From Halobacteriovoraceae bacterium (lineage in GTDB: Bacteria > Bdellovibrionota > Bacteriovoracia > Bacteriovoracales > Bacteriovoracaceae), in contig PASN01000009.1 of assembly GCA_002711995.1 (NCBI GenBank), forward strand, positions 305,019 to 369,018: a stretch of DNA of 64,000 nt. Reading direction: 5' to 3'. Numbering within the stretch: position 1 is the first letter of the stretch; the number at the start of each line of letters is the position of its first letter. Below the pieces are notes generated by a model. That model had not been told where the DNA came from. It did no database searches and worked only from the letters and a program-made list of their open reading frames with translations. Positions 1 through 64,000 of the stretch are shown one piece after another. Made by a program: the position numbers and the translations under genes.

Positions 1-342
1 GATCATTGAAGTGTGCTCTCCTCTAAAGTTTTGTCTTACTCCATCGACTGCGACAAAAATTTTAGAAGTGTCCAGGCCTCTTACTCGAATAGATTCACTT
101 GAATTCCTAGGACCTCTGGCAGTAGTGGCGCTTGGGGCCTGTCTTAAAATATCATCCACACTGGAGGGAGCTGCATTATCAAGCTCGCTCTCCCCAATTG
201 AAAAAACATGATCACCATCCAATTCAAGGACTTGAGCATCTTCCGAATTGGAGGTTTCAGAGTGAACCACCTTCTCTAAACGAAATTGTCCCCAGGCATC
301 ACTGAGGGTGAAAATAGCTGTAATTATTATAAAAAATCGCAC
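1..342 (-). CDS. TonB-dependent outer-membrane receptor, N-terminal part
   Basis: Reading leftward from a GTG at 342 gives 114 open codons that run off the window edge, so only the N-terminus is present. An in-frame TAG at 352-354 and a TAGGGA ribosome-binding site six bases upstream leave this GTG as the only credible start. A hydrophobic signal peptide (FFIIITAIFTLSDAWG) is followed by a plug domain: VDDILRQAPSATTARGPRNS and SIRVRGLDTSKIFVAVDGVR match the conserved plug signature of TonB-dependent receptors. These outer-membrane barrels import iron chelates, haem, cobalamin or sugars using energy passed on by TonB; the ligand cannot be told from this fragment. A TonB-like gene lies 56 bases upstream on the same strand, which suggests a dedicated transducer-receptor pair. 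Confidence 0.8.
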   Translation of the reverse strand, partial: MRFFIIITAIFTLSDAWGQFRLEKVVHSETSNSEDAQVLELDGDHVFSIGESELDNAAPSSVDDILRQAPSATTARGPRNSSESIRVRGLDTSKIFVAVDGVRQNFRGEHTSMI

Positions 343-398
343 GATTTTTCCCTATCATAATTATCGGGAAAAAATGTCATAAAAATGTAGCCAAGAGC

Positions 399-986
399 TC
401 ATTCGAATACCATTTCCAGGGTCATTGTAATTTCTTCAAGCCCAAGTTTTGTAGGAATGGCCGGGACCTCTTTAATGCGTCGAATAGTCTCAATGGCAGA
501 CTCATCTAGAAGTTTCTTGCCGGAAGACTTTATTATTATAACCTCTTTGAGCCTGTTAGGGTACTTGACTTTAAAGCTAAGTATGGACGTCCCTTTAAGA
601 TTTAACCTGCTGGCAATTGGACTTTTAAACTTATTGTCCAGAATAAGCTCCCGAATATCACTTAAATACTTAGAAAGAATGGAATCATCCCCACTTTCTT
701 TTGTCTTTTTGGAGTGGTCGTTTACCCGAGATTTCCCTTTTGTGCCCTTCGCTGGTTCATTGGCCCTCCTATTCCCAAGCTTGGAAACCCGTTTAACTTT
801 TTGCTGAACGACCAATCTCGCCTTAATTGAACTCATGGCACTCTTTTTGGAATAATTAGCTGGGTTTAACCTTGTAAGGATACTCACACGGTCCATACCA
901 AATAAAACCAACAAGTGAACTAGACAAGAAATGAGAAGAAAGAATAAAAATTTTAACACCCCTTCATAATACACTGGTAAGCCCAC
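399..986 (-). CDS. TonB-like energy transducer
   Basis: 195 residues. One N-terminal membrane segment (about residues 10-31) is followed by a long basic, Lys/Ser-rich periplasmic spacer (about 40-100) and a C-terminal TonB domain (about 105-195). The domain shows the usual ending with SSGKKLLDESAIETIRRIKE and a late proline pair (VPAIP). TonB couples the inner-membrane proton gradient to outer-membrane receptors, and a TonB-dependent receptor starts 56 bases downstream. The spacer lacks the Pro-Glu/Pro-Lys repeats of enterobacterial TonB. The start is uncertain: the longest frame uses a GTG at 986 with no clear Shine-Dalgarno, and a GTG at 959 directly before the membrane segment is possible. 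Transducer family is fairly sure; the partnership is inferred from position. Confidence 0.75.
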   Translation of the reverse strand: MGLPVYYEGVLKFLFFLLISCLVHLLVLFGMDRVSILTRLNPANYSKKSAMSSIKARLVVQQKVKRVSKLGNRRANEPAKGTKGKSRVNDHSKKTKESGDDSILSKYLSDIRELILDNKFKSPIASRLNLKGTSILSFKVKYPNRLKEVIIIKSSGKKLLDESAIETIRRIKEVPAIPTKLGLEEITMTLEMVFE

Positions 987-1101
987 TACGTATAGTTCAG
1001 AGAAACTGAAGGGCCACCTGCTAAAATCGAAAATTTTTCCGAGGACTTAAAAATCTTTTTAAATTTTAAGCTCAAAAGGGGTTAAATTCGACAAGATAGA
1101 T

Positions 1102-1581
1102 ATGTCACGCTTTGTATCTATCCTACTATTATTACTATCCTTCCCCCTAAAGGCCGAGGTTCCCAAAGGTTGGAATTTGGTAAGAAGTGACTTAGGTGTT
1201 GAGGTTTGGCTTAAAGAATCAAATCACAATATCACTGCATCCATTGAAATTGAAAAGGCCAAAAATCAATTAACCTGGAGCTCTGTGAACAACACAGAGT
1301 ATTTTAAGACTTTGACCAAATCTAAGAAAAAACAGCTTAGCCTAATAGGTATCCGAAATTGGAAATCGTCCGACTACAGATGGGTGGAGGGACCAAAATC
1401 AAAACAGCTTATAGTGAGAGGTAGCTATACAGATCCCTCCAATAGAAAAATTCATTTTCTAGAGGTTCATACCTTCTTCACCACATTCAATAAACGAGTC
1501 TTGCATACTTGGCCCACCGACTCCAAGGAGTCTGCGGAAATAGTGGAGTACCTTAATAAAAAAGAGTTGGACGATGACTAA
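1102..1581 (+). CDS. Secreted protein of unknown function
   Basis: 159 residues with a clear signal peptide (FVSILLLLLSFPLKA, cleavage near residue 18). The mature part begins VPKGWNLVRSDLGVEVWLKE and is rich in aromatic and charged residues, with no cysteine, which fits a small soluble periplasmic or exported protein. I recognise no catalytic motif; the general look recalls small lipid-binding (START-like) folds, but that is only an impression. The last eight bases overlap the next gene, so the two are almost certainly cotranslated. The TonB pair upstream is on the opposite strand, so the 115-base gap before this gene holds two divergent promoters. Confidence 0.7.
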   Translation: MSRFVSILLLLLSFPLKAEVPKGWNLVRSDLGVEVWLKESNHNITASIEIEKAKNQLTWSSVNNTEYFKTLTKSKKKQLSLIGIRNWKSSDYRWVEGPKSKQLIVRGSYTDPSNRKIHFLEVHTFFTTFNKRVLHTWPTDSKESAEIVEYLNKKELDDD

Positions 1582-2851
1582 ATTCAATGTCTTCATTCTA
1601 AGTATTCAATTTTTCTTTTTCAGCTCATTTTCCCATGCTCAAAGCTCTTTTCTCACAGACCCAACAGTAAGGCCGACCGTAGACGCTTATCAAGCCATTT
1701 GTGGGCCTCAACTTCCTATGGACTACCAAGCACCAGAAGAGTTGAAGAACCTATGCAGGGTCGTAAGTAAAAGTGAGCTCTGCAAAGAGGTGGCAAAGGA
1801 AAACCTTATAAACTGCCACTCCTTTGGCGAGTGGAAGAAGTTGAATATATGGGACTTTTTTCAAGGTTGCGCTTCGGGAGTTTTTAACTCAATAGAAGAA
1901 ATCTTAAGCTTCACATGGGAAGCAATGCAATGGGTATGGAGTCATTCCACCTCCAAAGAAACAAGACAAGAAAGCCTAGGTCAAGCGAAAGAATATTCAA
2001 AGATGGCCAAGCTCTACCTTCATACAGAATACGAAAAAGCTTACCAAACATCCTCTGATCCTTTTAAAAGTATCAAGGCCTTGAAGAAGATAGCCCAAAG
2101 CCTTGGAAGAATGCTGATGGACTCTATCATGGACATGGCCAGTAAAGAGTATCACCAACTAGGTTGTTTAAACTACAAGGCAAAATCAGAGACAATTTGC
2201 CAACTAGTGGGAAGTATCTTTCTTCCACCCGCAGGCGCTTTGATGTTGCTAAAGCATGGCCCTCAGGCAGTGAAAAAGATCAAGTCTGTTTCAGAAGAAC
2301 TTATTTCCCTGAAAAAACTAAAACATCTTTCAGCAGAGGAAAAGAAAATTGCCAAGCTCCTGAATAAGAAACCAAAGAAACTTAAGGGGCTACAGGGAGC
2401 AAGCGGCAATGACTATGTCACAAAGGACATGAAGGTCGACTACCATGGCGAAGAAGATGGAAAAGTCTTTCACATGAAGGTCCAGTACTTTAGTGATGCT
2501 GAAAGAGAGAATGCAAAAGTTTTTGTTAATGATGGAAAGTTGGTTACCAAAGATGGTGTGCCTCTCTCGCAAGAGATGATTGGCATATATGTGATGGATG
2601 AAATGGGAGGAATCTATGTCTTGCCAGAAAGTGTTATTGGAAGAATTCATCATTCTACTTTATTGGCCGGTCGTCCTGTTGCGGCAGCAGGCCACATGCG
2701 AATAGTTGACGGCAAGATCACTTACATTGACAATAGGTCGGGCCACTACCAACCAAGCCCCGATATGCTTCAACAGGTTATTAAGGAGTTGAAATTAAGA
2801 GGGGCAGACACTCAAGATGCTGACTTTAAACTAATGAACACAGGTGATTAA
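1574..2851 (+). CDS. Secreted protein with an IQM-like C-terminal domain
   Basis: 425 residues. Residues 1-22 are a signal peptide ending SSFSHAQ. The N-terminal half has several cysteines (for example CGPQLP, CRVVSKSELC), typical of a disulphide-bonded exported protein, then a helical lysine-rich stretch at about 235-270. The C-terminal part (about 270-415) carries HHSTLLAGRPVAAAGHM near residue 359 and DNRSGHYQPSP near 387. From memory, the same paired signature (HSSFLAG...AAG, then SGHY.P) is found in plant IQM proteins and in some bacterial effectors. No biochemical activity is established for it as far as I know. The gene overlaps the preceding secreted gene by 8 bases and abuts the next one directly, so it is the middle gene of a three-gene operon. 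Real gene: sure; C-terminal relationship: moderate. Confidence 0.75.
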   Translation: MTKFNVFILSIQFFFFSSFSHAQSSFLTDPTVRPTVDAYQAICGPQLPMDYQAPEELKNLCRVVSKSELCKEVAKENLINCHSFGEWKKLNIWDFFQGCASGVFNSIEEILSFTWEAMQWVWSHSTSKETRQESLGQAKEYSKMAKLYLHTEYEKAYQTSSDPFKSIKALKKIAQSLGRMLMDSIMDMASKEYHQLGCLNYKAKSETICQLVGSIFLPPAGALMLLKHGPQAVKKIKSVSEELISLKKLKHLSAEEKKIAKLLNKKPKKLKGLQGASGNDYVTKDMKVDYHGEEDGKVFHMKVQYFSDAERENAKVFVNDGKLVTKDGVPLSQEMIGIYVMDEMGGIYVLPESVIGRIHHSTLLAGRPVAAAGHMRIVDGKITYIDNRSGHYQPSPDMLQQVIKELKLRGADTQDADFKLMNTGD

Positions 2852-3115
2852 GTGGAAAAACGAATTCAATTTTTAAGGGTTTTTCTTTATCACTTTCTAA
2901 ACCTTGATGAAGTGACACCTAATTTCCCCACCTTCTTTATTAATTACATGGAAAGCAACTACTCTCTTGAAGAACGAAAAGAAATTTTATCGTCATTGAC
3001 CTGGGCCTTAAATCAGAAAGATTTAAACTTTCCCGACCTATTAAGAGGGATTACCATTTCGAATGTGCAAATAAAATTAGAGATTGAAAAAGTCTTACAG
3101 CTTGCACAGCCTTAA
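2852..3115 (+). CDS. Small conserved-looking protein, unknown function
   Basis: 87 residues starting at a GTG that touches the TAA of the preceding gene with no gap, so translation probably depends on coupling. There is no signal peptide or membrane segment. The protein is mixed helical (EKRIQFLRVFLYHFLNLDEV near the N-terminus) and might be a cytoplasmic partner of the secreted proteins encoded upstream. I do not recognise a family. The coding character (low-G+C third positions, no internal stop, coupled start) supports a real gene. Confidence 0.55.
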   Translation: MEKRIQFLRVFLYHFLNLDEVTPNFPTFFINYMESNYSLEERKEILSSLTWALNQKDLNFPDLLRGITISNVQIKLEIEKVLQLAQP

Positions 3116-3280
3116 CTAAATAAAGTTACATAAGTGCTCTTAAAAACTCAGAGTACGCCACAGGTGGCACACCGTCGCAAATAAAAGGTCAAAACGCCCA
3201 CATTCCTATGCGACTTTTCCCAATATCACTTCCAGAAATGATTATAAAAAAACCAACTCACTGAAATAAGGGTATAACAT

Positions 3281-3308
3281 ACTCACTGTCCGCCTGGTGA
3301 GTTATAAT
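3281..3308 (+). promoter_or_regulatory. Perfect -10 box with adjoining inverted repeat
   Basis: TATAAT at 3303-3308 lies 39 bases before the ATG of the lipoprotein gene at 3348. Directly upstream, ACTCAC (3281-3286) and GTGAGT (3297-3302) form an inverted repeat with a 10-base spacer that fills the -35/-10 region, where an operator could sit. No good -35 hexamer is visible at 17 bases, so the promoter may need an activator. Confidence 0.4.
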
Positions 3309-3347
3309 TAAGTATGAACTTTTATAACTGTAACCAAGGGAGACTCC

Positions 3348-4031
3348 ATGAAAACTAAAAGCAAAATAGTTCTTCTATGCTTTATGCTTTTTTTAACTAT
3401 TGGTTGTGGACTGAATTTCGATATGGAAGAAGAACCTTTCACTGCAAAGTTAACGCCTAAAGCTGACACCTTTCTCAATGGGAATAGCGATATAAACGTA
3501 AGTAAAACCAAATTAAACTTATACACTTGGCCAGATTATACAAGAGCGAACACGATAGTCATGCAATTCGAGCTTCCTGAATTAAAGGGAAGAGTAGTGA
3601 AAAAGGCCAAGTTAAACTTGTACCTCACGGAGGCCACACACACCTGGTGCAGTGACCCTGCACCAGAAGCATACAGAGTCCAAGTCAACAAACTAATAAA
3701 CTTTAAACCAGACCTCTCTGTCGCAAGCGGGGAAACTTATGATGGAGTGAATTCTTGGACAGCATGCACCTTTTGCAATAATACAACCTACTCTATTGCC
3801 GACAACGATGTTGATGGTCCTTATGACATTCAAATTTTGGATCAAAACCTTGGGTGGAAAGAGTGGGATGTCACAGATATGGTTCAAGAATGGGCAGATG
3901 CTCCTAGTTCAAACTTTGGCCTGGCACTTTTCTCGGATGAAACAAAAACAAAAAACTGTCAGAGAATTTTTGCAAGTTCGGAGCACGCAGACCAAGGAAA
4001 ACGTCCATATTTAACAATCCAAGTTGAATAA
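3348..4031 (+). CDS. DNRLRE-type lipoprotein
   Basis: 227 residues. A lipoprotein signal peptide with lipobox LTIGC puts the lipidated cysteine at residue 20. The mature protein is one beta-rich domain: it opens with KADTFLNGNSDINVSKTKLN, has the VMQFELP and KKAKLNLYL strands, and ends with DVTDMVQEWADAPSSNFGLA and RPYLTIQVE. This is the pattern of the DNRLRE / disaggregatase-related domain (CBM96 relatives), a surface beta-sandwich that is often carbohydrate-binding. Four cysteines at about 105-150 could form disulphides. Probably anchored in the outer membrane; a substrate cannot be named. It is monocistronic, with its own -10 box and a downstream hairpin terminator. Confidence 0.75.
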   Translation: MKTKSKIVLLCFMLFLTIGCGLNFDMEEEPFTAKLTPKADTFLNGNSDINVSKTKLNLYTWPDYTRANTIVMQFELPELKGRVVKKAKLNLYLTEATHTWCSDPAPEAYRVQVNKLINFKPDLSVASGETYDGVNSWTACTFCNNTTYSIADNDVDGPYDIQILDQNLGWKEWDVTDMVQEWADAPSSNFGLALFSDETKTKNCQRIFASSEHADQGKRPYLTIQVE

Positions 4032-4040
4032 AGTGAACAA

Positions 4041-4080
4041 GGCAATCTACCAATACCCTGAGGAGGTTGCCAATGATTTT
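4041..4080 (+). terminator. Rho-independent terminator
   Basis: GGCAATCT (4041-4048) pairs with AGGTTGCC (4064-4071), eight pairs including one G-U, followed by a short T run at 4076-4080. It lies between the lipoprotein gene and the convergent channel gene. Confidence 0.5.
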
Positions 4081-4085
4081 TAGCC

Positions 4086-5039
4086 CTATATTGACTGAAC
4101 CAGCATGCCACCAACACTCAAACTATAAATACCAAGCAATACCCCTAAAGATATTCTGTCTACCTTGATAATTTTATCACGAAGGTGCTCACCTTTTTCA
4201 AGCTTCCATGATCCCATCATTACAACAGCAAGCCCCAGTATTATGAACATGTACGTGGCAATGTAAATCTTGTCCATGAGAATGAGATAAGCAACCTCAG
4301 GAAGGTCATTGTTTAAGGTGATCTGAAGAGCGACAACAGTCAACAAGGCCGTAATCCCAACCCCTACTCTTGCATCAATATATTTAGGGTGAAATAAAAA
4401 CATTAAACAAGCACAGAAGACAATGCAAAAGATCGGAAGAACAAGTTTAATTAGGTAGGCAAAGATAGGCCTTTCAATCGGAACTGAAATGACAACCTTT
4501 GAATAGTTTGTTCTGTCCTTAATGGTTCGAGTGTCCCCAAAATCAGTATTATATTCTTGATTCACAAGTTCGATCTTTGGACTTTTTATCTCAAAGCCTG
4601 GAAGCTTCACGTCTGAGTCCATGCCCACTTTTCCATCATCCAGAACATACTTTGAACCTTCAGAAATATCATTGGCGGAGTCCTCAAAACTCACAACCAA
4701 CCTTTGTTTATCAAAAGGATAGTCTGCAAGATTGAATTTCTCTGAAAATCTACCTTGAATCCTTACCACCTGATATAAAGTTCCATCAGGCAGAACTTCA
4801 GGTTTATCATAAGTATTGGTAACCATATGCCCCCAAAGCTCTGAGGGGTTCATGAACTCAAAACTCTCAGCGGGGTTTAAGGACTTGTCCTTCCACTTAA
4901 ACCATATATACAGATCCATGGCATAGCTATGAGACTCAAGCTCAAGCTCTTGAATATCATTAATATAGGCACCCACCCTTACATTGGAAAAAGCAAGACA
5001 TGAGTAAAGAGCAAGAGCAGCTAATAAGATTTTTTTCAT
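4086..5039 (-). CDS. Pentameric ligand-gated ion channel homologue
   Basis: 317 residues with the architecture of the Cys-loop receptor superfamily in its bacterial form (GLIC/ELIC relatives). A signal peptide covers residues 1-18. An extracellular beta domain (about 19-190) contains YPFDKQRL at 107-114, the family's conserved (Y/F)P.D.Q.. loop. Four membrane segments follow: M1 about 193-216, M2 about 222-245 (RVGVGITALLTVVALQI, the pore helix), M3 about 250-275 and M4 about 295-315. The ectodomain has no cysteines, as expected for prokaryotic members. M1 has three (205, 209, 211). It is a single gene convergent with the lipoprotein gene. It should conduct ions in response to an unknown periplasmic ligand; ion selectivity cannot be judged safely by eye. 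Confidence 0.85.
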   Translation of the reverse strand: MKKILLAALALYSCLAFSNVRVGAYINDIQELELESHSYAMDLYIWFKWKDKSLNPAESFEFMNPSELWGHMVTNTYDKPEVLPDGTLYQVVRIQGRFSEKFNLADYPFDKQRLVVSFEDSANDISEGSKYVLDDGKVGMDSDVKLPGFEIKSPKIELVNQEYNTDFGDTRTIKDRTNYSKVVISVPIERPIFAYLIKLVLPIFCIVFCACLMFLFHPKYIDARVGVGITALLTVVALQITLNNDLPEVAYLILMDKIYIATYMFIILGLAVVMMGSWKLEKGEHLRDKIIKVDRISLGVLLGIYSLSVGGMLVQSI

Positions 5040-5170
5040 TAAGTTCTCATTTTTATAAAGTTAGGCCTTGCGATTGTATGTATCTTTCTGTGTTCAGAAA
5101 AGAGTTTTGCAATATTTACAAGGAGTTAAACCAACCCAAGAAGCCTCACAGTCCAACCTTGTGCGAATAA

Positions 5171-5214
5171 AATAGAGAGACTCTATTGACCGAGATTCAT
5201 TGTGAGAGTATGTT
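5171..5214 (+). promoter_or_regulatory. Sigma-70 type promoter with palindrome on the -35
   Basis: TTGACC (5186-5191), a 17-base spacer and TATGTT (5209-5214) precede the small gene at 5245. The perfect palindrome AATAGAG-AGA-CTCTATT (5171-5187) ends on the first two bases of the -35 box and could be an operator. Confidence 0.45.
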
Positions 5215-5244
5215 CTTTCCCTTAAACTATAATGAGGCAGAACC

Positions 5245-5466
5245 ATGGCAAACATTAGACAGAAATCCATTCAAGAACTTGAAAGCTGGAACTTGAAAGA
5301 GCTTCGAAAGCTTAGAATTTCCGTAAAGAACAGAATTCAAAGCCTTGAATTCTCAAAAAAGCCGAAAGAATTGCCAAGCTCCCACCCACTTTCACAAATG
5401 GGTGTTGAAGAATGCAAAAACCTTCTTCAGAAAGTACAAAAAGCCGAAAGAGACTTAGTTAAGTAA
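5245..5466 (+). CDS. Small cytoplasmic helical protein, unknown function
   Basis: 73 residues, almost entirely helical and charged (KSIQELESWNLKELRKLRIS; ECKNLLQKVQKAERDLVK at the end), with no signal peptide. It has its own promoter-like sequence (5186-5214). It looks like a small coiled-coil or adaptor protein; no family recognised. A hairpin-like inverted repeat (5511-5532) lies downstream but lacks a T run. Confidence 0.6.
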   Translation: MANIRQKSIQELESWNLKELRKLRISVKNRIQSLEFSKKPKELPSSHPLSQMGVEECKNLLQKVQKAERDLVK

Positions 5467-5591
5467 GCCCCTTTCAATTTAAGCAGATTCTAACATTACC
5501 CACTATCCAAGGCCTAACTATCGCTTAGGGCCGATGGATATAGTTCAACCTGATATTTAAAATATTTTTCTACGCGAAGGTGGAGGAAAAT

Positions 5592-6929
5592 ATGAAAAAT
5601 ATCTTTTTGCTTGGTTCAGATGACTTCAACCTTGAACTTTTAAAAGAGCTAGACCAAGAGGGCGAGCTTAAGTTTCACAAACTTTACGACTACGAATTTG
5701 CAAAAGAGCAAGAATTGATACCAATCCAAGAGCTGCACCTTGGTGGAGTAAAAAGACTTCGAGACTTTGAGGGTTCAGTAGACGCTATCGTTGGAATTTG
5801 GGACTTCCCTATAAGCACGATGTTACCTCTACTTAGGGCCCCTTTTAACCTTCCATCCCCAAGCCTTGACGCTGTATTGAAGTGTGAGCATAAATATTGG
5901 TCTAGGATTGAGCAAAAGAAGATAATTCCTCGACATATCCCCGAGTTTTGCGCAATTGATCCGTTCTCTGAAGATTACAAATCTCAAATAAAGGTTAAAT
6001 ACCCATACTGGTTAAAACCTGTAAAATCTGTTGCTTCTCATCTTGGATTTAAAATTTCCAACGAGCGGGATCTGGAACATGCAATTCAAGAAATAAGAGA
6101 AAAACTCCCCCGTTTCTCACGTCCTTTCAATTACCTCCTTCAATTTGCAAACATGCCAAAAGAAGTTGAGAAGATCGATGGCAACTACTGTCTTGTGGAA
6201 AGCATCATATCAGAAGGAGAGCAGTGCACCTTGGAAGGCTATGTATCAAAGGGAGAGGTTTTCACCTATGGTGTAATTGATTCCAAGAGGGAGGGCAAAC
6301 ACCGCTCCAGCCTCACAAGCTATAGGTATCCCTCAGTGCTTCCCACTGAAGTTCAAACTCGAATGAAAAAATTAACTCAAAAGTTTTTTAATCAAATCAA
6401 GTATGACCAGGGCGCATTTAATATTGAGTTTTTCTGGAACCGTAAAAGTGATGAGATATTCCTTTTAGAGGCAAACACTCGAATATCAAAATCTCATAGT
6501 CCTCTTTTTAAAGCTGTGGATGGAGAATACCACAATAGGATAATGGTGGACTTAAGTCTTGGCCGGCGAATTAGCTTTCCCCACAGAAAAGGCAAGCACA
6601 AGGTGGCGGCCAAGTTTATGTGGAGGGCATACGAGGATGCTTTTGTGGAAGAGCTTCCAACCCAGTCACAGATAGAGGAGTTGGAACTCGAGCATCATGC
6701 AAAAATTATTTTAACTGTTAAAAAAGGACTAAGCCTTTCTGATCTAGTCGAACAAGATAGCTACAGTTTCGAGCTTGCAAATATCTTTATTGGCGGTGAT
6801 ACCTTTGACCAGTTGGAGCAAAGCTATCAATCAATAATTAAAAAGCTGAGCGCTCATTTACGCTTTGTGAAGAAAAGGATTTCATCATGGAATACACAAA
6901 CCACCTCCCCTTCACAGTCCGTCATATAG
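5592..6929 (+). CDS. ATP-grasp domain ligase
   Basis: 445 residues. I chose the ATG at 5592 because GGAGG at 5582-5586 is correctly spaced for it; a GTG at 5580 would place that site inside the gene. ATP-grasp features are YWLKPVKSVASHLGF (nucleotide-binding lysine), CTLEGYVSKGEVFTYGVID in the central sheet, and FNIEFFW followed by FLLEANTRIS, the acidic/Asn magnesium site. Such enzymes join a carboxylate, activated as acyl-phosphate, to an amine or thiol. The substrate is unknown; it resembles the D-Ala-D-Ala-ligase/carbamoyl-phosphate branch more than RimK. The 3' end overlaps the next hydrolase gene by 43 bases, so the two are coupled, which suggests that one makes and the other cuts an amide bond. 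Confidence 0.8.
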   Translation: MKNIFLLGSDDFNLELLKELDQEGELKFHKLYDYEFAKEQELIPIQELHLGGVKRLRDFEGSVDAIVGIWDFPISTMLPLLRAPFNLPSPSLDAVLKCEHKYWSRIEQKKIIPRHIPEFCAIDPFSEDYKSQIKVKYPYWLKPVKSVASHLGFKISNERDLEHAIQEIREKLPRFSRPFNYLLQFANMPKEVEKIDGNYCLVESIISEGEQCTLEGYVSKGEVFTYGVIDSKREGKHRSSLTSYRYPSVLPTEVQTRMKKLTQKFFNQIKYDQGAFNIEFFWNRKSDEIFLLEANTRISKSHSPLFKAVDGEYHNRIMVDLSLGRRISFPHRKGKHKVAAKFMWRAYEDAFVEELPTQSQIEELELEHHAKIILTVKKGLSLSDLVEQDSYSFELANIFIGGDTFDQLEQSYQSIIKKLSAHLRFVKKRISSWNTQTTSPSQSVI

Positions 6930-8929
6930 AAAATACATGGATAACTATGAATGACGGCGTTCGGTTGGCCGCTCGAATTTGGCTGCCGGAAAACGCGGAA
7001 AATCAACCGGTACCAGCTATATTGGAATACATCCCCTATAGAAAAAGGGATGGTGTCAGGCAAAGAGATGACATTATGAATCCTTATATCGCAGGCCATG
7101 GCTACGCGTGTGTCCGGGTCGATATAAGAGGCAGTGGCGATTCCGAAGGTATTCTCCATGACGAATATCTTCAGCAAGAACTTGATGATGGAGTTTCCAT
7201 TATTGAGTGGCTTGCTGAGCAAGTTTGGTGCGACGGCAATGTGGGTATGATAGGAATTTCTTGGGGGGGATTCAATGGACTTCAAATTGCCCACATGCAA
7301 CCACCAAACCTTAAGGCCGTAATCAGCGCATGTTCAACAGATGATCGCTATGCGGATGATGTTCACTATATGGGTGGCTGTCTTCTTGGAGACAATCTCT
7401 CATGGGCGTCCACGATGTTTTCTTACAACTCCCTTCCCCCTGACCCTGAAATTGTTGGCAGCAAGTGGAGAAAGATGTGGAAACACAGGCTAGAGGCCTG
7501 CGACTTGTGGCTAGAGAAGTGGCTTAAACACCAACATAGAGATGAATATTGGAAGCATGGATCTATTTGTGAAGATTTCACAAAAATAAATATTCCGGTC
7601 ATGGCCGTAAGTGGTTGGGCCGACGGCTATTCCAACGCAGTGTTCAGATTATTGGAAAATCTGGATGTTCCTAGACTAGGTCTTATCGGCCCTTGGAGTC
7701 ATATGTACCCTCACTTGGGAGTCCCGGGGCCAGCGATTGGTTTTTTACAAGAATGTTTGCGCTGGTGGGACAAGTGGCTCAAAGGAAGAGAGACCGGTAT
7801 TATGGACGAGCCAATGCTCAGAGTTTGGATGCTTGAAAGCATGCCTCCCTCAACCTTCTACCATCAGCGTTTTGGACAATGGGCAAGTGAAGAAAAATGG
7901 CCGCCAGAGGAAAAAACACATTTGGAGTATCAACTTCAAGAGTTTCAACTTGTGCCTAAGGATCAAGCTGTGGGACAGCATGAAATAGCCTTGCAATCTC
8001 CACTCAGCAATGGCCTTTTGGCTGGAAAGTGGTGTTCATATAGTGCGACACCGGATTTACCCCACGATCAAAGAGAAGAAGATGGTGGAGCAATCGTTTT
8101 TAATGGTCCCCCTCTTGAGGAATCAGTTCAAATACTTGGCGCACCCGAGGTTGAATTGGAACTTGCAGCAAATCGTCCAGTCGCCATGGTGGCCGTGAGG
8201 CTTTCAGATATGCGTCCTGACAATAAAGTCACCCGGGTGACATATGGAATACTCAATCTCACCCACAGAGAAGGACATGAGGAACCAAAAGAGCTGGAGC
8301 CCGGCAAGTTCTACAAAGTAAAAATTCAATTAAACGGGATCGCTCAGAACTTCCCTAAGGGGCACAGAATAAGGATTGCAATTTCATCCTCCTACTTCCC
8401 CCTCGCCTGGCCTGCTCCAGAGTCAACTCAACTAAGAATAAAGACCAAAGGCTGTGGTCTCACTCTTCCTGTTCATAAACCAAAAATTGAAAAGATTTAC
8501 TTTGAACGTCCTGAGGGAGCGGCTCCGGGTAAAGTTATTCAAGAGAAAGAGGGACAACACAACTGGTTTGTCAAAAGAGACTTGGCCAAAGACCAGGCCA
8601 TGCTGGAGGTGGTGGATGACCATGGTGTTTATCAGATCGAAGATATCAAAACAAAAGTTCTTAGAAAGTGCAGAGAGTATTACTCCTACAAGGGTGACAA
8701 CTTTCAATCCGCTAAAGGCGAGACATGTTGGGAGCGGGGTTTTGAAAGAAAGGACTGGTGTGTAAGAACAGTAACCAAAACAGTGCTTACATGTGATAAA
8801 AATTATTTTTACATCAACGCTGAGCTTGATGCTTATGAAAAAGAGCGAAGAGTCTTTTCAAGAAATTTCACAAAAAAAAATAAAAAGAAACCTCGTTTAA
8901 GAAGTAGAGTGCGCCTTCACAAATCTTAG
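6887..8929 (+). CDS. CocE/NonD-family alpha/beta hydrolase (X-Pro dipeptidyl-peptidase-like)
   Basis: 680 residues, the usual length for this family plus a 70-100 residue extension. The alpha/beta hydrolase domain shows the nucleophile elbow GISWGG (Ser125), the acid in SGWADGY (Asp246) and the histidine in GPWSHMYPH (His272). The N-terminus, MNDGVRLAARIWLP, and the oxyanion-tyrosine region EYIPYRK are typical. The C-terminal jelly-roll domain (about 340-560) is followed by an unusual basic tail ending KKNKKKPRLRSRVRLHKS. No signal peptide. The family hydrolyses esters and amides (cocaine esterase, cephalosporin acylases, X-Pro peptidases). The start has AAGGAT eight bases upstream and overlaps the ATP-grasp gene by 43 bases. 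Confidence 0.85.
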   Translation: MEYTNHLPFTVRHIENTWITMNDGVRLAARIWLPENAENQPVPAILEYIPYRKRDGVRQRDDIMNPYIAGHGYACVRVDIRGSGDSEGILHDEYLQQELDDGVSIIEWLAEQVWCDGNVGMIGISWGGFNGLQIAHMQPPNLKAVISACSTDDRYADDVHYMGGCLLGDNLSWASTMFSYNSLPPDPEIVGSKWRKMWKHRLEACDLWLEKWLKHQHRDEYWKHGSICEDFTKINIPVMAVSGWADGYSNAVFRLLENLDVPRLGLIGPWSHMYPHLGVPGPAIGFLQECLRWWDKWLKGRETGIMDEPMLRVWMLESMPPSTFYHQRFGQWASEEKWPPEEKTHLEYQLQEFQLVPKDQAVGQHEIALQSPLSNGLLAGKWCSYSATPDLPHDQREEDGGAIVFNGPPLEESVQILGAPEVELELAANRPVAMVAVRLSDMRPDNKVTRVTYGILNLTHREGHEEPKELEPGKFYKVKIQLNGIAQNFPKGHRIRIAISSSYFPLAWPAPESTQLRIKTKGCGLTLPVHKPKIEKIYFERPEGAAPGKVIQEKEGQHNWFVKRDLAKDQAMLEVVDDHGVYQIEDIKTKVLRKCREYYSYKGDNFQSAKGETCWERGFERKDWCVRTVTKTVLTCDKNYFYINAELDAYEKERRVFSRNFTKKNKKKPRLRSRVRLHKS

Positions 8930-8970
8930 ACAAAAAAGACGTGTGAACCTCAAAGAGTTAAAATCTACTC

Positions 8971-9717
8971 ATGAAGGTTTTAATTCCTCTTCCAAGAAAA
9001 GACTTTGACCCAAGCGAGGTTGTAATACCTTGGAGCATCCTTCGAACGGGGGGTCAGATTGTCTTTGCAACCCCAGACGGGGTTAGATCGGTGCCAGACA
9101 GACATACCTTAACAGGGGAAGGCCTAGGGATTCTTACTCCAGTGCTTAGAGCAGATAAAAGAATTCAACACGCTCTCAAAGAAATGATGGACACTCATTA
9201 CTTTCACCATCCGATAACCTATGAAGAGGCGCTCAATTCAGAATTCGATGGAATCATTCTTCCCGGAGGACACGCTGGCGGCATTAAAGAGTACCTTGAT
9301 TCCGAGATCTTACAAAAAATAATTTCCAATCATATGGAGAAGAGAAGGCCAATAGGAGCGATTTGCCAAGCGGTTCTTTTGCTTGCTCGAAGTAAGGGTT
9401 CAAAGTCTGTCTCTGTCATTCACAACAAGAAAGTCACTGCCCTGCCAAAGATTGCAGAAAAAATCACTAATAAACTAATCAATAAAAGCTTTGTAAAAGA
9501 TTTCAAGTCCCCAATAAAATCTAGTATTGAGGATGAAGTTAAAAGTGTTTTAGAAAATGAAAAACAACAATTTAGCCCAGGCCCTCCCCTCTTGGTTAAG
9601 GACTCGCTTTCTAGACTGTGGGCCGGACATGTGGTGAGAGACGAGAACTTAGTTACAGCGAGATGGGCGGGTGATGCCCATCGCTTTGCAATGGAATTTA
9701 AAGAAATGCTTTTATAG
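8971..9717 (+). CDS. DJ-1/PfpI family protein
   Basis: 248 residues. The class I glutamine-amidotransferase-like fold is shown by FDGIILPGGHAGG near residue 92 and the nucleophile elbow IGAICQAVLLLAR with Cys132. The C-terminal VTARWAGDAHRFAMEFKEML is the usual family ending. Members act as glyoxalases, deglycases, chaperones or small hydrolases; which one applies here is open. About 50 residues (roughly 145-205, lysine-rich) are inserted between the elbow and the last sheet, longer than in the compact family members. It is the third gene of the plus-strand run with the ATP-grasp and CocE genes, 41 bases after the latter, and faces the AstE-like gene with a 4-base gap. Confidence 0.8.
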   Translation: MKVLIPLPRKDFDPSEVVIPWSILRTGGQIVFATPDGVRSVPDRHTLTGEGLGILTPVLRADKRIQHALKEMMDTHYFHHPITYEEALNSEFDGIILPGGHAGGIKEYLDSEILQKIISNHMEKRRPIGAICQAVLLLARSKGSKSVSVIHNKKVTALPKIAEKITNKLINKSFVKDFKSPIKSSIEDEVKSVLENEKQQFSPGPPLLVKDSLSRLWAGHVVRDENLVTARWAGDAHRFAMEFKEMLL

Positions 9718-9721
9718 AAGT

Positions 9722-10774
9722 CTAATCAATATCAGCTTGTGGATAAATGAACCCTCTTTTCTTCAATTCCCTTTTATTCAATCTTTCAACTGTAGCTAAA
9801 TGAATGATTGCTTCACCCAGCGTTACAAGAGGCAGGTTGTTAACACCGATTACAATGCCATCCTCAGGCGTTGTAACTTCTATTTCGACATCTCCCAGCA
9901 GGTCTAAAATTAGAGCAACGGTCTGACCTTTCTTTACATAACTTCCAAGTTTGACAGACATTCGGACCGTGCCGCTATTAGGCGCTCTTAGCCAAAAGCT
10001 ATCTTGCGCAACTATTGAGTCATACTTGGTAGTTTCAACTTTTTCTTCATCGATCATGCCGATATTGCTCATAGCGGCCAGCGTTCCCCGCACTCCCATG
10101 GAGATAACATCATTTTCAAAACGAAGGGCCTGACCACCTTCAAATAGAAGAATGTTTACCTTCTTCTTTCTTGCAGCTTCCCTTAAAGAGCCATCCCTCA
10201 TATGAGAATCAATCATAATTGGAGCATTGAATGAAGTAGCAAAATCTTTTGTGGCCTGATTGTCTAGTGATGCTCTAATTTGCGGAAAGTTTGATCTATG
10301 GATTGCTCCTGTATGAAAATCAATCCCATGGGTGCACTTGCTGACTATTTCTTTCATAAATAAGTGCGCAATTCTCGCAGCAAGACTTCCATGTTTCGAA
10401 CCAGGGAAGGAACGGTTTAAATCCCTTCTATCAGGGAGATATCGTGACTTATTATGAAAACCAAAGATATTGACCACAGGGATGGCAATAATTGTGCCCT
10501 TAATTTCACTTAAAAGCTCGGATTTCAAAATTTCACGGATAATTTCCACCCCATTTATCTCATCACCGTGGAGTGCGGCCGAAAGGAAGAGAACTGGCCC
10601 TTCTTTCTGTCCTCGAACAACATGAACCGGAATTTCGAGGGCCGTAAAATCATATAGCTCTGCGATTGGAAGCATAATGGTTTTTCGCTCGCCTGGAGCT
10701 ACCTTCTCGCCATTTATTGAGAATTGTTTTCTTCTTGGCACGTTCTTACCCCTTAATGATTTCCCTGCTGCCAA
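9722..10774 (-). CDS. Succinylglutamate desuccinylase/aspartoacylase family zinc deacylase
   Basis: 350 residues of the M14-like AstE/AspA family. Zinc ligands are visible as HGDE (His69, Glu72) and IDFHTGA (His154); the catalytic glutamate is Glu212 in LLFEGG. The substrate carboxylate-binding region [11 protein letters not shown] is intact. The C-terminal part (about 255-340) is a beta barrel-like domain ([20 protein letters not shown]) seen in bacterial AstE-like proteins. It should cleave N-acyl-amino acid or peptide amide bonds. It is the last gene of a RimB-RimK-AstE run, overlapping RimK by 29 bases. This combination recurs in many proteobacteria (known from memory), and the natural substrate is not settled. 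Confidence 0.85.
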
Positions 10775-11654
10775 TTGGCTTTTTTAAGGATTTTTCAGTG
10801 AACTCAATAACAAGTCCTGCTATATCTTTGCCCGTTGCCTTCTCTATTCCCTCCAAACCTGGAGATGAGTTCACTTCCAATATCAAAGGACCTCGCTTGC
10901 TCCTCAATATATCAACCCCTGAGACATTCAGTCCCATCGCCTTGGAGGCCTTTACAGCCATGGCCCTTTCTTGTGGAGTGATTTTAACCTTTTCAGCTTG
11001 CCCGCCTTGGTGGAGATTGGATCTAAACTCGCCCTCAGCACCCTGTCTTCTCATGGAAGCGACGACCTTGTCTCCAATGACAAAGCATCTTATGTCCGAA
11101 CCACCCGACTCCTCGATAAATTCTTGCACAAGAAAGTTTGAGTTCAGGTTTCTAAGCATCTCAATGACATTCTTTGCTGTTTTTTTATTTTCAACAAGAA
11201 GAACACCTTTGCCTTGTGTAGATTCAAGAATTTTAATTACACATGGTGGTCCCCCAACTAGGGAAATTAAGTCCTCAGTCATCTGAGCTGACTTTGCAAA
11301 ACCAGTGACAGGCATTCCTATCCCTTTTCGTGACATGACTTGAAGACTTCTTAACTTATCCCTAGATCGAAGAATTGCCGCTGAACTGTTTACAGGGAGT
11401 ACTCTAGCCATTTCAAACTGTCTCAATACTGCTGTTCCATAAAAAGTGATTGATGAGCCTATTCTAGGAATTACCGCCTGAAAATGGTCTAAGACTCTAT
11501 CCTTCATATGAACTTTGGGCATCGTCGTGGCGATATTCATATAGCAATGCATAGGGTTTATGACCTCTACGGTGTGCCCTCTTTGTTGGGCTGCCTCGAC
11601 TAATCTTCTAGTAGAATATAGCTTTGGTCCTTGAGAAAGTATGGCCAAGTTCAC
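10746..11654 (-). CDS. rimK: RimK-family ATP-grasp ligase
   Basis: 302 residues, close to E. coli RimK (300). Motifs in order: N-terminal [40 protein letters not shown] before the ATP-grasp lid; [18 protein letters not shown] (nucleotide-binding lysines); [20 protein letters not shown]; and [15 protein letters not shown] (metal-binding Glu and Asn). RimK adds glutamates to the C-terminus of ribosomal protein S6 and can make poly-alpha-glutamate; LysX-type relatives modify carrier proteins. The gene overlaps the RimB-like gene by 4 bases and the AstE-like gene by 29, so all three are translated together. Family certain; target not proven here. Confidence 0.88.
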
Positions 11655-12109
11655 TTTTCACTCCTTTTCTTTAATTCTTTAGACATCACAAAAGATTTGC
11701 TGGGATCCACCATGAAATCACCTCTTAAGGCCTCTCTTCCAAGAAGCATTCTAAACCCCATCATGTCCCTATTAACCAATGTGACTTCAATAACTTTAAC
11801 ATGTTCTCCAATTTTTAGCTTGGTAAGAATAACTGGCCGCACACTTGAAATACCGTTGGAACTTTTTACTTTTCTATGTTCAATCACTTCGGCTTTTGCT
11901 TCCAACTCCGGCCTTGAGCTCTTTTGCTTTGGGTGAATCGTAAAGTGAGCAAATTCTTTGTTTTTTCTTTTATAAATTTTAATTTCCGACACATGTAGAG
12001 AAGAGGTTCTTGCCCCAGTATCGACTTTGACTTTTATTGCATCAACTCCAAGTTGCGGCAGCTGAGCAAATTCTCTCCACCCAATAATATCTAAAGTTTT
12101 TTTCCTCAT
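11651..12109 (-). CDS. RimB-like retropepsin-fold protease (ATP-dependent zinc protease family)
   Basis: 152 residues, matching the Pfam Zn_protease / RimB family in length and in the key motif [12 protein letters not shown] near residue 28, an Asp-Thr-Gly active site of retropepsin type. The later [20 protein letters not shown] is the family's C-terminal signature. In Pseudomonas, RimB works with RimK to control S6 glutamylation. It is the first gene of the minus-strand run and overlaps rimK by an ATGA junction. The historic family name suggests zinc and ATP, but only the aspartate motif can be seen here. Confidence 0.82.
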
Positions 12110-12231
12110 TCAGCGCATCCACTTTGACACAGATACAAAAACCGTGCCTATTTTCTGTAAATTATCACTCAAAAGAATAACACAATGGAACACTTCTTGC
12201 TTGTAAAGAGTCTCAAAATAAGGAGAGATTT

Positions 12232-12678
12232 ATGGAACAAGAAAAAAATATAGACCCGCAAGATCAAAAACATACCCAGAAGACAAATGAGTTTTACCAC
12301 ATGGCATCTCAGGCCCTGGGAGTTCCTAAGGATTCTGGAAAAAGGATATCTCAATGTATCCTAAGGAACATTGTTAAAAGAATTCATCCTAACGAGGCAA
12401 AACATCTAATATCCGAGTTGCCATACGAGCTAAAGCAAGAGTGCTCTGAGTGCGTGACAGGTCCTGACAAGTCAATTGACGCCGAGAAGTTTAAAAGCGA
12501 TATCATAAAGGCCTCTCAGCAAGAGAATATCGATCCTGAAGAGGTGGCCAAAAACTTCTGGTCTTACTTGACCGGATGGCTAAATGAATATGAAGGGGAA
12601 AAGAAGGGCGAGACCTTTGACGTCTTGGACAACTTACCCAAGGACGTAAAGGCCTTATTTGGACACCCTATTCAATAA
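12232..12678 (+). CDS. DUF2267-like cytoplasmic protein
   Basis: 148 residues, all helical and acidic. ILRNIVKRIHPNEAKHLISE followed by LPYELKQE resembles the repeat of DUF2267, in which LR..L..RL...EA..L..QLP is typical, and the ending FDVLDNLPKDVKALFG is the usual DUF2267 finish. The function of DUF2267 is unknown; members often occur near stress genes. AGGAGA lies six bases before the ATG. A possible promoter is TTGACA at 12124-12129 with TATTTT at 12149-12154, but the 19-base spacing is long. A UUCG-loop hairpin follows the stop codon. Confidence 0.65.
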   Translation: MEQEKNIDPQDQKHTQKTNEFYHMASQALGVPKDSGKRISQCILRNIVKRIHPNEAKHLISELPYELKQECSECVTGPDKSIDAEKFKSDIIKASQQENIDPEEVAKNFWSYLTGWLNEYEGEKKGETFDVLDNLPKDVKALFGHPIQ

Positions 12679-12680
12679 AC

Positions 12681-13178
12681 TCAGTGCGCCACCCTTCGGC
12701 GTGGCGCTACTTCTCTTTCCAAGTTTCGCTTCAAAGGGGCCGTGATCCCCAGTCCAAATCCAAAGACTAAGTGGCAGCCAAACCACCAGCCTTCCATGCC
12801 TTCTCTTGCGACAATAACTTCTGGACTCACCACAGGCAGAAAAAGATAGGTCATAATGGCCCACACTGCGCCGCCAAAGATTATCCCAGCAACAACTTCT
12901 GATGAAGAACTGGTGACTCTTTTTGTTAAAAAAGCAAAGACTATGCCCCATACGATTGAAAATAAGAAATGAGTGGCTATACCAACGAGTATGACACCAA
13001 TAGAGCCCTGCTGAGCTCCATCGCCTAAAAATATGGCAGAGACGTTTTTCATAGGCCCCCAAAAGTCAGATTCAAGATAGAAAGCGCCTAGATTGGCAAC
13101 GATAGCCATGCATGCTCCTCCAAAGGCACCGGCCAATATTCCGGCCTCAACAAGAGATTTTGTTCTAAAATTTTGCAT
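12681..13178 (-). CDS. Four-helix inner-membrane protein, unknown function
   Basis: 165 residues from the ATG at 13178, chosen because AAGGAG lies 7 bases before it; a longer reading frame to 13277 has no ribosome-binding site and would cross the start of the divergent gene. Four hydrophobic segments are visible: about 12-33, 59-82, 91-115 and 133-150. The glycine-rich GILAGAFGGACMAIV and VVAGIIFGGAVWAIMTYLFL look packed against each other. The C-terminus is very basic (LKRNLEREVAPRRRVAH), so probably cytoplasmic. No family recognised. It is divergent from the AI-2E-type transporter, with 84 bases between starts. Confidence 0.65.
   Translation of the reverse strand: MQNFRTKSLVEAGILAGAFGGACMAIVANLGAFYLESDFWGPMKNVSAIFLGDGAQQGSIGVILVGIATHFLFSIVWGIVFAFLTKRVTSSSSEVVAGIIFGGAVWAIMTYLFLPVVSPEVIVAREGMEGWWFGCHLVFGFGLGITAPLKRNLEREVAPRRRVAH
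12686..12715 (+). terminator. UUCG-loop terminator inside a convergent gene
   Basis: GCGCCAC (12686-12692) pairs with GTGGCGC (12701-12707); inside it a C-G pair closes a TTCG loop (12695-12698). A T-rich tract follows at 12711-12720. The hairpin lies in the last codons of the minus-strand membrane-protein gene. Confidence 0.5.
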
Positions 13179-13262
13179 ATCTAGCTCCTTTTCGGACCAT
13201 AAGAAGCAAGAGATATGCCAACATTCTTTGCCTGAGTGATTTGAACTTGTTAAGCTTAGGCG

Positions 13263-14258
13263 ATGGAACACTATCAAAAAATTAATACTGTATGTTTGTT
13301 TGCTTTAACCTTTATGGCCTGCGCTTTTGTGTTGGCGATTACAAAAACGGTTATGATTCCATTTACTCTGTCCGTCTTTCTTTACTTGATTCTTACCCCT
13401 GTTATGAAGTGGCTTCAAGCAAGGTTTAAATTAAAGAGATGGATGGCCCTTAGTATTACGCTTTTTATTTTTACTGCGTCTATTATTTGCTTAACATGGC
13501 TAGTATCTGGGTCAATAGATTCATTTATTCAAGGGATTGATCAATATAAAGACCGCTTAGACTCGTTAACCTCCACGATTGAAGTCAAGTTAAAAGATTT
13601 AGGGTTTGACCTTTCAACTTTTAGCCCAGGTGAGAGCGCTCAGATTACTCCACTGCTGCCCACCCTTAAGAAATTAACCACTGGCCTTCTTGGAGTATTA
13701 AGCAATTCTGTGTTAGTGATTATCTTCACCCTATTTCTTATCACCGGGGAAAGTGTTCACAATTCCAACAATGAAACAATCATTAAAGTTAAGAACAGCA
13801 TCGCAAAATATGTTTTCACAAAGCTTGTAATCTCAGCCGCAACTGGAGGTCTGAGCTACATTGTGTTTTTGATCTTTGACGTTGAACTCGCTTCTATGTT
13901 CGCAATTCTTACAATTCTTTTGAACTTCATTCCAAACATAGGATCTATCATTGCCGTGTTAATGCCTCTTCCTGTGATCTTGTTGCAATACTTTTTGGGA
14001 TGGCAATTTTTTGTAATTCTTATCTTGCTTACCCTTTTTCAGACGGTGATAGGAAACATTCTAGAGCCGAAAGTAATGGGTAAAAGCATGGGACTACACC
14101 CTGTGGCAATACTTTTATCTCTAACTTTTTGGGGATTCATTTGGGGTGTGCCGGGAATGTTCCTGTCGGTTCCAATTATGGCGGCAATGAAAATCATTTT
14201 TGAATCCTACGAATTCACAACTCCCATAGCCGCTGTAATGGAGGGCAAGCTCGACTAG
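13263..14258 (+). CDS. AI-2E/PerM family membrane transporter
   Basis: 331 residues, the family's usual size, with about eight membrane segments. The N-terminal pair (residues 8-50, FALTFMACAFVLAI and VMIPFTLSVFLYLILTPVMK) is followed by the typical WLVSGSIDSFIQGIDQY amphipathic loop. The conserved C-terminal region reads LNFIPNIGSIIAVLMPLP, GNILEPKVMGKSMGLHPVAI and FWGFIWGVPGMFLSVPIMA. The family includes TqsA (autoinducer-2 export) and sodium/proton antiporters; the substrate here is unknown. It is convergent with the aminotransferase gene, overlapping its stop by 4 bases. Confidence 0.88.
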   Translation: MEHYQKINTVCLFALTFMACAFVLAITKTVMIPFTLSVFLYLILTPVMKWLQARFKLKRWMALSITLFIFTASIICLTWLVSGSIDSFIQGIDQYKDRLDSLTSTIEVKLKDLGFDLSTFSPGESAQITPLLPTLKKLTTGLLGVLSNSVLVIIFTLFLITGESVHNSNNETIIKVKNSIAKYVFTKLVISAATGGLSYIVFLIFDVELASMFAILTILLNFIPNIGSIIAVLMPLPVILLQYFLGWQFFVILILLTLFQTVIGNILEPKVMGKSMGLHPVAILLSLTFWGFIWGVPGMFLSVPIMAAMKIIFESYEFTTPIAAVMEGKLD

Positions 14259-15445
14259 GAGAGCTTGCCAAGAGAGTTTTTAATTCTTTTAGCGGCTTCT
14301 TTTAGCTGCTCTTCAGAGTTTGCATATGAAATCCTTATATTTTTAGGACATCCAAATGCGTCACCCGGAGTCGTGGCAACCATGCAATCCTCAAGGAGGA
14401 ACTCACAAAGCTCGCCAACATTGTTAATTTTCTTTCCATTGGCGCTTTTCCCAAGCAGTCCAGAAACATCAGGGAATAAATAGAAAGCACCTTGAGGAAC
14501 ATTTAGTTTAAGGCCCTCTATAGGTGATAAAAGCTCAATCAAAAGATCTCTTCTCTGAAGGAAAACATCCCTCATTTTTTTGACCTCATCCTTCTTATCT
14601 CTTAGCGCAACTAGCGATGCCCTCTGGGCTATCGCGTTCGCTCCTGAGGTGAACTGTCCTTGAACCTTTGCGCACGCTTTTGCAACTTCAAGCGGAGCGC
14701 CGATAAAGCCAATTCTCCACCCTGTCATAGCAAACCCCTTAGAGACACCATTGACAGTTATTACTCTATCTTTAATTTCTTCAAAACATCCAAGGCTCGT
14801 GTTTGGCTCTACAAAATTTATATATTCATAGATTTCATCACTTACTATATAGCAGTCGTGCTCTTTGAAGACTTCAACTAGGGCCGAAAGCTCTTCCTTA
14901 GTATAGGACGAGCCTGAAGGATTACATGGGTTTGAAAACACGAAGGCTTTTGTCTTTGGAGAAAGCGCTCCTTTTAATTGCTCTGGCGTGATCTTAAAGT
15001 CAGTCTCAATGGATGTGTCGATGATTACTGGTTTTCCCTCAGCAAATTTAACCATTTCGATATAGCTAACCCAGTAAGGGGCAGGTAGAACAACTTCGTC
15101 ACCAGGGTTGACCACTGCTAACATTATGTTCATAAGAGAGTGCTTTGCGCCAGTTGAAACAACTATCTGTTCAGGAGTGTAGTTGAGACCGTTCTCATTT
15201 TTAAATTTATTGCAAATGACCTCTCTAAAATCCTTATAGCCAGGCACTGGTGGATAGTGAGAGAAGTTATCATCAATAGCCTGCTTGGCGGCTGCTTTAA
15301 TGTATTCAGGAACATTGAAGTCAGGCTCCCCCAAACTAAGACTGATAATGTCTTTTCCTTGTTCTTTTAATTCTCCAGCAAGTCTTGCCATTTTAAGTGT
15401 GGCGCTTTCGGCCATGTTCTTTGCGCGGTCAGAAATTTTTCCCAT
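14255..15445 (-). CDS. Class I/II aminotransferase, aspartate aminotransferase type
   Basis: 396 residues. Fold-type I PLP enzyme of subgroup I-beta. Landmarks: SLSLGEPDFNVPEYIK, the substrate-binding YPPVPGYKDFRE, FSNPCNPSGSSYTKEEL, VSDEIYEYINF with the PLP-binding Asp203, the Schiff-base lysine Lys236 in NGVSKGFAMTGWRIGF, and the arginine in NIRISYA that binds the substrate carboxylate. It most likely interconverts aspartate/oxaloacetate with glutamate/2-oxoglutarate, though relatives use prephenate or aromatic acids. AGGACTT precedes the ATG. A methyltransferase gene ends 17 bases upstream on the same strand. Confidence 0.88.
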   Translation of the reverse strand: MGKISDRAKNMAESATLKMARLAGELKEQGKDIISLSLGEPDFNVPEYIKAAAKQAIDDNFSHYPPVPGYKDFREVICNKFKNENGLNYTPEQIVVSTGAKHSLMNIMLAVVNPGDEVVLPAPYWVSYIEMVKFAEGKPVIIDTSIETDFKITPEQLKGALSPKTKAFVFSNPCNPSGSSYTKEELSALVEVFKEHDCYIVSDEIYEYINFVEPNTSLGCFEEIKDRVITVNGVSKGFAMTGWRIGFIGAPLEVAKACAKVQGQFTSGANAIAQRASLVALRDKKDEVKKMRDVFLQRRDLLIELLSPIEGLKLNVPQGAFYLFPDVSGLLGKSANGKKINNVGELCEFLLEDCMVATTPGDAFGCPKNIRISYANSEEQLKEAAKRIKNSLGKLS

Positions 15446-15462
15446 TGTTTAAGTCCTAATTC

Positions 15463-16107
15463 TTAATGTCTATATAGTAAATCGGTAAATAGTGTTGTTT
15501 CTTCATTAAAATGATGTTTGCTCTCCCAAATTCTACTAGAGATATTGGTGAATCCCTCTCCCACTACTTTTTTATAAAAGTTGGATGACCTTCTATAGGC
15601 ATATTTGTCATCAAAGTCTAAATCTTCAATCTGTCTATCCAACTCTTTGTCAGTTGGAACAGCAAGGTAGAGATATTTCACTCTACGACTAAGAGTATTT
15701 ACCACAAACTTAAGGTCCTTTTCGTCTAAATACTGAAAAACTGAACAGCAAAGTCCAAGGTCATAATTAAGTTTAGGCTTGTCAGGCATGGAACACCATT
15801 CTTGAAGCGTGCAGTTTTCAAGTTTAAGTTTAGTTGACTCCACAGGACGAAGTTTGCGCTTTTTGGCCTTATTGAAAGCATGATCGCTGGGCTCTATACC
15901 TAGCGCTTTGTAAGGGATAAATTGTTTCATTGTTTTCTGGAAAAGGTATCCATAGCCAAAGCCGAAATCGGCGATACTGGAAATATCGACCTGCTCCAAC
16001 TCAAAGAAGGCCTTTATATACCTGGCATGCTCTTTAGCGTTGCCTATACCATCCATCGTGAAAGGTTGGGAGTAGTTTTCATCCCAATATTTTTTATCGA
16101 AACTCAT
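15463..16107 (-). CDS. SAM-dependent methyltransferase
   Basis: 214 residues, class I Rossmann methyltransferase. Motif I is IADFGFGYGYLF near residue 45, motif II ends in GIEPSD, and the post-II region includes LGLCCSVFQYLDEKDL. The N-terminus KKYWDENYSQPF is a common opening in small cytosolic methyltransferases. The target molecule is unknown. It overlaps the secreted nuclease gene upstream by an ATGA junction, an odd pairing since that product is exported; the two may simply share a promoter. Confidence 0.75.
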   Translation of the reverse strand: MSFDKKYWDENYSQPFTMDGIGNAKEHARYIKAFFELEQVDISSIADFGFGYGYLFQKTMKQFIPYKALGIEPSDHAFNKAKKRKLRPVESTKLKLENCTLQEWCSMPDKPKLNYDLGLCCSVFQYLDEKDLKFVVNTLSRRVKYLYLAVPTDKELDRQIEDLDFDDKYAYRRSSNFYKKVVGEGFTNISSRIWESKHHFNEETTLFTDLLYRH

Positions 16108-16964
16108 TTAAATGTTGCACTCACAGGGCAATGATCGCTAACTGATTTATAGCTCTCTCCGAGGTCATAATAGTTGGCGTCTCTACAGTTCGCTTTTTTG
16201 CAGTGGGCCCCCACAGCTAGCTTTTGCGGTCTTCCAAAGGTGTCAGTATAAACAATATGGTCCAGTGTTGAGGCCTCTTCTATTCCGTCATTGTAATCTC
16301 TTCCTCTCCAATAGGATGTGCAAGAGACCTTGTGCGCACTTGTGGAAGATGCAGAAGCGTCGAGGAATTCAGTAAAGTTTCGGTAATCCCTATCTCTGTG
16401 GTCAAAGCCCGTGGTGTTAAAATCTCCAAGAGCGACAACTCTCTTCAAACCTTTCACCTTTAGCTCTTTAATTATCTTGGCCACAGTCTTATATTGATTT
16501 GCTCGTCTAGCGTAGTTCCTAGAGCCGGATCCGGCCTTTAGGTGAACAGCAACCGCTGCAAATTTTTGAGAATTGTTTTCTTCAAAAACTGCAACCATGG
16601 CAGGCCTCAATGAGCCGCATGAGTTTCGAAATGCCTGGGATAGTCTGCTGTCCTCAATCGTTTTAGTGAGTTTGAGTTTTGAGCGTTTATAAAGAAAGCC
16701 CAACTTTTGTCGTCCACTTCCGCCACATTTGGATAAGAGCAATCCATAGTCCCTTAGCGCGACCTTCACAAACTTTCTAAATGATCTCTCATTGTGAATT
16801 TCTTGAACTGCCAAGAGGTCCGCATCCAGGTTGGAAATGATCTTTTTTAATAATGGTTTATTTGTTTCGTATCCAGATTTGTCAAAATTTCTAATGTTGT
16901 AGGTTGATATCTTAAGGGCGTGAGCACTTAGCCCAAACAGGAGCAATAAACTCAGGTACTTCAC
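16104..16964 (-). CDS. Secreted endonuclease/exonuclease/phosphatase (DNase I-like)
   Basis: 286 residues with a signal peptide of about 16 residues (LSLLLLFGLSAHA). The DNase I fold is intact: STYNIRNF, LLAVQEI (metal-binding Glu), VAVHLKAG, VVALGDFNTTG (Asp/Asn), TLDHIVYT and VSDHCPVSATF with the catalytic His near the end. Several cysteines fit an exported, disulphide-bonded enzyme. The product is probably a periplasmic or extracellular nuclease, which would suit a predator digesting prey DNA, but a phosphodiesterase role cannot be excluded. Its promoter must lie in the 151-base divergent gap before 17116. Confidence 0.82.
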   Translation of the reverse strand: MKYLSLLLLFGLSAHALKISTYNIRNFDKSGYETNKPLLKKIISNLDADLLAVQEIHNERSFRKFVKVALRDYGLLLSKCGGSGRQKLGFLYKRSKLKLTKTIEDSRLSQAFRNSCGSLRPAMVAVFEENNSQKFAAVAVHLKAGSGSRNYARRANQYKTVAKIIKELKVKGLKRVVALGDFNTTGFDHRDRDYRNFTEFLDASASSTSAHKVSCTSYWRGRDYNDGIEEASTLDHIVYTDTFGRPQKLAVGAHCKKANCRDANYYDLGESYKSVSDHCPVSATFK

Positions 16965-17115
16965 AAATCACCATCCTTAGTAATTGTTTTTATTGATTAA
17001 TATAAAACGGCCTGACCGGTTTATTTGCAACTAAAAACTTCTCACTTTGAAGCCGGTCTATGTTATTTTAAAATGAGTTATCTAATCTATTACGTTATTA
17101 CTGAGAGAAGGCCCT

Positions 17116-17910
17116 ATGAAAACTTTAATTCTATATACCGCTCTAACCACACTCCCTCTAGCATACGGTGACACCAAAGAGTGCTTAAGCGCGCGAGAAT
17201 ATATAACAACTGTCGAGTTTATGAAGTCTAATCCAGAGTTTCAGCTAAAACCTGACAAGATTCGTTGGTATGCAGATAAGGTTTCCACTGGATGTACGGG
17301 AGCATCTTCAAAATTTATTAAAGTAACCAGACTTCTTATGGGTGTCGGAGTGGACAGTGGATCTTCCCTTAAAGCAGCTCTTGAGTTTATAAATGTGGAT
17401 AAAGATGTTGTAACAACTTTTATAAAGGTTTTCGAAAAAACATACGAGGAAAAGTTTCTTGATTTAGACGCTGCAACGGCCATGAAGAACAGTCTAAGGC
17501 TTACTGCAAACTTTAAAGGAAATCCTGAAAATGCGGCGGAAGATTTTGAATCGGTTGCCTTGTATTGCAAAAACAATGAGGGTCTTGGACTAAGTTATAA
17601 GGATTGTTCTGACCTTGCTATGAAAGTGGCATTGTCTGGGGAGGAATTTGAAGAAGAGAATGGGGACAAATTTATTAAACTTTATGAGTTTATTGCTCTT
17701 GAAAGCGAAGGTCCCAGACTTACTGTTTCAGAGTCTTTAAAGATAGCTTCAGATCTGATGGTTAATGGGCCTAGGACATTTAAAAATTTCAAAACATCCT
17801 ACATATATGCAAAAAGTAAAGATGGTTTGGACCTGCCTCAGAAGCAGGCCCTGGAGTTAGCTATTAAGCTAGCGTCAAGATCTAGCTTAAAAGTTCCAAG
17901 CAAGAGCTAG
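17116..17910 (+). CDS. Secreted all-helical protein, unknown function
   Basis: 264 residues. Signal peptide LILYTALTTLPLAYG. The mature protein looks like repeated helical hairpins of about 45 residues that share a motif of the type LxxALxLAIKLA: FLDLDAATAMKNSLRLTA, LSYKDCSDLAMKVALSG, LTVSESLKIASDLMVNG, LPQKQALELAIKLAS. That periodicity suggests an alpha-solenoid. Four cysteines. No family recognised. AGAAGG precedes the ATG. The last 24 bases overlap the 3' end of the gene on the opposite strand. Confidence 0.65.
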   Translation: MKTLILYTALTTLPLAYGDTKECLSAREYITTVEFMKSNPEFQLKPDKIRWYADKVSTGCTGASSKFIKVTRLLMGVGVDSGSSLKAALEFINVDKDVVTTFIKVFEKTYEEKFLDLDAATAMKNSLRLTANFKGNPENAAEDFESVALYCKNNEGLGLSYKDCSDLAMKVALSGEEFEEENGDKFIKLYEFIALESEGPRLTVSESLKIASDLMVNGPRTFKNFKTSYIYAKSKDGLDLPQKQALELAIKLASRSSLKVPSKS

Positions 17911-18594
17911 CCCACTGGCATAGCCCTTATTGGTGTTAAAGATAGCTGGCGCTAGCGAAACAGGTGAGTAAATTTTCTTTTTATATTTCTCTTGTTCATC
18001 GGCCACTTCTTCCCAACGACTAGGGAAGAAAAACGATGCCAAAGAAACAGCAGCGGATACACTTGCAAGTGTTTTAGCCCTTTTTCCCTCGTCAGTTTCA
18101 TCATCAATAGCACCTTGCAGATTCAGGGAGGCCGCCAAGTTTGTGATTGCTCCTGCCCATCTTATCTTTTTTCCTATAGAGCGCAGTGAGTTTATTTTCT
18201 CTTCTGCGATTCTCTCTTTTAGAAGTTTTTCTCTTTTTGTCTTATAAGGCATTTTTCTCATTTTTACATAAGCGCTTCTATAAGGTCTATAATTCATACT
18301 GGCCCATACAGTGGCTGCAAGCCAGCCGGCCCCAACCGCCATTGAAACTTCCGCTGCATAGTCGTCCTCTTTGTCTTTTTCGATGTTGGAGCTTCCCAGA
18401 AAACCAGTGGTAAGAGTCATAATTGAGGCAATCTGAAGGGCCATATTCGATTTCCAAGCGTGTCCCTCTTCTGAGCGAACTTCCATTTTTATTCTTTCAG
18501 TTGCTCGTGGAACCACGTTTAGTTCTGGATAAGAAAAGTCCTGCGACTGTGCAAGTGTTGAAAATGTCATAATCAATAGTGCAATAAGTTTCAT
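17887..18594 (-). CDS. Exported or membrane protein, unknown function
   Basis: 235 residues. A signal peptide (LIALLIMTFSTLAQS) is followed by a polar segment and two or three glycine/alanine-rich hydrophobic stretches (about 52-67, 85-100 and 176-190), separated by a basic helical section (about 108-140). The ending NKGYASGLALAWNF, with a terminal Phe, is reminiscent of outer-membrane beta proteins, but the middle is helical. No family recognised. Convergent with the helical secreted gene (24-base overlap), divergent from the FecR-domain gene. Confidence 0.55.
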   Translation of the reverse strand: MKLIALLIMTFSTLAQSQDFSYPELNVVPRATERIKMEVRSEEGHAWKSNMALQIASIMTLTTGFLGSSNIEKDKEDDYAAEVSMAVGAGWLAATVWASMNYRPYRSAYVKMRKMPYKTKREKLLKERIAEEKINSLRSIGKKIRWAGAITNLAASLNLQGAIDDETDEGKRAKTLASVSAAVSLASFFFPSRWEEVADEQEKYKKKIYSPVSLAPAIFNTNKGYASGLALAWNF

Positions 18595-18605
18595 GTTCCC
18601 TCTTT

Positions 18606-18634
18606 TTGGAAAATATTCTCGTATTTAATATAAT
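18606..18634 (+). promoter_or_regulatory. Sigma-70 type promoter of the FecR-domain gene
   Basis: TTGGAA (18606-18611), a 17-base spacer, and a perfect TATAAT (18629-18634). The expected transcript starts about 30 bases before the ATG at 18672. Confidence 0.6.
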
Positions 18635-18671
18635 CTTATAGAAGAATTTGATTTTTTAAAGGCGGCCAAAA

Positions 18672-19445
18672 ATGTTTAAGCTATTCACATCTATCCTAAC
18701 TTTTTCAATAACTCTCTCGGCCATGGCCATTCCACACGTTGGAATCATAGTAAAAATGGAAGGCAAGGCCCAGCTTCTTACAGAGCCTAGCGACAAAGCA
18801 CCCTCAGGTGGAAAAAGCGCCTTGTTTGAAGGTGTTTACTACAAGGTTTTAAACGCTCGACTTGGAAGCAAAGTTAAAAATGGAAACATCCTCAGAACGA
18901 ATAAGGATTCAAAGGCGAAAATCGTATTCAAAAATGGTGACCAGTTTATGGTTGGGCAGGCAAGCGCCTTCAAAATCGACTGGAGTAGAAATTCGGTAAA
19001 AAAGAAGCCGGAAACAACTGTTGAATTAATGTATGGAGCTCTTAGGGGCGTTGTTGACAAGGAAGGGCCGAGAAAGAACTCCAAGTTTAAAACTCGCGAC
19101 GCAGTAATGGGGATAAGAGGGACAGACTTTCACCTGCTGCAGAAAGGAACAAGTGGAAACTCAGTACTGTCAGTGCTTCGTGGAAATGTTGAAGTTCAAG
19201 CTAAAAAGACCAATAGAAATGTAAGAGTTTCCAAAGGCTTTAGTGCGGAGGTTTCAAAAACTGGAAATTCTCCTAAAGTTAGTTTAATAAAGACGACCAA
19301 AGCTGACCTAATAAAAGTTCACAAAGATAGTGAGATAAAAAAGCCAAGGGCTGTAAGTGACGCAAAGGTGAAGATGGAAATTGAACAGCTTGAAAAAAAG
19401 GCCACCGAAAATGTTTTAAGAGATATCAATAGATATGAGCCATAG
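18672..19445 (+). CDS. Secreted FecR-domain protein, ended by an amber codon
   Basis: 257 residues up to a TAG at 19443-19445. A signal peptide ends at about residue 19. A FecR domain (about 55-165) follows: VKNGNILRTNKDSKAKIVFK, FMVGQASAFKID, VELMYGALRGVV, then SKFKTRDAVMGIRGTDFHLL and SVLRGNVEVQ. Such domains occur in sigma-factor regulators and in free periplasmic proteins; without a membrane segment or a sigma gene nearby, this one is probably a free periplasmic protein. It has a strong promoter (18606-18634). The same frame stays open and coding-like for 56 codons after the TAG, up to 19616, so the gene may be a nonsense allele or be read through. Confidence 0.75.
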   Translation: MFKLFTSILTFSITLSAMAIPHVGIIVKMEGKAQLLTEPSDKAPSGGKSALFEGVYYKVLNARLGSKVKNGNILRTNKDSKAKIVFKNGDQFMVGQASAFKIDWSRNSVKKKPETTVELMYGALRGVVDKEGPRKNSKFKTRDAVMGIRGTDFHLLQKGTSGNSVLSVLRGNVEVQAKKTNRNVRVSKGFSAEVSKTGNSPKVSLIKTTKADLIKVHKDSEIKKPRAVSDAKVKMEIEQLEKKATENVLRDINRYEP

Positions 19446-19616
19446 CTATACAAAGCCTTGAAAAAGAACAATGTGGAAGATGCTGAGGAGATTAACAAAA
19501 TTGTGGTTGGGAAGATCTTCAAAAAGGCTCCTAAGAAGCGACAAAAAGTTGGTATAGACACCTTAAACTTGGATGAGGACGCTTACGACGAGTATTTCAA
19601 AGACGGTGATTTTTAA
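19446..19616 (+). pseudogene. In-frame continuation of the FecR-domain gene after an amber stop
   Basis: The 56 codons after the TAG at 19443-19445 remain open, ending in TAA at 19614-19616. The translation (LYKALKKNNVEDAEEINKIV, later KKAPKKRQKVGIDTLNLDED) continues the charged helical style of the residues before the stop (MEIEQLEKKATENVLRDINR). The end falls 4 bases into the convergent MATE gene, a natural gene boundary. No ATG or ribosome-binding site restarts translation. The simplest reading is a recent nonsense mutation or a base-call error; readthrough is possible. Confidence 0.6.
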
Positions 19617-20935
19617 AAGATCTTCTGAATGTTGGCCCTTACGGTGAAAGTATATATTGCCAAGGCCGTGGCCAACACAGTTAATGAACTCGCTAGTCCA
19701 ATCCAAAGACCCATAACCCCCATGTCATTATAGAAGCTTAAGTATACACCCAAAGGAATACCAAAGAGCCAATACCCACAAAACACCATAATTGACGTGC
19801 TCATCGTCTTCTCTACCCCTCTTAGAATTCCGGCAAATGTTACTTGAAGTCCATCCACAATTTGAAACAATGCCACAACGAAGAGAAGTTGAATCCCAAG
19901 TTGAACAACTTTTTCATCCGCCGTTGTTAAAGACATTATTGCGGCGGGAAAGAGATAAAAAGTTGCTGCGGAAAAGCATGTAAACATGAGTGAAATGAAA
20001 AGGGCTGCTTTGGCGCTCAAATCAACAACAGAAAAGTTTTTAGCTCCATATCCACTGCCAACCTTAACTGCAACAGCACTCGAAATGGATAATGGAATCA
20101 TGAAGGTTATAGATGAAAGAGTCATGATGATATTATTGGTTGCGGCTTCAAGAATACCAAGTTTTCCAGAAAGCACACTGACAGCGCAGAAGGCCAGGAC
20201 CTCCATAAAAAACATGAATGCCACAGGTTGTCCAAAACGGTACATTTCTTTTATGAATGAAAAGGAGAGCTTCCCCCACTTTTCTCTAGATAGGTAGAGT
20301 AAAAGAGATGCGCAAAGAATAACTCGAATTAAGAAACTTGCAACTGCAAGACCTTTCTCCCCCATCCCCTCATAAGCACCTAGTCCAAAGACAAGAACAT
20401 AATTTAAAACCAAGTTTAAGGCCACAGCGACCAAGGCCATGAGATTTGGAACAACAACTTCCTCAAAGGCCTGAAGATATTCTTTCCCAGCCTGAAATGC
20501 CAAGGCGAACGGAAAAGACCAGGCAACAACCGACATGTAAAAGGTCACCGGTTCAATAAGTTCAGGTTGTATACCTATTAGATTTACGATTTCTCTTCCA
20601 AACAAGGAAGTCACGAGTGAAAGAATTAGACCTGCAATAATAGAATAAACCATTATGGATTTGAGAGAGGATCTCATTTTCTCTCCTTTTCCAAGCTTAA
20701 TAGCTAGAATTGGAGAAACTCCCATCATAAGACCAATACCGAAAAGAAATATTGGATTTATAAACCCGTTGGCAACTCCAATGGACGCTACCGCCTGGGT
20801 GGAATGCAATGAAGCGATATATACGTCCCCAGCTCCAATCAACATCTGGCCGAGCTGACCGATGATGATTGGAAAGGAGAGGACAAATAAGTCTTTTATT
20901 GTTTTAAATAAATTTGGGCTTGCTAGTCGTTGCAC
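19613..20935 (-). CDS. MATE family efflux transporter
   Basis: 440 residues and about 12 membrane segments, the standard size. The opening LSFPIIIGQLGQMLIGAGDVYIA is the conserved first helix and loop of NorM-like MATE proteins. GIGLMMGVSPILAIKLGKGE and the second-half AVAVKVGSGYGAKN are the matching internal repeat motifs. It exports organic cations, drugs or peptides using sodium or protons. The start is a GTG at 20935 that overlaps the preceding gene by 13 bases. Same-strand order TldD, TldE, membrane protein, MATE suggests one operon. Confidence 0.88.
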   Translation of the reverse strand: MQRLASPNLFKTIKDLFVLSFPIIIGQLGQMLIGAGDVYIASLHSTQAVASIGVANGFINPIFLFGIGLMMGVSPILAIKLGKGEKMRSSLKSIMVYSIIAGLILSLVTSLFGREIVNLIGIQPELIEPVTFYMSVVAWSFPFALAFQAGKEYLQAFEEVVVPNLMALVAVALNLVLNYVLVFGLGAYEGMGEKGLAVASFLIRVILCASLLLYLSREKWGKLSFSFIKEMYRFGQPVAFMFFMEVLAFCAVSVLSGKLGILEAATNNIIMTLSSITFMIPLSISSAVAVKVGSGYGAKNFSVVDLSAKAALFISLMFTCFSAATFYLFPAAIMSLTTADEKVVQLGIQLLFVVALFQIVDGLQVTFAGILRGVEKTMSTSIMVFCGYWLFGIPLGVYLSFYNDMGVMGLWIGLASSLTVLATALAIYTFTVRANIQKIF

Positions 20936-21459
20936 TTATCAATCTGTCGATATAGATAAAGATTGTTCTTTTTAAGATGCTCTTTAACCTGTTTATAAAG
21001 ACTTTGATCTGAGTACAGAGTCCCTATGGTAGAGCAAAACATCGTTTTATTTAAAAGGCTTAAGGCCTGTGAAGAGGACTCAACTGTCGTTTTACCCTGA
21101 CTTGCGGAGCTTTTAGTTTTATTCTTTTGGCTCCAATCAACAACGTTGTACTTGGTTTCCCAAGGCCAGCCAGCTAAGTATTCCTCATAGTAAATACTTA
21201 CCGTTTTGCCTTCGTAATTATACATTTCATTGGCAAGTTCATTGTTTCTAACGGAAAAATCAAAAGTTAAAAGATCACCAGAACCTAAATCCATGGTGCC
21301 TTCCCAAGTCTTAAGAATTTTTCCTTTTTTGCTCAGTTTAACCAAGTTTCCGGATCTCTTTCCTGTGGAAATAGGAAAGTCCCAAAGAATTAACTTGCCT
21401 ACAAACAGCAACGTCAAAACAACGATGGGTAAAATAATCTTAAATTTGATGCTCTTCAT
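20923..21459 (-). CDS. Single-pass membrane-anchored protein
   Basis: 178 residues. One N-terminal membrane segment (about 7-26) followed by a soluble domain. DFPISTGKRSGNLVKLSKKG and ILKTWEGTMDLGSGD, then YYEEYLAGWPWETKYNV, match from memory a small family common in Bacteroidetes and often mislabelled 6-phosphogluconate dehydrogenase. No function is known. A serine-rich linker (about 112-130) and a helical C-terminal part with two cysteines follow. It lies 1 base after TldE and overlaps MATE by 13 bases, so it is part of that operon. Confidence 0.6.
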   Translation of the reverse strand: MKSIKFKIILPIVVLTLLFVGKLILWDFPISTGKRSGNLVKLSKKGKILKTWEGTMDLGSGDLLTFDFSVRNNELANEMYNYEGKTVSIYYEEYLAGWPWETKYNVVDWSQKNKTKSSASQGKTTVESSSQALSLLNKTMFCSTIGTLYSDQSLYKQVKEHLKKNNLYLYRQIDKCND

Positions 21460-21460
21460 T

Positions 21461-22807
21461 TTAACTTCCCGCTATAGTCAACGCTTCAAACCTGATCATA
21501 GGAGCAAAAAAGCTCCGTCCAGAAGATGCTAAAGTCACATCCCCCAGGGCGTTGATGTTTTGTAGCATCTTATAAAAGTTTCCAGCAACAGTCACTCCAT
21601 TTACCGATTGAACTCTTTTTCCATCTTCAACTAGATAGCCCGAAGCTCCAAAAGAAAAATCCCCAGACATGAAGTTGAGACCAGAATGCAAACCTTGCAT
21701 ATTGCAAATCTCAAAATATTTTCCAGAAACAACCTTTTCAGACTTGTCGCCACCCTTTTGAATCACTGTGGTGGTTCCTGACACACCGAGTGGTCCCCTT
21801 GCACCCCTTGCGGCCCTAAATGTGTTTTCCGTCTTAAAGAACTTAGATGTTGCAGAATTATGAAGCAGATTTTTAAACACGCCGTTTTCAATTAAACTCA
21901 AATCGGATCTAACATAACCCTCAGAATCGAATGGACTTTTAAAAAAGCTTTGACTGTACATGGGCATATCCATGACATTCAGCTTCTCATTGGCAATTTT
22001 TTTACCAAGTTGCTCTATCATAGGATTGCTTTTTTCTTGAGCTCTCTTTCCAGAAAACATTCCTCGAAAAGCTCCAAACAAGCTCTCGAATTGATCAATA
22101 GAGAAGATCACATCATATTTCCCAGTTTTTAAAGGGCTAGCATCCAGCCAATTTCTAGAGTGTTCGTAGGCCTGTTCCACACACTTTTTCCAGTCCAGAT
22201 TTTTGTAGTGCTTGTCCACAGTTCCGTAATAAAACATTGAGTTCTTATCACCTTCTTTAAGAAGTGCGGAAGTGTAGCAGCTTACATAACTTTCATAGTC
22301 ATAAGCGAAAGTCCCAAGGGAGTTCAAGTAGTGTCCCTCAGTTGATGATTCTGAGAGTCCATTATAGGGAACGCCTTTAACTCTTTCATCTTTGCTTTTA
22401 ACCTCAGATTCAAGTTTTAAACAAAGGTCTATTTTGTCCTGAGCGGAAACTTCCCCCTCAACTGGCTCCAGGTCTCCTTTATGTACCAGATCTTCTTCAA
22501 CCGCGTGTTCAATGGTTTCAAACTCATTGACCTCGCCAAACTTGGAGTTTTCGATGGCCTTTACGGCAGTGTCGGCCAAGGCCTCGTCGTCAAAGGCCTC
22601 GGTATATGAAATTCCAACTCTGGAGTCTTTAATGACTCTTATTCCCGCGATTTTAGAGCCGCTCACCTTATAAGAATCAAGTTCTCCCTCTTGAGCACTC
22701 ATAGATAGAGACTTGCCTGTGTTAAAAATAACATCGCAGCTATCAGCGCCTTTTGCTGTGGCCATATCCACAAGTTTTTCCATTAATTTTTTATTATCTA
22801 AATTCAT
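21461..22807 (-). CDS. TldE/PmbA-type subunit
   Basis: 448 residues. PmbA/TldE family: the N-terminal half has AKGADSCDVIFNTGKSLSMS and VSGSKIAGIRVIKDSRVGIS, the C-terminal half the typical GARGPLGVSGTTTVIQKGGD and FMSGDFSFGASGYLVEDGKR. It lacks the HExxxH zinc site of TldD, as expected for the non-catalytic partner in the TldD/TldE heterodimer, which cleaves unfolded peptides; in E. coli it matures microcin B17 and degrades CcdA. It starts one base into the end of the TldD gene, so the two are coupled. Confidence 0.85.
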   Translation of the reverse strand: MNLDNKKLMEKLVDMATAKGADSCDVIFNTGKSLSMSAQEGELDSYKVSGSKIAGIRVIKDSRVGISYTEAFDDEALADTAVKAIENSKFGEVNEFETIEHAVEEDLVHKGDLEPVEGEVSAQDKIDLCLKLESEVKSKDERVKGVPYNGLSESSTEGHYLNSLGTFAYDYESYVSCYTSALLKEGDKNSMFYYGTVDKHYKNLDWKKCVEQAYEHSRNWLDASPLKTGKYDVIFSIDQFESLFGAFRGMFSGKRAQEKSNPMIEQLGKKIANEKLNVMDMPMYSQSFFKSPFDSEGYVRSDLSLIENGVFKNLLHNSATSKFFKTENTFRAARGARGPLGVSGTTTVIQKGGDKSEKVVSGKYFEICNMQGLHSGLNFMSGDFSFGASGYLVEDGKRVQSVNGVTVAGNFYKMLQNINALGDVTLASSGRSFFAPMIRFEALTIAGS

Positions 22808-24186
22808 TAAGCGTTTCCTCCAACCAAAATTTCGTCAACCTTCACCGGTGGTTGGCCAACTGTAACTGGAATTGAACCACTCACAGAGCCACACATTCCT
22901 GCGGCATAATCAAGTGAGTCGCCAACCATGGACATCTTTTTCATAATATCCTCGCCTTTGCCGATCAAAGTGGCTCCTTTAACAGGTTTCTCAATTTTTC
23001 CATTTTTAACTAGATAGCCCTCTTCAACAGCAAAATTGAATTCCCCAGTTCCAGGATTAACAGAGCCACCACCCATTGATTTCGCATAAATCCCATCATC
23101 CATAGTGGCGATCAAGTCTTCCAACTTGTGCGGGCCTGGCTCAATAAAAGTGTTTCTCATTCTTGAGGCCGGAGCAAACTTATATGATTGGCGTCTAGCG
23201 GAGCCGGTTCTTTTATGACCAGATTTTAGCTCTCCCATTCTATCGCTTAGGAAGTTTTCAAGTTTTCCGTTTTTAATCAACTGGGTCTTTTGAGTTGGCA
23301 TCCCTTCATCATCGATGGATAAACTTCCCCATAGATTGTCGATCGTTCCATCATCCACAGCGCTTAATGCTTCATGAGCGATCATTTCCTCTTTCTTATC
23401 CCAAAATACGGACGCTTTCTTTTGTACTGAAGTTGTCTCTAAAAGATGCCCACAGGCCTCATGAAATATTACTCCGCCAAACCCATTGTCGATAACCACC
23501 GGCTTTGTTCCAGCAGGACATGGATCGGCAAAAAGAATAGTGTGGGTTTTCTTACCGAGGTATTCAGCGATCCATTTCATGTCGAGGCCTTCAACAAACG
23601 AGTATCCACCTCTTGCGCCAGGGTTCCAAGAGCCACTCGTTTGGGCCTGTCCGTCACGGGCCACTGCATTTGCGGCCATTCTGCAGTAAGGCCTGCTCTC
23701 ACTTGCATGAAGACCTTCGCTGTCAAAGATTTCCACTTGTTGATTGTATTGAATTAAAGAGATATTCACCTGAGCTATGTGCTCGCCCTGATTCCTTACT
23801 AATTTATCAAGCTCTTTAAGCTTGGCCACCTTTTGATCAAGAGTGGCCGTTTTATCTTCAAAAGAGCCAATCATTGGGTATTCGTTGCTTGAGAACTTGG
23901 AAGCAAACGTTTTATTAGCGCTATTTTTAATTTGCGCGGCCAAGTTTCTAGTCAACTCTATAAGATCTTCTTTCTTGGCAGAGTTGGTGTATCCGTACAG
24001 ATATTGTTTTCCATATATAAGTCGCACACCTATTCCAAAATCAGTTCCAGATTGGATATCTTTAACTTTGGAACTATTAAATGAGAGGTTCTGAACATTT
24101 TTTCTTTCAACGAAAACGTCCGCAAAGTCAGCGCCAAGCGAGATGGCCTCATGCAATACGTCCGCGGCAATATTTTTATCAAGCAC
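22807..24186 (-). CDS. tldD: TldD-type metalloprotease subunit
   Basis: 459 residues. The zinc site HEACGH is at 242-247 (His242, Glu243, His247), and the third ligand is probably the Cys in AAGMCGSVSGSIPV near the end, as in E. coli TldD. The GARGGYSFVEGLDMKWI and RMRNTFIEPGPHKLEDLI motifs are typical. It starts at a GTG (24186) with AAGGAG seven bases upstream. TldD/TldE is a cytoplasmic protease for small unfolded or modified peptides. Here it heads an operon with TldE, a membrane-anchored protein and a MATE exporter. Confidence 0.9.
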   Translation of the reverse strand: MLDKNIAADVLHEAISLGADFADVFVERKNVQNLSFNSSKVKDIQSGTDFGIGVRLIYGKQYLYGYTNSAKKEDLIELTRNLAAQIKNSANKTFASKFSSNEYPMIGSFEDKTATLDQKVAKLKELDKLVRNQGEHIAQVNISLIQYNQQVEIFDSEGLHASESRPYCRMAANAVARDGQAQTSGSWNPGARGGYSFVEGLDMKWIAEYLGKKTHTILFADPCPAGTKPVVIDNGFGGVIFHEACGHLLETTSVQKKASVFWDKKEEMIAHEALSAVDDGTIDNLWGSLSIDDEGMPTQKTQLIKNGKLENFLSDRMGELKSGHKRTGSARRQSYKFAPASRMRNTFIEPGPHKLEDLIATMDDGIYAKSMGGGSVNPGTGEFNFAVEEGYLVKNGKIEKPVKGATLIGKGEDIMKKMSMVGDSLDYAAGMCGSVSGSIPVTVGQPPVKVDEILVGGNA

Positions 24187-24269
24187 CTTGAACTCCTTTT
24201 CGATATGATCTACATAGTATAACGACTAGTTCTCTTGCTGCATAGGCGGCTAAATTTGAAGGATTTACT

Positions 24270-24857
24270 ATGAAATATAAAAGAATAGGTGTTATGTGCG
24301 GCTCTAGTGAAGCCTGCGATCAACACTTCCTGGATCTTGCGACTAATGTTGGCAAGGCCCTCGGAAGCTTTGGCCATGAAATCGTTTATGGTGGAGGCGC
24401 AAAAGGATTAATGAGAAGAGTCGCTGATGGAGCTCTTGAGCAAGGTGCCAGAGTGGATGGCTACATACCGGACTTTATGATTCAAGTAGAATGGGAACAT
24501 AAAGAATTAACTCACCTCCATGTGACCAAAGATATGGCCGACAGAAAAGATAAGATGAGAAGGTTCACCGACGCCACTATTTTTCTTCCGGGCGGTTGTG
24601 GAACAATGGAAGAGTTCTTTGAGTGGTTAAGCTGCAAGCGACTGGGTCAATATGTTGGTCCTTTAGTTATAATTAATCATAAAGGATATTATGACCCTCT
24701 TATTAAACTTCTAGAAAACATGCAGAAAGAAAAATTTCATGCCCCACATCACGAGAGTATGTGGTCTGTTGCAAATGGAGTTGAAGATTTGGTTAAGGTT
24801 TTAGACGATGCTCCAGCATGGAGTTCGGACGCTATAAAGAATGCAGCGGTAAAATAA
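24270..24857 (+). CDS. LOG family phosphoribohydrolase
   Basis: 195 residues, Rossmann-like LOG (Lonely Guy) fold. Motifs: VMCGSSEAC at the N-terminus, GHEIVYGGGAKGLMRRVADG, and the signature FLPGGCGTMEEFFEW with DMADRKDKM upstream. LOG enzymes hydrolyse cytokinin or purine nucleoside 5'-monophosphates to the free base and ribose 5-phosphate; in most bacteria the physiological role is nucleotide salvage. AAGGAT precedes the ATG. It is the first gene of a run with greB and cca, with 1 to 3 bases between genes. Confidence 0.85.
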   Translation: MKYKRIGVMCGSSEACDQHFLDLATNVGKALGSFGHEIVYGGGAKGLMRRVADGALEQGARVDGYIPDFMIQVEWEHKELTHLHVTKDMADRKDKMRRFTDATIFLPGGCGTMEEFFEWLSCKRLGQYVGPLVIINHKGYYDPLIKLLENMQKEKFHAPHHESMWSVANGVEDLVKVLDDAPAWSSDAIKNAAVK

Positions 24858-24858
24858 A

Positions 24859-25332
24859 TTGAAAAATTATATGACACCTCAGTGCCATCAAAAATTAAGT
24901 GATGAGTACGACAGACTTAGAAATATCGAGCGACCAGAGATCACTAAAGTAATACAGTGGGCCGCTGGCAATGGCGATCGCTCAGAGAACGCCGACTACA
25001 TCTACGGAAAAAAGAGACTCCGGGAAATCGACTCCAGACTAAGGTTTCTTGGAAAGCGCCTTGGAGACGCTGTAGTTGTAAATCCTGAGACCATAGAGTC
25101 CGAGACAATTAAGTTTGGAGCAACAGTGACCGTAATAGAAAACGACTTAGAGAAGGTCTATTACATCGTAGGTCAAGACGAGATAGACTTATCTTTAAGC
25201 AAGATAAGCTGGAAGAGCCCCATCGGCAAATCCTTGCTTGGTAAAGAGGAAGGCGACCTTGTTGAGTTAAACACCCCCAATGGAAACAAAGAACTAGAGA
25301 TTGTTTCAGTGAGCTATAAGGCCATACCCTAA
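24859..25332 (+). CDS. greB: Transcript cleavage factor GreB-like
   Basis: 157 residues, matching GreB in length. The N-terminal coiled coil carries the GreB signature WAAGNGDRSENADYIYGKKR (acidic tip Asp and Glu that position the catalytic metal), followed by LREIDSRLRFL. The C-terminal FKBP-like domain reads VYYIVGQDEIDLS and SPIGKSLLGKEEGDLVELNT. GreB enters the RNA polymerase secondary channel and promotes cleavage of backtracked RNA. The start is probably the TTG at 24859, which aligns with MKTP of E. coli GreB; an ATG lies four codons later. Neither has a good ribosome-binding site, so coupling to the LOG gene is likely. Confidence 0.85.
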   Translation: MKNYMTPQCHQKLSDEYDRLRNIERPEITKVIQWAAGNGDRSENADYIYGKKRLREIDSRLRFLGKRLGDAVVVNPETIESETIKFGATVTVIENDLEKVYYIVGQDEIDLSLSKISWKSPIGKSLLGKEEGDLVELNTPNGNKELEIVSVSYKAIP

Positions 25333-25335
25333 CCT

Positions 25336-26709
25336 ATGCAAACTCAATCAGCTTTAAACCTTATAAAAACATTAAGCTTCGCTGATTCTGTTTTCATAGT
25401 TGGTGGGGCATTAAGAGATGAGCACTTGGGTATGGAAATTAAGGACATAGACCTAGTGTCTTTTGGAAAAAACTCAGGTCTGAACACAGCTAAAGCCCTT
25501 AAGACCCTATTTAAAGATAGCATAACAGGCCCTTTCTCAGTTGGTGATCCTCCCGTTATAAAGTTGCGTTTTAAAGAGGACATCGTTTACCGAAACAAAG
25601 TATTCAGCTGCAAAGATATTGAAATAGACATAACCCAAGCTCAAGGCAAACTGATTGAGGACATTAAAAGAAGAGATTTTACTATCAATATGTTGGCCTT
25701 TGATCTTAAAGAAAAAGAGTTATTAGACCCTTCTGGCCGAGCACTTCAAGACTTAGAAGCCAGAACCCTCAGAACTTTGCCGGAAACTTCTCCCAGTGTC
25801 ACATTTAAGGACGACCCAGTCCGACTTATAAGATTAGCTCGGTTTGCCAGTGTTATGAACTTTTCAATTAGTGAAAATATCAAAAGCTCAACCAAAGAGC
25901 TCTCGGGCCTTTTAGAAGGAGCTCCTGGTGAGAGACTTCAATCAGAGATTGAAAAGGTGTGCATAAAAGGTAGGCTTTCTAAATTTGTGAAAATTTTGGA
26001 CGAGCTAGGGCTGCTAAGAAAAGTCTTGCCGGAAGTTTCAGACCTCAAAGGAGTCGAACAAGATGTTTACTACCATAGCGAAGGAGATGTCTTTACCCAC
26101 ACATTGTTGGTGGTTAAAAACTCACCTAAGGGAGTTATCCCCCAACTCTCCGCACTCTTACACGACATCGGAAAGCCTTCAACTCAGGAGTTTTTTCCAG
26201 TTAAGAATTCCCCACCAAGGATAAAGTTCATTGGCCATGAAAAAGTGGGAGAAGAGATTGCAGGGTCAATCCTAAAAAGGCTTAGGTATGACAACAGGAC
26301 AATTTCTAAAGTTAAGAAACTGGTTAAAAACCATCTTCGTCCTTTAAATGCGAATGATTGGAGTCCTAAGGCCTTACGTAAGTTTTCAAGAGAATTGGGA
26401 GAGGATGCAATGAACTGCTTAGACTTGGCCGAGGCGGATATACTAAGTAGCTACGATAAAGAAGGAAAAATAAGAGTCAATCCAATTCCCAGAATAAGAA
26501 AGGAGTTAAAAGACCTAACTCCTACTATCAACACCTCCCCCATACTTACTGGTAAAGAAATAATCGAAGCTCTTTCCATAGAGAAAGGTCCGCTTATTGG
26601 TGAAATAAAAAAGAAACTAATTGAATGGGAAGATGAGCAAGTTTTAGAAGGAAAAGAGATTACAAAATCTTCTGCAGTTGATTTTTTAAAGTCTTACTTA
26701 AAGATGTAA
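25336..26709 (+). CDS. cca: CCA tRNA nucleotidyltransferase with HD domain
   Basis: 457 residues. The class II nucleotidyltransferase head has VGGALRDEHLGMEIKDIDLV (metal-binding Asp-x-Asp) and KRRDFTINMLAFDL, then the neck motif DDPVRLIRLARFAS. The C-terminal region has an HD phosphohydrolase domain with QLSALLHDIGKPSTQEF and FIGHEKVGEEIAGSIL, as in E. coli-type Cca. It adds or repairs the 3' CCA of tRNAs; the HD part may have 2',3'-cyclic phosphodiesterase activity. Third gene after LOG and greB, and the run ends at a strong hairpin terminator. Confidence 0.9.
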   Translation: MQTQSALNLIKTLSFADSVFIVGGALRDEHLGMEIKDIDLVSFGKNSGLNTAKALKTLFKDSITGPFSVGDPPVIKLRFKEDIVYRNKVFSCKDIEIDITQAQGKLIEDIKRRDFTINMLAFDLKEKELLDPSGRALQDLEARTLRTLPETSPSVTFKDDPVRLIRLARFASVMNFSISENIKSSTKELSGLLEGAPGERLQSEIEKVCIKGRLSKFVKILDELGLLRKVLPEVSDLKGVEQDVYYHSEGDVFTHTLLVVKNSPKGVIPQLSALLHDIGKPSTQEFFPVKNSPPRIKFIGHEKVGEEIAGSILKRLRYDNRTISKVKKLVKNHLRPLNANDWSPKALRKFSRELGEDAMNCLDLAEADILSSYDKEGKIRVNPIPRIRKELKDLTPTINTSPILTGKEIIEALSIEKGPLIGEIKKKLIEWEDEQVLEGKEITKSSAVDFLKSYLKM

Positions 26710-26713
26710 TTTA

Positions 26714-26759
26714 AGTCTAAACGCCACAAACCTTAAAAGGAAATGTGGCGTTTAAGACT
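26714..26759. terminator. Strong bidirectional terminator
   Basis: AAACGCCACA (26719-26728) pairs exactly with TGTGGCGTTT (26744-26753), and the stem extends outward over AGTCT/AAGACT with one bulged base. A and T runs on both sides suit termination of cca and of the convergent small secreted gene. Confidence 0.75.
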
Positions 26760-26824
26760 AGTCAGATTTAGAAATTTCGCAAAATCAATCACCCAGAACC
26801 CAGGGAATGGTTTTACCGATTATC

Positions 26825-27130
26825 CTACTCCTGAGATAGTTCAATAATCACGATAGCTGCTTCCAGGTCACTTTCGAATTCTTCTCCTGTCAGCATTGTT
26901 GCGGCAACCTTTGCTGAATCAAAAAGGTTTGATGGTTGCTCCCCACCAATTACATCAACTGCAGCCTCTCTACCGTTAAAAACGGCCTGTTTGTAGATAG
27001 CTGAAGTATCTGAAAGATTTGTTGGAGTTTCAGTAGCTAGCGGTGAACCAGTATTGCCAGTAGTTGATTCAACATTCGAGAAAGCGCTTAAAGATGTAGC
27101 TAGAGTCAAAATTGCGATCATTTGTTTCAT
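26825..27130 (-). CDS. Small secreted acidic protein
   Basis: 101 residues. A signal peptide (MIAILTLATSLSAFS) precedes a Thr/Ser/Asn-rich, cysteine-free segment and an acidic helical end (SDLEAAIVIIELSQE). AGGAGG sits just before the ATG. It lies 9 bases after the DUF4105 protein gene on the same strand and ends near a strong terminator, so the two form an operon. No family recognised. Confidence 0.65.
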   Translation of the reverse strand: MKQMIAILTLATSLSAFSNVESTTGNTGSPLATETPTNLSDTSAIYKQAVFNGREAAVDVIGGEQPSNLFDSAKVAATMLTGEEFESDLEAAIVIIELSQE

Positions 27131-27139
27131 GTATCCTCC

Positions 27140-29179
27140 TTACCTTTGGACATGAGTTAAATAATATCTAACATTACTTTTTATAGATTTGAGTTCAGTT
27201 GGAATATTTGGAAACAAGTCGATATAAAGATTATGAATATTTAAATAGGTTTCCTGAAAGTCCTCTTGCAGTTCTACTATTTCTTCATTGGATAAGACTT
27301 CGTTGTCAAAAGGGACTCCGTATCCTTCAGAAGAAATTAGATTCCAGGGCATTAGCTTCTCCCTGGTTTTGAACAATGACTTGGAGAGATTAGTAAGGGC
27401 GTTGTCATCACCTGTATTCTCATTCATCTCTTTGACAGCAACACTCATATTCTTTTTAAGCTTCTGATTTAAGTGCTCTTTATAGAGAGATTCGAGGCGT
27501 AAAAAGAATGACACAACTTGATTCCCATTTTTTGGAAGATTAAGCATAAATCTATCAAAAAGCCTTCTCCTATCCTCTGTGTCTAATTTAGTGAACAACT
27601 CTTCAAAATCCACATTGACGGAATCTCCATCAACGTTGCTCTTGAGTTTCTCGAATTGCTGTTGGGCAACGGATCTATACGAAGGAAAATATTGATTTCT
27701 GTTTTCGTAGCTTTCTTTAATATCATTAGATGTTATAAGCCCTGTTTTTTCCCAATCAAATTGAATCAAAGTGGGAACTGCGACTAAAGACTTTTTACTA
27801 AAGGTGTTTAAAGAATCTTCTTTAAGCGAAGCTAAAAGATGTTGTTGAGACTCGGTGGCACAGTTATTGTTAACAAAATAATATCTTCCTCTATAAGACC
27901 AGTATCGCTCCAGCACATTTTTCAAAAATAACTCTCGTTCAAAGCGCTCAAGTTGTAGAGGAATACTCACTAAGCTTCGATTATCTCCAACGTTATACTC
28001 CTTAATCATGTCGGCAAGGCTAAATATGAAAAGTTGGGATGGATCTTTACCTACAATCCCTGAGATATAATCAGTTAGGATTCCGGCCTGATTTGCACGG
28101 TAACTAACTATCACGTGATGCGAAAGATCTTCTACACAATCTTCGGAAACCTCTTCTCTTTCAGGTGCGCAGACAATGATCCTAAACATCGAATGACCAA
28201 ACTTACTCTCAAGGGCCTCCCCTTTGTCGGCCAATAGATAGTGAATGGAGTGGACTCTTTCCGGATCAATGTTTACAGATCCAAGATTCAGACTTGTAAA
28301 AAGATTATAATTAATTTTACACCGTGAATGTCTTTTGAATGAAGGAAATTTAGACTCAAAAACCATACTCATCGCCGGTTTTCTGCACCTAAACTCCTCG
28401 TCTAAAATAAAATACTCAAAGTTTACCGCAAATGATTCTTGTAAATTTTCAAACTCGTACTCATCCACCGACCTAGAAGTCTCAGTATCAAGCCTGCCAA
28501 GCTTATTTTTCACCTTACCATTTGAAGAAAACCCTGCGATATAAATAAATGGGAAACGATCTGAAACTGTATGTTTATCCTTTCTCAAGAATTTACATTT
28601 TAAAGGTTCGGTGTTTTTTACAACCGAGCCTCTGGTGCTTTCTCTTTTAAGTCTACGACACTTCTCTATAAGTTTTTTTTCTTCAAAGCTTTGAGTTGGC
28701 AAATTTAACTCATCGTAAATATGGGCAACTTCATGGATGAAGCTTCCAATAAATGTCTTTGTGATACTTTTATGTCGACAATTAAATTGAATGTCACCTT
28801 TATCACCTACTAAATAGGGAATAAAACCAGAATGAATCTTTATTTTATGAACTTTGCTATCCCCGAAAAAGGAAGGTGAGTACTGTGCGAGAATGCTTTC
28901 AGCCTGTTCACTCCCACCCTGCTCACACTTTGTCACAGTATTAATAGGAAACTTCCCACCAAAGTTTTCAAAATCAACTTCTATAGTATGGCCCTCGATG
29001 GCACTAAGAAGCTCAGTTGGGAGGTTTTCGATAGTAGTCTCAATAGTTTTCTTTACCGCCGGATCCAGGCCATCACCATACTCAATAGTTACCCCATAGG
29101 TGGAGCAAGAGAATATTAACATTGCCGTCAATAAAATTTTTCTGACTAGAATGTCGTGTTGTGTAGTTGCATAAAACAT
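27140..29179 (-). CDS. Exported zincin-like and DUF4105 two-domain protein
   Basis: 679 residues. The N-terminal region is a signal peptide (hydrophobic about 14-27, CSTYG cleavage zone). The first domain (about 30-300) contains FIHEVAHIYDEL at 147-158: His149, Glu150, His153 form a zinc-metalloprotease HExxH. The second domain (about 310-590) is DUF4105: IHYLLADKGEALESKFGHSM and, later, YYFVNNNCATESQQHLL, where the His and Cys pair is typical of this NlpC/P60-related fold. A helical tail ends the protein. The combination suggests a cell-wall or prey-envelope hydrolase in the periplasm or outside. The ATG at 29179 gives a long N-terminal stretch without a clear ribosome-binding site; a shorter start at the Met near residue 20 is possible. 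Confidence 0.75.
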   Translation of the reverse strand: MFYATTQHDILVRKILLTAMLIFSCSTYGVTIEYGDGLDPAVKKTIETTIENLPTELLSAIEGHTIEVDFENFGGKFPINTVTKCEQGGSEQAESILAQYSPSFFGDSKVHKIKIHSGFIPYLVGDKGDIQFNCRHKSITKTFIGSFIHEVAHIYDELNLPTQSFEEKKLIEKCRRLKRESTRGSVVKNTEPLKCKFLRKDKHTVSDRFPFIYIAGFSSNGKVKNKLGRLDTETSRSVDEYEFENLQESFAVNFEYFILDEEFRCRKPAMSMVFESKFPSFKRHSRCKINYNLFTSLNLGSVNIDPERVHSIHYLLADKGEALESKFGHSMFRIIVCAPEREEVSEDCVEDLSHHVIVSYRANQAGILTDYISGIVGKDPSQLFIFSLADMIKEYNVGDNRSLVSIPLQLERFERELFLKNVLERYWSYRGRYYFVNNNCATESQQHLLASLKEDSLNTFSKKSLVAVPTLIQFDWEKTGLITSNDIKESYENRNQYFPSYRSVAQQQFEKLKSNVDGDSVNVDFEELFTKLDTEDRRRLFDRFMLNLPKNGNQVVSFFLRLESLYKEHLNQKLKKNMSVAVKEMNENTGDDNALTNLSKSLFKTREKLMPWNLISSEGYGVPFDNEVLSNEEIVELQEDFQETYLNIHNLYIDLFPNIPTELKSIKSNVRYYLTHVQR

Positions 29180-29500
29180 TGGCTAAATGATAACGCACCA
29201 CAGAATACCCACAAGAATATTTAAAGCACCTGGAATTATTTACAAACACTCTCTAGAAAACGAAGCCCTCTCCTAAAGTGAACCTTGTATTTTCTACCTC
29301 TTTTCACTCCTTTAAAGAGTCGTCGCTTAAGACCATCAATGGGCACCCTTAAAAAGCACTTAATACTAGTCCAAATCGTCTAAAACTTTGACAGTAAAAA
29401 CTTTTTACACACTTCTCCCTCTGTAAGTTACTAAAATAACTGCCCAGTTTTTGGCGCCAGTGTTGAATATATAAAGGCGTAACACTTAAAGGGGGTTATT
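29180..29500. other. 321-base divergent intergenic region
   Basis: Contains no open reading frame of interest and no tRNA-like cloverleaf. It separates divergent genes. A perfect TTGACA at 29388-29393 has no matching -10 at 15-19 bases. TATATA/TATAAA at 29468-29475 may be the -10 of the small secreted gene starting at 29501. Confidence 0.5.
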
Positions 29501-29884
29501 ATGAAAGAGAGAGAGACAGTTCAATTATTCTTAGGTTCACTGGCAACATTGTTTTTTGTTGCGTTTATGGGAAGCGCGCATGCAGCGGTTCAACCTATAG
29601 AGTGCAAAACAAACTTCGGGGAGAAAAGCTTCACCATTGAAGAAGAGTCTGTTGCATTTCACCAAGTTCAAGAAAAAGCTGGAAGAAGTATCTCTTCAAT
29701 TTATGAAGCAAGAACTCAAAAGACTCACAAAGGAATAAGAAAGTCGTTGTACCTTAATGGAAACAAACATCTTATCCACATAGACAACTTCAAGCAATTT
29801 GACTCTTCCACAGACTACCTAGCGGTAACGTCTCCGAAGGGACATAAGATGACCTATCCTCTTAACTGTGGATACATGAAGTAA
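29501..29884 (+). CDS. Small secreted protein
   Basis: 127 residues. A signal peptide of about 29 residues ends MGSAHA. The mature part, opening VQPIECKTNFGEKSFTIEEE, has two cysteines (one near the start and one in LNCGYMK at the end) that could tie the chain together. It is basic and Ser/Lys-rich between. AAAGGGGG before the ATG is a strong ribosome-binding site. Monocistronic, followed by a terminator. No family recognised. Confidence 0.65.
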   Translation: MKERETVQLFLGSLATLFFVAFMGSAHAAVQPIECKTNFGEKSFTIEEESVAFHQVQEKAGRSISSIYEARTQKTHKGIRKSLYLNGNKHLIHIDNFKQFDSSTDYLAVTSPKGHKMTYPLNCGYMK

Positions 29885-29891
29885 AAAAAAT

Positions 29892-29914
29892 GGGCGTCAT
29901 TCCCCCTGACGCCC
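29892..29914. terminator. Terminator after the small secreted gene
   Basis: GGGCGTCA (29892-29899) and TGACGCCC (29907-29914) form a perfect eight-base stem with a 7-base loop. An A run (29883-29890) lies on the left, which serves the convergent antiporter gene, and a weaker T tract (29921-29925) on the right. Confidence 0.7.
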
Positions 29915-29957
29915 AAGCTCTTGTTTAGAATCCAACACCACACTAATTCCAATAAAC

Positions 29958-31775
29958 TTATGACTTGTTCTTTAGAGAGGCCACCTCGGACTCAGTGTAG
30001 TAGATCAAGGTATCGCCAGGCTGTGGACGCTTCAAGTCCTTATCAGTTATAAACTGCACTCTGCCAGTGTCTCTAATAACCAACATAACGAGAATGAGTC
30101 TTCCTTTTTGCTCTTCCTTAAAAACTGTATAGCTAAACTTCTCTGTGAGCTTCACAGATTTAAAAGTCCACCCAGAGTGATACTTCTCCATCATGTTTTC
30201 GTAGAGTGCCTCTTCTGAGTTTTCTAGCTTTGTAAGCTCATGAGCTTCGGTGTCAAAATCTCCACCCAAGGCCTCTTTGTGGGTAGGAAGTTGATAGACA
30301 TGATCCGAGCCCAATTCATGTTCAAGGTTGTGAACTAGCAATGAATTGTAAGAGTCGTCTTCGGTTAAGGCCAAAAGATAATTGTAAATAGTGAGCTCAG
30401 GTTCGCCATACTCAATATCATGCAAGATTTTTCCAAAGTGGACTTTTATCCCTCTCTGTCTAGCGTCACTTAGTTTGTACCAAGAGTGATCGGATATCAT
30501 AACTGGGATTTTTAGATCTTGAAGTTTTGTCGCAAGTTGCACACTCCAAGGAGAGGCGCCCACGATTAAAACCCCGTGCTGACCTTCGGTTCTTAAACCA
30601 AACAGCTTTGAAAAAGGCTTAAGCCAAAGGCTGTGAACAACCACTGTAAGAATGATAACAGAGAAAACCACAGGAAGAACAAACTTCCCCTCTTCATACC
30701 CAGCATCCACCAATCCAGCGCCAACAACCCCGGCAACGGAAGCTGCAACTATTCCTCTTGGTCCATACAATCCTATTAGCAGTCTCTCTTTAAAAGAAAC
30801 ATCGCTTTTAATTGTACTTACAAATATGGCTATCGGTCTTAAAACAAAAGAAAGAAGGAATATGTAAAGATAATGCCTAAAGCTTAACTCTTTCCAAACA
30901 TCGATATCCAACGTTGAGGCCAAGATTATAAAGATTGTTGAGACTGCAAAGATGGCAAGGGACTCCTCAAATCTTCGAAGCTCCTTTGTAATTCTGACAT
31001 CAGTATTTCCAACAATAAGCCCCATAATCGTTGCAGTCATAAGACCTGAGCCTTTTTGCAACAATTCACTCGCAATATACAAGACAAGGATTAAGGTTAT
31101 AAAAAATGGAATCTTCAAAAACTGAGGAATCAATGCATGCTTAGCGGCCCACAAGATAAAGATACGAACACTGAATGCAATAGGAAATGACACAGCAATA
31201 ACTTTTAAGATGTCTAGAAAGATATGATATGCGTCTGTATGTCCTTGGAGAATAAAGTTAAAGATCAAAACGGCAATCATCGCACCAATCGGATCGTTAA
31301 TAATTCCTTCCCATTTCAAATACCTGGATGTCGACTTTACAAGCTTCGCCTCTCTCAATGCTGGAATAATTACCGTAGGCCCTGTCACGATTAATATAGA
31401 GCCAATAAGAAGACTCACCTTCCAATCGATTCCTGCAATAAATATCCCAGTCGCCGCTCCCAAGATTACATGCAAAATCACAGCTAGGGAGAATAAACGA
31501 ATCAGTCCTCTTCCCACGTGGCGAAACTCATAGAACTTTAGGGACATCCCACCCTCAAAAAGTATAACGGCAACCGCCAACTCTATCAGAGGGTTTAAAA
31601 GCTCCCCAAACATTACTTTAGGGTGGATAAGTTCAAGCACCGGACCCGCTAAAATCCCCAATGCGAGCAGTAGAATGATCACAGGAAACCTAAGCTTCCA
31701 AGCAATCCACTGAGAGGCGATTCCAAGTCCAAATACAATACCAAGTTCTTTAAAAATTAATGCGTGATGATCCAT
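29958..31775 (-). CDS. CPA1-type cation/proton antiporter with TrkA-N-like cytoplasmic domain
   Basis: 605 residues. About 12 membrane segments in residues 5-390: opening GLGIASQWIAWKLRFPVIIL, the NhaP-type IKWEGIINDPIGAMIAVLIF-like region (KWEGIINDPIGAMIAVLIF, with the Asn-Asp ion site), and LLIGLYGPRGIVAASVAGVV. Residues about 395-500 form a Rossmann-like TrkA-N domain (GVLIVGASPWSVQLATKLQD), and a TrkA-C-like end (IYYTE) follows. It exchanges sodium or potassium for protons across the inner membrane; the nucleotide-binding domain probably gates it. ATG at 31775. It is divergent from leuS and convergent with the small secreted gene. Confidence 0.85.
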   Translation of the reverse strand: MDHHALIFKELGIVFGLGIASQWIAWKLRFPVIILLLALGILAGPVLELIHPKVMFGELLNPLIELAVAVILFEGGMSLKFYEFRHVGRGLIRLFSLAVILHVILGAATGIFIAGIDWKVSLLIGSILIVTGPTVIIPALREAKLVKSTSRYLKWEGIINDPIGAMIAVLIFNFILQGHTDAYHIFLDILKVIAVSFPIAFSVRIFILWAAKHALIPQFLKIPFFITLILVLYIASELLQKGSGLMTATIMGLIVGNTDVRITKELRRFEESLAIFAVSTIFIILASTLDIDVWKELSFRHYLYIFLLSFVLRPIAIFVSTIKSDVSFKERLLIGLYGPRGIVAASVAGVVGAGLVDAGYEEGKFVLPVVFSVIILTVVVHSLWLKPFSKLFGLRTEGQHGVLIVGASPWSVQLATKLQDLKIPVMISDHSWYKLSDARQRGIKVHFGKILHDIEYGEPELTIYNYLLALTEDDSYNSLLVHNLEHELGSDHVYQLPTHKEALGGDFDTEAHELTKLENSEEALYENMMEKYHSGWTFKSVKLTEKFSYTVFKEEQKGRLILVMLVIRDTGRVQFITDKDLKRPQPGDTLIYYTESEVASLKNKS

Positions 31776-31916
31776 TATTTCACCTTATCTTAAGAAACCA
31801 TAGAAATACAAATTAACTCATAGCGGAATAAGGTTTGTCTAAATGAATTCACAAAGAGTCCCTATAATTGTATGGTAAGTAGCGTAAAAAAATATCCAAT
31901 CATTAAGGGAACTATC

Positions 31917-34310
31917 ATGGAATACAACTTCAAAGAGATTGAAAAGAAGTGGCAGAAGCACTGGGACGAGAACAAAACTTTTAAATCCGTAATGGATGAG
32001 TCAAAGCCTAAATACTACGTTTTAGACATGTTTCCCTACCCTTCAGGATCTGGCCTTCATGTTGGACATCCAGAAGGATATACTGCAACTGACATTGTTG
32101 CGCGTTATAAAAGAATGACAGGCCATAACGTTCTACACCCTATGGGCTGGGACAGCTTTGGACTTCCCGCTGAGAACTACGCCATTAAAACTGGCACTCA
32201 CCCAGCAGTAACTACAGAAAAAAATATTGAAACTTTTAAACGCCAATTAAAAATGCTTGGCTTCAGCTATGATTGGGACAGAGAAGTTGCCACCTCCAAA
32301 GTGGACTTTTACAAGTGGACCCAGTGGATTTTCGTTCAGCTATATAATAAAGGCCTGGCGTACGAATCGGAAATGAACGTTAACTGGTGTCCAGAGCTAA
32401 AAACAGTTCTAGCGAACGAGGAAATTGTGGATGGGAAATCTGAAGTTGGAGGACATCCAGTTATCAGAAAACCAATGAAGCAGTGGATGCTTAAAATTAC
32501 AGAATACGCTGATAGACTTCTTGAAGGCCTTGATGATCTTGACTGGCCAGAGTCCATTAAGGACATGCAAAGAAACTGGATTGGAAAATCAGAAGGCGCC
32601 CAAGTAGCTTTCGAAACCGAGACAGGTGAAAAGATCGAAGTTTTCACAACAAGACCAGATACTCTTTTTGGTGCCGCTTACATGGTTTTGGCCCCAGAAC
32701 ATGATCTAGTTGAGAAACTCACAACTGATGATCAAAAAGACGCCGTTAAGGCCTACCAAGACGAAGCTGCAAAGAAATCTGATTTGGAGCGAACAGAACT
32801 TAACAAAGATAAAACCGGAGTTTTCATTGGCGCTTATGCTGTCAACCCAGCAAACAATAAGAAAGTGCCTGTTTACATTTCCGACTACATTCTCGCCACC
32901 TATGGCACCGGAGCAATCATGGCAGTTCCGGCACATGATGAGAGAGATTATGAGTTCGCCAAAAAGTTTGATTTAGAGATCGTTCCAGTGCTTGAAGGTG
33001 GAAACGTTGAAGAAGAGGCCTACACAGGAGATGGAGCTCACATCAATTCCGACTTCCTAGATGGGATGAACAAAGAGGACGCCATTAAGAAAATGATCTC
33101 TTGGCTTGAAGAAAAAAATCTTGGATCTAAGAAAATAAATTATAAAATCAGAGATTGGCTATTCAGTAGACAACGCTACTGGGGTGAACCATTCCCAATT
33201 TTAAAATTTGAAGATGGAACTGTTCGTTGTTTGGAAGAAGACGAACTTCCGGTAACTCTTCCAGAAGTTGAAAAGTACGAGCCTAGCGGCACTGGCGAGT
33301 CGCCTTTGGCAACAATAGACGAGTGGCTCTACATAACTGATCCAAAGACTGGAAAGAAAGCGAGAAGAGAAACTAACACAATGCCACAGTGGGCAGGATC
33401 TTGTTGGTACTATTTGCGCTACATCGATCCTAAGAACGCGGACAAACCTTGGGATGAAGATCTTGAGAAGTACTGGATGCCAGTAGACCTTTATGTAGGT
33501 GGAGCTGAGCACGCGGTAATGCACCTTTTATACGCTCGTTTTTGGCATAAGGTTTTATTTGACCTTGGATTGGTTTCCTCTGATGAGCCTTTTAAAAGAC
33601 TTATTAATCAAGGTTTAATTCTTGGAGAGGACGGTGAAAAAATGTCCAAATCCAGAGGTAACGTAATCAACCCAGATGGGGTTGTTGCCGAGTACGGCGC
33701 GGACACACTAAGACTTTATGAAATGTTCATGGGTCCTCTTGAAAAGGTTAAGCCATGGAATATGAACGGTCTTAAAGGTGTTTACAACTTTATGGGCAAG
33801 GCCTTTAAAACATTTGGAAACACCGACCTTTGGTCAGAGGACAGCGAAGAAACTACAAAGCTATTGCATAAAACAATAAAGAAGATCACAGAAGATATTG
33901 ATGGACTTAAATTTAACACAGCAATTTCTCAGATGATGATCTTTACCAATCATTGTTCAAAAACAAAGAAGTTCTCCAAGGAGACGGCTGCGACATTTGC
34001 TCTTTTAATTTCCCCATTTGCTCCTCACGTTGGCGAAGAGCTTTGGGAAATGGCAGGAAACAAAGATTCATTGGCCCAGGCGCCATGGCCAAAATATGAT
34101 CCAGAGCTTGCGAAGGATGATTTAGTGACCATGGCCGTGCAGGTTAATGGAAAAACTAGAGCGACTTTGGATGTTCCAGCGGATATCTCAAAAGAAGATT
34201 TCTTTGCGAAGGCAAAAGCTGACGAGAGAATCTCCAAGCACTTGGAAGGAAAAAATCTTATCAAAGAAATTTTCGTTCCAGGAAAGATCTGCAACTTTGT
34301 TGCTAAGTAA
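31917..34310 (+). CDS. leuS: Leucyl-tRNA synthetase
   Basis: 797 residues from the ATG at 31917, which has AAGGGA seven bases upstream; a longer frame to 31872 lacks a ribosome-binding site. Class Ia synthetase: the HIGH signature is HVGH at 48-51 in [19 protein letters not shown], and KMSKS is [16 protein letters not shown]. The CP1 editing domain (about 210-400) includes [19 protein letters not shown] and [19 protein letters not shown]. The zinc-like insertion and anticodon-binding parts follow, and the C-terminal domain ends [11 protein letters not shown]. It charges tRNA-Leu and edits mischarged norvaline/isoleucine. It carries its own hairpin terminator. Confidence 0.95.
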
Positions 34311-34323
34311 AAAATATGATTCA

Positions 34324-34359
34324 TTGGACGCCTTTTGGCGTCCAACTCCTTAATTTTTC
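34324..34359 (+). terminator. leuS terminator
   Basis: TTGGACGCC (34324-34332) and GGCGTCCAA (34337-34345) form a perfect nine-base stem with a TTTT loop, followed by a T-rich tract (34351-34358). Confidence 0.75.
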
Positions 34360-34435
34360 CTCCACACCCCACTCATTTTTGCCAGGGCCAGTCTTTTTCC
34401 CCTAGAATAACTTGTTAGCTTATTTAGGAGGAAAA

Positions 34436-36340
34436 ATGCACAATCGAATAGAGTCTGTAGAACAGTACAAAAGCTCGTACCACTCAAGCTTAAATGAAAG
34501 TGAGAGCTATTGGTCCAAAGTTGCAGATACATTCACATGGAAAAAAGAGTGGAACTCAGTCACTAGCGGAAACTTTGAAGAGCTCAATGTTAAGTGGTTT
34601 GACGGCGCAAAGCTAAATATCACTGAAAACTGTCTTGACCGACACGTGCAAAATCATCCAGACAAAATTGCTATTTATTGGGAGCCAAATGACCCAAGTG
34701 ATCTCGCAATAAGCTTTACCTACGCCGAAGTATTGGAACAAGTAAACAAATTCTCCAATGTTTTGGTTGAAAATGGAGTGAACAAAGGTGATCGAGTTTG
34801 TTTCTACATGTCCATGATTCCAGAACTTCTTTTTGGTGTTTTGGCCTGTGCAAGAGTTGGCGCTGTCCATAGTGTGGTTTTTGGTGGCTTCTCTGCCAAG
34901 GCCTTGGCCGGAAGAGTGAGTGACTGCAAGGCCAAACTTCTAATCACCAATGACCAAGCATATCGCGGGACCAAGATTATTCCTCTAAAAAAGATCGTTG
35001 ATGAGGCCATTCAAGGGTGTGAAAGCGTGGAGAAAGTCCTAGTTTTCAATAGAACTGGAGCCGAAGTTCCTATGACTGAAGGTCGAGATATCTGGCTCAA
35101 CGATCTCTTAGCACAAGCTTCTGATACTTTTAGGCCAGTAGAAATGAACGCTGAAGATCCATTGTTTATTCTCTACACTTCAGGCTCCACGGGAACTCCA
35201 AAAGGTCTTCAGCATACCACAGCTGGCTACATGGTCTGGGCAAGCGAAACATTTAAGAATGTGTTTCAGGCAGGTAAAAATGATGTTTACTGGTGCAGCG
35301 CTGATATTGGATGGATCACTGGACATAGTTACATTGCTTACGGCCCCATGTTAAATGGCGTGACTCAAGTTATGTTTGAGGGAGTTCCAACGTTTCCCGA
35401 CCCTTCCAGGTTTTGGCAAGTATGCGACAAATATAAAGTAAGTCATTTCTATACCGCGCCAACGGCCATAAGAGCACTTGAAGCATGTGGACCAGAGCAC
35501 GTGGAAAAGGCGGACTTATCATCCCTAAAAGTTTTGGGAACTGTTGGGGAGCCAATCAACGAGGATGCTTGGAATTGGTATAACGAGAAAGTTGGCAAAA
35601 AGAAGTGCCCGATTGTTGATACGTGGTGGCAGACAGAAACTGGAGGCATTATGATTTCTAGTCTTGCCGGAGTCACTCCTTCAATTCCGTGTCATGCGAC
35701 TTTGCCACTCCCAGGCGTTGAGCCAGTCCTGGTTAATGATAAAGGTGAAAAGATTGAGGGAAATCCCGCTCAAGGAAATCTTTGCATAAACAGGCCCTGG
35801 CCAGGAATGGCCAGAACAATCTACGGAGACCATGAAAGATACAGACAGACATATTTCAGCACTTATCCAGGAAAGTACTTCACAGGAGATGGAGCTAGAA
35901 GAGACGATGATGGCAACTACAGGATCACTGGACGTGTTGACGATGTAATTAACGTTTCAGGGCATCGGATAGGCACCGCTGAGGTTGAGGATGTTATTGA
36001 TGAACATCCAGAGGTTGTTGAAGCCGCGGTTGTTGGTTTTCCTCATGATATAAAAGGACAAGGAATCATGGCCTACATCATTCCTAAGAATACAAATGAC
36101 TCTGACAATGAAGGGATTTTTGAACTTCTAAATGAAATGATTACCAAAGACATCGGTCCAATAGCCAAACTGGATCGAATCGTCCTGGCCAATGACCTGC
36201 CTAAAACACGATCAGGAAAGATAATGAGGCGTATTCTCAGAAAGGTTGCCGCAGGTGAATTTGATCAATTAGGAGACATTTCCACGCTTTTAAATCCAGA
36301 GGCAGTGGAATCCATTATAGAAAAAGTTAAAGCTCAATAG
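34436..36340 (+). CDS. acs: Acetate-CoA ligase
   Basis: 634 residues from the ATG at 34436, preceded by AGGAGG; an upstream TTG at 34412 would put that site inside the gene. AMP-forming acyl-CoA synthetase of the ANL family: A3 core motif YTSGSTGTPKGLQHTTAGY, VDTWWQTETGGIMIS, the hinge FTGDGARRDDDGNYRITGRV, and the C-terminal KTRSGKIMRRILRKVA with the acetylation-sensitive lysine. It makes acetyl-CoA from acetate, ATP and CoA in the cytoplasm. The gene ends 14 bases inside the 3' end of the convergent ABC ATPase gene. Confidence 0.95.
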   Translation: MHNRIESVEQYKSSYHSSLNESESYWSKVADTFTWKKEWNSVTSGNFEELNVKWFDGAKLNITENCLDRHVQNHPDKIAIYWEPNDPSDLAISFTYAEVLEQVNKFSNVLVENGVNKGDRVCFYMSMIPELLFGVLACARVGAVHSVVFGGFSAKALAGRVSDCKAKLLITNDQAYRGTKIIPLKKIVDEAIQGCESVEKVLVFNRTGAEVPMTEGRDIWLNDLLAQASDTFRPVEMNAEDPLFILYTSGSTGTPKGLQHTTAGYMVWASETFKNVFQAGKNDVYWCSADIGWITGHSYIAYGPMLNGVTQVMFEGVPTFPDPSRFWQVCDKYKVSHFYTAPTAIRALEACGPEHVEKADLSSLKVLGTVGEPINEDAWNWYNEKVGKKKCPIVDTWWQTETGGIMISSLAGVTPSIPCHATLPLPGVEPVLVNDKGEKIEGNPAQGNLCINRPWPGMARTIYGDHERYRQTYFSTYPGKYFTGDGARRDDDGNYRITGRVDDVINVSGHRIGTAEVEDVIDEHPEVVEAAVVGFPHDIKGQGIMAYIIPKNTNDSDNEGIFELLNEMITKDIGPIAKLDRIVLANDLPKTRSGKIMRRILRKVAAGEFDQLGDISTLLNPEAVESIIEKVKAQ

Positions 36341-36923
36341 TTTTAGACTTTATATTGTCCAAAGAGACTGAGTGATGAGCGGTGTACAGCACCGCTCTTT
36401 TTCTAAACCAGTCCTCCATAACTCTCCACACATCTTTTTCGGTATCAGAATCCATAGAGGAAAAGACTTCATCTATCAAAACAAGTTTTGGGGACAGCGC
36501 CTCTAAAATACTTAGCGCCACCAACTGCTTCTCCCCCCCACTTAAGGTATTAACAGCTCTCTCCAAGAAATCCTGCTTGTGAAGCTCTTCCAACATCCAT
36601 GGAGTGTAGCTTTTACTCTTGTTTTTTTTATAAGAGAAGATCGTTTGTATATACTCCTTCAATGTGTCGTCGGAGTTAATGTGAAATTGAGATATGAATG
36701 CCATATCATCTTTTTCAGGATTGAGATGGGACACGGGTCTGCCCTCAAAACTAAAGACTTCACACTCAAACTTTTTAAGTCCCATTAAAGCGAGCATCAG
36801 TGAGCTTTTTCCACTCCCAGAGGCGCCTTCAATTTTCACAACGTCAGAGCTTCCAACTTCAATTTTTTCAATTGAGACTTTAGGAGAATTTAATTTTAAC
36901 TTTTCCACTCTAAGCATTGTCAC
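36327..36923 (-). CDS. ABC transporter ATP-binding subunit, FetA-like
   Basis: 198 residues, short for an ABC ATPase (usually 220-240). Walker A is EGASGSGKSSLMLALMGL near residue 33, the Q loop FISQFHINSD, the signature TLSGGEKQLVALSIL and Walker B LVLIDEVFSSMD, then the H-loop TAHHS, so all catalytic motifs are present. The partner permease upstream is FetB-like and overlaps by 14 bases. In E. coli FetAB exports iron under peroxide stress. Candidate starts are GTG at 36923 and ATG at 36917; both lie inside the permease end. Confidence 0.82.
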   Translation of the reverse strand: MTMLRVEKLKLNSPKVSIEKIEVGSSDVVKIEGASGSGKSSLMLALMGLKKFECEVFSFEGRPVSHLNPEKDDMAFISQFHINSDDTLKEYIQTIFSYKKNKSKSYTPWMLEELHKQDFLERAVNTLSGGEKQLVALSILEALSPKLVLIDEVFSSMDSDTEKDVWRVMEDWFRKRAVLYTAHHSVSLDNIKSKTIEL

Positions 36924-37680
36924 CCACTAAGATTTCAGGATGTTTTTTTATTCTTAAACCTGCTAAAAAGGCCACAATTAGAATCCCTAGAAGTATCGTT
37001 GTCTGGATTGCCACTAAAATAAAATATTGATATTTGGCCGCAACAAAGGTGTCCTCACCAGCAATCAACTGACCAGTCATCATCCCAGGAATGCTCACGA
37101 TTCCGACAACAAGCATTGTGTTTAGTATAGGGGTCAGGCCAGACTTTAGAGACTTTGCCACTAGGGGAAAAAGGGCCTCCTTCTTACTCGCGCCAAAACC
37201 TATTGATTGAATAAGTGAGAATCGGTTGTCTGAAAAGGACTCAAAGAAACTGTTTAGTCCAAGGGTAAGTCCATTTAAAGAGTTTCCTACGAGCATGCCA
37301 ACAAAAGGAATGAAAAACAATGGGCGCAAGAATTGATCATTCCCAATCACCAGAAGGCCTAACACTATATTGGGAAACACCGACAAAGCTATGGAAATAA
37401 AAGCTTCAACATATCCAATCAACAATCCCTTGGTTCTTTTAACCAGAGTTCTCGTGGCAAAGGCAAGGATTATAGCTAAAACAATAACTAGCGACATTAT
37501 TGAATCAAGTTGAGTTGCCTTGGCCAAAACAAGTGATAGCAGAGACAACTGAGCAAAAGAGCGCAAATTCGCCAAAGCCGCGACTTTTCTTTGCTCTTTG
37601 GAATACAGACCAAGAATCAGAGAATTAATAAATCCAATCAAGATTAAGATGAAAACTGACCAGAGAGAGATGTCTTTCAT
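36910..37680 (-). CDS. ABC transporter permease, FetB/YbbM-like
   Basis: 256 residues of the UPF0014/FetB family with about seven membrane segments. LRSFAQLSLLSLVLAKATQ and FIPFVGMLVGNSLNGLTLGL are family motifs, and TMLVVGIVSIPGMMTGQLIA with the following YQYFILVAIQTTILLG is its best-conserved part. It pairs with the ATPase encoded next to it. Expected role: metal (iron) or other cation export; the substrate is inferred from E. coli FetB only. No ribosome-binding site is obvious before the ATG at 37680. Confidence 0.82.
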   Translation of the reverse strand: MKDISLWSVFILILIGFINSLILGLYSKEQRKVAALANLRSFAQLSLLSLVLAKATQLDSIMSLVIVLAIILAFATRTLVKRTKGLLIGYVEAFISIALSVFPNIVLGLLVIGNDQFLRPLFFIPFVGMLVGNSLNGLTLGLNSFFESFSDNRFSLIQSIGFGASKKEALFPLVAKSLKSGLTPILNTMLVVGIVSIPGMMTGQLIAGEDTFVAAKYQYFILVAIQTTILLGILIVAFLAGLRIKKHPEILVGDNA

Positions 37681-37739
37681 ACATTTGATTTATCACATTA
37701 AAGAGCTAGAATTAAATTAATTATTCTCAAAGGATAAAT

Positions 37740-37913
37740 ATGAAAATGCTTTCTATGCGAGACTTTATAACCCTTATTACCCTCTCCACTCTTTTTTATG
37801 GAGCTCTAGAGTTTAAGAGTTATTTAGAAGTCAACTTTGTGGAAAATGACACGCCAGTCAAAAAAGAATTCAATAGAGCGTTAAATGGCTACCCAGCTGC
37901 TAAAACACCTTAA
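37740..37913 (+). CDS. Small single-pass membrane or secreted protein
   Basis: 57 residues. The ATG at 37740 is preceded by AAAGGA five bases upstream, and the frame ends in TAA at 37911-37913. Residues about 8-22 (FITLITLSTLFYGAL) are hydrophobic, followed by a short polar tail (VKKEFNRALNGYPAAKTP). It could be a signal-anchored small protein. The end overlaps the 3' end of the polyprenol-kinase-like gene by 14 bases, a convergent overlap seen repeatedly in this window. No family recognised. Confidence 0.5.
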   Translation: MKMLSMRDFITLITLSTLFYGALEFKSYLEVNFVENDTPVKKEFNRALNGYPAAKTP

Positions 37914-38565
37914 AAAATAAATTAATGACGTAAATTCCCGCCCCACTAACGACAGGGATCGTCATATTGTCATCGATATTGAAAGCACTGAACATTTCGC
38001 TGATTGTCCCAAAAAGTGCCGCAAAAAAACAAAAAATCAAAACCATATGACTAGGAGCGCCAGAGTCTAAAGTAACAAAGGCCATGATTGCATAACAGGC
38101 CAAAAAGCATGCCACACTTCCCTGAAGTGTCTTGTTTGGCAGAATTTGGTCCTTGCCAAACTTCACACCCACAATGGAGGCAATTGGATCAGCAAAAACC
38201 AAAAAATAAATCGACACCAAAGCGACCTCTGGCGGGAAAAAGTAGATACTAAGAGCAGAGCCCATTGCATAGAAAGGCAAACCAGAAAAGCTCTGAATTT
38301 CTGACTTTCTAAGAATCAAACCAAAATACTTAACTGCAAATTGATTCATCTTTTCATTGTTTAGTCGAAGAAAATCAAGAATGAAGCCTGCCAACCCAAT
38401 AGCAAAGGCAATCCATCCGAAGAAGTCCAATGAAGAATCTGATGCGTGATATAAAAATATGGCCAATGAGCCCATTGTGACGTGCCACACCTTTCTTGCC
38501 AAATGCATGTCTGAGCGACCCGCCAGGTCTTTTGTAATAAGTTTCAAAGTCATTTCGTTGTTCAT
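37900..38565 (-). CDS. CTP-type polyprenol/diacylglycerol kinase-like membrane protein
   Basis: 221 residues, about seven membrane segments. DLAGRSDMHLARKVWHVTMG at the N-terminus (RK..H), LVFADPIASIVGVKFGKD and KTLQGSVACFLACY are the conserved elements of the Dgk1/Sec59 family (CTP-dependent diacylglycerol and dolichol kinases), and FNIDDNMTIPVVSGAG is the typical C-terminal motif. It probably phosphorylates a lipid alcohol for membrane or envelope-lipid recycling. The exact substrate, diacylglycerol or a polyprenol, cannot be told from sequence alone. Confidence 0.75.
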   Translation of the reverse strand: MNNEMTLKLITKDLAGRSDMHLARKVWHVTMGSLAIFLYHASDSSLDFFGWIAFAIGLAGFILDFLRLNNEKMNQFAVKYFGLILRKSEIQSFSGLPFYAMGSALSIYFFPPEVALVSIYFLVFADPIASIVGVKFGKDQILPNKTLQGSVACFLACYAIMAFVTLDSGAPSHMVLIFCFFAALFGTISEMFSAFNIDDNMTIPVVSGAGIYVINLFFKVF

Positions 38566-38643
38566 ATAACTGCTTACAGCAATAAATTATATTTAGCTCG
38601 TTACCCCTGTGATTTTAACGCTTTAAAAACTGTAAATTGTATC

Positions 38644-38649
38644 TATAAT
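38644..38649 (+). promoter_or_regulatory. -10 box upstream of the MinD-like gene
   Basis: TATAAT, 75 bases before the ATG at 38725. No good -35 hexamer stands at 17 bases (CTTTAA), so the call rests on the -10 alone. Confidence 0.35.
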
Positions 38650-38724
38650 TAAAGCTGACGCTAATCAAGGTCACATAAGCTGGGTTAGCATACTTTAATT
38701 TTTTCAAAAATCAATAGATTCTAT

Positions 38725-39672
38725 ATGAGTATTATCAACGACTTAAACAATAACGAGCTTCTCTCCCATCACAGAAAGTGTAAAATCTGGGCCATTGGCG
38801 GCGGAAAAGGTGGAGTGGGAAAAAGCTTGGTCACGGCCAACACCTCCATTTGTCTGGCCCTTATGGGTTACAAGGTCGTTACAGTGGACTTGGACTTGGG
38901 CGGCGCAAACATGCACACATGCCTAGGGGTGCCCATTCCAGAAAAAACACTTTCGGACTATGTTTCAAAAAAGGTCACAGACATTAATGACCTTTTAGTA
39001 AGCACCCCTATCAAGAATCTTCAAATTATAAGCGGCGCGCAAGACGAGTTGGGAATTGCAAACCTGAAGCAAATGCATAAAAACAAGATCCTCTCAAAGC
39101 TTGGGGACCTTGATGCTGACTATGTTCTTTTAGATTTAGGAGCGGGCACAAGCTACAACACTTTGGACTTTTTCATCTCAGCGGATAAGGGAGCTCTCGT
39201 CATCCTGCCAGAGCCAACCTCAATTGAGAACACTTATAGATTTATAAAGTCTGTGTATCACAGAAGACTAAAAATGATCGAAGAGCTTTTGGATATTCAA
39301 CCTTTGATCAATCAGGCGATGAATTCAAAGTTATCAACTCCTCAGAACACCCCTGTCGAGTTGATCAAGAAAGTTATTGAGATCAATCCTGAGATGGGCC
39401 AAAAGCTTCAACGTGAAATTTCAAAATTCAGACCTAAAATCATTATGAACCAAGTCAGAAGCCAGAACGACATTGATATTGGCTTCTCCATCCAAAACGT
39501 CTGCAGAAGGTACTTTGGGATCAACATTGATTATGTGGGATACCTAGATTACGATGCAAGCGTTTGGCAAAGTGTTAAAAAGAGAAGGCCACTCCTTATG
39601 GAGTTTCCAAACTCAAAACTTGTTAACAACTTTGATCGCATGGTTCAAAAAATGTTGGATATGAACGATTAA
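38725..39672 (+). CDS. MinD/FlhG-like P-loop ATPase
   Basis: 315 residues. A deviant Walker A, GGGKGGVGKSLVTAN, has Lys28 and Lys33; VVTVDLDLGGANMHTCLG is the following motif and DADYVLLDLGAGTSYNTLDF is Walker B. These place it in the ParA/MinD group, nearest FlhG/YlxH, which sets cell position or number of polar structures. There is no clear C-terminal amphipathic helix of the MinD type. Position: first gene before a J-domain/HTH protein, 15 bases apart, and likely transcribed with it. The target structure is unknown. Confidence 0.8.
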   Translation: MSIINDLNNNELLSHHRKCKIWAIGGGKGGVGKSLVTANTSICLALMGYKVVTVDLDLGGANMHTCLGVPIPEKTLSDYVSKKVTDINDLLVSTPIKNLQIISGAQDELGIANLKQMHKNKILSKLGDLDADYVLLDLGAGTSYNTLDFFISADKGALVILPEPTSIENTYRFIKSVYHRRLKMIEELLDIQPLINQAMNSKLSTPQNTPVELIKKVIEINPEMGQKLQREISKFRPKIIMNQVRSQNDIDIGFSIQNVCRRYFGINIDYVGYLDYDASVWQSVKKRRPLLMEFPNSKLVNNFDRMVQKMLDMND

Positions 39673-39687
39673 TAAAAAGAGCTCTAT

Positions 39688-40440
39688 ATGATGAATGATA
39701 ATAAAAACTATTACGATGTTTTAGAAGTGCCGGTCGACGCGACTCTTCAGGAAATTCACAACGCTTATATTCGAGCTAAAAATGCTTACTCAGGCGACAG
39801 CGTTGCCCTTTACTCGCTAATGAGCCAAGACGACTGCAAGGCAATTCTTGATCAAATAGAAGAGGCCTACTCTGTAATTGGAGTGGCGGAAAAAAGAAGA
39901 GAATACGACAAGGCCAGAGGTCTAAACCAAGAGCACACTGTGCAAGGCTTCAATGAAGAAATGCACAGCAAGCCTGACTACGCTCCTAAAAGAAAACAAG
40001 CTGATCTTACAACTCAAACTGAACAAGACGCTCAGGATTCTTCTTCATCAGAGGAATATGTTTACAGTGAGTCCGATCATTCTCAAAAAAACCATGCCTC
40101 GGTTACAAAGGTTCAAGCATTTCAAAAATTTGGACTGAACTACGACCAAGACTCCAATTTTGAACAAGAAATTGAGAACTGTTCAAACTACACAGGTGAA
40201 TTCCTTAAAAAGATTAGGGAGTATAAAAACGTTACAGTTGAGCGCATGGCCGACATGACGAGGATATCCAAAACCTACATCAGAAACATAGAAGAAGAGG
40301 ACTACTCCAAACTTCCAGCTGATGTTTACACTAGAGGATTTGTTTACCAATACGCAAAATGCCTTAAGCTTAATCCTGATCTTGTGGCCACATCTTATAT
40401 TCACCATATAAGACAATTGAAAAACCCACCTCAAGCTTAA
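39688..40440 (+). CDS. Degenerate J-domain fused to a RodZ-type HTH
   Basis: 250 residues. Residues 5-73 are a J-domain: NYYDVLEVPVDATLQEIHNA and IEEAYSVIGVAEKRREYDKA are typical, but the HPD tripeptide is absent (AKNAYSGDS stands in its place), so DnaK stimulation is unlikely. A low-complexity Gln/Ser/Glu linker (about 85-150) follows. Residues about 165-235 are an HTH_25 domain as in RodZ (NVTVERMADMTRISKTYIRN, IEEEDYSKLPADVYTRGFVY). There is no membrane segment, unlike RodZ. It follows the MinD-like ATPase and directly precedes rluA (2 bases). Role unknown; a cytoplasmic scaffold or DNA-binding adaptor is plausible. Confidence 0.8.
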   Translation: MMNDNKNYYDVLEVPVDATLQEIHNAYIRAKNAYSGDSVALYSLMSQDDCKAILDQIEEAYSVIGVAEKRREYDKARGLNQEHTVQGFNEEMHSKPDYAPKRKQADLTTQTEQDAQDSSSSEEYVYSESDHSQKNHASVTKVQAFQKFGLNYDQDSNFEQEIENCSNYTGEFLKKIREYKNVTVERMADMTRISKTYIRNIEEEDYSKLPADVYTRGFVYQYAKCLKLNPDLVATSYIHHIRQLKNPPQA

Positions 40441-40442
40441 TT

Positions 40443-41411
40443 ATGTCAGAAGAGACAATTGTCTTCACTATCACTGAAGAAGATTTACAAGAACACAAAC
40501 GCTTGGACAGCTTCCTTGCCAAGCGCTTTCCAGATTTAAGCAGATCTTTGATTAAGAAGCTTTTTCAAGATGACCACATCCAGGCCGATGTAAAACTTGA
40601 ACTAAAAAAGATGCCACCCGCGCTTACCGAGATACGATTCAAGATGCCAGTGGCAAACCCTGTAGATATTCAGCCCCAGGATATTCCTCTTGAAGTTCTT
40701 TTTGAAGACGAACATTTGATTATCATCAACAAGGCCGCAGGCATGGTGGTGCACCCTGCTGCCGGCAATTTAGACGGCACACTTGTTAATGCCATTCTTC
40801 ATCACTGCCCTGATCTAAAAGGTATCGGCAATGAAAAAAGGCCTGGTATTGTTCATAGATTGGACAAGGGCACAAGCGGCGTTATGGTGATTGCTAAAAC
40901 TCAGAAGTGTCATGAGGGACTAGTTGAGCTCTTTAGCACCCATGATATTGATAGGCTTTATGAAGCAATAGCCCTAGGCGCAAGAATAGCTCCGTCAAAA
41001 ACTTTAGAATCACAAATAGGAAGAAGTCCCCACAATAGACTCAAAATGTCGACGAAAGTAAAACAAGGCAAGAGAGCGCTTACCCATATGAAGGTTTTAA
41101 GCTTTTTTGACCACTTCTCTCATGTTGAGCTTAGACTTGAGACTGGAAGAACACATCAAATTAGGGTTCACCTGAGCGAGCTGATGAACTCCCCTATTTT
41201 GAATGACCCTTTGTATGGAAGAAAAAACGATGAGAAAAAGTTCTTCAATTCAACAATGAAGTCATTGTTAAAAGATTATGAACATCCATTTTTGCATGCC
41301 AAGTTTTTAGGTTTTATACATCCCATAACTAAAGAAAGGTTGGAGTTTGAAACCAAACCTCCTGAGATTTTTCAACAGATTTTGGAGAGCCTAAATGATG
41401 ACCATAGATAG
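40443..41411 (+). CDS. RluA-family rRNA/tRNA pseudouridine synthase
   Basis: 322 residues. An N-terminal S4 RNA-binding domain (KRLDSFLAKRFPDLSRSLIK) is followed by the RluA catalytic domain: VVHPAAGNLDGTLVNAILHH and the active-site GIVHRLDKGTSGVMVIAKTQ with the catalytic Asp, then ETGRTHQIRVHL. It is nearest the RluC/RluD subgroup, which modifies 23S rRNA; the position cannot be fixed by eye. It overlaps the PgeF gene by 17 bases. Confidence 0.9.
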   Translation: MSEETIVFTITEEDLQEHKRLDSFLAKRFPDLSRSLIKKLFQDDHIQADVKLELKKMPPALTEIRFKMPVANPVDIQPQDIPLEVLFEDEHLIIINKAAGMVVHPAAGNLDGTLVNAILHHCPDLKGIGNEKRPGIVHRLDKGTSGVMVIAKTQKCHEGLVELFSTHDIDRLYEAIALGARIAPSKTLESQIGRSPHNRLKMSTKVKQGKRALTHMKVLSFFDHFSHVELRLETGRTHQIRVHLSELMNSPILNDPLYGRKNDEKKFFNSTMKSLLKDYEHPFLHAKFLGFIHPITKERLEFETKPPEIFQQILESLNDDHR

Positions 41412-41997
41412 CCTAAAATATCACAAGATCCTTCCCACAGGACATTACAAAGTTTTCACTGAAAGACCAAAGATCGATATTGCCAGAGTAAAACAAATTC
41501 ACTCAGCAGACTTGATATCACTTAAAGGTATGGAGGATCCATCAGAAAAAGAGTGCGATGGAATGATATTTAACCTCCGAGGATTAAATAGGGCCATTGC
41601 GATCACAACGGCGGACTGTATGCCTATTCTTTTTCTTTCCAAAGAGAAGGGCGCCTTTCTTCATGCAGGATGGAGAGGGCTTGCAAAGGCCATACACTTG
41701 CAAGAGAAAATAAAGGAAATGACCCCTCACTATTGCTTGATTGGCCCTAGCATAAAGCACAGATCTTTCGAGGTTCAACCTGATTTTAAAGAGCACTTTG
41801 ATGACGATGAATTTTTTCACAAACGCGATGACAAACTCTACTTTGATCTTGCAGGGAAGGCACAAAAAGACATTTTAGCAGCTTACCCAGGCATCTCGCT
41901 TGAGGTTGTGGAAGAGTGCACCTTTGAGGAAGCGAAATATCACAGTTATAGAAGAGATCACACCAAACAAAGAAATTGGAATATTTTCCACCTATAG
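41395..41997 (+). CDS. PgeF/YfiH-type laccase-domain protein
   Basis: 200 residues, shorter than the usual 240. Metal ligands are conserved: the HSADL histidine, TTADCMPILF cysteine and HAGWRGLAKAI histidine. The family was called polyphenol oxidase; in bacteria it removes mis-incorporated L-Ser (for L-Ala) from peptidoglycan precursors (PgeF) and also acts on purine nucleosides. The start has two adjacent ATGs (41395 and 41398) within the rluA end. The N-terminus is probably truncated relative to relatives, but the active site is intact. Confidence 0.8.
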   Translation: MMTIDSLKYHKILPTGHYKVFTERPKIDIARVKQIHSADLISLKGMEDPSEKECDGMIFNLRGLNRAIAITTADCMPILFLSKEKGAFLHAGWRGLAKAIHLQEKIKEMTPHYCLIGPSIKHRSFEVQPDFKEHFDDDEFFHKRDDKLYFDLAGKAQKDILAAYPGISLEVVEECTFEEAKYHSYRRDHTKQRNWNIFHL

Positions 41998-42036
41998 TAT
42001 AAAATAGGCGCAAACAATAATAAGGGGTATTTATCC

Positions 42037-43182
42037 ATGGAAAAAAGAAGATTAAGCGACGATTTTAAAACCGCCCACATTGTCTACCTTGCCGTTTCGG
42101 TATTGATGATTATTGTAGGAATATACCTAACAAAACATTTCTATAACATTCACTTTCCCACAGGGTTTGGCGGGGAAGATGCCCTATGTAAAGGAACCGG
42201 ATTTTGGGGGTGCAACAAAGCGACTCAATCAGCACTTGGACACTTCTTTTTTGTGCCAACGTCCCTATTTGGGATCATAATAGGACTTCTTGGGCCAATT
42301 GGAGCTTTCTGGAACAACTCAGATGTGGAAAGAACAAATAAGTTTTTTATCTACCTAAATGCACTGGGATGCCTAGGGCTTCTTCTTTACTCTATTATAG
42401 CACTGGGTGGATTATGCCAGTTCTGCACTCTTTATTATGTGCTGTCTTTTATTGCTGCGTTTATTTTCTTTAAGCACAGTTCGCTAAAACCTATTCCAGA
42501 TTTAAAAGTTGCTGCCGTTTATGGAATCGTACTTATCGTCCCATCTCTGCTTGCAAGAAACTACTACATGGATCAGGCAAAAAAGAAGAACTCTTTATCT
42601 TCTCAATACATTCAACAATTTAAAAACCTTCCAAACAAAGGCGAGCCAGCCTACATATCTCCTTACAAAATAAATGAGGCCACAGAGAATTGGGACGACG
42701 CACCGGTAAGAATAGCCGTTTTCTCCGATTTTCAATGCCCGTTTTGTGAAAAGGTGGCAACTCAAATTCCACAAGTTATTCAAGGACTTGAAGATAAAGT
42801 AAACGTATCTTACTACTTCTACCCTTTGGATAACGCTTGTAATCCAAACATTAAAAGGACTTTTCACCAGTATGCCTGCAAGGCCGCATACCTTGCAGCT
42901 TGTGATGAAGAAAAGTTTTTGGAAGTCCATGACGCTATTTTTGAAAGACAACGCGAGCTTAACTTTGAAAATATTGAAAAGTGGACAAAAGAGTTCGAAC
43001 TAAAAAACTGCTATGGCAATTCGAAAATACAAGATGTGGTTAAGCAAACAATAAACACTGGAGAACAGTTTAACCTGACTTCCACACCTACTATTGTAAT
43101 CAATGGCAAAGTAATTAAAGGCTCTGTGCCAAGTGTTTACTTAAGAGCGATTATCAAATCCATTTTGGAGAAGAATGAATAA
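42037..43182 (+). CDS. VKOR-DsbA fusion, disulphide-bond formation
   Basis: 381 residues. The N-terminal VKOR domain has four or five membrane segments (about 14-160), a loop cysteine pair (LCKGTGFWGCNK) and the active-site CQFC in GGLCQFCTLYYVLSF. The C-terminal thioredoxin domain of DsbA type has FSDFQCPFCEKV with the CPFC active site and the cis-proline in STPTIVINGK. The natural fusion joins the quinone-linked oxidase and the thiol oxidant of periplasmic disulphide formation in one protein. It overlaps the tatD-like gene by 8 bases. Confidence 0.88.
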   Translation: MEKRRLSDDFKTAHIVYLAVSVLMIIVGIYLTKHFYNIHFPTGFGGEDALCKGTGFWGCNKATQSALGHFFFVPTSLFGIIIGLLGPIGAFWNNSDVERTNKFFIYLNALGCLGLLLYSIIALGGLCQFCTLYYVLSFIAAFIFFKHSSLKPIPDLKVAAVYGIVLIVPSLLARNYYMDQAKKKNSLSSQYIQQFKNLPNKGEPAYISPYKINEATENWDDAPVRIAVFSDFQCPFCEKVATQIPQVIQGLEDKVNVSYYFYPLDNACNPNIKRTFHQYACKAAYLAACDEEKFLEVHDAIFERQRELNFENIEKWTKEFELKNCYGNSKIQDVVKQTINTGEQFNLTSTPTIVINGKVIKGSVPSVYLRAIIKSILEKNE

Positions 43183-43945
43183 GATTATTGAGACACACTG
43201 TCATTTAGATTATTTAAAGTCCGAGCCTCTTGAAGACATACTTTCAAAGTCAAAAGAGGCCGGAGTTGAAAAGCTAGTCACAATAGCAGTGGAGCCTGAC
43301 AATTTCGACGCAGCCTATGAGTTGGCAAAGTCACATGAGCAAGTCTACTTTACTCAAGGCATTCACCCTCATGACGCCAGACTTGCCACGGAAGAGGCCT
43401 TTGCTAAAATTAAGGATAGATCCAGTGAAGAAAAAATGGTGGCAGTTGGAGAGATTGGTCTAGATTATCACTATGACAACTCTCCTAGGGACATACAAAG
43501 AGACGTTTTCAGACGTCAAATGGAAATCGCCATAGAACTAGACAGGCCAGTTGTTATCCATTCTAGAGACGCTGATGAAGATATGATCCTTATGCTGCGG
43601 GAGCTTGCGCCAAGACTTAAGAAAAAGGGAGTAATTCACAGCTTCACTTCATCATTGGAGCTTGCCAAGACAGCTCTAGAGTTGGGTTTTTATCTTGGGT
43701 TCAATGGCATTATCACATTTAAAAAAGCGCAGGATGTAAGAGAGGCGGTTAAGCTTGCTCCCTTAGACAGAATACTGACTGAAACAGATTCTCCATTTTT
43801 AACTCCCGTCCCCCATAGAGGGAAAGAAAATGCTCCATACCGTCTTCCCCATATCGTGGAAAAAATAGCAGAAATAAAAGAACTCGATGTGGATAAGGTT
43901 TACGGGCAAACTTATGAAAACGCCCAAAGACTTTTTGCAATTTAA
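43175..43945 (+). CDS. TatD family metal-dependent hydrolase
   Basis: 256 residues of the TatD/MttC TIM barrel. Metal sites: IETHCHLDY (HxH), AVGEIGLDYHYD (Glu), VVIHSRDADED (His) and TETDSPFLTP (Asp). Members are 3'-5' DNases or RNases or tRNA-editing-like deacylases. GGAGAAG lies just before the ATG. The gene ends the plus-strand run that begins at 38725 and is followed by a strong terminator. Confidence 0.88.
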   Translation: MNKIIETHCHLDYLKSEPLEDILSKSKEAGVEKLVTIAVEPDNFDAAYELAKSHEQVYFTQGIHPHDARLATEEAFAKIKDRSSEEKMVAVGEIGLDYHYDNSPRDIQRDVFRRQMEIAIELDRPVVIHSRDADEDMILMLRELAPRLKKKGVIHSFTSSLELAKTALELGFYLGFNGIITFKKAQDVREAVKLAPLDRILTETDSPFLTPVPHRGKENAPYRLPHIVEKIAEIKELDVDKVYGQTYENAQRLFAI

Positions 43946-43953
43946 ATTAAAAA

Positions 43954-43973
43954 AAGGCCTCAAAAGAGGCCTT
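43954..43973. terminator. Bidirectional terminator
   Basis: AAGGCCTC (43954-43961) and GAGGCCTT (43966-43973), a perfect eight-base stem with a 4-base AAAA loop, flanked by A-rich sequence on the left and T/A on the right. Ends the tatD operon and the convergent small secreted gene. Confidence 0.75.
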
Positions 43974-43977
43974 AAAA

Positions 43978-44394
43978 TTATCTACATTCAGAAACTTTTT
44001 CGTTTACGTGACGATCACCGTAATCATCGCGAATTTTTGCAACGACTCTAATAGTGCCATCCTTCTCTTTTACGAATCCCATATGCTCGACTGCAGTATG
44101 GCCTCCTCCATAATAAGAGAAACTTTCATTTTCAGCGAGCCCTTTGAAGATCATTGATACCTCATCAAGCTCACCTTTATAACAAAGCTCTTTTAGTCTT
44201 ATAACGTCAGTTAATGTGGATTCGGTTGTTACCCTTAAGTAGCCAGAACCTTGCTGCGCTAGAGTGATGGACTGTGCGCCAGTGTAAACACAGGCCTTGT
44301 CTGTCGGACATACTTCGGCCTCTTCATATTTGTGGTAGCCATCGCTAGCAAATACACTCATTGATAGAAATAATAGTGCTGTAACTGCTTTCAT
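43978..44394 (-). CDS. Small secreted protein
   Basis: 138 residues. Signal peptide (MKAVTALLFLSMSVFAS). Four cysteines in the mature part (VCPTDKACVY, CYKGELDE, KVSECR at the end) suggest two disulphides. The centre (YLRVTTESTLTDVIRLKELC) is mixed. GGAGG lies before the ATG. Monocistronic, with the preceding terminator shared with tatD. No family recognised. Confidence 0.7.
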   Translation of the reverse strand: MKAVTALLFLSMSVFASDGYHKYEEAEVCPTDKACVYTGAQSITLAQQGSGYLRVTTESTLTDVIRLKELCYKGELDEVSMIFKGLAENESFSYYGGGHTAVEHMGFVKEKDGTIRVVAKIRDDYGDRHVNEKVSECR

Positions 44395-44483
44395 TTATCC
44401 TCCGTTCATTTCTATTTTTTACAGCTTACAATGCGCTGCATTAAAAATCTAAGAGATTGCCCAGAAGATGTAACAATTACAGT

Positions 44484-45566
44484 CTATTTATCTACTTTAA
44501 AGTCCTTTAACAGGTTGCCAAGGTTTTGTTTTACCTCTTTTTCCTGATACTTAGAGCGTTTTTTATCGTGATTTTGAGCTTTTGCAGGTTTCTCTTGGGA
44601 TTGTACATATTCCGTGTGAGAAGGAAGCTCATCTTTATAAATAATTCTATCTAGGTGTCTTACATAGCCAGACCATCTTCCTGTATTCTGATCAGTTCTT
44701 TTGATGGTTTCAAAAGAATGCATCTTACTGTCCATATGATCAATTAAATGAAGAAGCATGGCCTCTGATGTTTGAGGAATTTTTGGTGAGCCATATTCAT
44801 ACTCTCCATGATGGGAAAGAAGAATGTGTTTTAGATGCAATTTTGTGGGGTATGGGAAGTCTTTAATTTTATGTGAATACTTATCCACAATTTCAAGTCC
44901 CTTCACTAAGTGTCCCACAAGCTTGCCCTCTTCTGTGTATTCAACATTAAAACCATCGGTTAGCTCATAGATTTTGCAAAGATCGTGCAGGATTGCCCCG
45001 GCAACCACATAGGAAGTGTTCACATTGTAGTGCTTAGAAAGCTGCACAGATAAGTTGGAACAAGAAAGTATATGCTCTAAGAGACCGGATTCATAAGCAT
45101 GGTGAATTGATTTGCCCGCCTGCCAGATTTTCAGTCTTCTTTCTATTTCTTTGTCCCCTAGGACATTTAGCAGAAGGTCTCTTATATAGACGTCCTCTAG
45201 ATTCTTAACGATGTCCACCAGCTCACTGAACATTTGCTCAGGATCTCTACCTGCTTTGACAACAAAGTCATCCTTATTCACTTCGGTTTCGGAGATAGGC
45301 TCGCATGAAGATATGACAAATTGCTTTTTTCCCATGTAGAGGTTTGCTTTTCCTTTGACCTTAACAAAGCCTCCTTTATCAACTGAGCTTGCGATTTCTT
45401 CGGCTCCTTTCCAGATTCTGGCCTCTAAATCACCCGTGCTGTCCGCCAAAATAATGTTTAAGAACTTTTTGCCATCTTTTGCTTCGACAAGATTTAGAAA
45501 CTTCACAAGGAAGGTAGATTCTATTTCTTCTTTAGGTTTTAAATCAGCGACATTAACTCTTTGCAT
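44484..45566 (-). CDS. YhaM-type 3'-5' exoribonuclease
   Basis: 360 residues. An N-terminal OB-fold domain (about 1-100, LNIILADSTGDLEARIWKGA, VKVKGKANLYMGKKQFVISS) is followed by an HD hydrolase domain: WQAGKSIHHAYESGLLEH, VAGAILHDLCKIYEL (metal-binding His-Asp at 194-195) and LSHHGEYEYGSPK. This is the YhaM/CBF1 arrangement known for 3'-5' exoribonuclease activity in Gram-positives. A lysine-rich tail (about 325-360) is extra. Single gene, divergent from gap. Confidence 0.8.
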   Translation of the reverse strand: MQRVNVADLKPKEEIESTFLVKFLNLVEAKDGKKFLNIILADSTGDLEARIWKGAEEIASSVDKGGFVKVKGKANLYMGKKQFVISSCEPISETEVNKDDFVVKAGRDPEQMFSELVDIVKNLEDVYIRDLLLNVLGDKEIERRLKIWQAGKSIHHAYESGLLEHILSCSNLSVQLSKHYNVNTSYVVAGAILHDLCKIYELTDGFNVEYTEEGKLVGHLVKGLEIVDKYSHKIKDFPYPTKLHLKHILLSHHGEYEYGSPKIPQTSEAMLLHLIDHMDSKMHSFETIKRTDQNTGRWSGYVRHLDRIIYKDELPSHTEYVQSQEKPAKAQNHDKKRSKYQEKEVKQNLGNLLKDFKVDK

Positions 45567-45733
45567 AAAAGATGGCTCCTACAGGGTGTGGTTTGAAGTG
45601 TTGAATTATTCTGCCTGAAGATAGGCCATAAATCCAGTGCGTCGGAGGTAATTCCAAGTTAATTCTCTATTCATAGGGGCTTAAATATGCCATAATTACG
45701 CGCAGTTATAACTTAATTTTCAAAAGGGGTAAT

Positions 45734-46759
45734 ATGAGCCAGACAGTACGTATAGGGATCAACGGCCTAGGTCGAATTGGTAGAACAATTCTTAGAGAAT
45801 TCGCAATTAGAAAAGCCGAAGGCAAGTATAAAAACATTGAAATCGTAGCGGCCAACAACCCTGGCGACCTAAGTCACCTATGCCGTCTTCTTAAATATGA
45901 TTCTCTTCATGGAAGATTCCAAGGAAGAGTGGCCGTTGAAAACGGAAAACTTATTGCTGGAGACATGTCTCTTAGAATGTTCCAAACTTACGATCCAAAA
46001 GAGATCGACTGGGCATCTGAAAAAGTTGACATCGTTGTTGACGCCACAGGCGTTTTTAAAGACAAAGCAGGACTTGGACAACACTTGGGAGACACAGTTA
46101 AGAAAGTTATTATGTGCGCTCCAGGTAAAGACCTTGATGGAACATTTGTTGTTGGAATCAACCACGAAGAATATGATTCCAAGAATCACGATATTATCTC
46201 AAACGCTTCATGCACAACCAACTGTCTGGCACCTGTAGCGAAGGCCCTTCACGAAGCATTTGGAATTGAGCATGGACTAATGACCACTGTTCACTCTTAC
46301 ACTTCTGACCAGATGCTTTTAGATGGAAGCCACAAAGACCCAAGAAGAGCCAGAGCTGCTGCAATGAGCATGGTTCCGACAACTACTGGCGCAGCAAAGG
46401 CCGTTGGACTTGTTCTTCCAGAGCTTAAAGGAAAGCTAGATGGGTTCGCTATCAGAGTTCCAACACCAGATGTTTCTTTGGTTGACTTGACTGTAAAGCT
46501 AACTAAGAAAGCATCAAAAGAAGAAATCAACAACGCTCTTAAAGAAGCAAGCGAAGGCTCTCTAAAAGGTGTTCTTGGATATGAGACTGAGCCACTAGTA
46601 TCTGTCGACTACATGGGCAACCCACTTTCTTCGATTGTGGACGCTGACATGACAAGTGTAATCGGTGATAGCGCGAAAGTTATTTCTTGGTATGACAATG
46701 AAGTTGGGTTCTCTAACAGAGTTCTAGACTTGGCAAACCACGTCGCAAGCAAACTATAG
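45734..46759 (+). CDS. gap: Glyceraldehyde-3-phosphate dehydrogenase
   Basis: 341 residues. NAD-binding GINGLGRIGRTILREF at the N-terminus; catalytic Cys160 in SNASCTTNCLAPVAKALH and His187 in TTVHSYTSDQ. The phosphate-binding and C-terminal parts (PTTTGAAKAVGLVLPELKGK, SWYDNEVGFSNRVLDLA) are intact. It oxidises glyceraldehyde 3-phosphate to 1,3-bisphosphoglycerate. First gene of a gap-pgk-tpiA-secG run, 9 bases before pgk. Confidence 0.96.
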   Translation: MSQTVRIGINGLGRIGRTILREFAIRKAEGKYKNIEIVAANNPGDLSHLCRLLKYDSLHGRFQGRVAVENGKLIAGDMSLRMFQTYDPKEIDWASEKVDIVVDATGVFKDKAGLGQHLGDTVKKVIMCAPGKDLDGTFVVGINHEEYDSKNHDIISNASCTTNCLAPVAKALHEAFGIEHGLMTTVHSYTSDQMLLDGSHKDPRRARAAAMSMVPTTTGAAKAVGLVLPELKGKLDGFAIRVPTPDVSLVDLTVKLTKKASKEEINNALKEASEGSLKGVLGYETEPLVSVDYMGNPLSSIVDADMTSVIGDSAKVISWYDNEVGFSNRVLDLANHVASKL

Positions 46760-46768
46760 GAAAAAATA

Positions 46769-47956
46769 ATGGCTTTAAATTTTATAGACCAGGCAGAGAT
46801 TAAAGGTAAAAGAGTTCTAGCTCGTTTTGATTTCAATGTTCCATTGGATAAAAACGATAGAACTAAAATCTCAGACACAAGCAGAGTTGATCTTGCGATT
46901 CCAACCATCCAATACCTCATTGAAAATGGCGCATCCAAGATAACTCTTATGAGTCACCTTGGCCGTCCGAAGGGCAAGAAAGATGAGAAATACAGCCTAG
47001 AGCCGGTTGCAACCTACCTAGCTGAAAAGCTTGGCAAGGACGTAGTCTTGGCCGACTCACCTGTTGATGCCGGTGTAAAAGATCTTCTAACCCTTAATGA
47101 GACAAAAATAGTTCTTCTTGAAAATTTGCGTTTTGATCCAGGTGAGGAAAGCGACGATGAAGAGTTCGCTTCAAAGCTTTCCCAATACGGTGATATCTAC
47201 GTAAATGACGCCTTTGGAGCCGCACACAGAAAGCACGCTTCAGTTCACGCGATAAATAAGTTTTACAAAAACAACGCCTATGGCGGCTTTTTAATTAAGA
47301 AAGAGCTTGAGGCCTTAAACAAGGTGCTTGAAACTCCGGCCAAGCCTTTCGTTGCAATCATTGGCGGCGCCAAGGTAAGTGATAAGATTAAAACAATCGA
47401 GAAGCTTCTTGTTTCAGTTAACAACCTCATCATAGGTGGCGCCATGGCGTATCCTTTCCTAAAGGCTAAAGGCCATGATGTTGGCAAATCTCTTTGCTCC
47501 GATGAAGACGTTAAGCTGGCATCCAGCATTCTTAGAGCTGACAAAGGAAATAAGGTAGTTCTTCCTGAAGACCATATTGCTGCCCAAGACATTGATGGCG
47601 AATGCAAAACAGTTAATGCAAGAGGTATCGAGGAAGGCTGGATGGGACTTGATATTGGCCCCTCCACTATCAACCGCTACGAAAACGTTTTAAAAGACGC
47701 AAAAACTGTTCTTTGGAACGGACCGATGGGCCTTTTTGAAAATCCAAAGTATGCAAAGGGAACGATGGCACTTGCAAAAGCGCTTGCTGACTCCCAAGCA
47801 TTCACTCTTGTGGGTGGTGGCGACTCTGTTTCTGCCGTTCAAAAATCGGGTCACGCAGACAAGTTCTCGCACATTTCTACAGGTGGCGGAGCTTCACTTG
47901 AGTACATCGAAAAAGGACAACTTCCTGGTATCCAGGCCCTAAAATACGGAGTTTAA
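46769..47956 (+). CDS. pgk: Phosphoglycerate kinase
   Basis: 395 residues, standard length. Substrate-binding FDFNVPLDK near the N-terminus and LMSHLGRPKGKKDEKYSLEP; NDAFGAAHRKHASVHA; ATP-site LWNGPMGLFENPKYAKGT and the C-terminal VGGGDSVSAVQKSG with HISTGGGASLEYIE. It transfers phosphate from 1,3-bisphosphoglycerate to ADP. The next start follows one base after the stop. Confidence 0.96.
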   Translation: MALNFIDQAEIKGKRVLARFDFNVPLDKNDRTKISDTSRVDLAIPTIQYLIENGASKITLMSHLGRPKGKKDEKYSLEPVATYLAEKLGKDVVLADSPVDAGVKDLLTLNETKIVLLENLRFDPGEESDDEEFASKLSQYGDIYVNDAFGAAHRKHASVHAINKFYKNNAYGGFLIKKELEALNKVLETPAKPFVAIIGGAKVSDKIKTIEKLLVSVNNLIIGGAMAYPFLKAKGHDVGKSLCSDEDVKLASSILRADKGNKVVLPEDHIAAQDIDGECKTVNARGIEEGWMGLDIGPSTINRYENVLKDAKTVLWNGPMGLFENPKYAKGTMALAKALADSQAFTLVGGGDSVSAVQKSGHADKFSHISTGGGASLEYIEKGQLPGIQALKYGV

Positions 47957-47957
47957 A

Positions 47958-48704
47958 ATGGCAAAATCATACATTGTTGGAAATTGGAAAATGAATCAAA
48001 ATCGCCACGAGCTCAATGAGTTTTTCGGCCATCTTGAAAAAGAGGAACTTAATCCAGGCAATTTCTGGATTGCTCCTCAATTCATTCACATTCAAACATG
48101 TATTGAAAAGACCAATAAAGTTCCGCTAAAGATTGGAGCCCAGAACTGTTCCGATCAAACAAGCGGAGCCTTCACTGGTGAAATTAGCCCTTCATCCTTG
48201 GCCGACATTGAGGCACACTTTGTAATTCTTGGGCACTCTGAGAGAAGAGCTCTATTCAATGAAAGCAATGAGCTTATAAACTCCAAAGTCAAAGCGGTAA
48301 TGGGCAACAAGCTCGTTCCAATTCTATGTGTTGGTGAAACCCTTGAACAGAGGGAGTCAAATGAGACCATGAATGTGGTTCTCGATCAGGTTACAAAAGG
48401 ACTTCAGGGTGTAAAGCTTGGAGCCGAAGATGATATTATTATTGCCTATGAACCGGTTTGGGCCATTGGAACGGGGAAAACAGCAAGCCCTGAGCAGGCC
48501 GAAGAGGTTCATGCAGGAATAAGAGAAAAGCTTAAAGAGCTATACCCAGAGTGTGGAGAAAACATATCCATTCTTTACGGTGGAAGTGTAAAACCTAATA
48601 ATATTGATGACTTAATCAAGCAGCCAAACATTAATGGCGGGCTTGTGGGGGGAGCGAGCCTTAAAGCTGAAGACTTTATGGCCCTTTGCAGAGCAATAAA
48701 TTAG
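47958..48704 (+). CDS. tpiA: Triosephosphate isomerase
   Basis: 248 residues, TIM barrel. VGNWKMNQNRHEL (catalytic Lys), ILGHSERRALF (catalytic His), IIAYEPVWAIGTGKTASPEQ (catalytic Glu) and ILYGGSVKPNNI are all present. Interconverts dihydroxyacetone phosphate and glyceraldehyde 3-phosphate. Immediately follows pgk and precedes secG by 64 bases. Confidence 0.96.
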   Translation: MAKSYIVGNWKMNQNRHELNEFFGHLEKEELNPGNFWIAPQFIHIQTCIEKTNKVPLKIGAQNCSDQTSGAFTGEISPSSLADIEAHFVILGHSERRALFNESNELINSKVKAVMGNKLVPILCVGETLEQRESNETMNVVLDQVTKGLQGVKLGAEDDIIIAYEPVWAIGTGKTASPEQAEEVHAGIREKLKELYPECGENISILYGGSVKPNNIDDLIKQPNINGGLVGGASLKAEDFMALCRAIN

Positions 48705-48768
48705 GGGTTTGCAAACGCGCATAACTTTGATAAAAATTTTCAACTAAATAAAATAAGGATTTTAAAAT

Positions 48769-49110
48769 ATGATCACTGGTCTTGTTATTCTTCACGTAGT
48801 TATCTGTATTCTTCTAACGATTGTTGTATTGCTTCAATTTGGAAAAGGTGCCGAAGCAGGTGCTATGATGGGACAGGGTGCTTCCCAGGCCGTATTTACT
48901 TCAGCTTCAAAAGGCAACTTCTTTACAAAGATGACAACCTTTTTAGCGATCGCATTTATGCTTAACTCAATTGCTCTTACAACAATTAAGTCCAAGTCAG
49001 CCAGCGAGTCTATCTTTGACGATGAAGCTCCAATCGCAGCTCCTCTTAACCCAGACGCTGGAAAAGAAGAAGCAGCTCCTACTACGGAAGCTCCTGCAGA
49101 AACTAAATAA
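48769..49110 (+). CDS. secG: SecG preprotein translocase subunit
   Basis: 113 residues. Two membrane segments (about 3-23 and 50-70) around the conserved cytoplasmic loop LLQFGKGAEAGAMMGQGASQ, then a Pro/Ala/Glu-rich tail. SecG assists SecYE in protein export. The tpiA-secG neighbourhood is common in proteobacteria. A strong terminator follows. Confidence 0.9.
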   Translation: MITGLVILHVVICILLTIVVLLQFGKGAEAGAMMGQGASQAVFTSASKGNFFTKMTTFLAIAFMLNSIALTTIKSKSASESIFDDEAPIAAPLNPDAGKEEAAPTTEAPAETK

Positions 49111-49134
49111 TTAAAAATTTGATTTGAAATACCT

Positions 49135-49159
49135 AAGGCCTGCAAATGCAGGCCTTTTT
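49135..49159 (+). terminator. Terminator of the glycolysis-secG operon
   Basis: AAGGCCTGCA (49135-49144) and TGCAGGCCTT (49147-49156), a perfect ten-base palindrome with a two-base centre, followed by TTTTT. Confidence 0.8.
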
Positions 49160-50402
49160 ATTTGGTGCTCTTGTTAAAAAGAAAGCTTCTTTGGGCTGTT
49201 TTAAAGTGCTTTGATATCTCTTCTAGGATCAATTCTGCATGCTCTCTGCCTTTAGTCTCAAGAACCGCCTCTACAATTGACTCTTGCAACTCTAGATACG
49301 GAGCGTTTCTTTCATGCGTGACCTGAAGAATGTTTCCACCCATGTCCTTCACAAGCCTTGTAAATTCATAAAGCGAGCCTGGCCTGTCATCAAGAAGCAG
49401 ATCAATTTTGATTCTTCTGTGGGATTCTAATAAACCTTTCTCAATGATTCTATCAACAAGGTTAATATCGATGTTTCCACCACAGATGATAAGGACGATG
49501 TTCTTATTCTTGAATTGTCTTGGATTTCTATTATAAAGCTCATTAAATGCCGCAAGAGCAATTGCTCCAGCGCCCTCAGTAACAATTCTTGCCTGTTCCA
49601 TTAGCTCTAGGAGTGCTAGTGCCGTTTGGTCGTCAGGGATGTGAACTGCCTCATCAATGATATCATCCAGCAGTCCATACATCTCTTTGTTTGGCTCTTT
49701 AACTTTAATTCCATCAGCAAAAGTTGCAACACTTTCGCCGGGAACAAGTTTCCCTTGTTGAAGAGATTTGGCCATGGAGCTTGCGCCGCTAGCTTGAGTT
49801 CCTATGATCTTGGCGTTCGGAAATAGTTCTCGAGTCGTTTGGCCAACTCCGGCCATAAGACCACCACCACCAATAGCTCCGAATAAGTAATCAATATTGT
49901 CTATTTGGTTTTTAAGCTCGTGTCCTATTGTCCCCTGTCCAGCTATAACTAAGGGGTCATGAAATGGGTGCACCAAAACCTTATCGTTTTCTTCCAGGTA
50001 GTGTTTTAAAAATTGAAAGCTCTCATCCACGTTGTCGCCTTCAAGTATCACTTTTGCTCCAAGCGACTCTGTGTTTAATATTTTAATGATTGGAGAGGGT
50101 TTAGGCATGATGATGGTTGCCTCGACTCCCAGTTTTTGGGCGGCCCACGCAACACCTTGAGCGTGGTTGCCCGCACTTACAGCAACTACACCTTTTTTCT
50201 TTTCTTCGTCAGAAAGATTATAGATTTTATTAGCCGCTCCTCTTAATTTGAAGGAGCCCACAGGTTGAAGACTCTCCAGCTTAAGAAACACATTTGCTTC
50301 ATACTTCCTGGATAGCCAGTCGTTTTTAATGAGAGGTGTAGCCGGGAGAAGTGATGATATAAGTTTATACGCTTTTTCAAATTCTTTGGAATCGATTTTC
50401 AT
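49158..50402 (-). CDS. ilvA: Threonine ammonia-lyase
   Basis: 414 residues. PLP-binding lysine Lys52 in VGSFKLRGAANK, phosphate-binding glycine loop GAIGGGGLMAGVG, and SAGNHAQGVAWAAQ. A C-terminal ACT regulatory domain (about 332-414, IKIDLLLDDRPGSLYEFTRL) is present as a single copy, as in the shorter form of the enzyme. It deaminates threonine to 2-oxobutanoate for isoleucine synthesis or catabolism. It overlaps the HD-GYP gene upstream by an ATGA junction. Confidence 0.92.
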   Translation of the reverse strand: MKIDSKEFEKAYKLISSLLPATPLIKNDWLSRKYEANVFLKLESLQPVGSFKLRGAANKIYNLSDEEKKKGVVAVSAGNHAQGVAWAAQKLGVEATIIMPKPSPIIKILNTESLGAKVILEGDNVDESFQFLKHYLEENDKVLVHPFHDPLVIAGQGTIGHELKNQIDNIDYLFGAIGGGGLMAGVGQTTRELFPNAKIIGTQASGASSMAKSLQQGKLVPGESVATFADGIKVKEPNKEMYGLLDDIIDEAVHIPDDQTALALLELMEQARIVTEGAGAIALAAFNELYNRNPRQFKNKNIVLIICGGNIDINLVDRIIEKGLLESHRRIKIDLLLDDRPGSLYEFTRLVKDMGGNILQVTHERNAPYLELQESIVEAVLETKGREHAELILEEISKHFKTAQRSFLFNKSTK

Positions 50403-51565
50403 TTTTTATGCTTAACCTTTTTCGATGTCTTTTTCTTTTTGTCTTCCTCTTCCATTATGACCCTAATTTTTCCAAAGTCTTCATTGTTGAACATCTCTTC
50501 AATTTCCTCAATTGGAAGCACTTCATAAGGGATGGAAGGGTCAAAGCTGTCGGCCATTTTTAGTTCTTTGGCGGTGCTTACTTTTGAGTGTTTAACATGC
50601 GCGGCAAAGACTTTAAAGATCTTAGGGTCAAGTTTTTTACCCGTCGTCTTGCTCATGATATCAATCGCCTCTGAGACGGTTAGAACATTGCTATAACTTC
50701 TTTTGGTGGTGACGGCGTCAAAGAAGTCTGCGATTGCGCACACTCTTGCGAGAAGGTGGATTTCCTGCTCTTTTAGATTGTTTGGATAGCCTGTTCCATC
50801 CCAATTTTCATGGTGTTCGTGAATGACTCTTCCAATTGTTTTTACATCAATCCCCTCTTCTATCTCTCCGGCGCCATTTAAAAGTAAATTGATGCCAAAG
50901 TCAGGGTGTTTTTTGATTTCATGGTATTCGGCGTCCGACAGTCCGCTAGGATTGTTTAAGATGTTGGTTGGAATCTTTATTTTACCAAGGTCGTGCAAAA
51001 GGCCGCCAAGTCCTGCGTGCATAAGCTCAGTTCGCGAGGCGTTCTTTTTTAGAGCTCTAACGATAGTAATACAATACATGGCCACGTTGATGGAGTGATC
51101 ATATGTGTAAAAGTCATGGCCGCTCATTTTCCCAATGAGACCTCTCAGGGAGTCAATATTGTAGTCGTCCAACACATCGATCATGGACTCAACCGCGTCT
51201 CTACATCCATGAACCGTTTCAACTAACACTTCAGTGCTGAACTCTTTGTCTTCATCAAAGACCCTGTGCAAATACTCGATAGCGGTTTCTTTTATAAAGT
51301 CAGCGGCTTTTTCATCCGGCACTTCCACGTTTCCCACGAGACTTTGCATGTAGAACTTTCTCTGATCTTCGGGCACGTATAGTTGATGATATTTCTTTTT
51401 CAACTCGCTTAGGTCTTCATCCTCCAGGGTCTCTCCTTTAGGGAAAAGCTTTATAAACTTTTGCTTAGACTCTAGAGAGGATGAATTTACGTATAGATCA
51501 TAGCCTAGAGGCACATCCTTCAAGATTAGATCGTAGCGAACTGAAAAATAGCTTTTTACACTCAA
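50399..51565 (-). CDS. HD-GYP domain cyclic-di-GMP phosphodiesterase
   Basis: 388 residues. The C-terminal HD-GYP domain (about 145-300) is complete: YDHSINVAMYC, GGLLHDLGKIKIP (HD at 191-192), HEHHENWDGTGYP with the GYP at 259-261, and AIADFFDAVTTKRSY. The N-terminal 140 residues look like a separate domain of the type seen in many HD-GYP proteins. No signal receiver or membrane segment. Cyclic-di-GMP hydrolysis is known for the family. The start is a TTG at 51565, preceded by AGGAG. It overlaps ilvA by 4 bases. Confidence 0.88.
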   Translation of the reverse strand: MSVKSYFSVRYDLILKDVPLGYDLYVNSSSLESKQKFIKLFPKGETLEDEDLSELKKKYHQLYVPEDQRKFYMQSLVGNVEVPDEKAADFIKETAIEYLHRVFDEDKEFSTEVLVETVHGCRDAVESMIDVLDDYNIDSLRGLIGKMSGHDFYTYDHSINVAMYCITIVRALKKNASRTELMHAGLGGLLHDLGKIKIPTNILNNPSGLSDAEYHEIKKHPDFGINLLLNGAGEIEEGIDVKTIGRVIHEHHENWDGTGYPNNLKEQEIHLLARVCAIADFFDAVTTKRSYSNVLTVSEAIDIMSKTTGKKLDPKIFKVFAAHVKHSKVSTAKELKMADSFDPSIPYEVLPIEEIEEMFNNEDFGKIRVIMEEEDKKKKTSKKVKHKK

Positions 51566-51851
51566 AGCCCATCTCCTAAAGGCACTCTTGCCTCATATTA
51601 AGCACTGTTTAAATCGTTTCGGATTATTTTAAAGAAAGATTTAACATTAAAAACTGGACTTTCTCTATCGGTGAAATATGGTCTATTTTATCCCGACAGA
51701 CCTTCTCACAACAGTTTTCCAAGTTTCCAACATTACAAACTTTCGGCATTTATTCTCCGCTAGGCCGTAAAAATTTATTTACATGTTTTTACCCAATTTC
51801 TACGATCGCCTCACTGAAGTTAATTCAAATCTTCAAGGAAGGAGAACAAAT

Positions 51852-52751
51852 ATGAAAATTTCAATGTACTTAATATTGTCCGCATTTTTACTAACAGTTG
51901 GTTGTAAAAAAGGCGGCAATGGATCTTCTTCAGATCCAACAGACACAACTGATCCAAAAACAACAACTTCAACTGACGGCGACAAACCAGATCTATCAGG
52001 AGCTGATCCTAACTGTGTCGAAACAATCGGTCTCGACAAAGTTGGAGCAAGCCCAGAGGTTATTATCGGAACAAACACTTGGTACTCCTCTGGCTCAATT
52101 ACAGACACCATGATGAAAGCAAACGCTCAAGCAACTGTGTATGTAAGAATGTCCAACAGTAGATGTACAGGATTCTTGGTAAATGATGACACAATCATGA
52201 CCAATAACCACTGTATTGCAAATTCATCTCAGGCAAGAGGTGTGACTGTTAAGTTTGACTATGTTGCTGGCAAATCTAGCAAACAATACACTTGTGATCA
52301 GTTCATCGGAACCAACTCTGGTCTCGACTTCACTTTGATTAAGTGTAAGGGAAGTCCAGGAAAAGATTATCCTCAAGTGGTTTTAGCCGACTATCAAGGC
52401 AAAACCAATGATTCTATTTATGTGGTTCACCAAAACTGTGACTACAGAACTAGCTATGGCTGTTCTCCAACACAAAAGGTTTCTACAGGAAGACTTGTAG
52501 GTTACAACTCCACACAGGTTAAGCATAACGCTGACACTTTGCCAGGATCATCAGGAAGTCCGATCTTTGACAAGGAATCGCACAAAGTGGTGGCCATCCA
52601 CAACGCAGGCCTAAACCACGGCCCAAACAATGGTGGAACAAACTATGGGATTCAGATGTACAAGATCATCGACAACATCAAAAGTAGATTCCCAAGCGTG
52701 AAGATCAATACATCTTCAACTAGATCGCCTGCTTACAATGTATGTGACTAA
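51852..52751 (+). CDS. Trypsin-like serine protease lipoprotein
   Basis: 299 residues from the ATG at 51852, chosen because AAGGAG lies 8 bases upstream and a lipoprotein signal (LTVGCKK, Cys18) then follows; a longer frame from 51783 has no signal. A Gly/Ser/Asp/Thr linker (about 20-45) precedes a chymotrypsin-fold domain. The catalytic triad is His120 (TNNHCIAN), Asp159 (NSGLDFTLIKCKG) and Ser234 (LPGSSGSPIF). Six or more cysteines suggest disulphides. Probably lipid-anchored and displayed at the surface or in the periplasm. Own terminator at 52817-52843. Confidence 0.87.
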   Translation: MKISMYLILSAFLLTVGCKKGGNGSSSDPTDTTDPKTTTSTDGDKPDLSGADPNCVETIGLDKVGASPEVIIGTNTWYSSGSITDTMMKANAQATVYVRMSNSRCTGFLVNDDTIMTNNHCIANSSQARGVTVKFDYVAGKSSKQYTCDQFIGTNSGLDFTLIKCKGSPGKDYPQVVLADYQGKTNDSIYVVHQNCDYRTSYGCSPTQKVSTGRLVGYNSTQVKHNADTLPGSSGSPIFDKESHKVVAIHNAGLNHGPNNGGTNYGIQMYKIIDNIKSRFPSVKINTSSTRSPAYNVCD

Positions 52752-52816
52752 AAAAGTAAAGGATATAGAGTTTCAAGTTTGCCCACTAGGATGGTGAGCG
52801 ATAAATTTGAAAACAC

Positions 52817-52843
52817 AAGGCCTCGTTAATCCGAGGCCTTTTT
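52817..52843 (+). terminator. Terminator of the protease gene
   Basis: AAGGCCTCG (52817-52825) and CGAGGCCTT (52832-52840), a nine-base stem with a six-base loop (TTAATC), followed by TTT. Confidence 0.8.
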
Positions 52844-53031
52844 ATGTTGAGAGATTAGTTAAATTCTTTCATACTCGCATTAGAATTCTTCAATCCCCGC
52901 AGGTTGTTTAATCATAATCTCCATTAGAACTGGTTTAAGTGCGTTCAGTTAGTGCAACTGGCCACAGTTAGACGCGCAACACAAAAAACCTGATTGGGAG
53001 CAGAATGCTTTACGAAGAAATGCATATTGGC

Positions 53032-53060
53032 AAAAAAAAGACCCCGACTAAGCGGGGCCT
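53032..53060 (-). terminator. Terminator of ssb
   Basis: CCCCG (53042-53046) pairs with CGGGG (53053-53057), and the A run at 53032-53039 is a U run on the minus transcript. Confidence 0.6.
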
Positions 53061-53088
53061 CATATTAAGAAAATCTAAAATTTGATCT

Positions 53089-53550
53089 CTAGAATGGAAT
53101 GTCATCTGAAGCAAAGTTTGCGTCAGTTGAAACATTGTAGTCTTTTTGAGACTGGTCGTTGTTGCTCTGAGGAGCTGATTGGTTGTAGCTAGAATCATAA
53201 GAAGATCCGCTGTTTGCTTGAGCTCCACCAATGAACTGTACAGTGCTTGCGTTGATTTCAGTCGTGTATCTCTTTTGACCGTTGTTGTCTTCCCAAGAAC
53301 GAGTTTGAAGTCTTCCTTCAACGAATGCCTGACGGCCTTTAGAAAGGTATTGGTTGCAAAGCTCAGCAAGCTTTCCCCAAACAACGATTCTGTGCCATTC
53401 AGTTCTTTCTTGTTTTTGACCAGTGGCCTTGTCTGCCCATGACTCAGAAGTTGCCATTGAAAAGTTACAAACTGCAGCTCCAGATGGTGTGTATTTAAGT
53501 TCAGGATCCTGTCCCAAACGACCCAATAAGATTACTTTATTAACGCTCAT
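53089..53550 (-). CDS. ssb: Single-stranded DNA-binding protein
   Basis: 153 residues. OB-fold domain with [20 protein letters not shown] and [18 protein letters not shown], a Ser/Gln/Asn-rich disordered linker (about 112-140) and the conserved acidic tail ending FASDDIPF that binds partner proteins. Essential for replication and repair. AAGGAG lies just before the ATG. Its own terminator follows. Confidence 0.95.
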
Positions 53551-53708
53551 TGTCTCTCCTTATGTGTTTGAATAAGCTCTTTCTATGATAAATAAAACCA
53601 AAATAAAAGCTGATTTCTCAGTTTTCATACTTATTACACATACAAATGGGCACTTAGGTCAAATGTTTCTAGATTAGCGCTAATAAAGGAGTTCGGGGCG
53701 CCACCCCA

Positions 53709-54167
53709 TTATTGAATTTCTTGATTTTCGACAATCTTTTCAGGTTCTGACGGTGCTTCAAGATTCTGGACCATCTCCTCTTTTTTCTCGGTAAGCTCGG
53801 GGTAGTTGGTCTGCCAAAATGTTTCTACTTTTCGCTTAGCGACCTTTACGTCTCTTCTGTACCAAGTGGCATCGAATCCACAGTATGGACATGGGATTTC
53901 TTTTCTATAGAGAAGCTTGTTGGCCATCTCAACAATTGGCCAAAAGAACAATGAAACAAACACACCTTTAACACCCATAAACGGAAATAAAAGAGTGCTT
54001 ACAAAAGCTGTGAGGATGGTTAGCTGGAGATAGTTTTTCCAGTTAAGGTTCTTAGAGTACTTCATTTGTCTCGGAGCTCTACATAAGGCACAAAGGAAGT
54101 GCTTTCTAGGATTTTTTACTTTATAAAACCTCGATGACTTCAATGGATTATCCTTTTTGATGCTCAT
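53709..54167 (-). CDS. Membrane protein with two CxxC zinc-ribbon-like pairs
   Basis: 152 residues from the ATG at 54167 (GGAGAG upstream); a longer frame to 54338 lacks any signal. Two cysteine pairs, CALC near residue 27 and CPYC near residue 97, flank a hydrophobic section (about 46-82, two membrane segments). The pairs probably make one zinc ribbon on the cytoplasmic side. The tail is helical and acidic. No family recognised. A 326-base divergent gap lies upstream. Confidence 0.6.
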   Translation of the reverse strand: MSIKKDNPLKSSRFYKVKNPRKHFLCALCRAPRQMKYSKNLNWKNYLQLTILTAFVSTLLFPFMGVKGVFVSLFFWPIVEMANKLLYRKEIPCPYCGFDATWYRRDVKVAKRKVETFWQTNYPELTEKKEEMVQNLEAPSEPEKIVENQEIQ

Positions 54168-54493
54168 TTTAATACTCTCCTCCTCTGCTTTAATTAAACC
54201 ACATTCATGACTTTGCCTGGTAGACGGTAAAATAGGCCTCCGGGACATCTTCATGTCCCAGGGGTGAAATGAACAATAGGTGTGCATTAGATAGGATAGA
54301 GAAGGGTTTGCCGAATTTCGCGAACGTACAGCCTCCACAGATCGGCACCCTGTGGATGCCTATACTATATTCAAATGCTATACCAAGTATCTGACCAAAA
54401 CAGGTGCCTACTATCAACCACTTATGGATGGGCTTTCCTGCAAATCTTTGCTAAAATGACCCCACTAGGTGACAAAGCGCTCCCAAAGTTCTT
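54168..54493. other. 326-base divergent intergenic region with hairpins
   Basis: Contains no protein-coding frame I trust. Three hairpins lie within about 125 bases (54237-54264, 54306-54325, 54331-54359; see separate entry). Possible -10 box TATACT at 54361-54366. It is a candidate structured leader or small RNA. Confidence 0.55.
54237..54360 (+). other. Cluster of three hairpins upstream of the TadG-like gene
   Basis: Hairpin 1: GGGACAT (54242-54248) with ATGTCCC (54253-54259), extended by CCTC/GGGG outside. Hairpin 2: GTTTGC (54306-54311) with GCGAAC (54320-54325), one G-U pair. Hairpin 3: TCCACAG (54334-54340) with CTGTGGA (54350-54356). They may form a leader RNA, a small RNA or DNA-level operators. 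I could not match them to a known riboswitch consensus by eye. Confidence 0.4.
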
Positions 54494-57214
54494 ATGGACG
54501 AGGATTTTAAGATCAAAACGATACTTCGCAATGCCCGCGGGCAGATGACAATATTTTTTGCGACCACCATACTGGCGTTGATAACCTTCATCGCTTTTAT
54601 CATCAATATTGGTATTTTCGTAAAGGCCAAGATCAATTTGCAAAACGCAGTGGACGCGGCTGCCTTTGCTGGTGCCAGTGTTCAAGCAAGACAACTAAGC
54701 AACATCTCTTACCTCAATTGGGAAATGAGAAATGTTTATAAAGAATGGATGTTTAAAAACTACGTTCTTGGAAACCTAAGTCTTGATGAAATTTCAGGTC
54801 CAGCGGGAAATCCCGTTAATTATAGAATGGAACCATGGGGAACTGGCGGTGGCACTGTTTATGATGGATACAATGTCCCTTCAGTCTGTCTCGACTTCAA
54901 ATCCTCTGGTAGTGTTTCAGTTTGTAAAAAAGCATTAATTCCAGGTCTTCCAAGATTTGCTCGATCCGACGTTTTAGGAATGGAAGAGACAATGGACTCC
55001 TTCATTGATGCTCTTGCAGACCAAAAGGCAAGTGACTGCTCAAGAAGATCAAATATAAACTTTCTTACAAACTTTATTTGGGCGTACAACGTAACCGGAG
55101 TTCCCCAGCTAATGGACTCCACAATTGACGCCCCAGAAGTTGCTGCAGATAGAATGGGAGCTTTCCCAGATGCGTTCAACCTTGCATTAAGAATTAGAAA
55201 TCTTGAAGCGCAAGTTAACAAAAGCCCATATCAGGGAGTCTGTGTCGGCAACGTGCCTGGCTGTCAAAGAGACATAAACACGATAGTTGGAAGTGAACAG
55301 TCTCCAGCAAATGAAAGGGTGTACAAGGCCTTCTATTCTGCCTTCAGAAATCTTGGGGGCCAGGATTGCGGAGAAGAAAACAGTGATGAGCTCAAGTGCA
55401 GGTTCAAGCTTAGCGAGCTTCCTCCCCGCCTGCCAAGTCTTGGCAACGAATTCTCTCTTTCAAATCAGCTTATCCCCAATAACACGTTGGCCAGAAGAAA
55501 GTATTACTTAGACTTAAAACTGATGCCTGTAAATTACGCCACCTTTTTCACTATGTTAGCACCAGTTACCCAAGCAAACGGGATTAGCGTGGCCGGGATA
55601 AACGCTGAATCCACAGCGCAATGTGTAGCAACCAAAGTCGGAATGCCTGTTCCCGGATATCCTCTGGGTTTTGTAAAAAATCCTGATGTATTAACTTACT
55701 ACGCAGTCAAAGGAGAGAGCGACTTTGTAGGACTGTTCAATCCTTTTGCAAGTGAATCAATAAAACTTACTGCCTATGCCGCAGCTAAGCCATTTGGCGG
55801 AAGAGTTGGCCCTATGATTTTCAATGTAACCCATGGCGGTGGGAATCCATCCTACCTTTTGCCTAGAGCGCCACACTTTAAAACAAGTCCTTATGTTAGT
55901 GCAATGGACAATACTAACCCAGTCGATTGGGCCGGAAACGTCACTACAAGCACAGAGTATCAGGAGGGCATGCCTATCCCTGGGAATTATGGAGGAGTTG
56001 GCGGAGGTTTCTGGTTGAAGGACGAGACCACTCCTATTGGTGGTTGGATAGATTCTGGGTCTATCTTTTTTGCCGTGCCTAATATTCCCTATGATTACCC
56101 GAGCGGATCTCCTAATGACACTTCTCACTTTGCTGGAACATCCGTTGAAATTATAAAGCCAATTCCAGCTGGAGGCTCGATTGGAACCAGTGCAGGACTC
56201 TACAATGGGAATGTTTTCACAAAGCTGAAAAGCAATCTCGCAGGGCTCACAACAGGTGCAACGATTTCTATTGAAGCCATAAATGATGCAATTCTCTCTT
56301 CCAGGGCCCCAACACTTTACGACGCCGTGAACTACTTAATTCCCACTCCTGAAACCTTGAACGAAGAAGTTGGCGTAGACTCTTATGGAATAATCTTAAA
56401 CGAGACAACTGAAGCGGTTGGCGACAATGTGGTTTATGATATGTCCCTCTACGCACCTTTAATTGACCCCGACGACCCAAATGCTCTTTACCAAGGCACT
56501 AGTGACCTCGTTAATATATTGCAGGAGTACTTAGCCAGACAGGAGCCCGCAATTTTGAAGTATAGAGGCTCAATGAATGTTGCAAGTCAGTTAATATACA
56601 AAAAGAACTTTTCCACAAGAACAAGTGCAAATTACGGCCTTGCTGCCGCTCAAACTATTTCCGATATCGGAGACTCATCAGTCTATGACTCAACGGACAT
56701 AAGTACAATTTACGGTGCTCTACCAGGCTGCAGAAGCGTTAATGGAAAGTTCGTTTGGTTCTTCACTGGCAACTCTAGCCTTGTAAACAATAGTTCGGGA
56801 GACTGCCTCATAAGAAACACTCTAACCAATCTAATGGAAGCGCACTGGAATGAACTAAATTCAGTTCAAAGGGCCTATTACACAGGTAGATTTGCCCTTC
56901 CTAACAGTGATGTTAGAAACAAGCTCTTCAGTGCTTATCGACCAGGAGAAATGAGCGATGCCACTCCAAACGGAGAGCATACCAACTTTTTCACTGGCCT
57001 AAGAACCAATATGAACAGGAACTTCTACTCTTCGAAGTTTGTAACCATCAAATCTGTAAGTGCTGGCAGCTCCTCGGACACATACAATGGAAACTTTGCT
57101 CTATTCTCTGAGGGAGTTCCATTTAACCAAGGCTCAGGCAACACTGAAGGCACATTCAAAAATACATTGATTCCTCAAGAATTAAATATTGATCTCTCCC
57201 AAATACAGCATTAA
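54494..57214 (+). CDS. TadG-like large membrane-anchored pilus-type protein
   Basis: 906 residues. The N-terminus, RGQMTIFFATTILALITFIA, then NLQNAVDAAAFAGASVQARQ, matches the TadE/TadG family of Flp/Tad pilus assembly, in which one helix anchors a large periplasmic or extracellular domain. The remaining 830 residues are Ser/Asn/Gly-rich with scattered cysteines and no recognised domain. The start is weak: no clear ribosome-binding site precedes the ATG at 54494. No other Tad genes lie near it. It is preceded by the structured gap and followed by the lysine-repeat gene. Confidence 0.7.
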   Translation: MDEDFKIKTILRNARGQMTIFFATTILALITFIAFIINIGIFVKAKINLQNAVDAAAFAGASVQARQLSNISYLNWEMRNVYKEWMFKNYVLGNLSLDEISGPAGNPVNYRMEPWGTGGGTVYDGYNVPSVCLDFKSSGSVSVCKKALIPGLPRFARSDVLGMEETMDSFIDALADQKASDCSRRSNINFLTNFIWAYNVTGVPQLMDSTIDAPEVAADRMGAFPDAFNLALRIRNLEAQVNKSPYQGVCVGNVPGCQRDINTIVGSEQSPANERVYKAFYSAFRNLGGQDCGEENSDELKCRFKLSELPPRLPSLGNEFSLSNQLIPNNTLARRKYYLDLKLMPVNYATFFTMLAPVTQANGISVAGINAESTAQCVATKVGMPVPGYPLGFVKNPDVLTYYAVKGESDFVGLFNPFASESIKLTAYAAAKPFGGRVGPMIFNVTHGGGNPSYLLPRAPHFKTSPYVSAMDNTNPVDWAGNVTTSTEYQEGMPIPGNYGGVGGGFWLKDETTPIGGWIDSGSIFFAVPNIPYDYPSGSPNDTSHFAGTSVEIIKPIPAGGSIGTSAGLYNGNVFTKLKSNLAGLTTGATISIEAINDAILSSRAPTLYDAVNYLIPTPETLNEEVGVDSYGIILNETTEAVGDNVVYDMSLYAPLIDPDDPNALYQGTSDLVNILQEYLARQEPAILKYRGSMNVASQLIYKKNFSTRTSANYGLAAAQTISDIGDSSVYDSTDISTIYGALPGCRSVNGKFVWFFTGNSSLVNNSSGDCLIRNTLTNLMEAHWNELNSVQRAYYTGRFALPNSDVRNKLFSAYRPGEMSDATPNGEHTNFFTGLRTNMNRNFYSSKFVTIKSVSAGSSSDTYNGNFALFSEGVPFNQGSGNTEGTFKNTLIPQELNIDLSQIQH

Positions 57215-57298
57215 AATTTGAATAGCTCTTGTAATTAAAATGCTCCAATATATACTATTTACATAAATATTATTTAAACCAATAACAAGGACTTGAAA

Positions 57299-58258
57299 GT
57301 GGCAAAGAAGAAAGCAACAAAGAAAAAAGCTACTAAAAAGGTAGCCAAGAAAACTGCTAAAAAGAAGGTGGCTAAAAAAGCTGCTAAGAAGAAAGTGGCA
57401 AAGAAGGCCACGAAGAAAAAAGCGACTAAAAAGAAAGTAGCAAAAAAAGCTACGAAGAAAAAAGCCGCTAAAAAGAAAGTAGCCAAAAAGGCCACAAAGA
57501 AAAAAGCCGCTAAAAAGAAAGTAGCCAAAAAGGCCACAAAGAAAAAAGCTGCTAAAAAGAAAGTAGCGAAAAAAGCTACAAAGAAAAAAGCCGCTAAAAA
57601 GAAAGTAGCGAAAAAAGCTACGAAGAAAAAAGCCGCTAAAAAGAAAGTAGCAAAAAAAGCCACAAAGAAAAAAGCAGCTAAAAAGAAAGTGGCAAAGAAA
57701 GCCACTAAGAAAAAAGCGACTAAAAAGAAAGTAGCAAAGAAGGCTACAAAGAAAAAAGCAACTAAGAAGAAAGCTGCCAAAAAAGCTACTAAAAAGAAAG
57801 TAGCTAAGAAGGCCACAAAGAAAGCTGCTCCAAAGAAGGTAGCTAAGAAAGCGACCAAAAAGAAGGCCGCTCCTAAAAAGGCTGCAAAGAAAACTACAGC
57901 AAAAAAGAAAACAGCAACCTCTAAGCCTAAAAAAGAAGAAGTGAAGGTTGAGGACGAAAAGCTTGAAACGAAGCCTTTGGCACCAGTGGTTCCCAAACCA
58001 GCTCTTCCACCAGAAGAGACTGAAGAGAAAGAGTTCGACGCTGTTGAAACAAATGGGAAATTGGCCGACGAGTACAATCCAGACGACGAGATCGATGAAA
58101 GCTCTTTTGGATACGGATGGAGCTATGACGAAAATCTTGATGCGAAACTCGACTCACCAGAAGAGGTGGAGAAAGAAGAAGAGCTTTTCGACGAAGATGC
58201 TGAGTACGCCCAGGGAAAACCTGTAGGTTATGACTTAGACGATAGTGGAAACGACTAA
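57299..58258 (+). CDS. Histone-H1-like lysine-repeat protein
   Basis: 319 residues from a GTG at 57299; AAGGA seven bases upstream fits that start and not the TTG at 57293. Residues about 1-210 are almost only Lys, Ala, Thr and Val, in a 14-residue repeat of the form VAKKATKKKAAKKK; the C-terminal 110 are acidic (EEKEFDAVETNGKLADEYNP, DEIDESSFGYGWSYDENLD). Similar Lys/Ala-rich C-terminal tails occur in Hc1/AlgP-type nucleoid proteins and in Bordetella BpH1. It probably condenses DNA or binds RNA; the acidic half could regulate or self-associate. The DNA itself is a 42-base tandem repeat. Confidence 0.8.
   Translation: MAKKKATKKKATKKVAKKTAKKKVAKKAAKKKVAKKATKKKATKKKVAKKATKKKAAKKKVAKKATKKKAAKKKVAKKATKKKAAKKKVAKKATKKKAAKKKVAKKATKKKAAKKKVAKKATKKKAAKKKVAKKATKKKATKKKVAKKATKKKATKKKAAKKATKKKVAKKATKKAAPKKVAKKATKKKAAPKKAAKKTTAKKKTATSKPKKEEVKVEDEKLETKPLAPVVPKPALPPEETEEKEFDAVETNGKLADEYNPDDEIDESSFGYGWSYDENLDAKLDSPEEVEKEEELFDEDAEYAQGKPVGYDLDDSGND
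57395..57772 (+). repeat. 42-base tandem repeat inside the lysine-repeat gene
   Basis: About nine near-identical units of 14 codons (VAKKATKKKAAKKK), with units 2 to 7 identical in protein and differing mainly at third bases (gcc/gct/gca, gta/gtg). The unit is divisible by three, so copy-number change would keep the frame. Confidence 0.85.
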
Positions 58259-58273
58259 GATTTCTAACTTCAT

Positions 58274-58300
58274 AAGTGGCCGAAAGGCCACTTTTAGTTT
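58274..58300 (+). terminator. Terminator of the lysine-repeat gene
   Basis: AAGTGGCC (58274-58281) and GGCCACTT (58286-58293), an eight-base stem with a GAAA tetraloop, then TTAGTTTTT. Confidence 0.75.
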
Positions 58301-58326
58301 TTACTGGGGTTAAAAAAGGAGAATCT

Positions 58327-58551
58327 ATGAAGTTGGAACTTTATTATTACGAACAATGCCCTTTCTGCCGTATTGTGCTTGAAAAAATAAAATCACTAGG
58401 CCTTCAGGATTCCATTGAATTCAAGAACACAATGGAAAGTCCCCAGTTTAGAACTGATCACCTGAATATAACCGGCAGAACAACTGTTCCATGTTTGTAC
58501 GTGGACGGTGAGCCAATGTTCGAGTCTAGCGACATTGCAAATTGGCTTTAA
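58327..58551 (+). CDS. Glutaredoxin
   Basis: 74 residues from the ATG at 58327, chosen because AAAAGGAG is directly upstream; a longer frame to 58276 would begin inside the terminator. Active site CPFCR near residue 11 in YYEQCPFCRIVLEKI, the glutathione-binding TTVPCLYVDGEPMFES with the cis-Pro, and a normal C-terminal helix. It reduces disulphides with glutathione, or may carry an iron-sulphur cluster. Short but complete for a single-domain glutaredoxin. The HD-protein gene follows 30 bases later. Confidence 0.88.
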   Translation: MKLELYYYEQCPFCRIVLEKIKSLGLQDSIEFKNTMESPQFRTDHLNITGRTTVPCLYVDGEPMFESSDIANWL

Positions 58552-58581
58552 GAGAATCAAAACGCTATTTAAGGAACTAGA

Positions 58582-59883
58582 ATGGAAATTCGCGACCCGG
58601 TCCACGGATCAATCAAAATTCAAAAGGAAGAAGTTCAAATTCTTGAGCATCCCTTCTTTCAACGCTTGAGAAACATCAAGCAACTTGGTTTTTCCGAATA
58701 CGTCTTCCCGGGAGCGACCCATACAAGATACCTGCACTCTATAGGTGTCATGCATGTCGTCACCAAGGTTTTTGACACTGTCTTTAAGGACATAACATAT
58801 GATAGCGATTGGCTTAGACTTAGAGAAACTGTGCGCTTGGCGTGTCTTCTTCATGACATTGGCCATGCTCCGTTAAGTCACACGACAGAATTTGTTATGC
58901 CACAGGTAAGCGAGCTTAAGCTTCCAAAAGCTTTCGCTCCAAAGAACGACAGACAGGCAAGCCACGAGGACTACACCATAAAGTCAATTGTAGATTCAAG
59001 CTTCACTGAGTCTTTTAAAGGAGTTAGTGAAAAGTTTGGAGTAAAACCCACAATGATAGCGGGACTTATTATTGGTGAGTGTCTCGATGATGACTATTTC
59101 ACAATAAATGGGACTAACTACTTCCCTATTCTTCACCAACTAGTTTCCAGTGAAATGGACTGTGACCGCATGGACTATCTCCTGCGTGACTCCTATTTTT
59201 GTGGAGTAAGCTACGGAAAATTCGACCTGGACTGGATTATCGACAACCTAAGAAAGGCTGAAGTCGACAACAAGTGCTACCTTGGAATCTCAGAGAGAGC
59301 GGTGTCAACTTTTGATGACTTTCTTCTTTGTCGTTTTCATATGTTCTTGATGGTTTACTTCCATTATAAAGCAGTTTGTCTTGAAAAAATGCTAGAGAGG
59401 TATTTCGCCTCTTCAAACAACGAGTATTCAATTCCTGCGGACATAGAAGAGTATCTTCATCATGATGACCATTTCTTAATGAAGGTTTTAAGAGGCTCTA
59501 AAAACGAGTGGGCATCCAAGATAATCTTGAACAACATCCCTCCAAAGATTTTTGAAACCTTCGGCACAGATCAATTGAAAACTCTTGATGAAATAGAAAG
59601 TTATCTAAAAGAGAACAATATAGACTTTATTAAGTGCTCCTCCTCAGGACGACTCTCCAAGTATTATATGGATGGGGATAATAGTTCAAATAAATACCCA
59701 ATCAAGGTTGTTAGAGAGCAGCCCATTCTTAAAGGTCGAAACTTCATTCAAAACATCAATGAGGCCACAGACCTTTTTGAAAAATTCAGCAAGTCCCACA
59801 GAGTTAACAGACTCCACTGTGACTTTAAGGAATTAAGCGACAAGCAGATACAGGAAATTAGGAATCTGGCCGACTCTCTATGA
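58582..59883 (+). CDS. HD-domain phosphohydrolase (dNTPase-like)
   Basis: 433 residues. EIRDPVHGSIKIQKEEVQIL, then HPFFQRLRNIKQLGFSEYVF and THTRYLHSIGVMHVV, and the metal site CLLHDIGHAPLSHTTEF, are the standard N-terminal elements of the HD family related to dGTP triphosphohydrolase and SAMHD1. Second-half elements are SSEMDCDRMDYLLRDSYFCG and LDWIIDNLR. Predicted: cytoplasmic dNTP (dGTP) triphosphohydrolase or related phosphodiesterase. It overlaps the secreted gene that follows by an ATGA junction. Confidence 0.85.
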   Translation: MEIRDPVHGSIKIQKEEVQILEHPFFQRLRNIKQLGFSEYVFPGATHTRYLHSIGVMHVVTKVFDTVFKDITYDSDWLRLRETVRLACLLHDIGHAPLSHTTEFVMPQVSELKLPKAFAPKNDRQASHEDYTIKSIVDSSFTESFKGVSEKFGVKPTMIAGLIIGECLDDDYFTINGTNYFPILHQLVSSEMDCDRMDYLLRDSYFCGVSYGKFDLDWIIDNLRKAEVDNKCYLGISERAVSTFDDFLLCRFHMFLMVYFHYKAVCLEKMLERYFASSNNEYSIPADIEEYLHHDDHFLMKVLRGSKNEWASKIILNNIPPKIFETFGTDQLKTLDEIESYLKENNIDFIKCSSSGRLSKYYMDGDNSSNKYPIKVVREQPILKGRNFIQNINEATDLFEKFSKSHRVNRLHCDFKELSDKQIQEIRNLADSL

Positions 59884-60566
59884 ACTTAAACAAGATCATC
59901 ATCTACAGCCTTCTTCTACTAACCTACTTGGGACTATCCAAAAGTCTCTCGCCTTCAGAGTTTGGAATTAGCTATGTGTTTAATGAAGAAAGCCTATCTT
60001 CACTTATAAAGGGAGCCCCTGTGTCCGTGATCTTGGTGGACACCCACAGCACAGGATTTATCATTAAAACCTACTATCAAAAGTATAAAGTGGTTTATGG
60101 CTTCCAAACCTATGAAGAGCTGATAGTGAGAACATCAAGAGCGTTTACTCAAAAAAATAAAGACTACATAGGCATGTCTATTTTTAGAAGATCAGAAGAT
60201 TTAAATGAGTCCTTCACCCCTCTCCCTCCTGGGAGCGTGTTCATAGGCAACCGCGACTTTGGACGCTGGAGAAACACGAGCAAAGGCAAGGTTTGGAGCT
60301 TCTACCGCGCATACCGATACATTCCGCAATACACAGGCCTTAAAAGCTACACTGCAACTTACAATGTTTTCCAACAGATTCAAAAAAGTGTTCGTGACAA
60401 TACCCCATTTTTTGGCTTTAATGATGAGTTTGGGACCAAAGGAAGCATCACAAAAAGAGAGTTTCCAGCATACTTTAAAAAAGACAGAAATGATCAGTTC
60501 GATTTAAAAGACTACTTTTCTGACATCGTAAAAAGAAACTTCAGGGCCAGCAGAGGGGCGCAATGA
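59880..60566 (+). CDS. Exported protein, unknown function
   Basis: 228 residues. An N-terminal hydrophobic segment (IIIYSLLLLTYLGLSKS) suggests a signal peptide or anchor. The mature part has alternating polar and aromatic strands (VSVILVDTHSTGFIIKTYYQ, YKVVYGFQTYEELIV) and a conserved-looking GSVFIGNRDFGRWRNTSKGK. No cysteine pair and no catalytic motif that I recognise. It overlaps its neighbours by 4 bases on each side, with an HD phosphohydrolase upstream and a membrane protein downstream, so the three are cotranslated. Confidence 0.65.
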   Translation: MNLNKIIIYSLLLLTYLGLSKSLSPSEFGISYVFNEESLSSLIKGAPVSVILVDTHSTGFIIKTYYQKYKVVYGFQTYEELIVRTSRAFTQKNKDYIGMSIFRRSEDLNESFTPLPPGSVFIGNRDFGRWRNTSKGKVWSFYRAYRYIPQYTGLKSYTATYNVFQQIQKSVRDNTPFFGFNDEFGTKGSITKREFPAYFKKDRNDQFDLKDYFSDIVKRNFRASRGAQ

Positions 60567-61453
60567 ACGAGATTTTTGACAAGCTGCTAATTCGTTTTTT
60601 ATTCACAGTCTTTATTTGTCTAGGACTGCTTTTCTATAAGTACGCACACGTTCTTTTCTACCCATCTCAAAAGAAGCAGATTCTTAAAAAGATCTACCCT
60701 TCAGAGAACTATGTGGACACACTTCATGTTTTTTCAAGACTAATTGGTATAGCCATAATTTTCTCAACCCTAGAGTTCAATGAGTACATTGGCTTTGTGA
60801 GAAGTGTTTTGGACTTTTTCATTCTTGGAACCAGTGGCATCGTTCTTTACCTATTCTCTCTATACATTATGGACAATATTGTTTTCTACAATTTTGAATA
60901 TAAAGATGAGGTGTTAAAGAAAAGAAACGCATCTTATGGAATCGTCTCCTTCTCTCAATCAATCTGTATGGCCTTTTTGGTAAGGAGCATATTTCAGGAG
61001 TCTGAACATTCACTAATCATTTTATTTATTTTATGGCTTTTTGCGCTTGTGCTGTTTGGCTTTTCCACAAAGCTATATGGATACGTCTCCAAGCTTTCCT
61101 TTAATAGCTTAATGATTCAAAAGAACTTAGGCCTTGCCTTCTCTTACTCTGGCTTTCTATTTGGGAACGCCTTGATCATTATGGCGGCCTTTCACCATGA
61201 GCATCACGATATAGTTTCCTACTGCATTCAGGTAGTGCTTAAAACACTTCTTGGGGCCTTAATTTTTCCTATATTTAGAGCTGGCGTGACTCAAGTGTTT
61301 CAAATCCAAGAAGGCCCGACAGAGGGACAGACAACTGAGATTCCACACCTAGGCTATGGAATTTACGAGGGTTCTGTATTTTTAATGGTTGGACTGCTTA
61401 CATCTATCATTATCGGACAAATTCACTTTGGAACTATTTACCCGTTCTTCTAG
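60563..61453 (+). CDS. DUF350-like inner-membrane protein
   Basis: 296 residues with about eight membrane segments in two similar halves. KKRNASYGIVSFSQSICMAF and the second-half NLGLAFSYSGFLFGNALIIM resemble the repeated motif of DUF350 (putative membrane proteins often linked with phage-shock genes). The function of that family is unknown. Third gene of the overlapping HD-protein operon. The match is from memory and moderate. Confidence 0.55.
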   Translation: MNEIFDKLLIRFLFTVFICLGLLFYKYAHVLFYPSQKKQILKKIYPSENYVDTLHVFSRLIGIAIIFSTLEFNEYIGFVRSVLDFFILGTSGIVLYLFSLYIMDNIVFYNFEYKDEVLKKRNASYGIVSFSQSICMAFLVRSIFQESEHSLIILFILWLFALVLFGFSTKLYGYVSKLSFNSLMIQKNLGLAFSYSGFLFGNALIIMAAFHHEHHDIVSYCIQVVLKTLLGALIFPIFRAGVTQVFQIQEGPTEGQTTEIPHLGYGIYEGSVFLMVGLLTSIIIGQIHFGTIYPFF

Positions 61454-61506
61454 GCGCTAACCAATTTGTTTACAATGGTATTTGAAGACTAGTTTGAAGG
61501 AGTGCC

Positions 61507-62025
61507 ATGAAGGACAAGTTGGAAAACAATATTTTCTCCAAATTGGAAAAGATAGAACAGCGCCTGGATAAAATGGAGCGCAGACTCGAGCGCATGGACC
61601 AACAAACAAAAACGGCCTTCCAAACAATCCAAGCCCAAATGGTTAGAGTGAAGAATGGTGAAAAACTTCCAGACGACTACCTACTAAATAGACGTGGCTA
61701 CAACGATCTCTCTCCTGAAAAGGCACAGAGAATCTTTGGTGAAAAAAATAGAGACTTTATACTGTTAGATGTATCCGAGAAGGCCTTCCACAGGCCACAA
61801 GGCTTTCCTGAGGCCATCCACTTACCATTGGAAGAATTGGGTATAAGACACAAAGAGCTTCCAAATAAAACATCAAGCATGATGATTATATCCGAAGACG
61901 GAACCCGCTCAATATTGGCATGCGAGCTTTTAAACAAGCATGGTTTTTACAATTTAAACAATGTTTCCGGTGGATATAAGTATTGGCCACAAGAAAGAAA
62001 AGAGACCAAGCTAAGGATCGCATAA
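61507..62025 (+). CDS. Coiled-coil protein with a cysteine-less rhodanese domain
   Basis: 172 residues. Residues 1-48 form a charged coiled coil (FSKLEKIEQRLDKMERRLER). Residues about 67-165 are a rhodanese-like domain: LSPEKAQRIFG, RDFILLDVSEKAFHRPQGFP, AIHLPLEELG, and NVSGGYKYW. The active-site loop reads SEDGTRS where an active enzyme has CxxGxRS, so the catalytic cysteine is replaced by serine; the fold probably binds rather than transfers sulphur. It is convergent with the MarR gene, with 1 base between them. Confidence 0.75.
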   Translation: MKDKLENNIFSKLEKIEQRLDKMERRLERMDQQTKTAFQTIQAQMVRVKNGEKLPDDYLLNRRGYNDLSPEKAQRIFGEKNRDFILLDVSEKAFHRPQGFPEAIHLPLEELGIRHKELPNKTSSMMIISEDGTRSILACELLNKHGFYNLNNVSGGYKYWPQERKETKLRIA

Positions 62026-62026
62026 A

Positions 62027-62482
62027 CTAGAACAAGGTTTGCTGTTTATCGTCTGACTTTATCTTTTGGTGAAAGGTTTCCAAAGTAAGGGTGATTCGAT
62101 CGAGCTCCACTTCCCCTATTCTTTTCAAATATTCGTTTTCAAGCTCTTCTATAACTTCCAACATGTTTATCTTGAACTTTTCTCCGTACTCAGTCAGGAA
62201 AACACGCTGCTCTCTTTTGTCCTGCTCACCCTTTCTACGAACGATATAGCCTCTTTTTTCAAGTTCGTTCAGATGACTTGTCATAGTCTGCTTTTTAAGA
62301 CCACAGGCATTTCCCACCTCTTTAATCGAGGGAGTCTCCATTTCACAAACATTTGTCAGGATCTCTAAAAAACTAGGTCTAAGATCAATGAAGCCTTTTT
62401 GCTGAAGGGCCTCAAGAAGGTCATTTGAGTAGTGCCGATAAATTTTCTTTAGTAGGCTTCCTACCTTGGCTATTCGATGCAT
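62027..62482 (-). CDS. MarR family transcriptional regulator
   Basis: 151 residues. Winged helix: SIKEVGNACGLKKQTMTSHL (recognition helix), NELEKRGYIVRRKGEQDKRE QRVFLTEYG wing (shown split), between N- and C-terminal dimerisation helices. MarR proteins usually repress their own operon and release DNA when bound by a small molecule. The ATG at 62482 overlaps a 13-base-arm palindrome that is probably its own operator. There is no Shine-Dalgarno before the ATG, so the mRNA may be leaderless or the start lower. Targets are unknown. Confidence 0.82.
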   Translation of the reverse strand: MHRIAKVGSLLKKIYRHYSNDLLEALQQKGFIDLRPSFLEILTNVCEMETPSIKEVGNACGLKKQTMTSHLNELEKRGYIVRRKGEQDKREQRVFLTEYGEKFKINMLEVIEELENEYLKRIGEVELDRITLTLETFHQKIKSDDKQQTLF

Positions 62483-62511
62483 AATACTATTTTAGTACAA
62501 AATAGTATTAT
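62481..62511. promoter_or_regulatory. 13-base-arm palindrome over the MarR start codon
   Basis: ATAATACTATTTT (62481-62493), spacer AGTAC (62494-62498), AAAATAGTATTAT (62499-62511), a perfect inverted repeat that begins within the MarR ATG (62480-62482). This is the size and symmetry of a MarR operator, so autorepression is likely. Confidence 0.65.
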
Positions 62512-62526
62512 TTCCATACCTTTTTG

Positions 62527-62790
62527 CTAAATACTTAGATTTTCTAAAGCAATCGTAAGCTCTTCACTTAATTCAGGGGTTTGACTACCTTCATCTCCTG
62601 CCTCTGCCAATAATTCCATTGCAGCTCCTGGACGAAATGCGGAGGTTTCAAACTCACTGGTGCCTTCATACCACAAGGACATCTTAACGAGCTTTTTCAT
62701 TTGTCCATGATCCAGATGCATAGTGCTTGCTTTGGCGATTGAAGTGGTGGCCGATAGTGCGATGATGGCGATAAAGAGACGTTTAAGCAT
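62527..62790 (-). CDS. Small secreted protein
   Basis: 87 residues. Signal peptide (LFIAIIALSATTSIAKA) and a short acidic mature part ending in a helix (LSEELTIALENLSI). AAGGAAA lies before the ATG. No cysteines and no recognised family. Same strand as MarR but 44 bases upstream of its palindrome, so probably separately regulated. Confidence 0.6.
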   Translation of the reverse strand: MLKRLFIAIIALSATTSIAKASTMHLDHGQMKKLVKMSLWYEGTSEFETSAFRPGAAMELLAEAGDEGSQTPELSEELTIALENLSI

Positions 62791-62935
62791 TTAAAATTTC
62801 CTTAATCTTTAAGTTTCAGACAAGAACATTTTCCCAAAAACTAAGAAATTTCTCCACATCAGTGGAGGCATTTACAACCCCCTGTTAGAAAACTAACACC
62901 CCTTAAACTAAGAATATTTACCTATTTAGAGTAGG

Positions 62936-64000
62936 TTAAAACAAGTTTCTGGAGTTACTTATTGAGGTAACCAACCCAATGCAGATTCCAAAGGTCAGAA
63001 TACTGGAGCCACCATACGACATAAGAGGCAGCGGAAGGCCTACAATTGGCATAAGTCCCATGACCATCGACATGTTTATGAAGGTGTGCCAAAAGAAAAT
63101 TGCCATAAGCCCTATGGCCAATATGGAGTCAAAGAATCGAAGGGACGACCCCGCAAGCCATATAAACCGCATCAATAGAATAATGTACAAACTTATCAAA
63201 ACCACAGATCCAAAGAAGCCGTGCTCTTCATTATAAATAGAGAAAACAAAGTCGGTGTGATTCTCCGGCAGATAGTTAAGTGACGCCTGAGATGACTTTT
63301 TAAAGCCTTTTCCAAACCACCTTCCGGATCCGATCGCAATTTCCGATTGAATCGCATTGTAGCCAGACCCTTTCGCGTCGGCATAGGGATCAATAAAGGT
63401 CAGAATTCTTTTCTTTTGATATTCTTTCAGTCCAAATTTATACATGACTGAGCCACTGATAAGGCCTAGAAGAACAATCACTCCTATGGATTTCCATCTG
63501 AGTCTTTTATAAAAGCTCACCACCAAGAAAATTAAAAGAAGCAATAAACCTGTTCCCAAGTCTGGCTGAACGACAATCAATACGGTTGGAATGATCGTAA
63601 TTATAAAAGGCACGATAAGATCTTTTAGATAAAGCTCTTTCTCAGGACTGTTCTTTGTGTAATATCTCGCAAGGGCCAGGGCCAAGGATATTTTCATAAG
63701 CTCCGATGGCTGAAGTCTAAAACCTCCAAAGACAAGCCACCTTTGAGCGCCCATGCCCTCTTTACCCATAATTAAAACAAGTATAAGAAGCAGCACATTA
63801 AAAGCGTAGGCCCAATAAGCGAGTCTGAACATGGACTTTGGTGGAAACATGCTGATGCCAAAAGCAATAACGTTTGCCAGAGAAAACCAAAGGATTTGAG
63901 ATTTAAACAGATTCTGCATGTGAGCAGATGAGTGGGAGTGAGTTGCCGAGTACAAATTTAAAACACCCACAATAAAGATAGCGAGCATAGTCACCATGAA
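62936..64000 (-). CDS. rodA: RodA-type peptidoglycan glycosyltransferase (N-terminus cut off)
   Basis: The frame stays open to the right window edge, so the true start lies beyond 64000; the visible ATG at 63997 is probably internal, as RodA proteins have about 10-20 more residues before LNLYSATHS. SEDS family, about 10 membrane segments. Motifs: GGFRLQPSELMKISLALALA, VIVVQPDLGTGLLLLLIF, GRWFGKGFKKSSQASLNYLP with PENHTDFVFSIYNEEHGFFG, and VGLPLPLMSYGGSS near the C-terminus. RodA makes glycan strands for cell elongation. ATG and ribosome-binding site not visible. Confidence 0.9.
   Translation of the reverse strand, partial: FMVTMLAIFIVGVLNLYSATHSHSSAHMQNLFKSQILWFSLANVIAFGISMFPPKSMFRLAYWAYAFNVLLLILVLIMGKEGMGAQRWLVFGGFRLQPSELMKISLALALARYYTKNSPEKELYLKDLIVPFIITIIPTVLIVVQPDLGTGLLLLLIFLVVSFYKRLRWKSIGVIVLLGLISGSVMYKFGLKEYQKKRILTFIDPYADAKGSGYNAIQSEIAIGSGRWFGKGFKKSSQASLNYLPENHTDFVFSIYNEEHGFFGSVVLISLYIILLMRFIWLAGSSLRFFDSILAIGLMAIFFWHTFINMSMVMGLMPIVGLPLPLMSYGGSSILTFGICIGLVTSISNSRNLF

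Follow-up and report, generated by a model that had tools for sequence, protein, structure and literature searches.

The locus on the reverse strand at positions 4086-5039 of the window, i.e. the whole 64,000-nucleotide stretch of DNA analysed here, raises the question of which kind of receptor this Halobacteriovoraceae bacterium encodes and which stimulus might open it. Only a minority of bacterial pentameric ligand-gated ion channels (pLGICs) have a known natural ligand and cellular role. A first-pass annotation made from the letters alone had assigned the gene to the nicotinic-receptor superfamily, and this assignment stands: the boundaries of the open reading frame are exact, all signatures are present, and the E values lie far beyond chance. 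The frame begins with ATG and is open over all 317 codons, and the gene occurs once in the searched 3.70 Mb host genome. Table 1 lists its features.

Among solved structures, the best sequence match is a GLIC-GABA-A chimera (E = 3e-17); family-profile matches to GLIC and ELIC chains reach E values of 1e-32 to 1e-35, and an HHalign comparison with a GLIC/ELIC-type set gives E of about 1e-38. The Pfam ligand-binding domain scores above its cut-off (31.2 vs 26 bits) and the Pfam membrane domain just below its own (24.7 vs 28.1 bits). The AlphaFold2 monomer model, which is based on a 41-row alignment (pLDDT 92.8, pTM 0.83), consists of a beta sandwich followed by four helices, M1 (residues 192-215), M2, M3 (residues 254-282) and M4, in line with the four membrane segments recognised before. 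A Foldseek search with this model retrieved 1103 PDB chains with E ≤ 0.001, and all of the 50 matches listed are pLGIC chains, with GLIC (TM about 0.8) and GABA-A subunits as the best fold matches. From this we conclude that the product is a pLGIC subunit, a point settled as far as sequence and predicted fold are concerned; the fold assignment refers to a monomer model.

Table 1 Features of the channel gene (coordinates refer to the window, residues to the encoded protein).
Feature	Residues	Position	Strand	Basis
pLGIC subunit gene, complete (317 aa + stop)	1-317	4086..5039	-	ORF, Pfam, PDB sequence matches, copy count
Putative signal peptide: K-K, hydrophobic core, A-F-S cleavage site	1-18	4986..5039	-	sequence; helix 2-13 in model
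Predicted periplasmic ligand-binding domain, short from beta2 Trp (W49) to Pro-loop	19-190	4470..4985	-	Pfam, model, alignments
Putative binding loop A, F60-E61-F62-M63-N64, by profile alignment; E61 ~ ELIC Glu77 / GLIC Arg77	60-64	4848..4862	-	HHalign
Pro-loop signature YPFD (YPFDKQRL = 107-114)	107-110	4710..4721	-	sequence, clade alignment
E119, putative binding loop B; aligned ungapped from Pro-loop with ELIC Glu131	119	4683..4685	-	clade alignment
Putative loop C; clade motif Y-x-T-x-F-G (Y163, F167, G168), aromatic Y179	161-179	4503..4559	-	alignments
Pre-M1 Arg, salt-bridge partner of Pro-loop Asp across superfamily	190	4470..4472	-	clade alignment
Predicted M2 pore helix; P247 (23') follows	221-245	4305..4379	-	AlphaFold2, alignment
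Predicted M4 helix, after short M3-M4 link as in other prokaryotic members	284-316	4092..4190	-	AlphaFold2

The superfamily is defined by a Pro-loop signature, [F/Y]PxD (PMC4795631), and the YPFDKQRL motif noted earlier contains it. The signal peptide noted earlier (MKKILLAALALYSCLAFS/N) occupies the N-terminus. In the clade of 48 short receptors to which the gene belongs (see below), the Pro-loop P and D are kept in all members, the pre-M1 Arg in 47, Pro202 in M1 in 44 and Pro247 in the M2-M3 linker in 47. A beta9 core aromatic residue (W/F/Y) is present as F149, which is replaced by Trp in most members from Bacteroidota. Since the D110-R190 pair, the M1 and M2-M3 prolines and the Leu at the pore position 9' are all in place, the coupling machinery of the superfamily is, judged from the sequence, retained. 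The mature extracellular domain contains no Cys at all, and thus lacks the two Cys flanking the Pro-loop by which the animal Cys-loop receptors are recognised.

Directly adjacent, a gene for a surface lipoprotein with a DNRLRE/CBM96-type domain (3348-4031, plus strand) converges on the channel gene across a gap of about 55 bp, and on the other side a gene on the plus strand (5245-5466) diverges from it. Because of this arrangement, the channel gene appears to be monocistronic. When 623 ORFs, taken from the loci of 44 relatives and from the window, were compared all against all, no gene family recurred beside the channel, and we therefore rejected an operon or partnership with the lipoprotein gene or any other neighbour. 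Hence, the earlier remark that the gene stands alone beside a lipoprotein gene describes the layout correctly, but a functional link between the two does not follow from it. The small divergent gene encodes a charged protein of 73 aa without a family match. A search against viral_contigs, which reaches close relatives only, gave no match that would indicate a viral origin.

The first-pass annotation overlooked two characteristics of the protein, a shortened extracellular domain and a conserved pair of Glu residues. In a maximum-likelihood tree, which was midpoint-rooted, has long branches and comprises receptors without fused sensor domains, the 48 short members group together (support 100/99) versus nine sequences of the GLIC/ELIC/Pseudomonadota type, and the window gene is the sister of a Bacteriovoracaceae copy (support 100/89). 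The span from the beta2 Trp to the Pro-loop covers 48-60 residues in the clade (60 in the window protein), compared to 70-84 in the seven other receptors measured (74 in GLIC, 78 in ELIC). All of the 48 members are short by 10-36 residues here and also lack the hWxP motif. This motif, located before strand 4, marks an animal-like bacterial subset (Tasneem et al. 2004, PMC549065), and the receptors that carry it comprise GLIC, ELIC and the animal receptors; its absence alone is not new, because the same study already implied it for other prokaryotic members.

A complete loss of binding loop A was considered and dropped, since the profile comparison assigns FEF[MV]N to loop A and locates the deletion upstream of it. 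In 22 of the 25 HHalign profile pairs, with posteriors of up to 0.9, the clade motif [FI]E[FI][MV]N is aligned with loop A (EIRFVN in GLIC, ALEFIN in ELIC), and the deletion would therefore affect the beta2-beta3 loop, beta3 and hWxP. The FEF segment (residues 60-62) forms a short strand soon after beta2 in both AlphaFold2 models, which agrees with this register without proving it. According to the three remaining profile pairs and a single HMMER alignment, the gap would instead follow W69 (Omega loop), and E61 would then sit on beta3. The shortest relative, a protein of 293 aa from an archaeon (Diapherotrites), is likewise predicted to adopt the pLGIC fold (pLDDT 93.4).

For the pore, we numbered M2 after GLIC, with P247 corresponding to 23' in both proteins, which gives D222 at -2', R224 at 0', G226 at 2', T230 at 6', L233 at 9', A237 at 13', I240 at 16', T241 at 17' and N244 at 20'. 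The M2 described previously as hydroxyl-lined thus offers a single hydroxyl level in the lower pore, at 6', compared to Thr 2' and Ser 6' in GLIC; Bacteroidota members carry Ser at 2' and Gly at 6'. The pore pattern itself persists in close relatives as a frame of D -2', R 0', L 9' and P 23', with D -2' and R 0' in 38/38 members of the core subclade and L 9' in 37/38. By analogy with Glu -2' of GLIC, the ring of Asp residues at -2' points to cation selectivity, and a cation flow would therefore be the likeliest current. In a few divergent short paralogues (L069, L046, L048, L050), Gly or Ala replaces Pro202 in M1 and Phe occupies 9'; one Saprospiraceae genome encodes such a paralogue (L069) together with a typical short receptor (L014).

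The strongest conservation within the extracellular domain points to a ligand pocket. Five of its columns are fully invariant, i.e. E119, G23, F47 and the Pro-loop residues P108 and D110, with F47 falling inside a peptide pattern used for retrieval. As the relatives were fetched by peptide patterns over residues 41-48 and 60-67, conservation in these segments is partly built in and was not used alone. E119 is Glu in all of the 48 members and E61 in 46, and both positions carry Glu in all five members that were retrieved with a profile and not with a peptide pattern. Among the seven other receptors aligned, only ELIC has Glu at both positions, whereas GLIC has Arg77 and Ile131. The ELIC pocket aromatics, including the loop-D Tyr and those of loop C, are matched by Y25, Y44, Y163 and Y179, with a register uncertain by about one residue in loop C; Trp46 is additional (Val40 in ELIC) and Phe133 is lost (Ser121). 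Since the Glu pair and the aromatics match the pocket of ELIC, a stand-alone prokaryotic pLGIC from Erwinia/Dickeya, the position and conservation of the pair would favour a cationic, amine-type ligand. To our knowledge, no natural ligand has been established for ELIC itself. An agonist amine adjoins Glu77 and Glu131 in ELIC, and an Ala mutant of either residue does not respond (PMC3119659).

Taken together, we propose that the gene encodes a homopentameric, amine-gated and cation-conducting channel of the inner membrane, a reading to which we assign a probability of about 0.5. Beyond the computed findings, namely membership in the superfamily, the fold of the model, the signatures, the conserved Glu pair and purifying selection in relatives, we infer a homopentamer, cation selectivity, an amine ligand and a sensory role. 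A homopentamer is probable because the gene is present in a single copy, and each product would provide one subunit. The signal peptide would take the beta sandwich into the periplasm, and the pore would be lined by M2. The likeliest trigger would be a small cationic solute (a primary amine, diamine or amino acid), which could bind at the subunit interface between Glu61 of loop A and Glu119 of loop B, with Y25, Y44, W46, Y163 and Y179 as aromatic walls. Binding might then shift the Pro-loop/pre-M1 pair D110-R190 and Pro247, so that the pore gated at L9' opens, and the appearance of the solute would give rise to a cation current by which the cell depolarises or takes up cations. Counted against an amine are the register of E61, which rests on profile alignment, and the replacement of ELIC Phe133 by Ser121; the loci of the 44 relatives contain no conserved neighbour suggesting amine metabolism.

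An acidic and aromatic pocket would fit any cation, and Ca2+ inhibition is common across the superfamily (PMC9897478), so that the pocket might serve another cation than a simple amine (quaternary ammonium, a polyamine or Ca2+), with divalent ions closing the channel as in ELIC and DeCLIC. We consider this unlikely; at the position of ELIC Asp113, which belongs to the outer divalent site, the window protein has Lys101.

Gating by protons, i.e. acidification of the periplasm that would protonate residues at the domain interface and open a GLIC-like cation channel without an organic ligand, is a comparably improbable alternative. GLIC (Gloeobacter) is the best fold match, with an identity of about 20%, and shares with the window protein the acidic -2' ring, the prokaryotic Cys-less Pro-loop and the short M3-M4 link. 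In addition, its proton sensor Glu35 corresponds in the alignment to His37, a position held by His in most clade members. However, position 37 is occupied by Tyr, Asn, Gly or other residues in many members, which argues against a strong constraint, and the exchange E35H in GLIC reduced proton sensitivity rather than increasing it (PMC5760087). The titratable sensors named in that study, Glu35, His 11' (H235) and Glu 19' (E243), are replaced by His37, Val235 and Asn243, and it is the ligand pocket that shows the strongest conservation. GLIC-type proton gating is therefore less likely, although proton gating can use other residues. A non-conducting or degenerate receptor, in which the fold survives and the shortened domain fails to gate, or whose gene was acquired laterally and is decaying in the host genome, would be in line with the patchy distribution, the lack of shared synteny and a domain short by 10-36 residues, but is very improbable in view of an intact frame, the presence of all gating signatures and dN/dS values of 0.03-0.11 in relatives.

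These dN/dS values derive from six usable of eight pairs of relatives from Bacteroidota and gammaproteobacteria, a set outside of which the window gene lies, and indicate purifying selection and maintenance of the gene in those lineages. In comparison to the sensor-fused pLGICs of about 700 aa from Bacteroidota, which carry N-terminal sensor domains and match the profile less well (HHalign E = 1e-13 vs about 1e-38 for the GLIC/ELIC-type set), the window protein consists of the receptor alone. The loop-C motif Y-x-[TSA]-D-F-G is common to the short clade and these large receptors (L081, L083-L087), which suggests a common function of loop C. With animal GABA-A and glycine receptors, the window protein shares the fold and the Glu at the loop-B position (Glu155 in GABA-A beta2, Glu157 in the glycine receptor), but it lacks the Cys-loop cysteines and the long M3-M4 loop, and is predicted to select cations rather than anions. 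Sensor-fused architectures have been described for Cytophaga, Methanosarcina and Microbulbifer (Tasneem et al. 2004).

In summary of these comparisons, the gene is a real member of a known superfamily and belongs to a recognisable, under-annotated short clade with a testable and definite ligand prediction, i.e. a cationic amine between E61 and E119. More tentatively, and with some doubt, we suggest that this unnamed clade is a coherent group of prokaryotic pLGICs in which a common cationic ligand achieves gating through a reduced extracellular domain (without hWxP and the beta3 region). It may be the smallest receptor of the superfamily that still works, and would have been distributed as a solute-sensing channel by lateral transfer between Bdellovibrionota, Bacteroidota, Elusimicrobia, Burkholderiales and archaea. 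The clade would offer a compact receptor with which to find out how much of the extracellular domain is needed for gating.

A scan of named genomes yielded 44 relatives, which include Bacteriovoracaceae, Hydromonas duriensis (Burkholderiales), many Saprospiraceae and other Bacteroidota, a Riflebacteria genome, gammaproteobacteria, two archaea and an Elusimicrobia genome (54-58% identity). Within the host's family, 7/129 genomes have a match; in its phylum, the clade profile found 9/369, and both of the two genomes of the same genus, which are 81-82% complete, were without a match. The family of one Saprospiraceae genome showed matches in 31/199 genomes, some of which are weak and probably represent sensor-fused receptors or other paralogues. 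Such a distribution points to lateral spread combined with loss, a pattern noted for the superfamily by Tasneem et al. (PMC549065). A link to predation found no support in the comparison across genomes: the gene is commoner in the Saprospiraceae family than in the host's family or phylum and also present in archaea, and we rejected it as a predation marker. Predation by the host itself is plausible, because its family contains genomes named Halobacteriovorax and Bacteriovoracaceae. Pfam PF02931 failed as a survey tool, since it recovered only one of the nine carriers in the phylum, and most of the short or divergent members tested fail to reach the Pfam threshold for the ligand-binding domain; Pfam-based surveys will therefore undercount prokaryotic pLGICs. 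Hydromonas duriensis DSM 102852 (L012) provides a named strain in which the role of the receptor could be tested.

Two further groups of genes were observed in the window. A secreted protein of 425 aa without a match in Pfam, NCBIfam or PADLOC (1574-2851, plus strand) is directly followed, without a gap, by a GTG-start frame of 87 aa (2852-3115, plus strand), a layout reminiscent of an effector and a small partner. Genes for a DoeB/aspartoacylase-like deacylase, a RimK-type S6 glutamate ligase and a RimB-like retropepsin lie consecutively at 9722-12109 on the minus strand, adjoined by a CocE/NonD hydrolase gene (6887-8929, plus strand) and a DJ-1/PfpI-type gene (8971-9717, plus strand).
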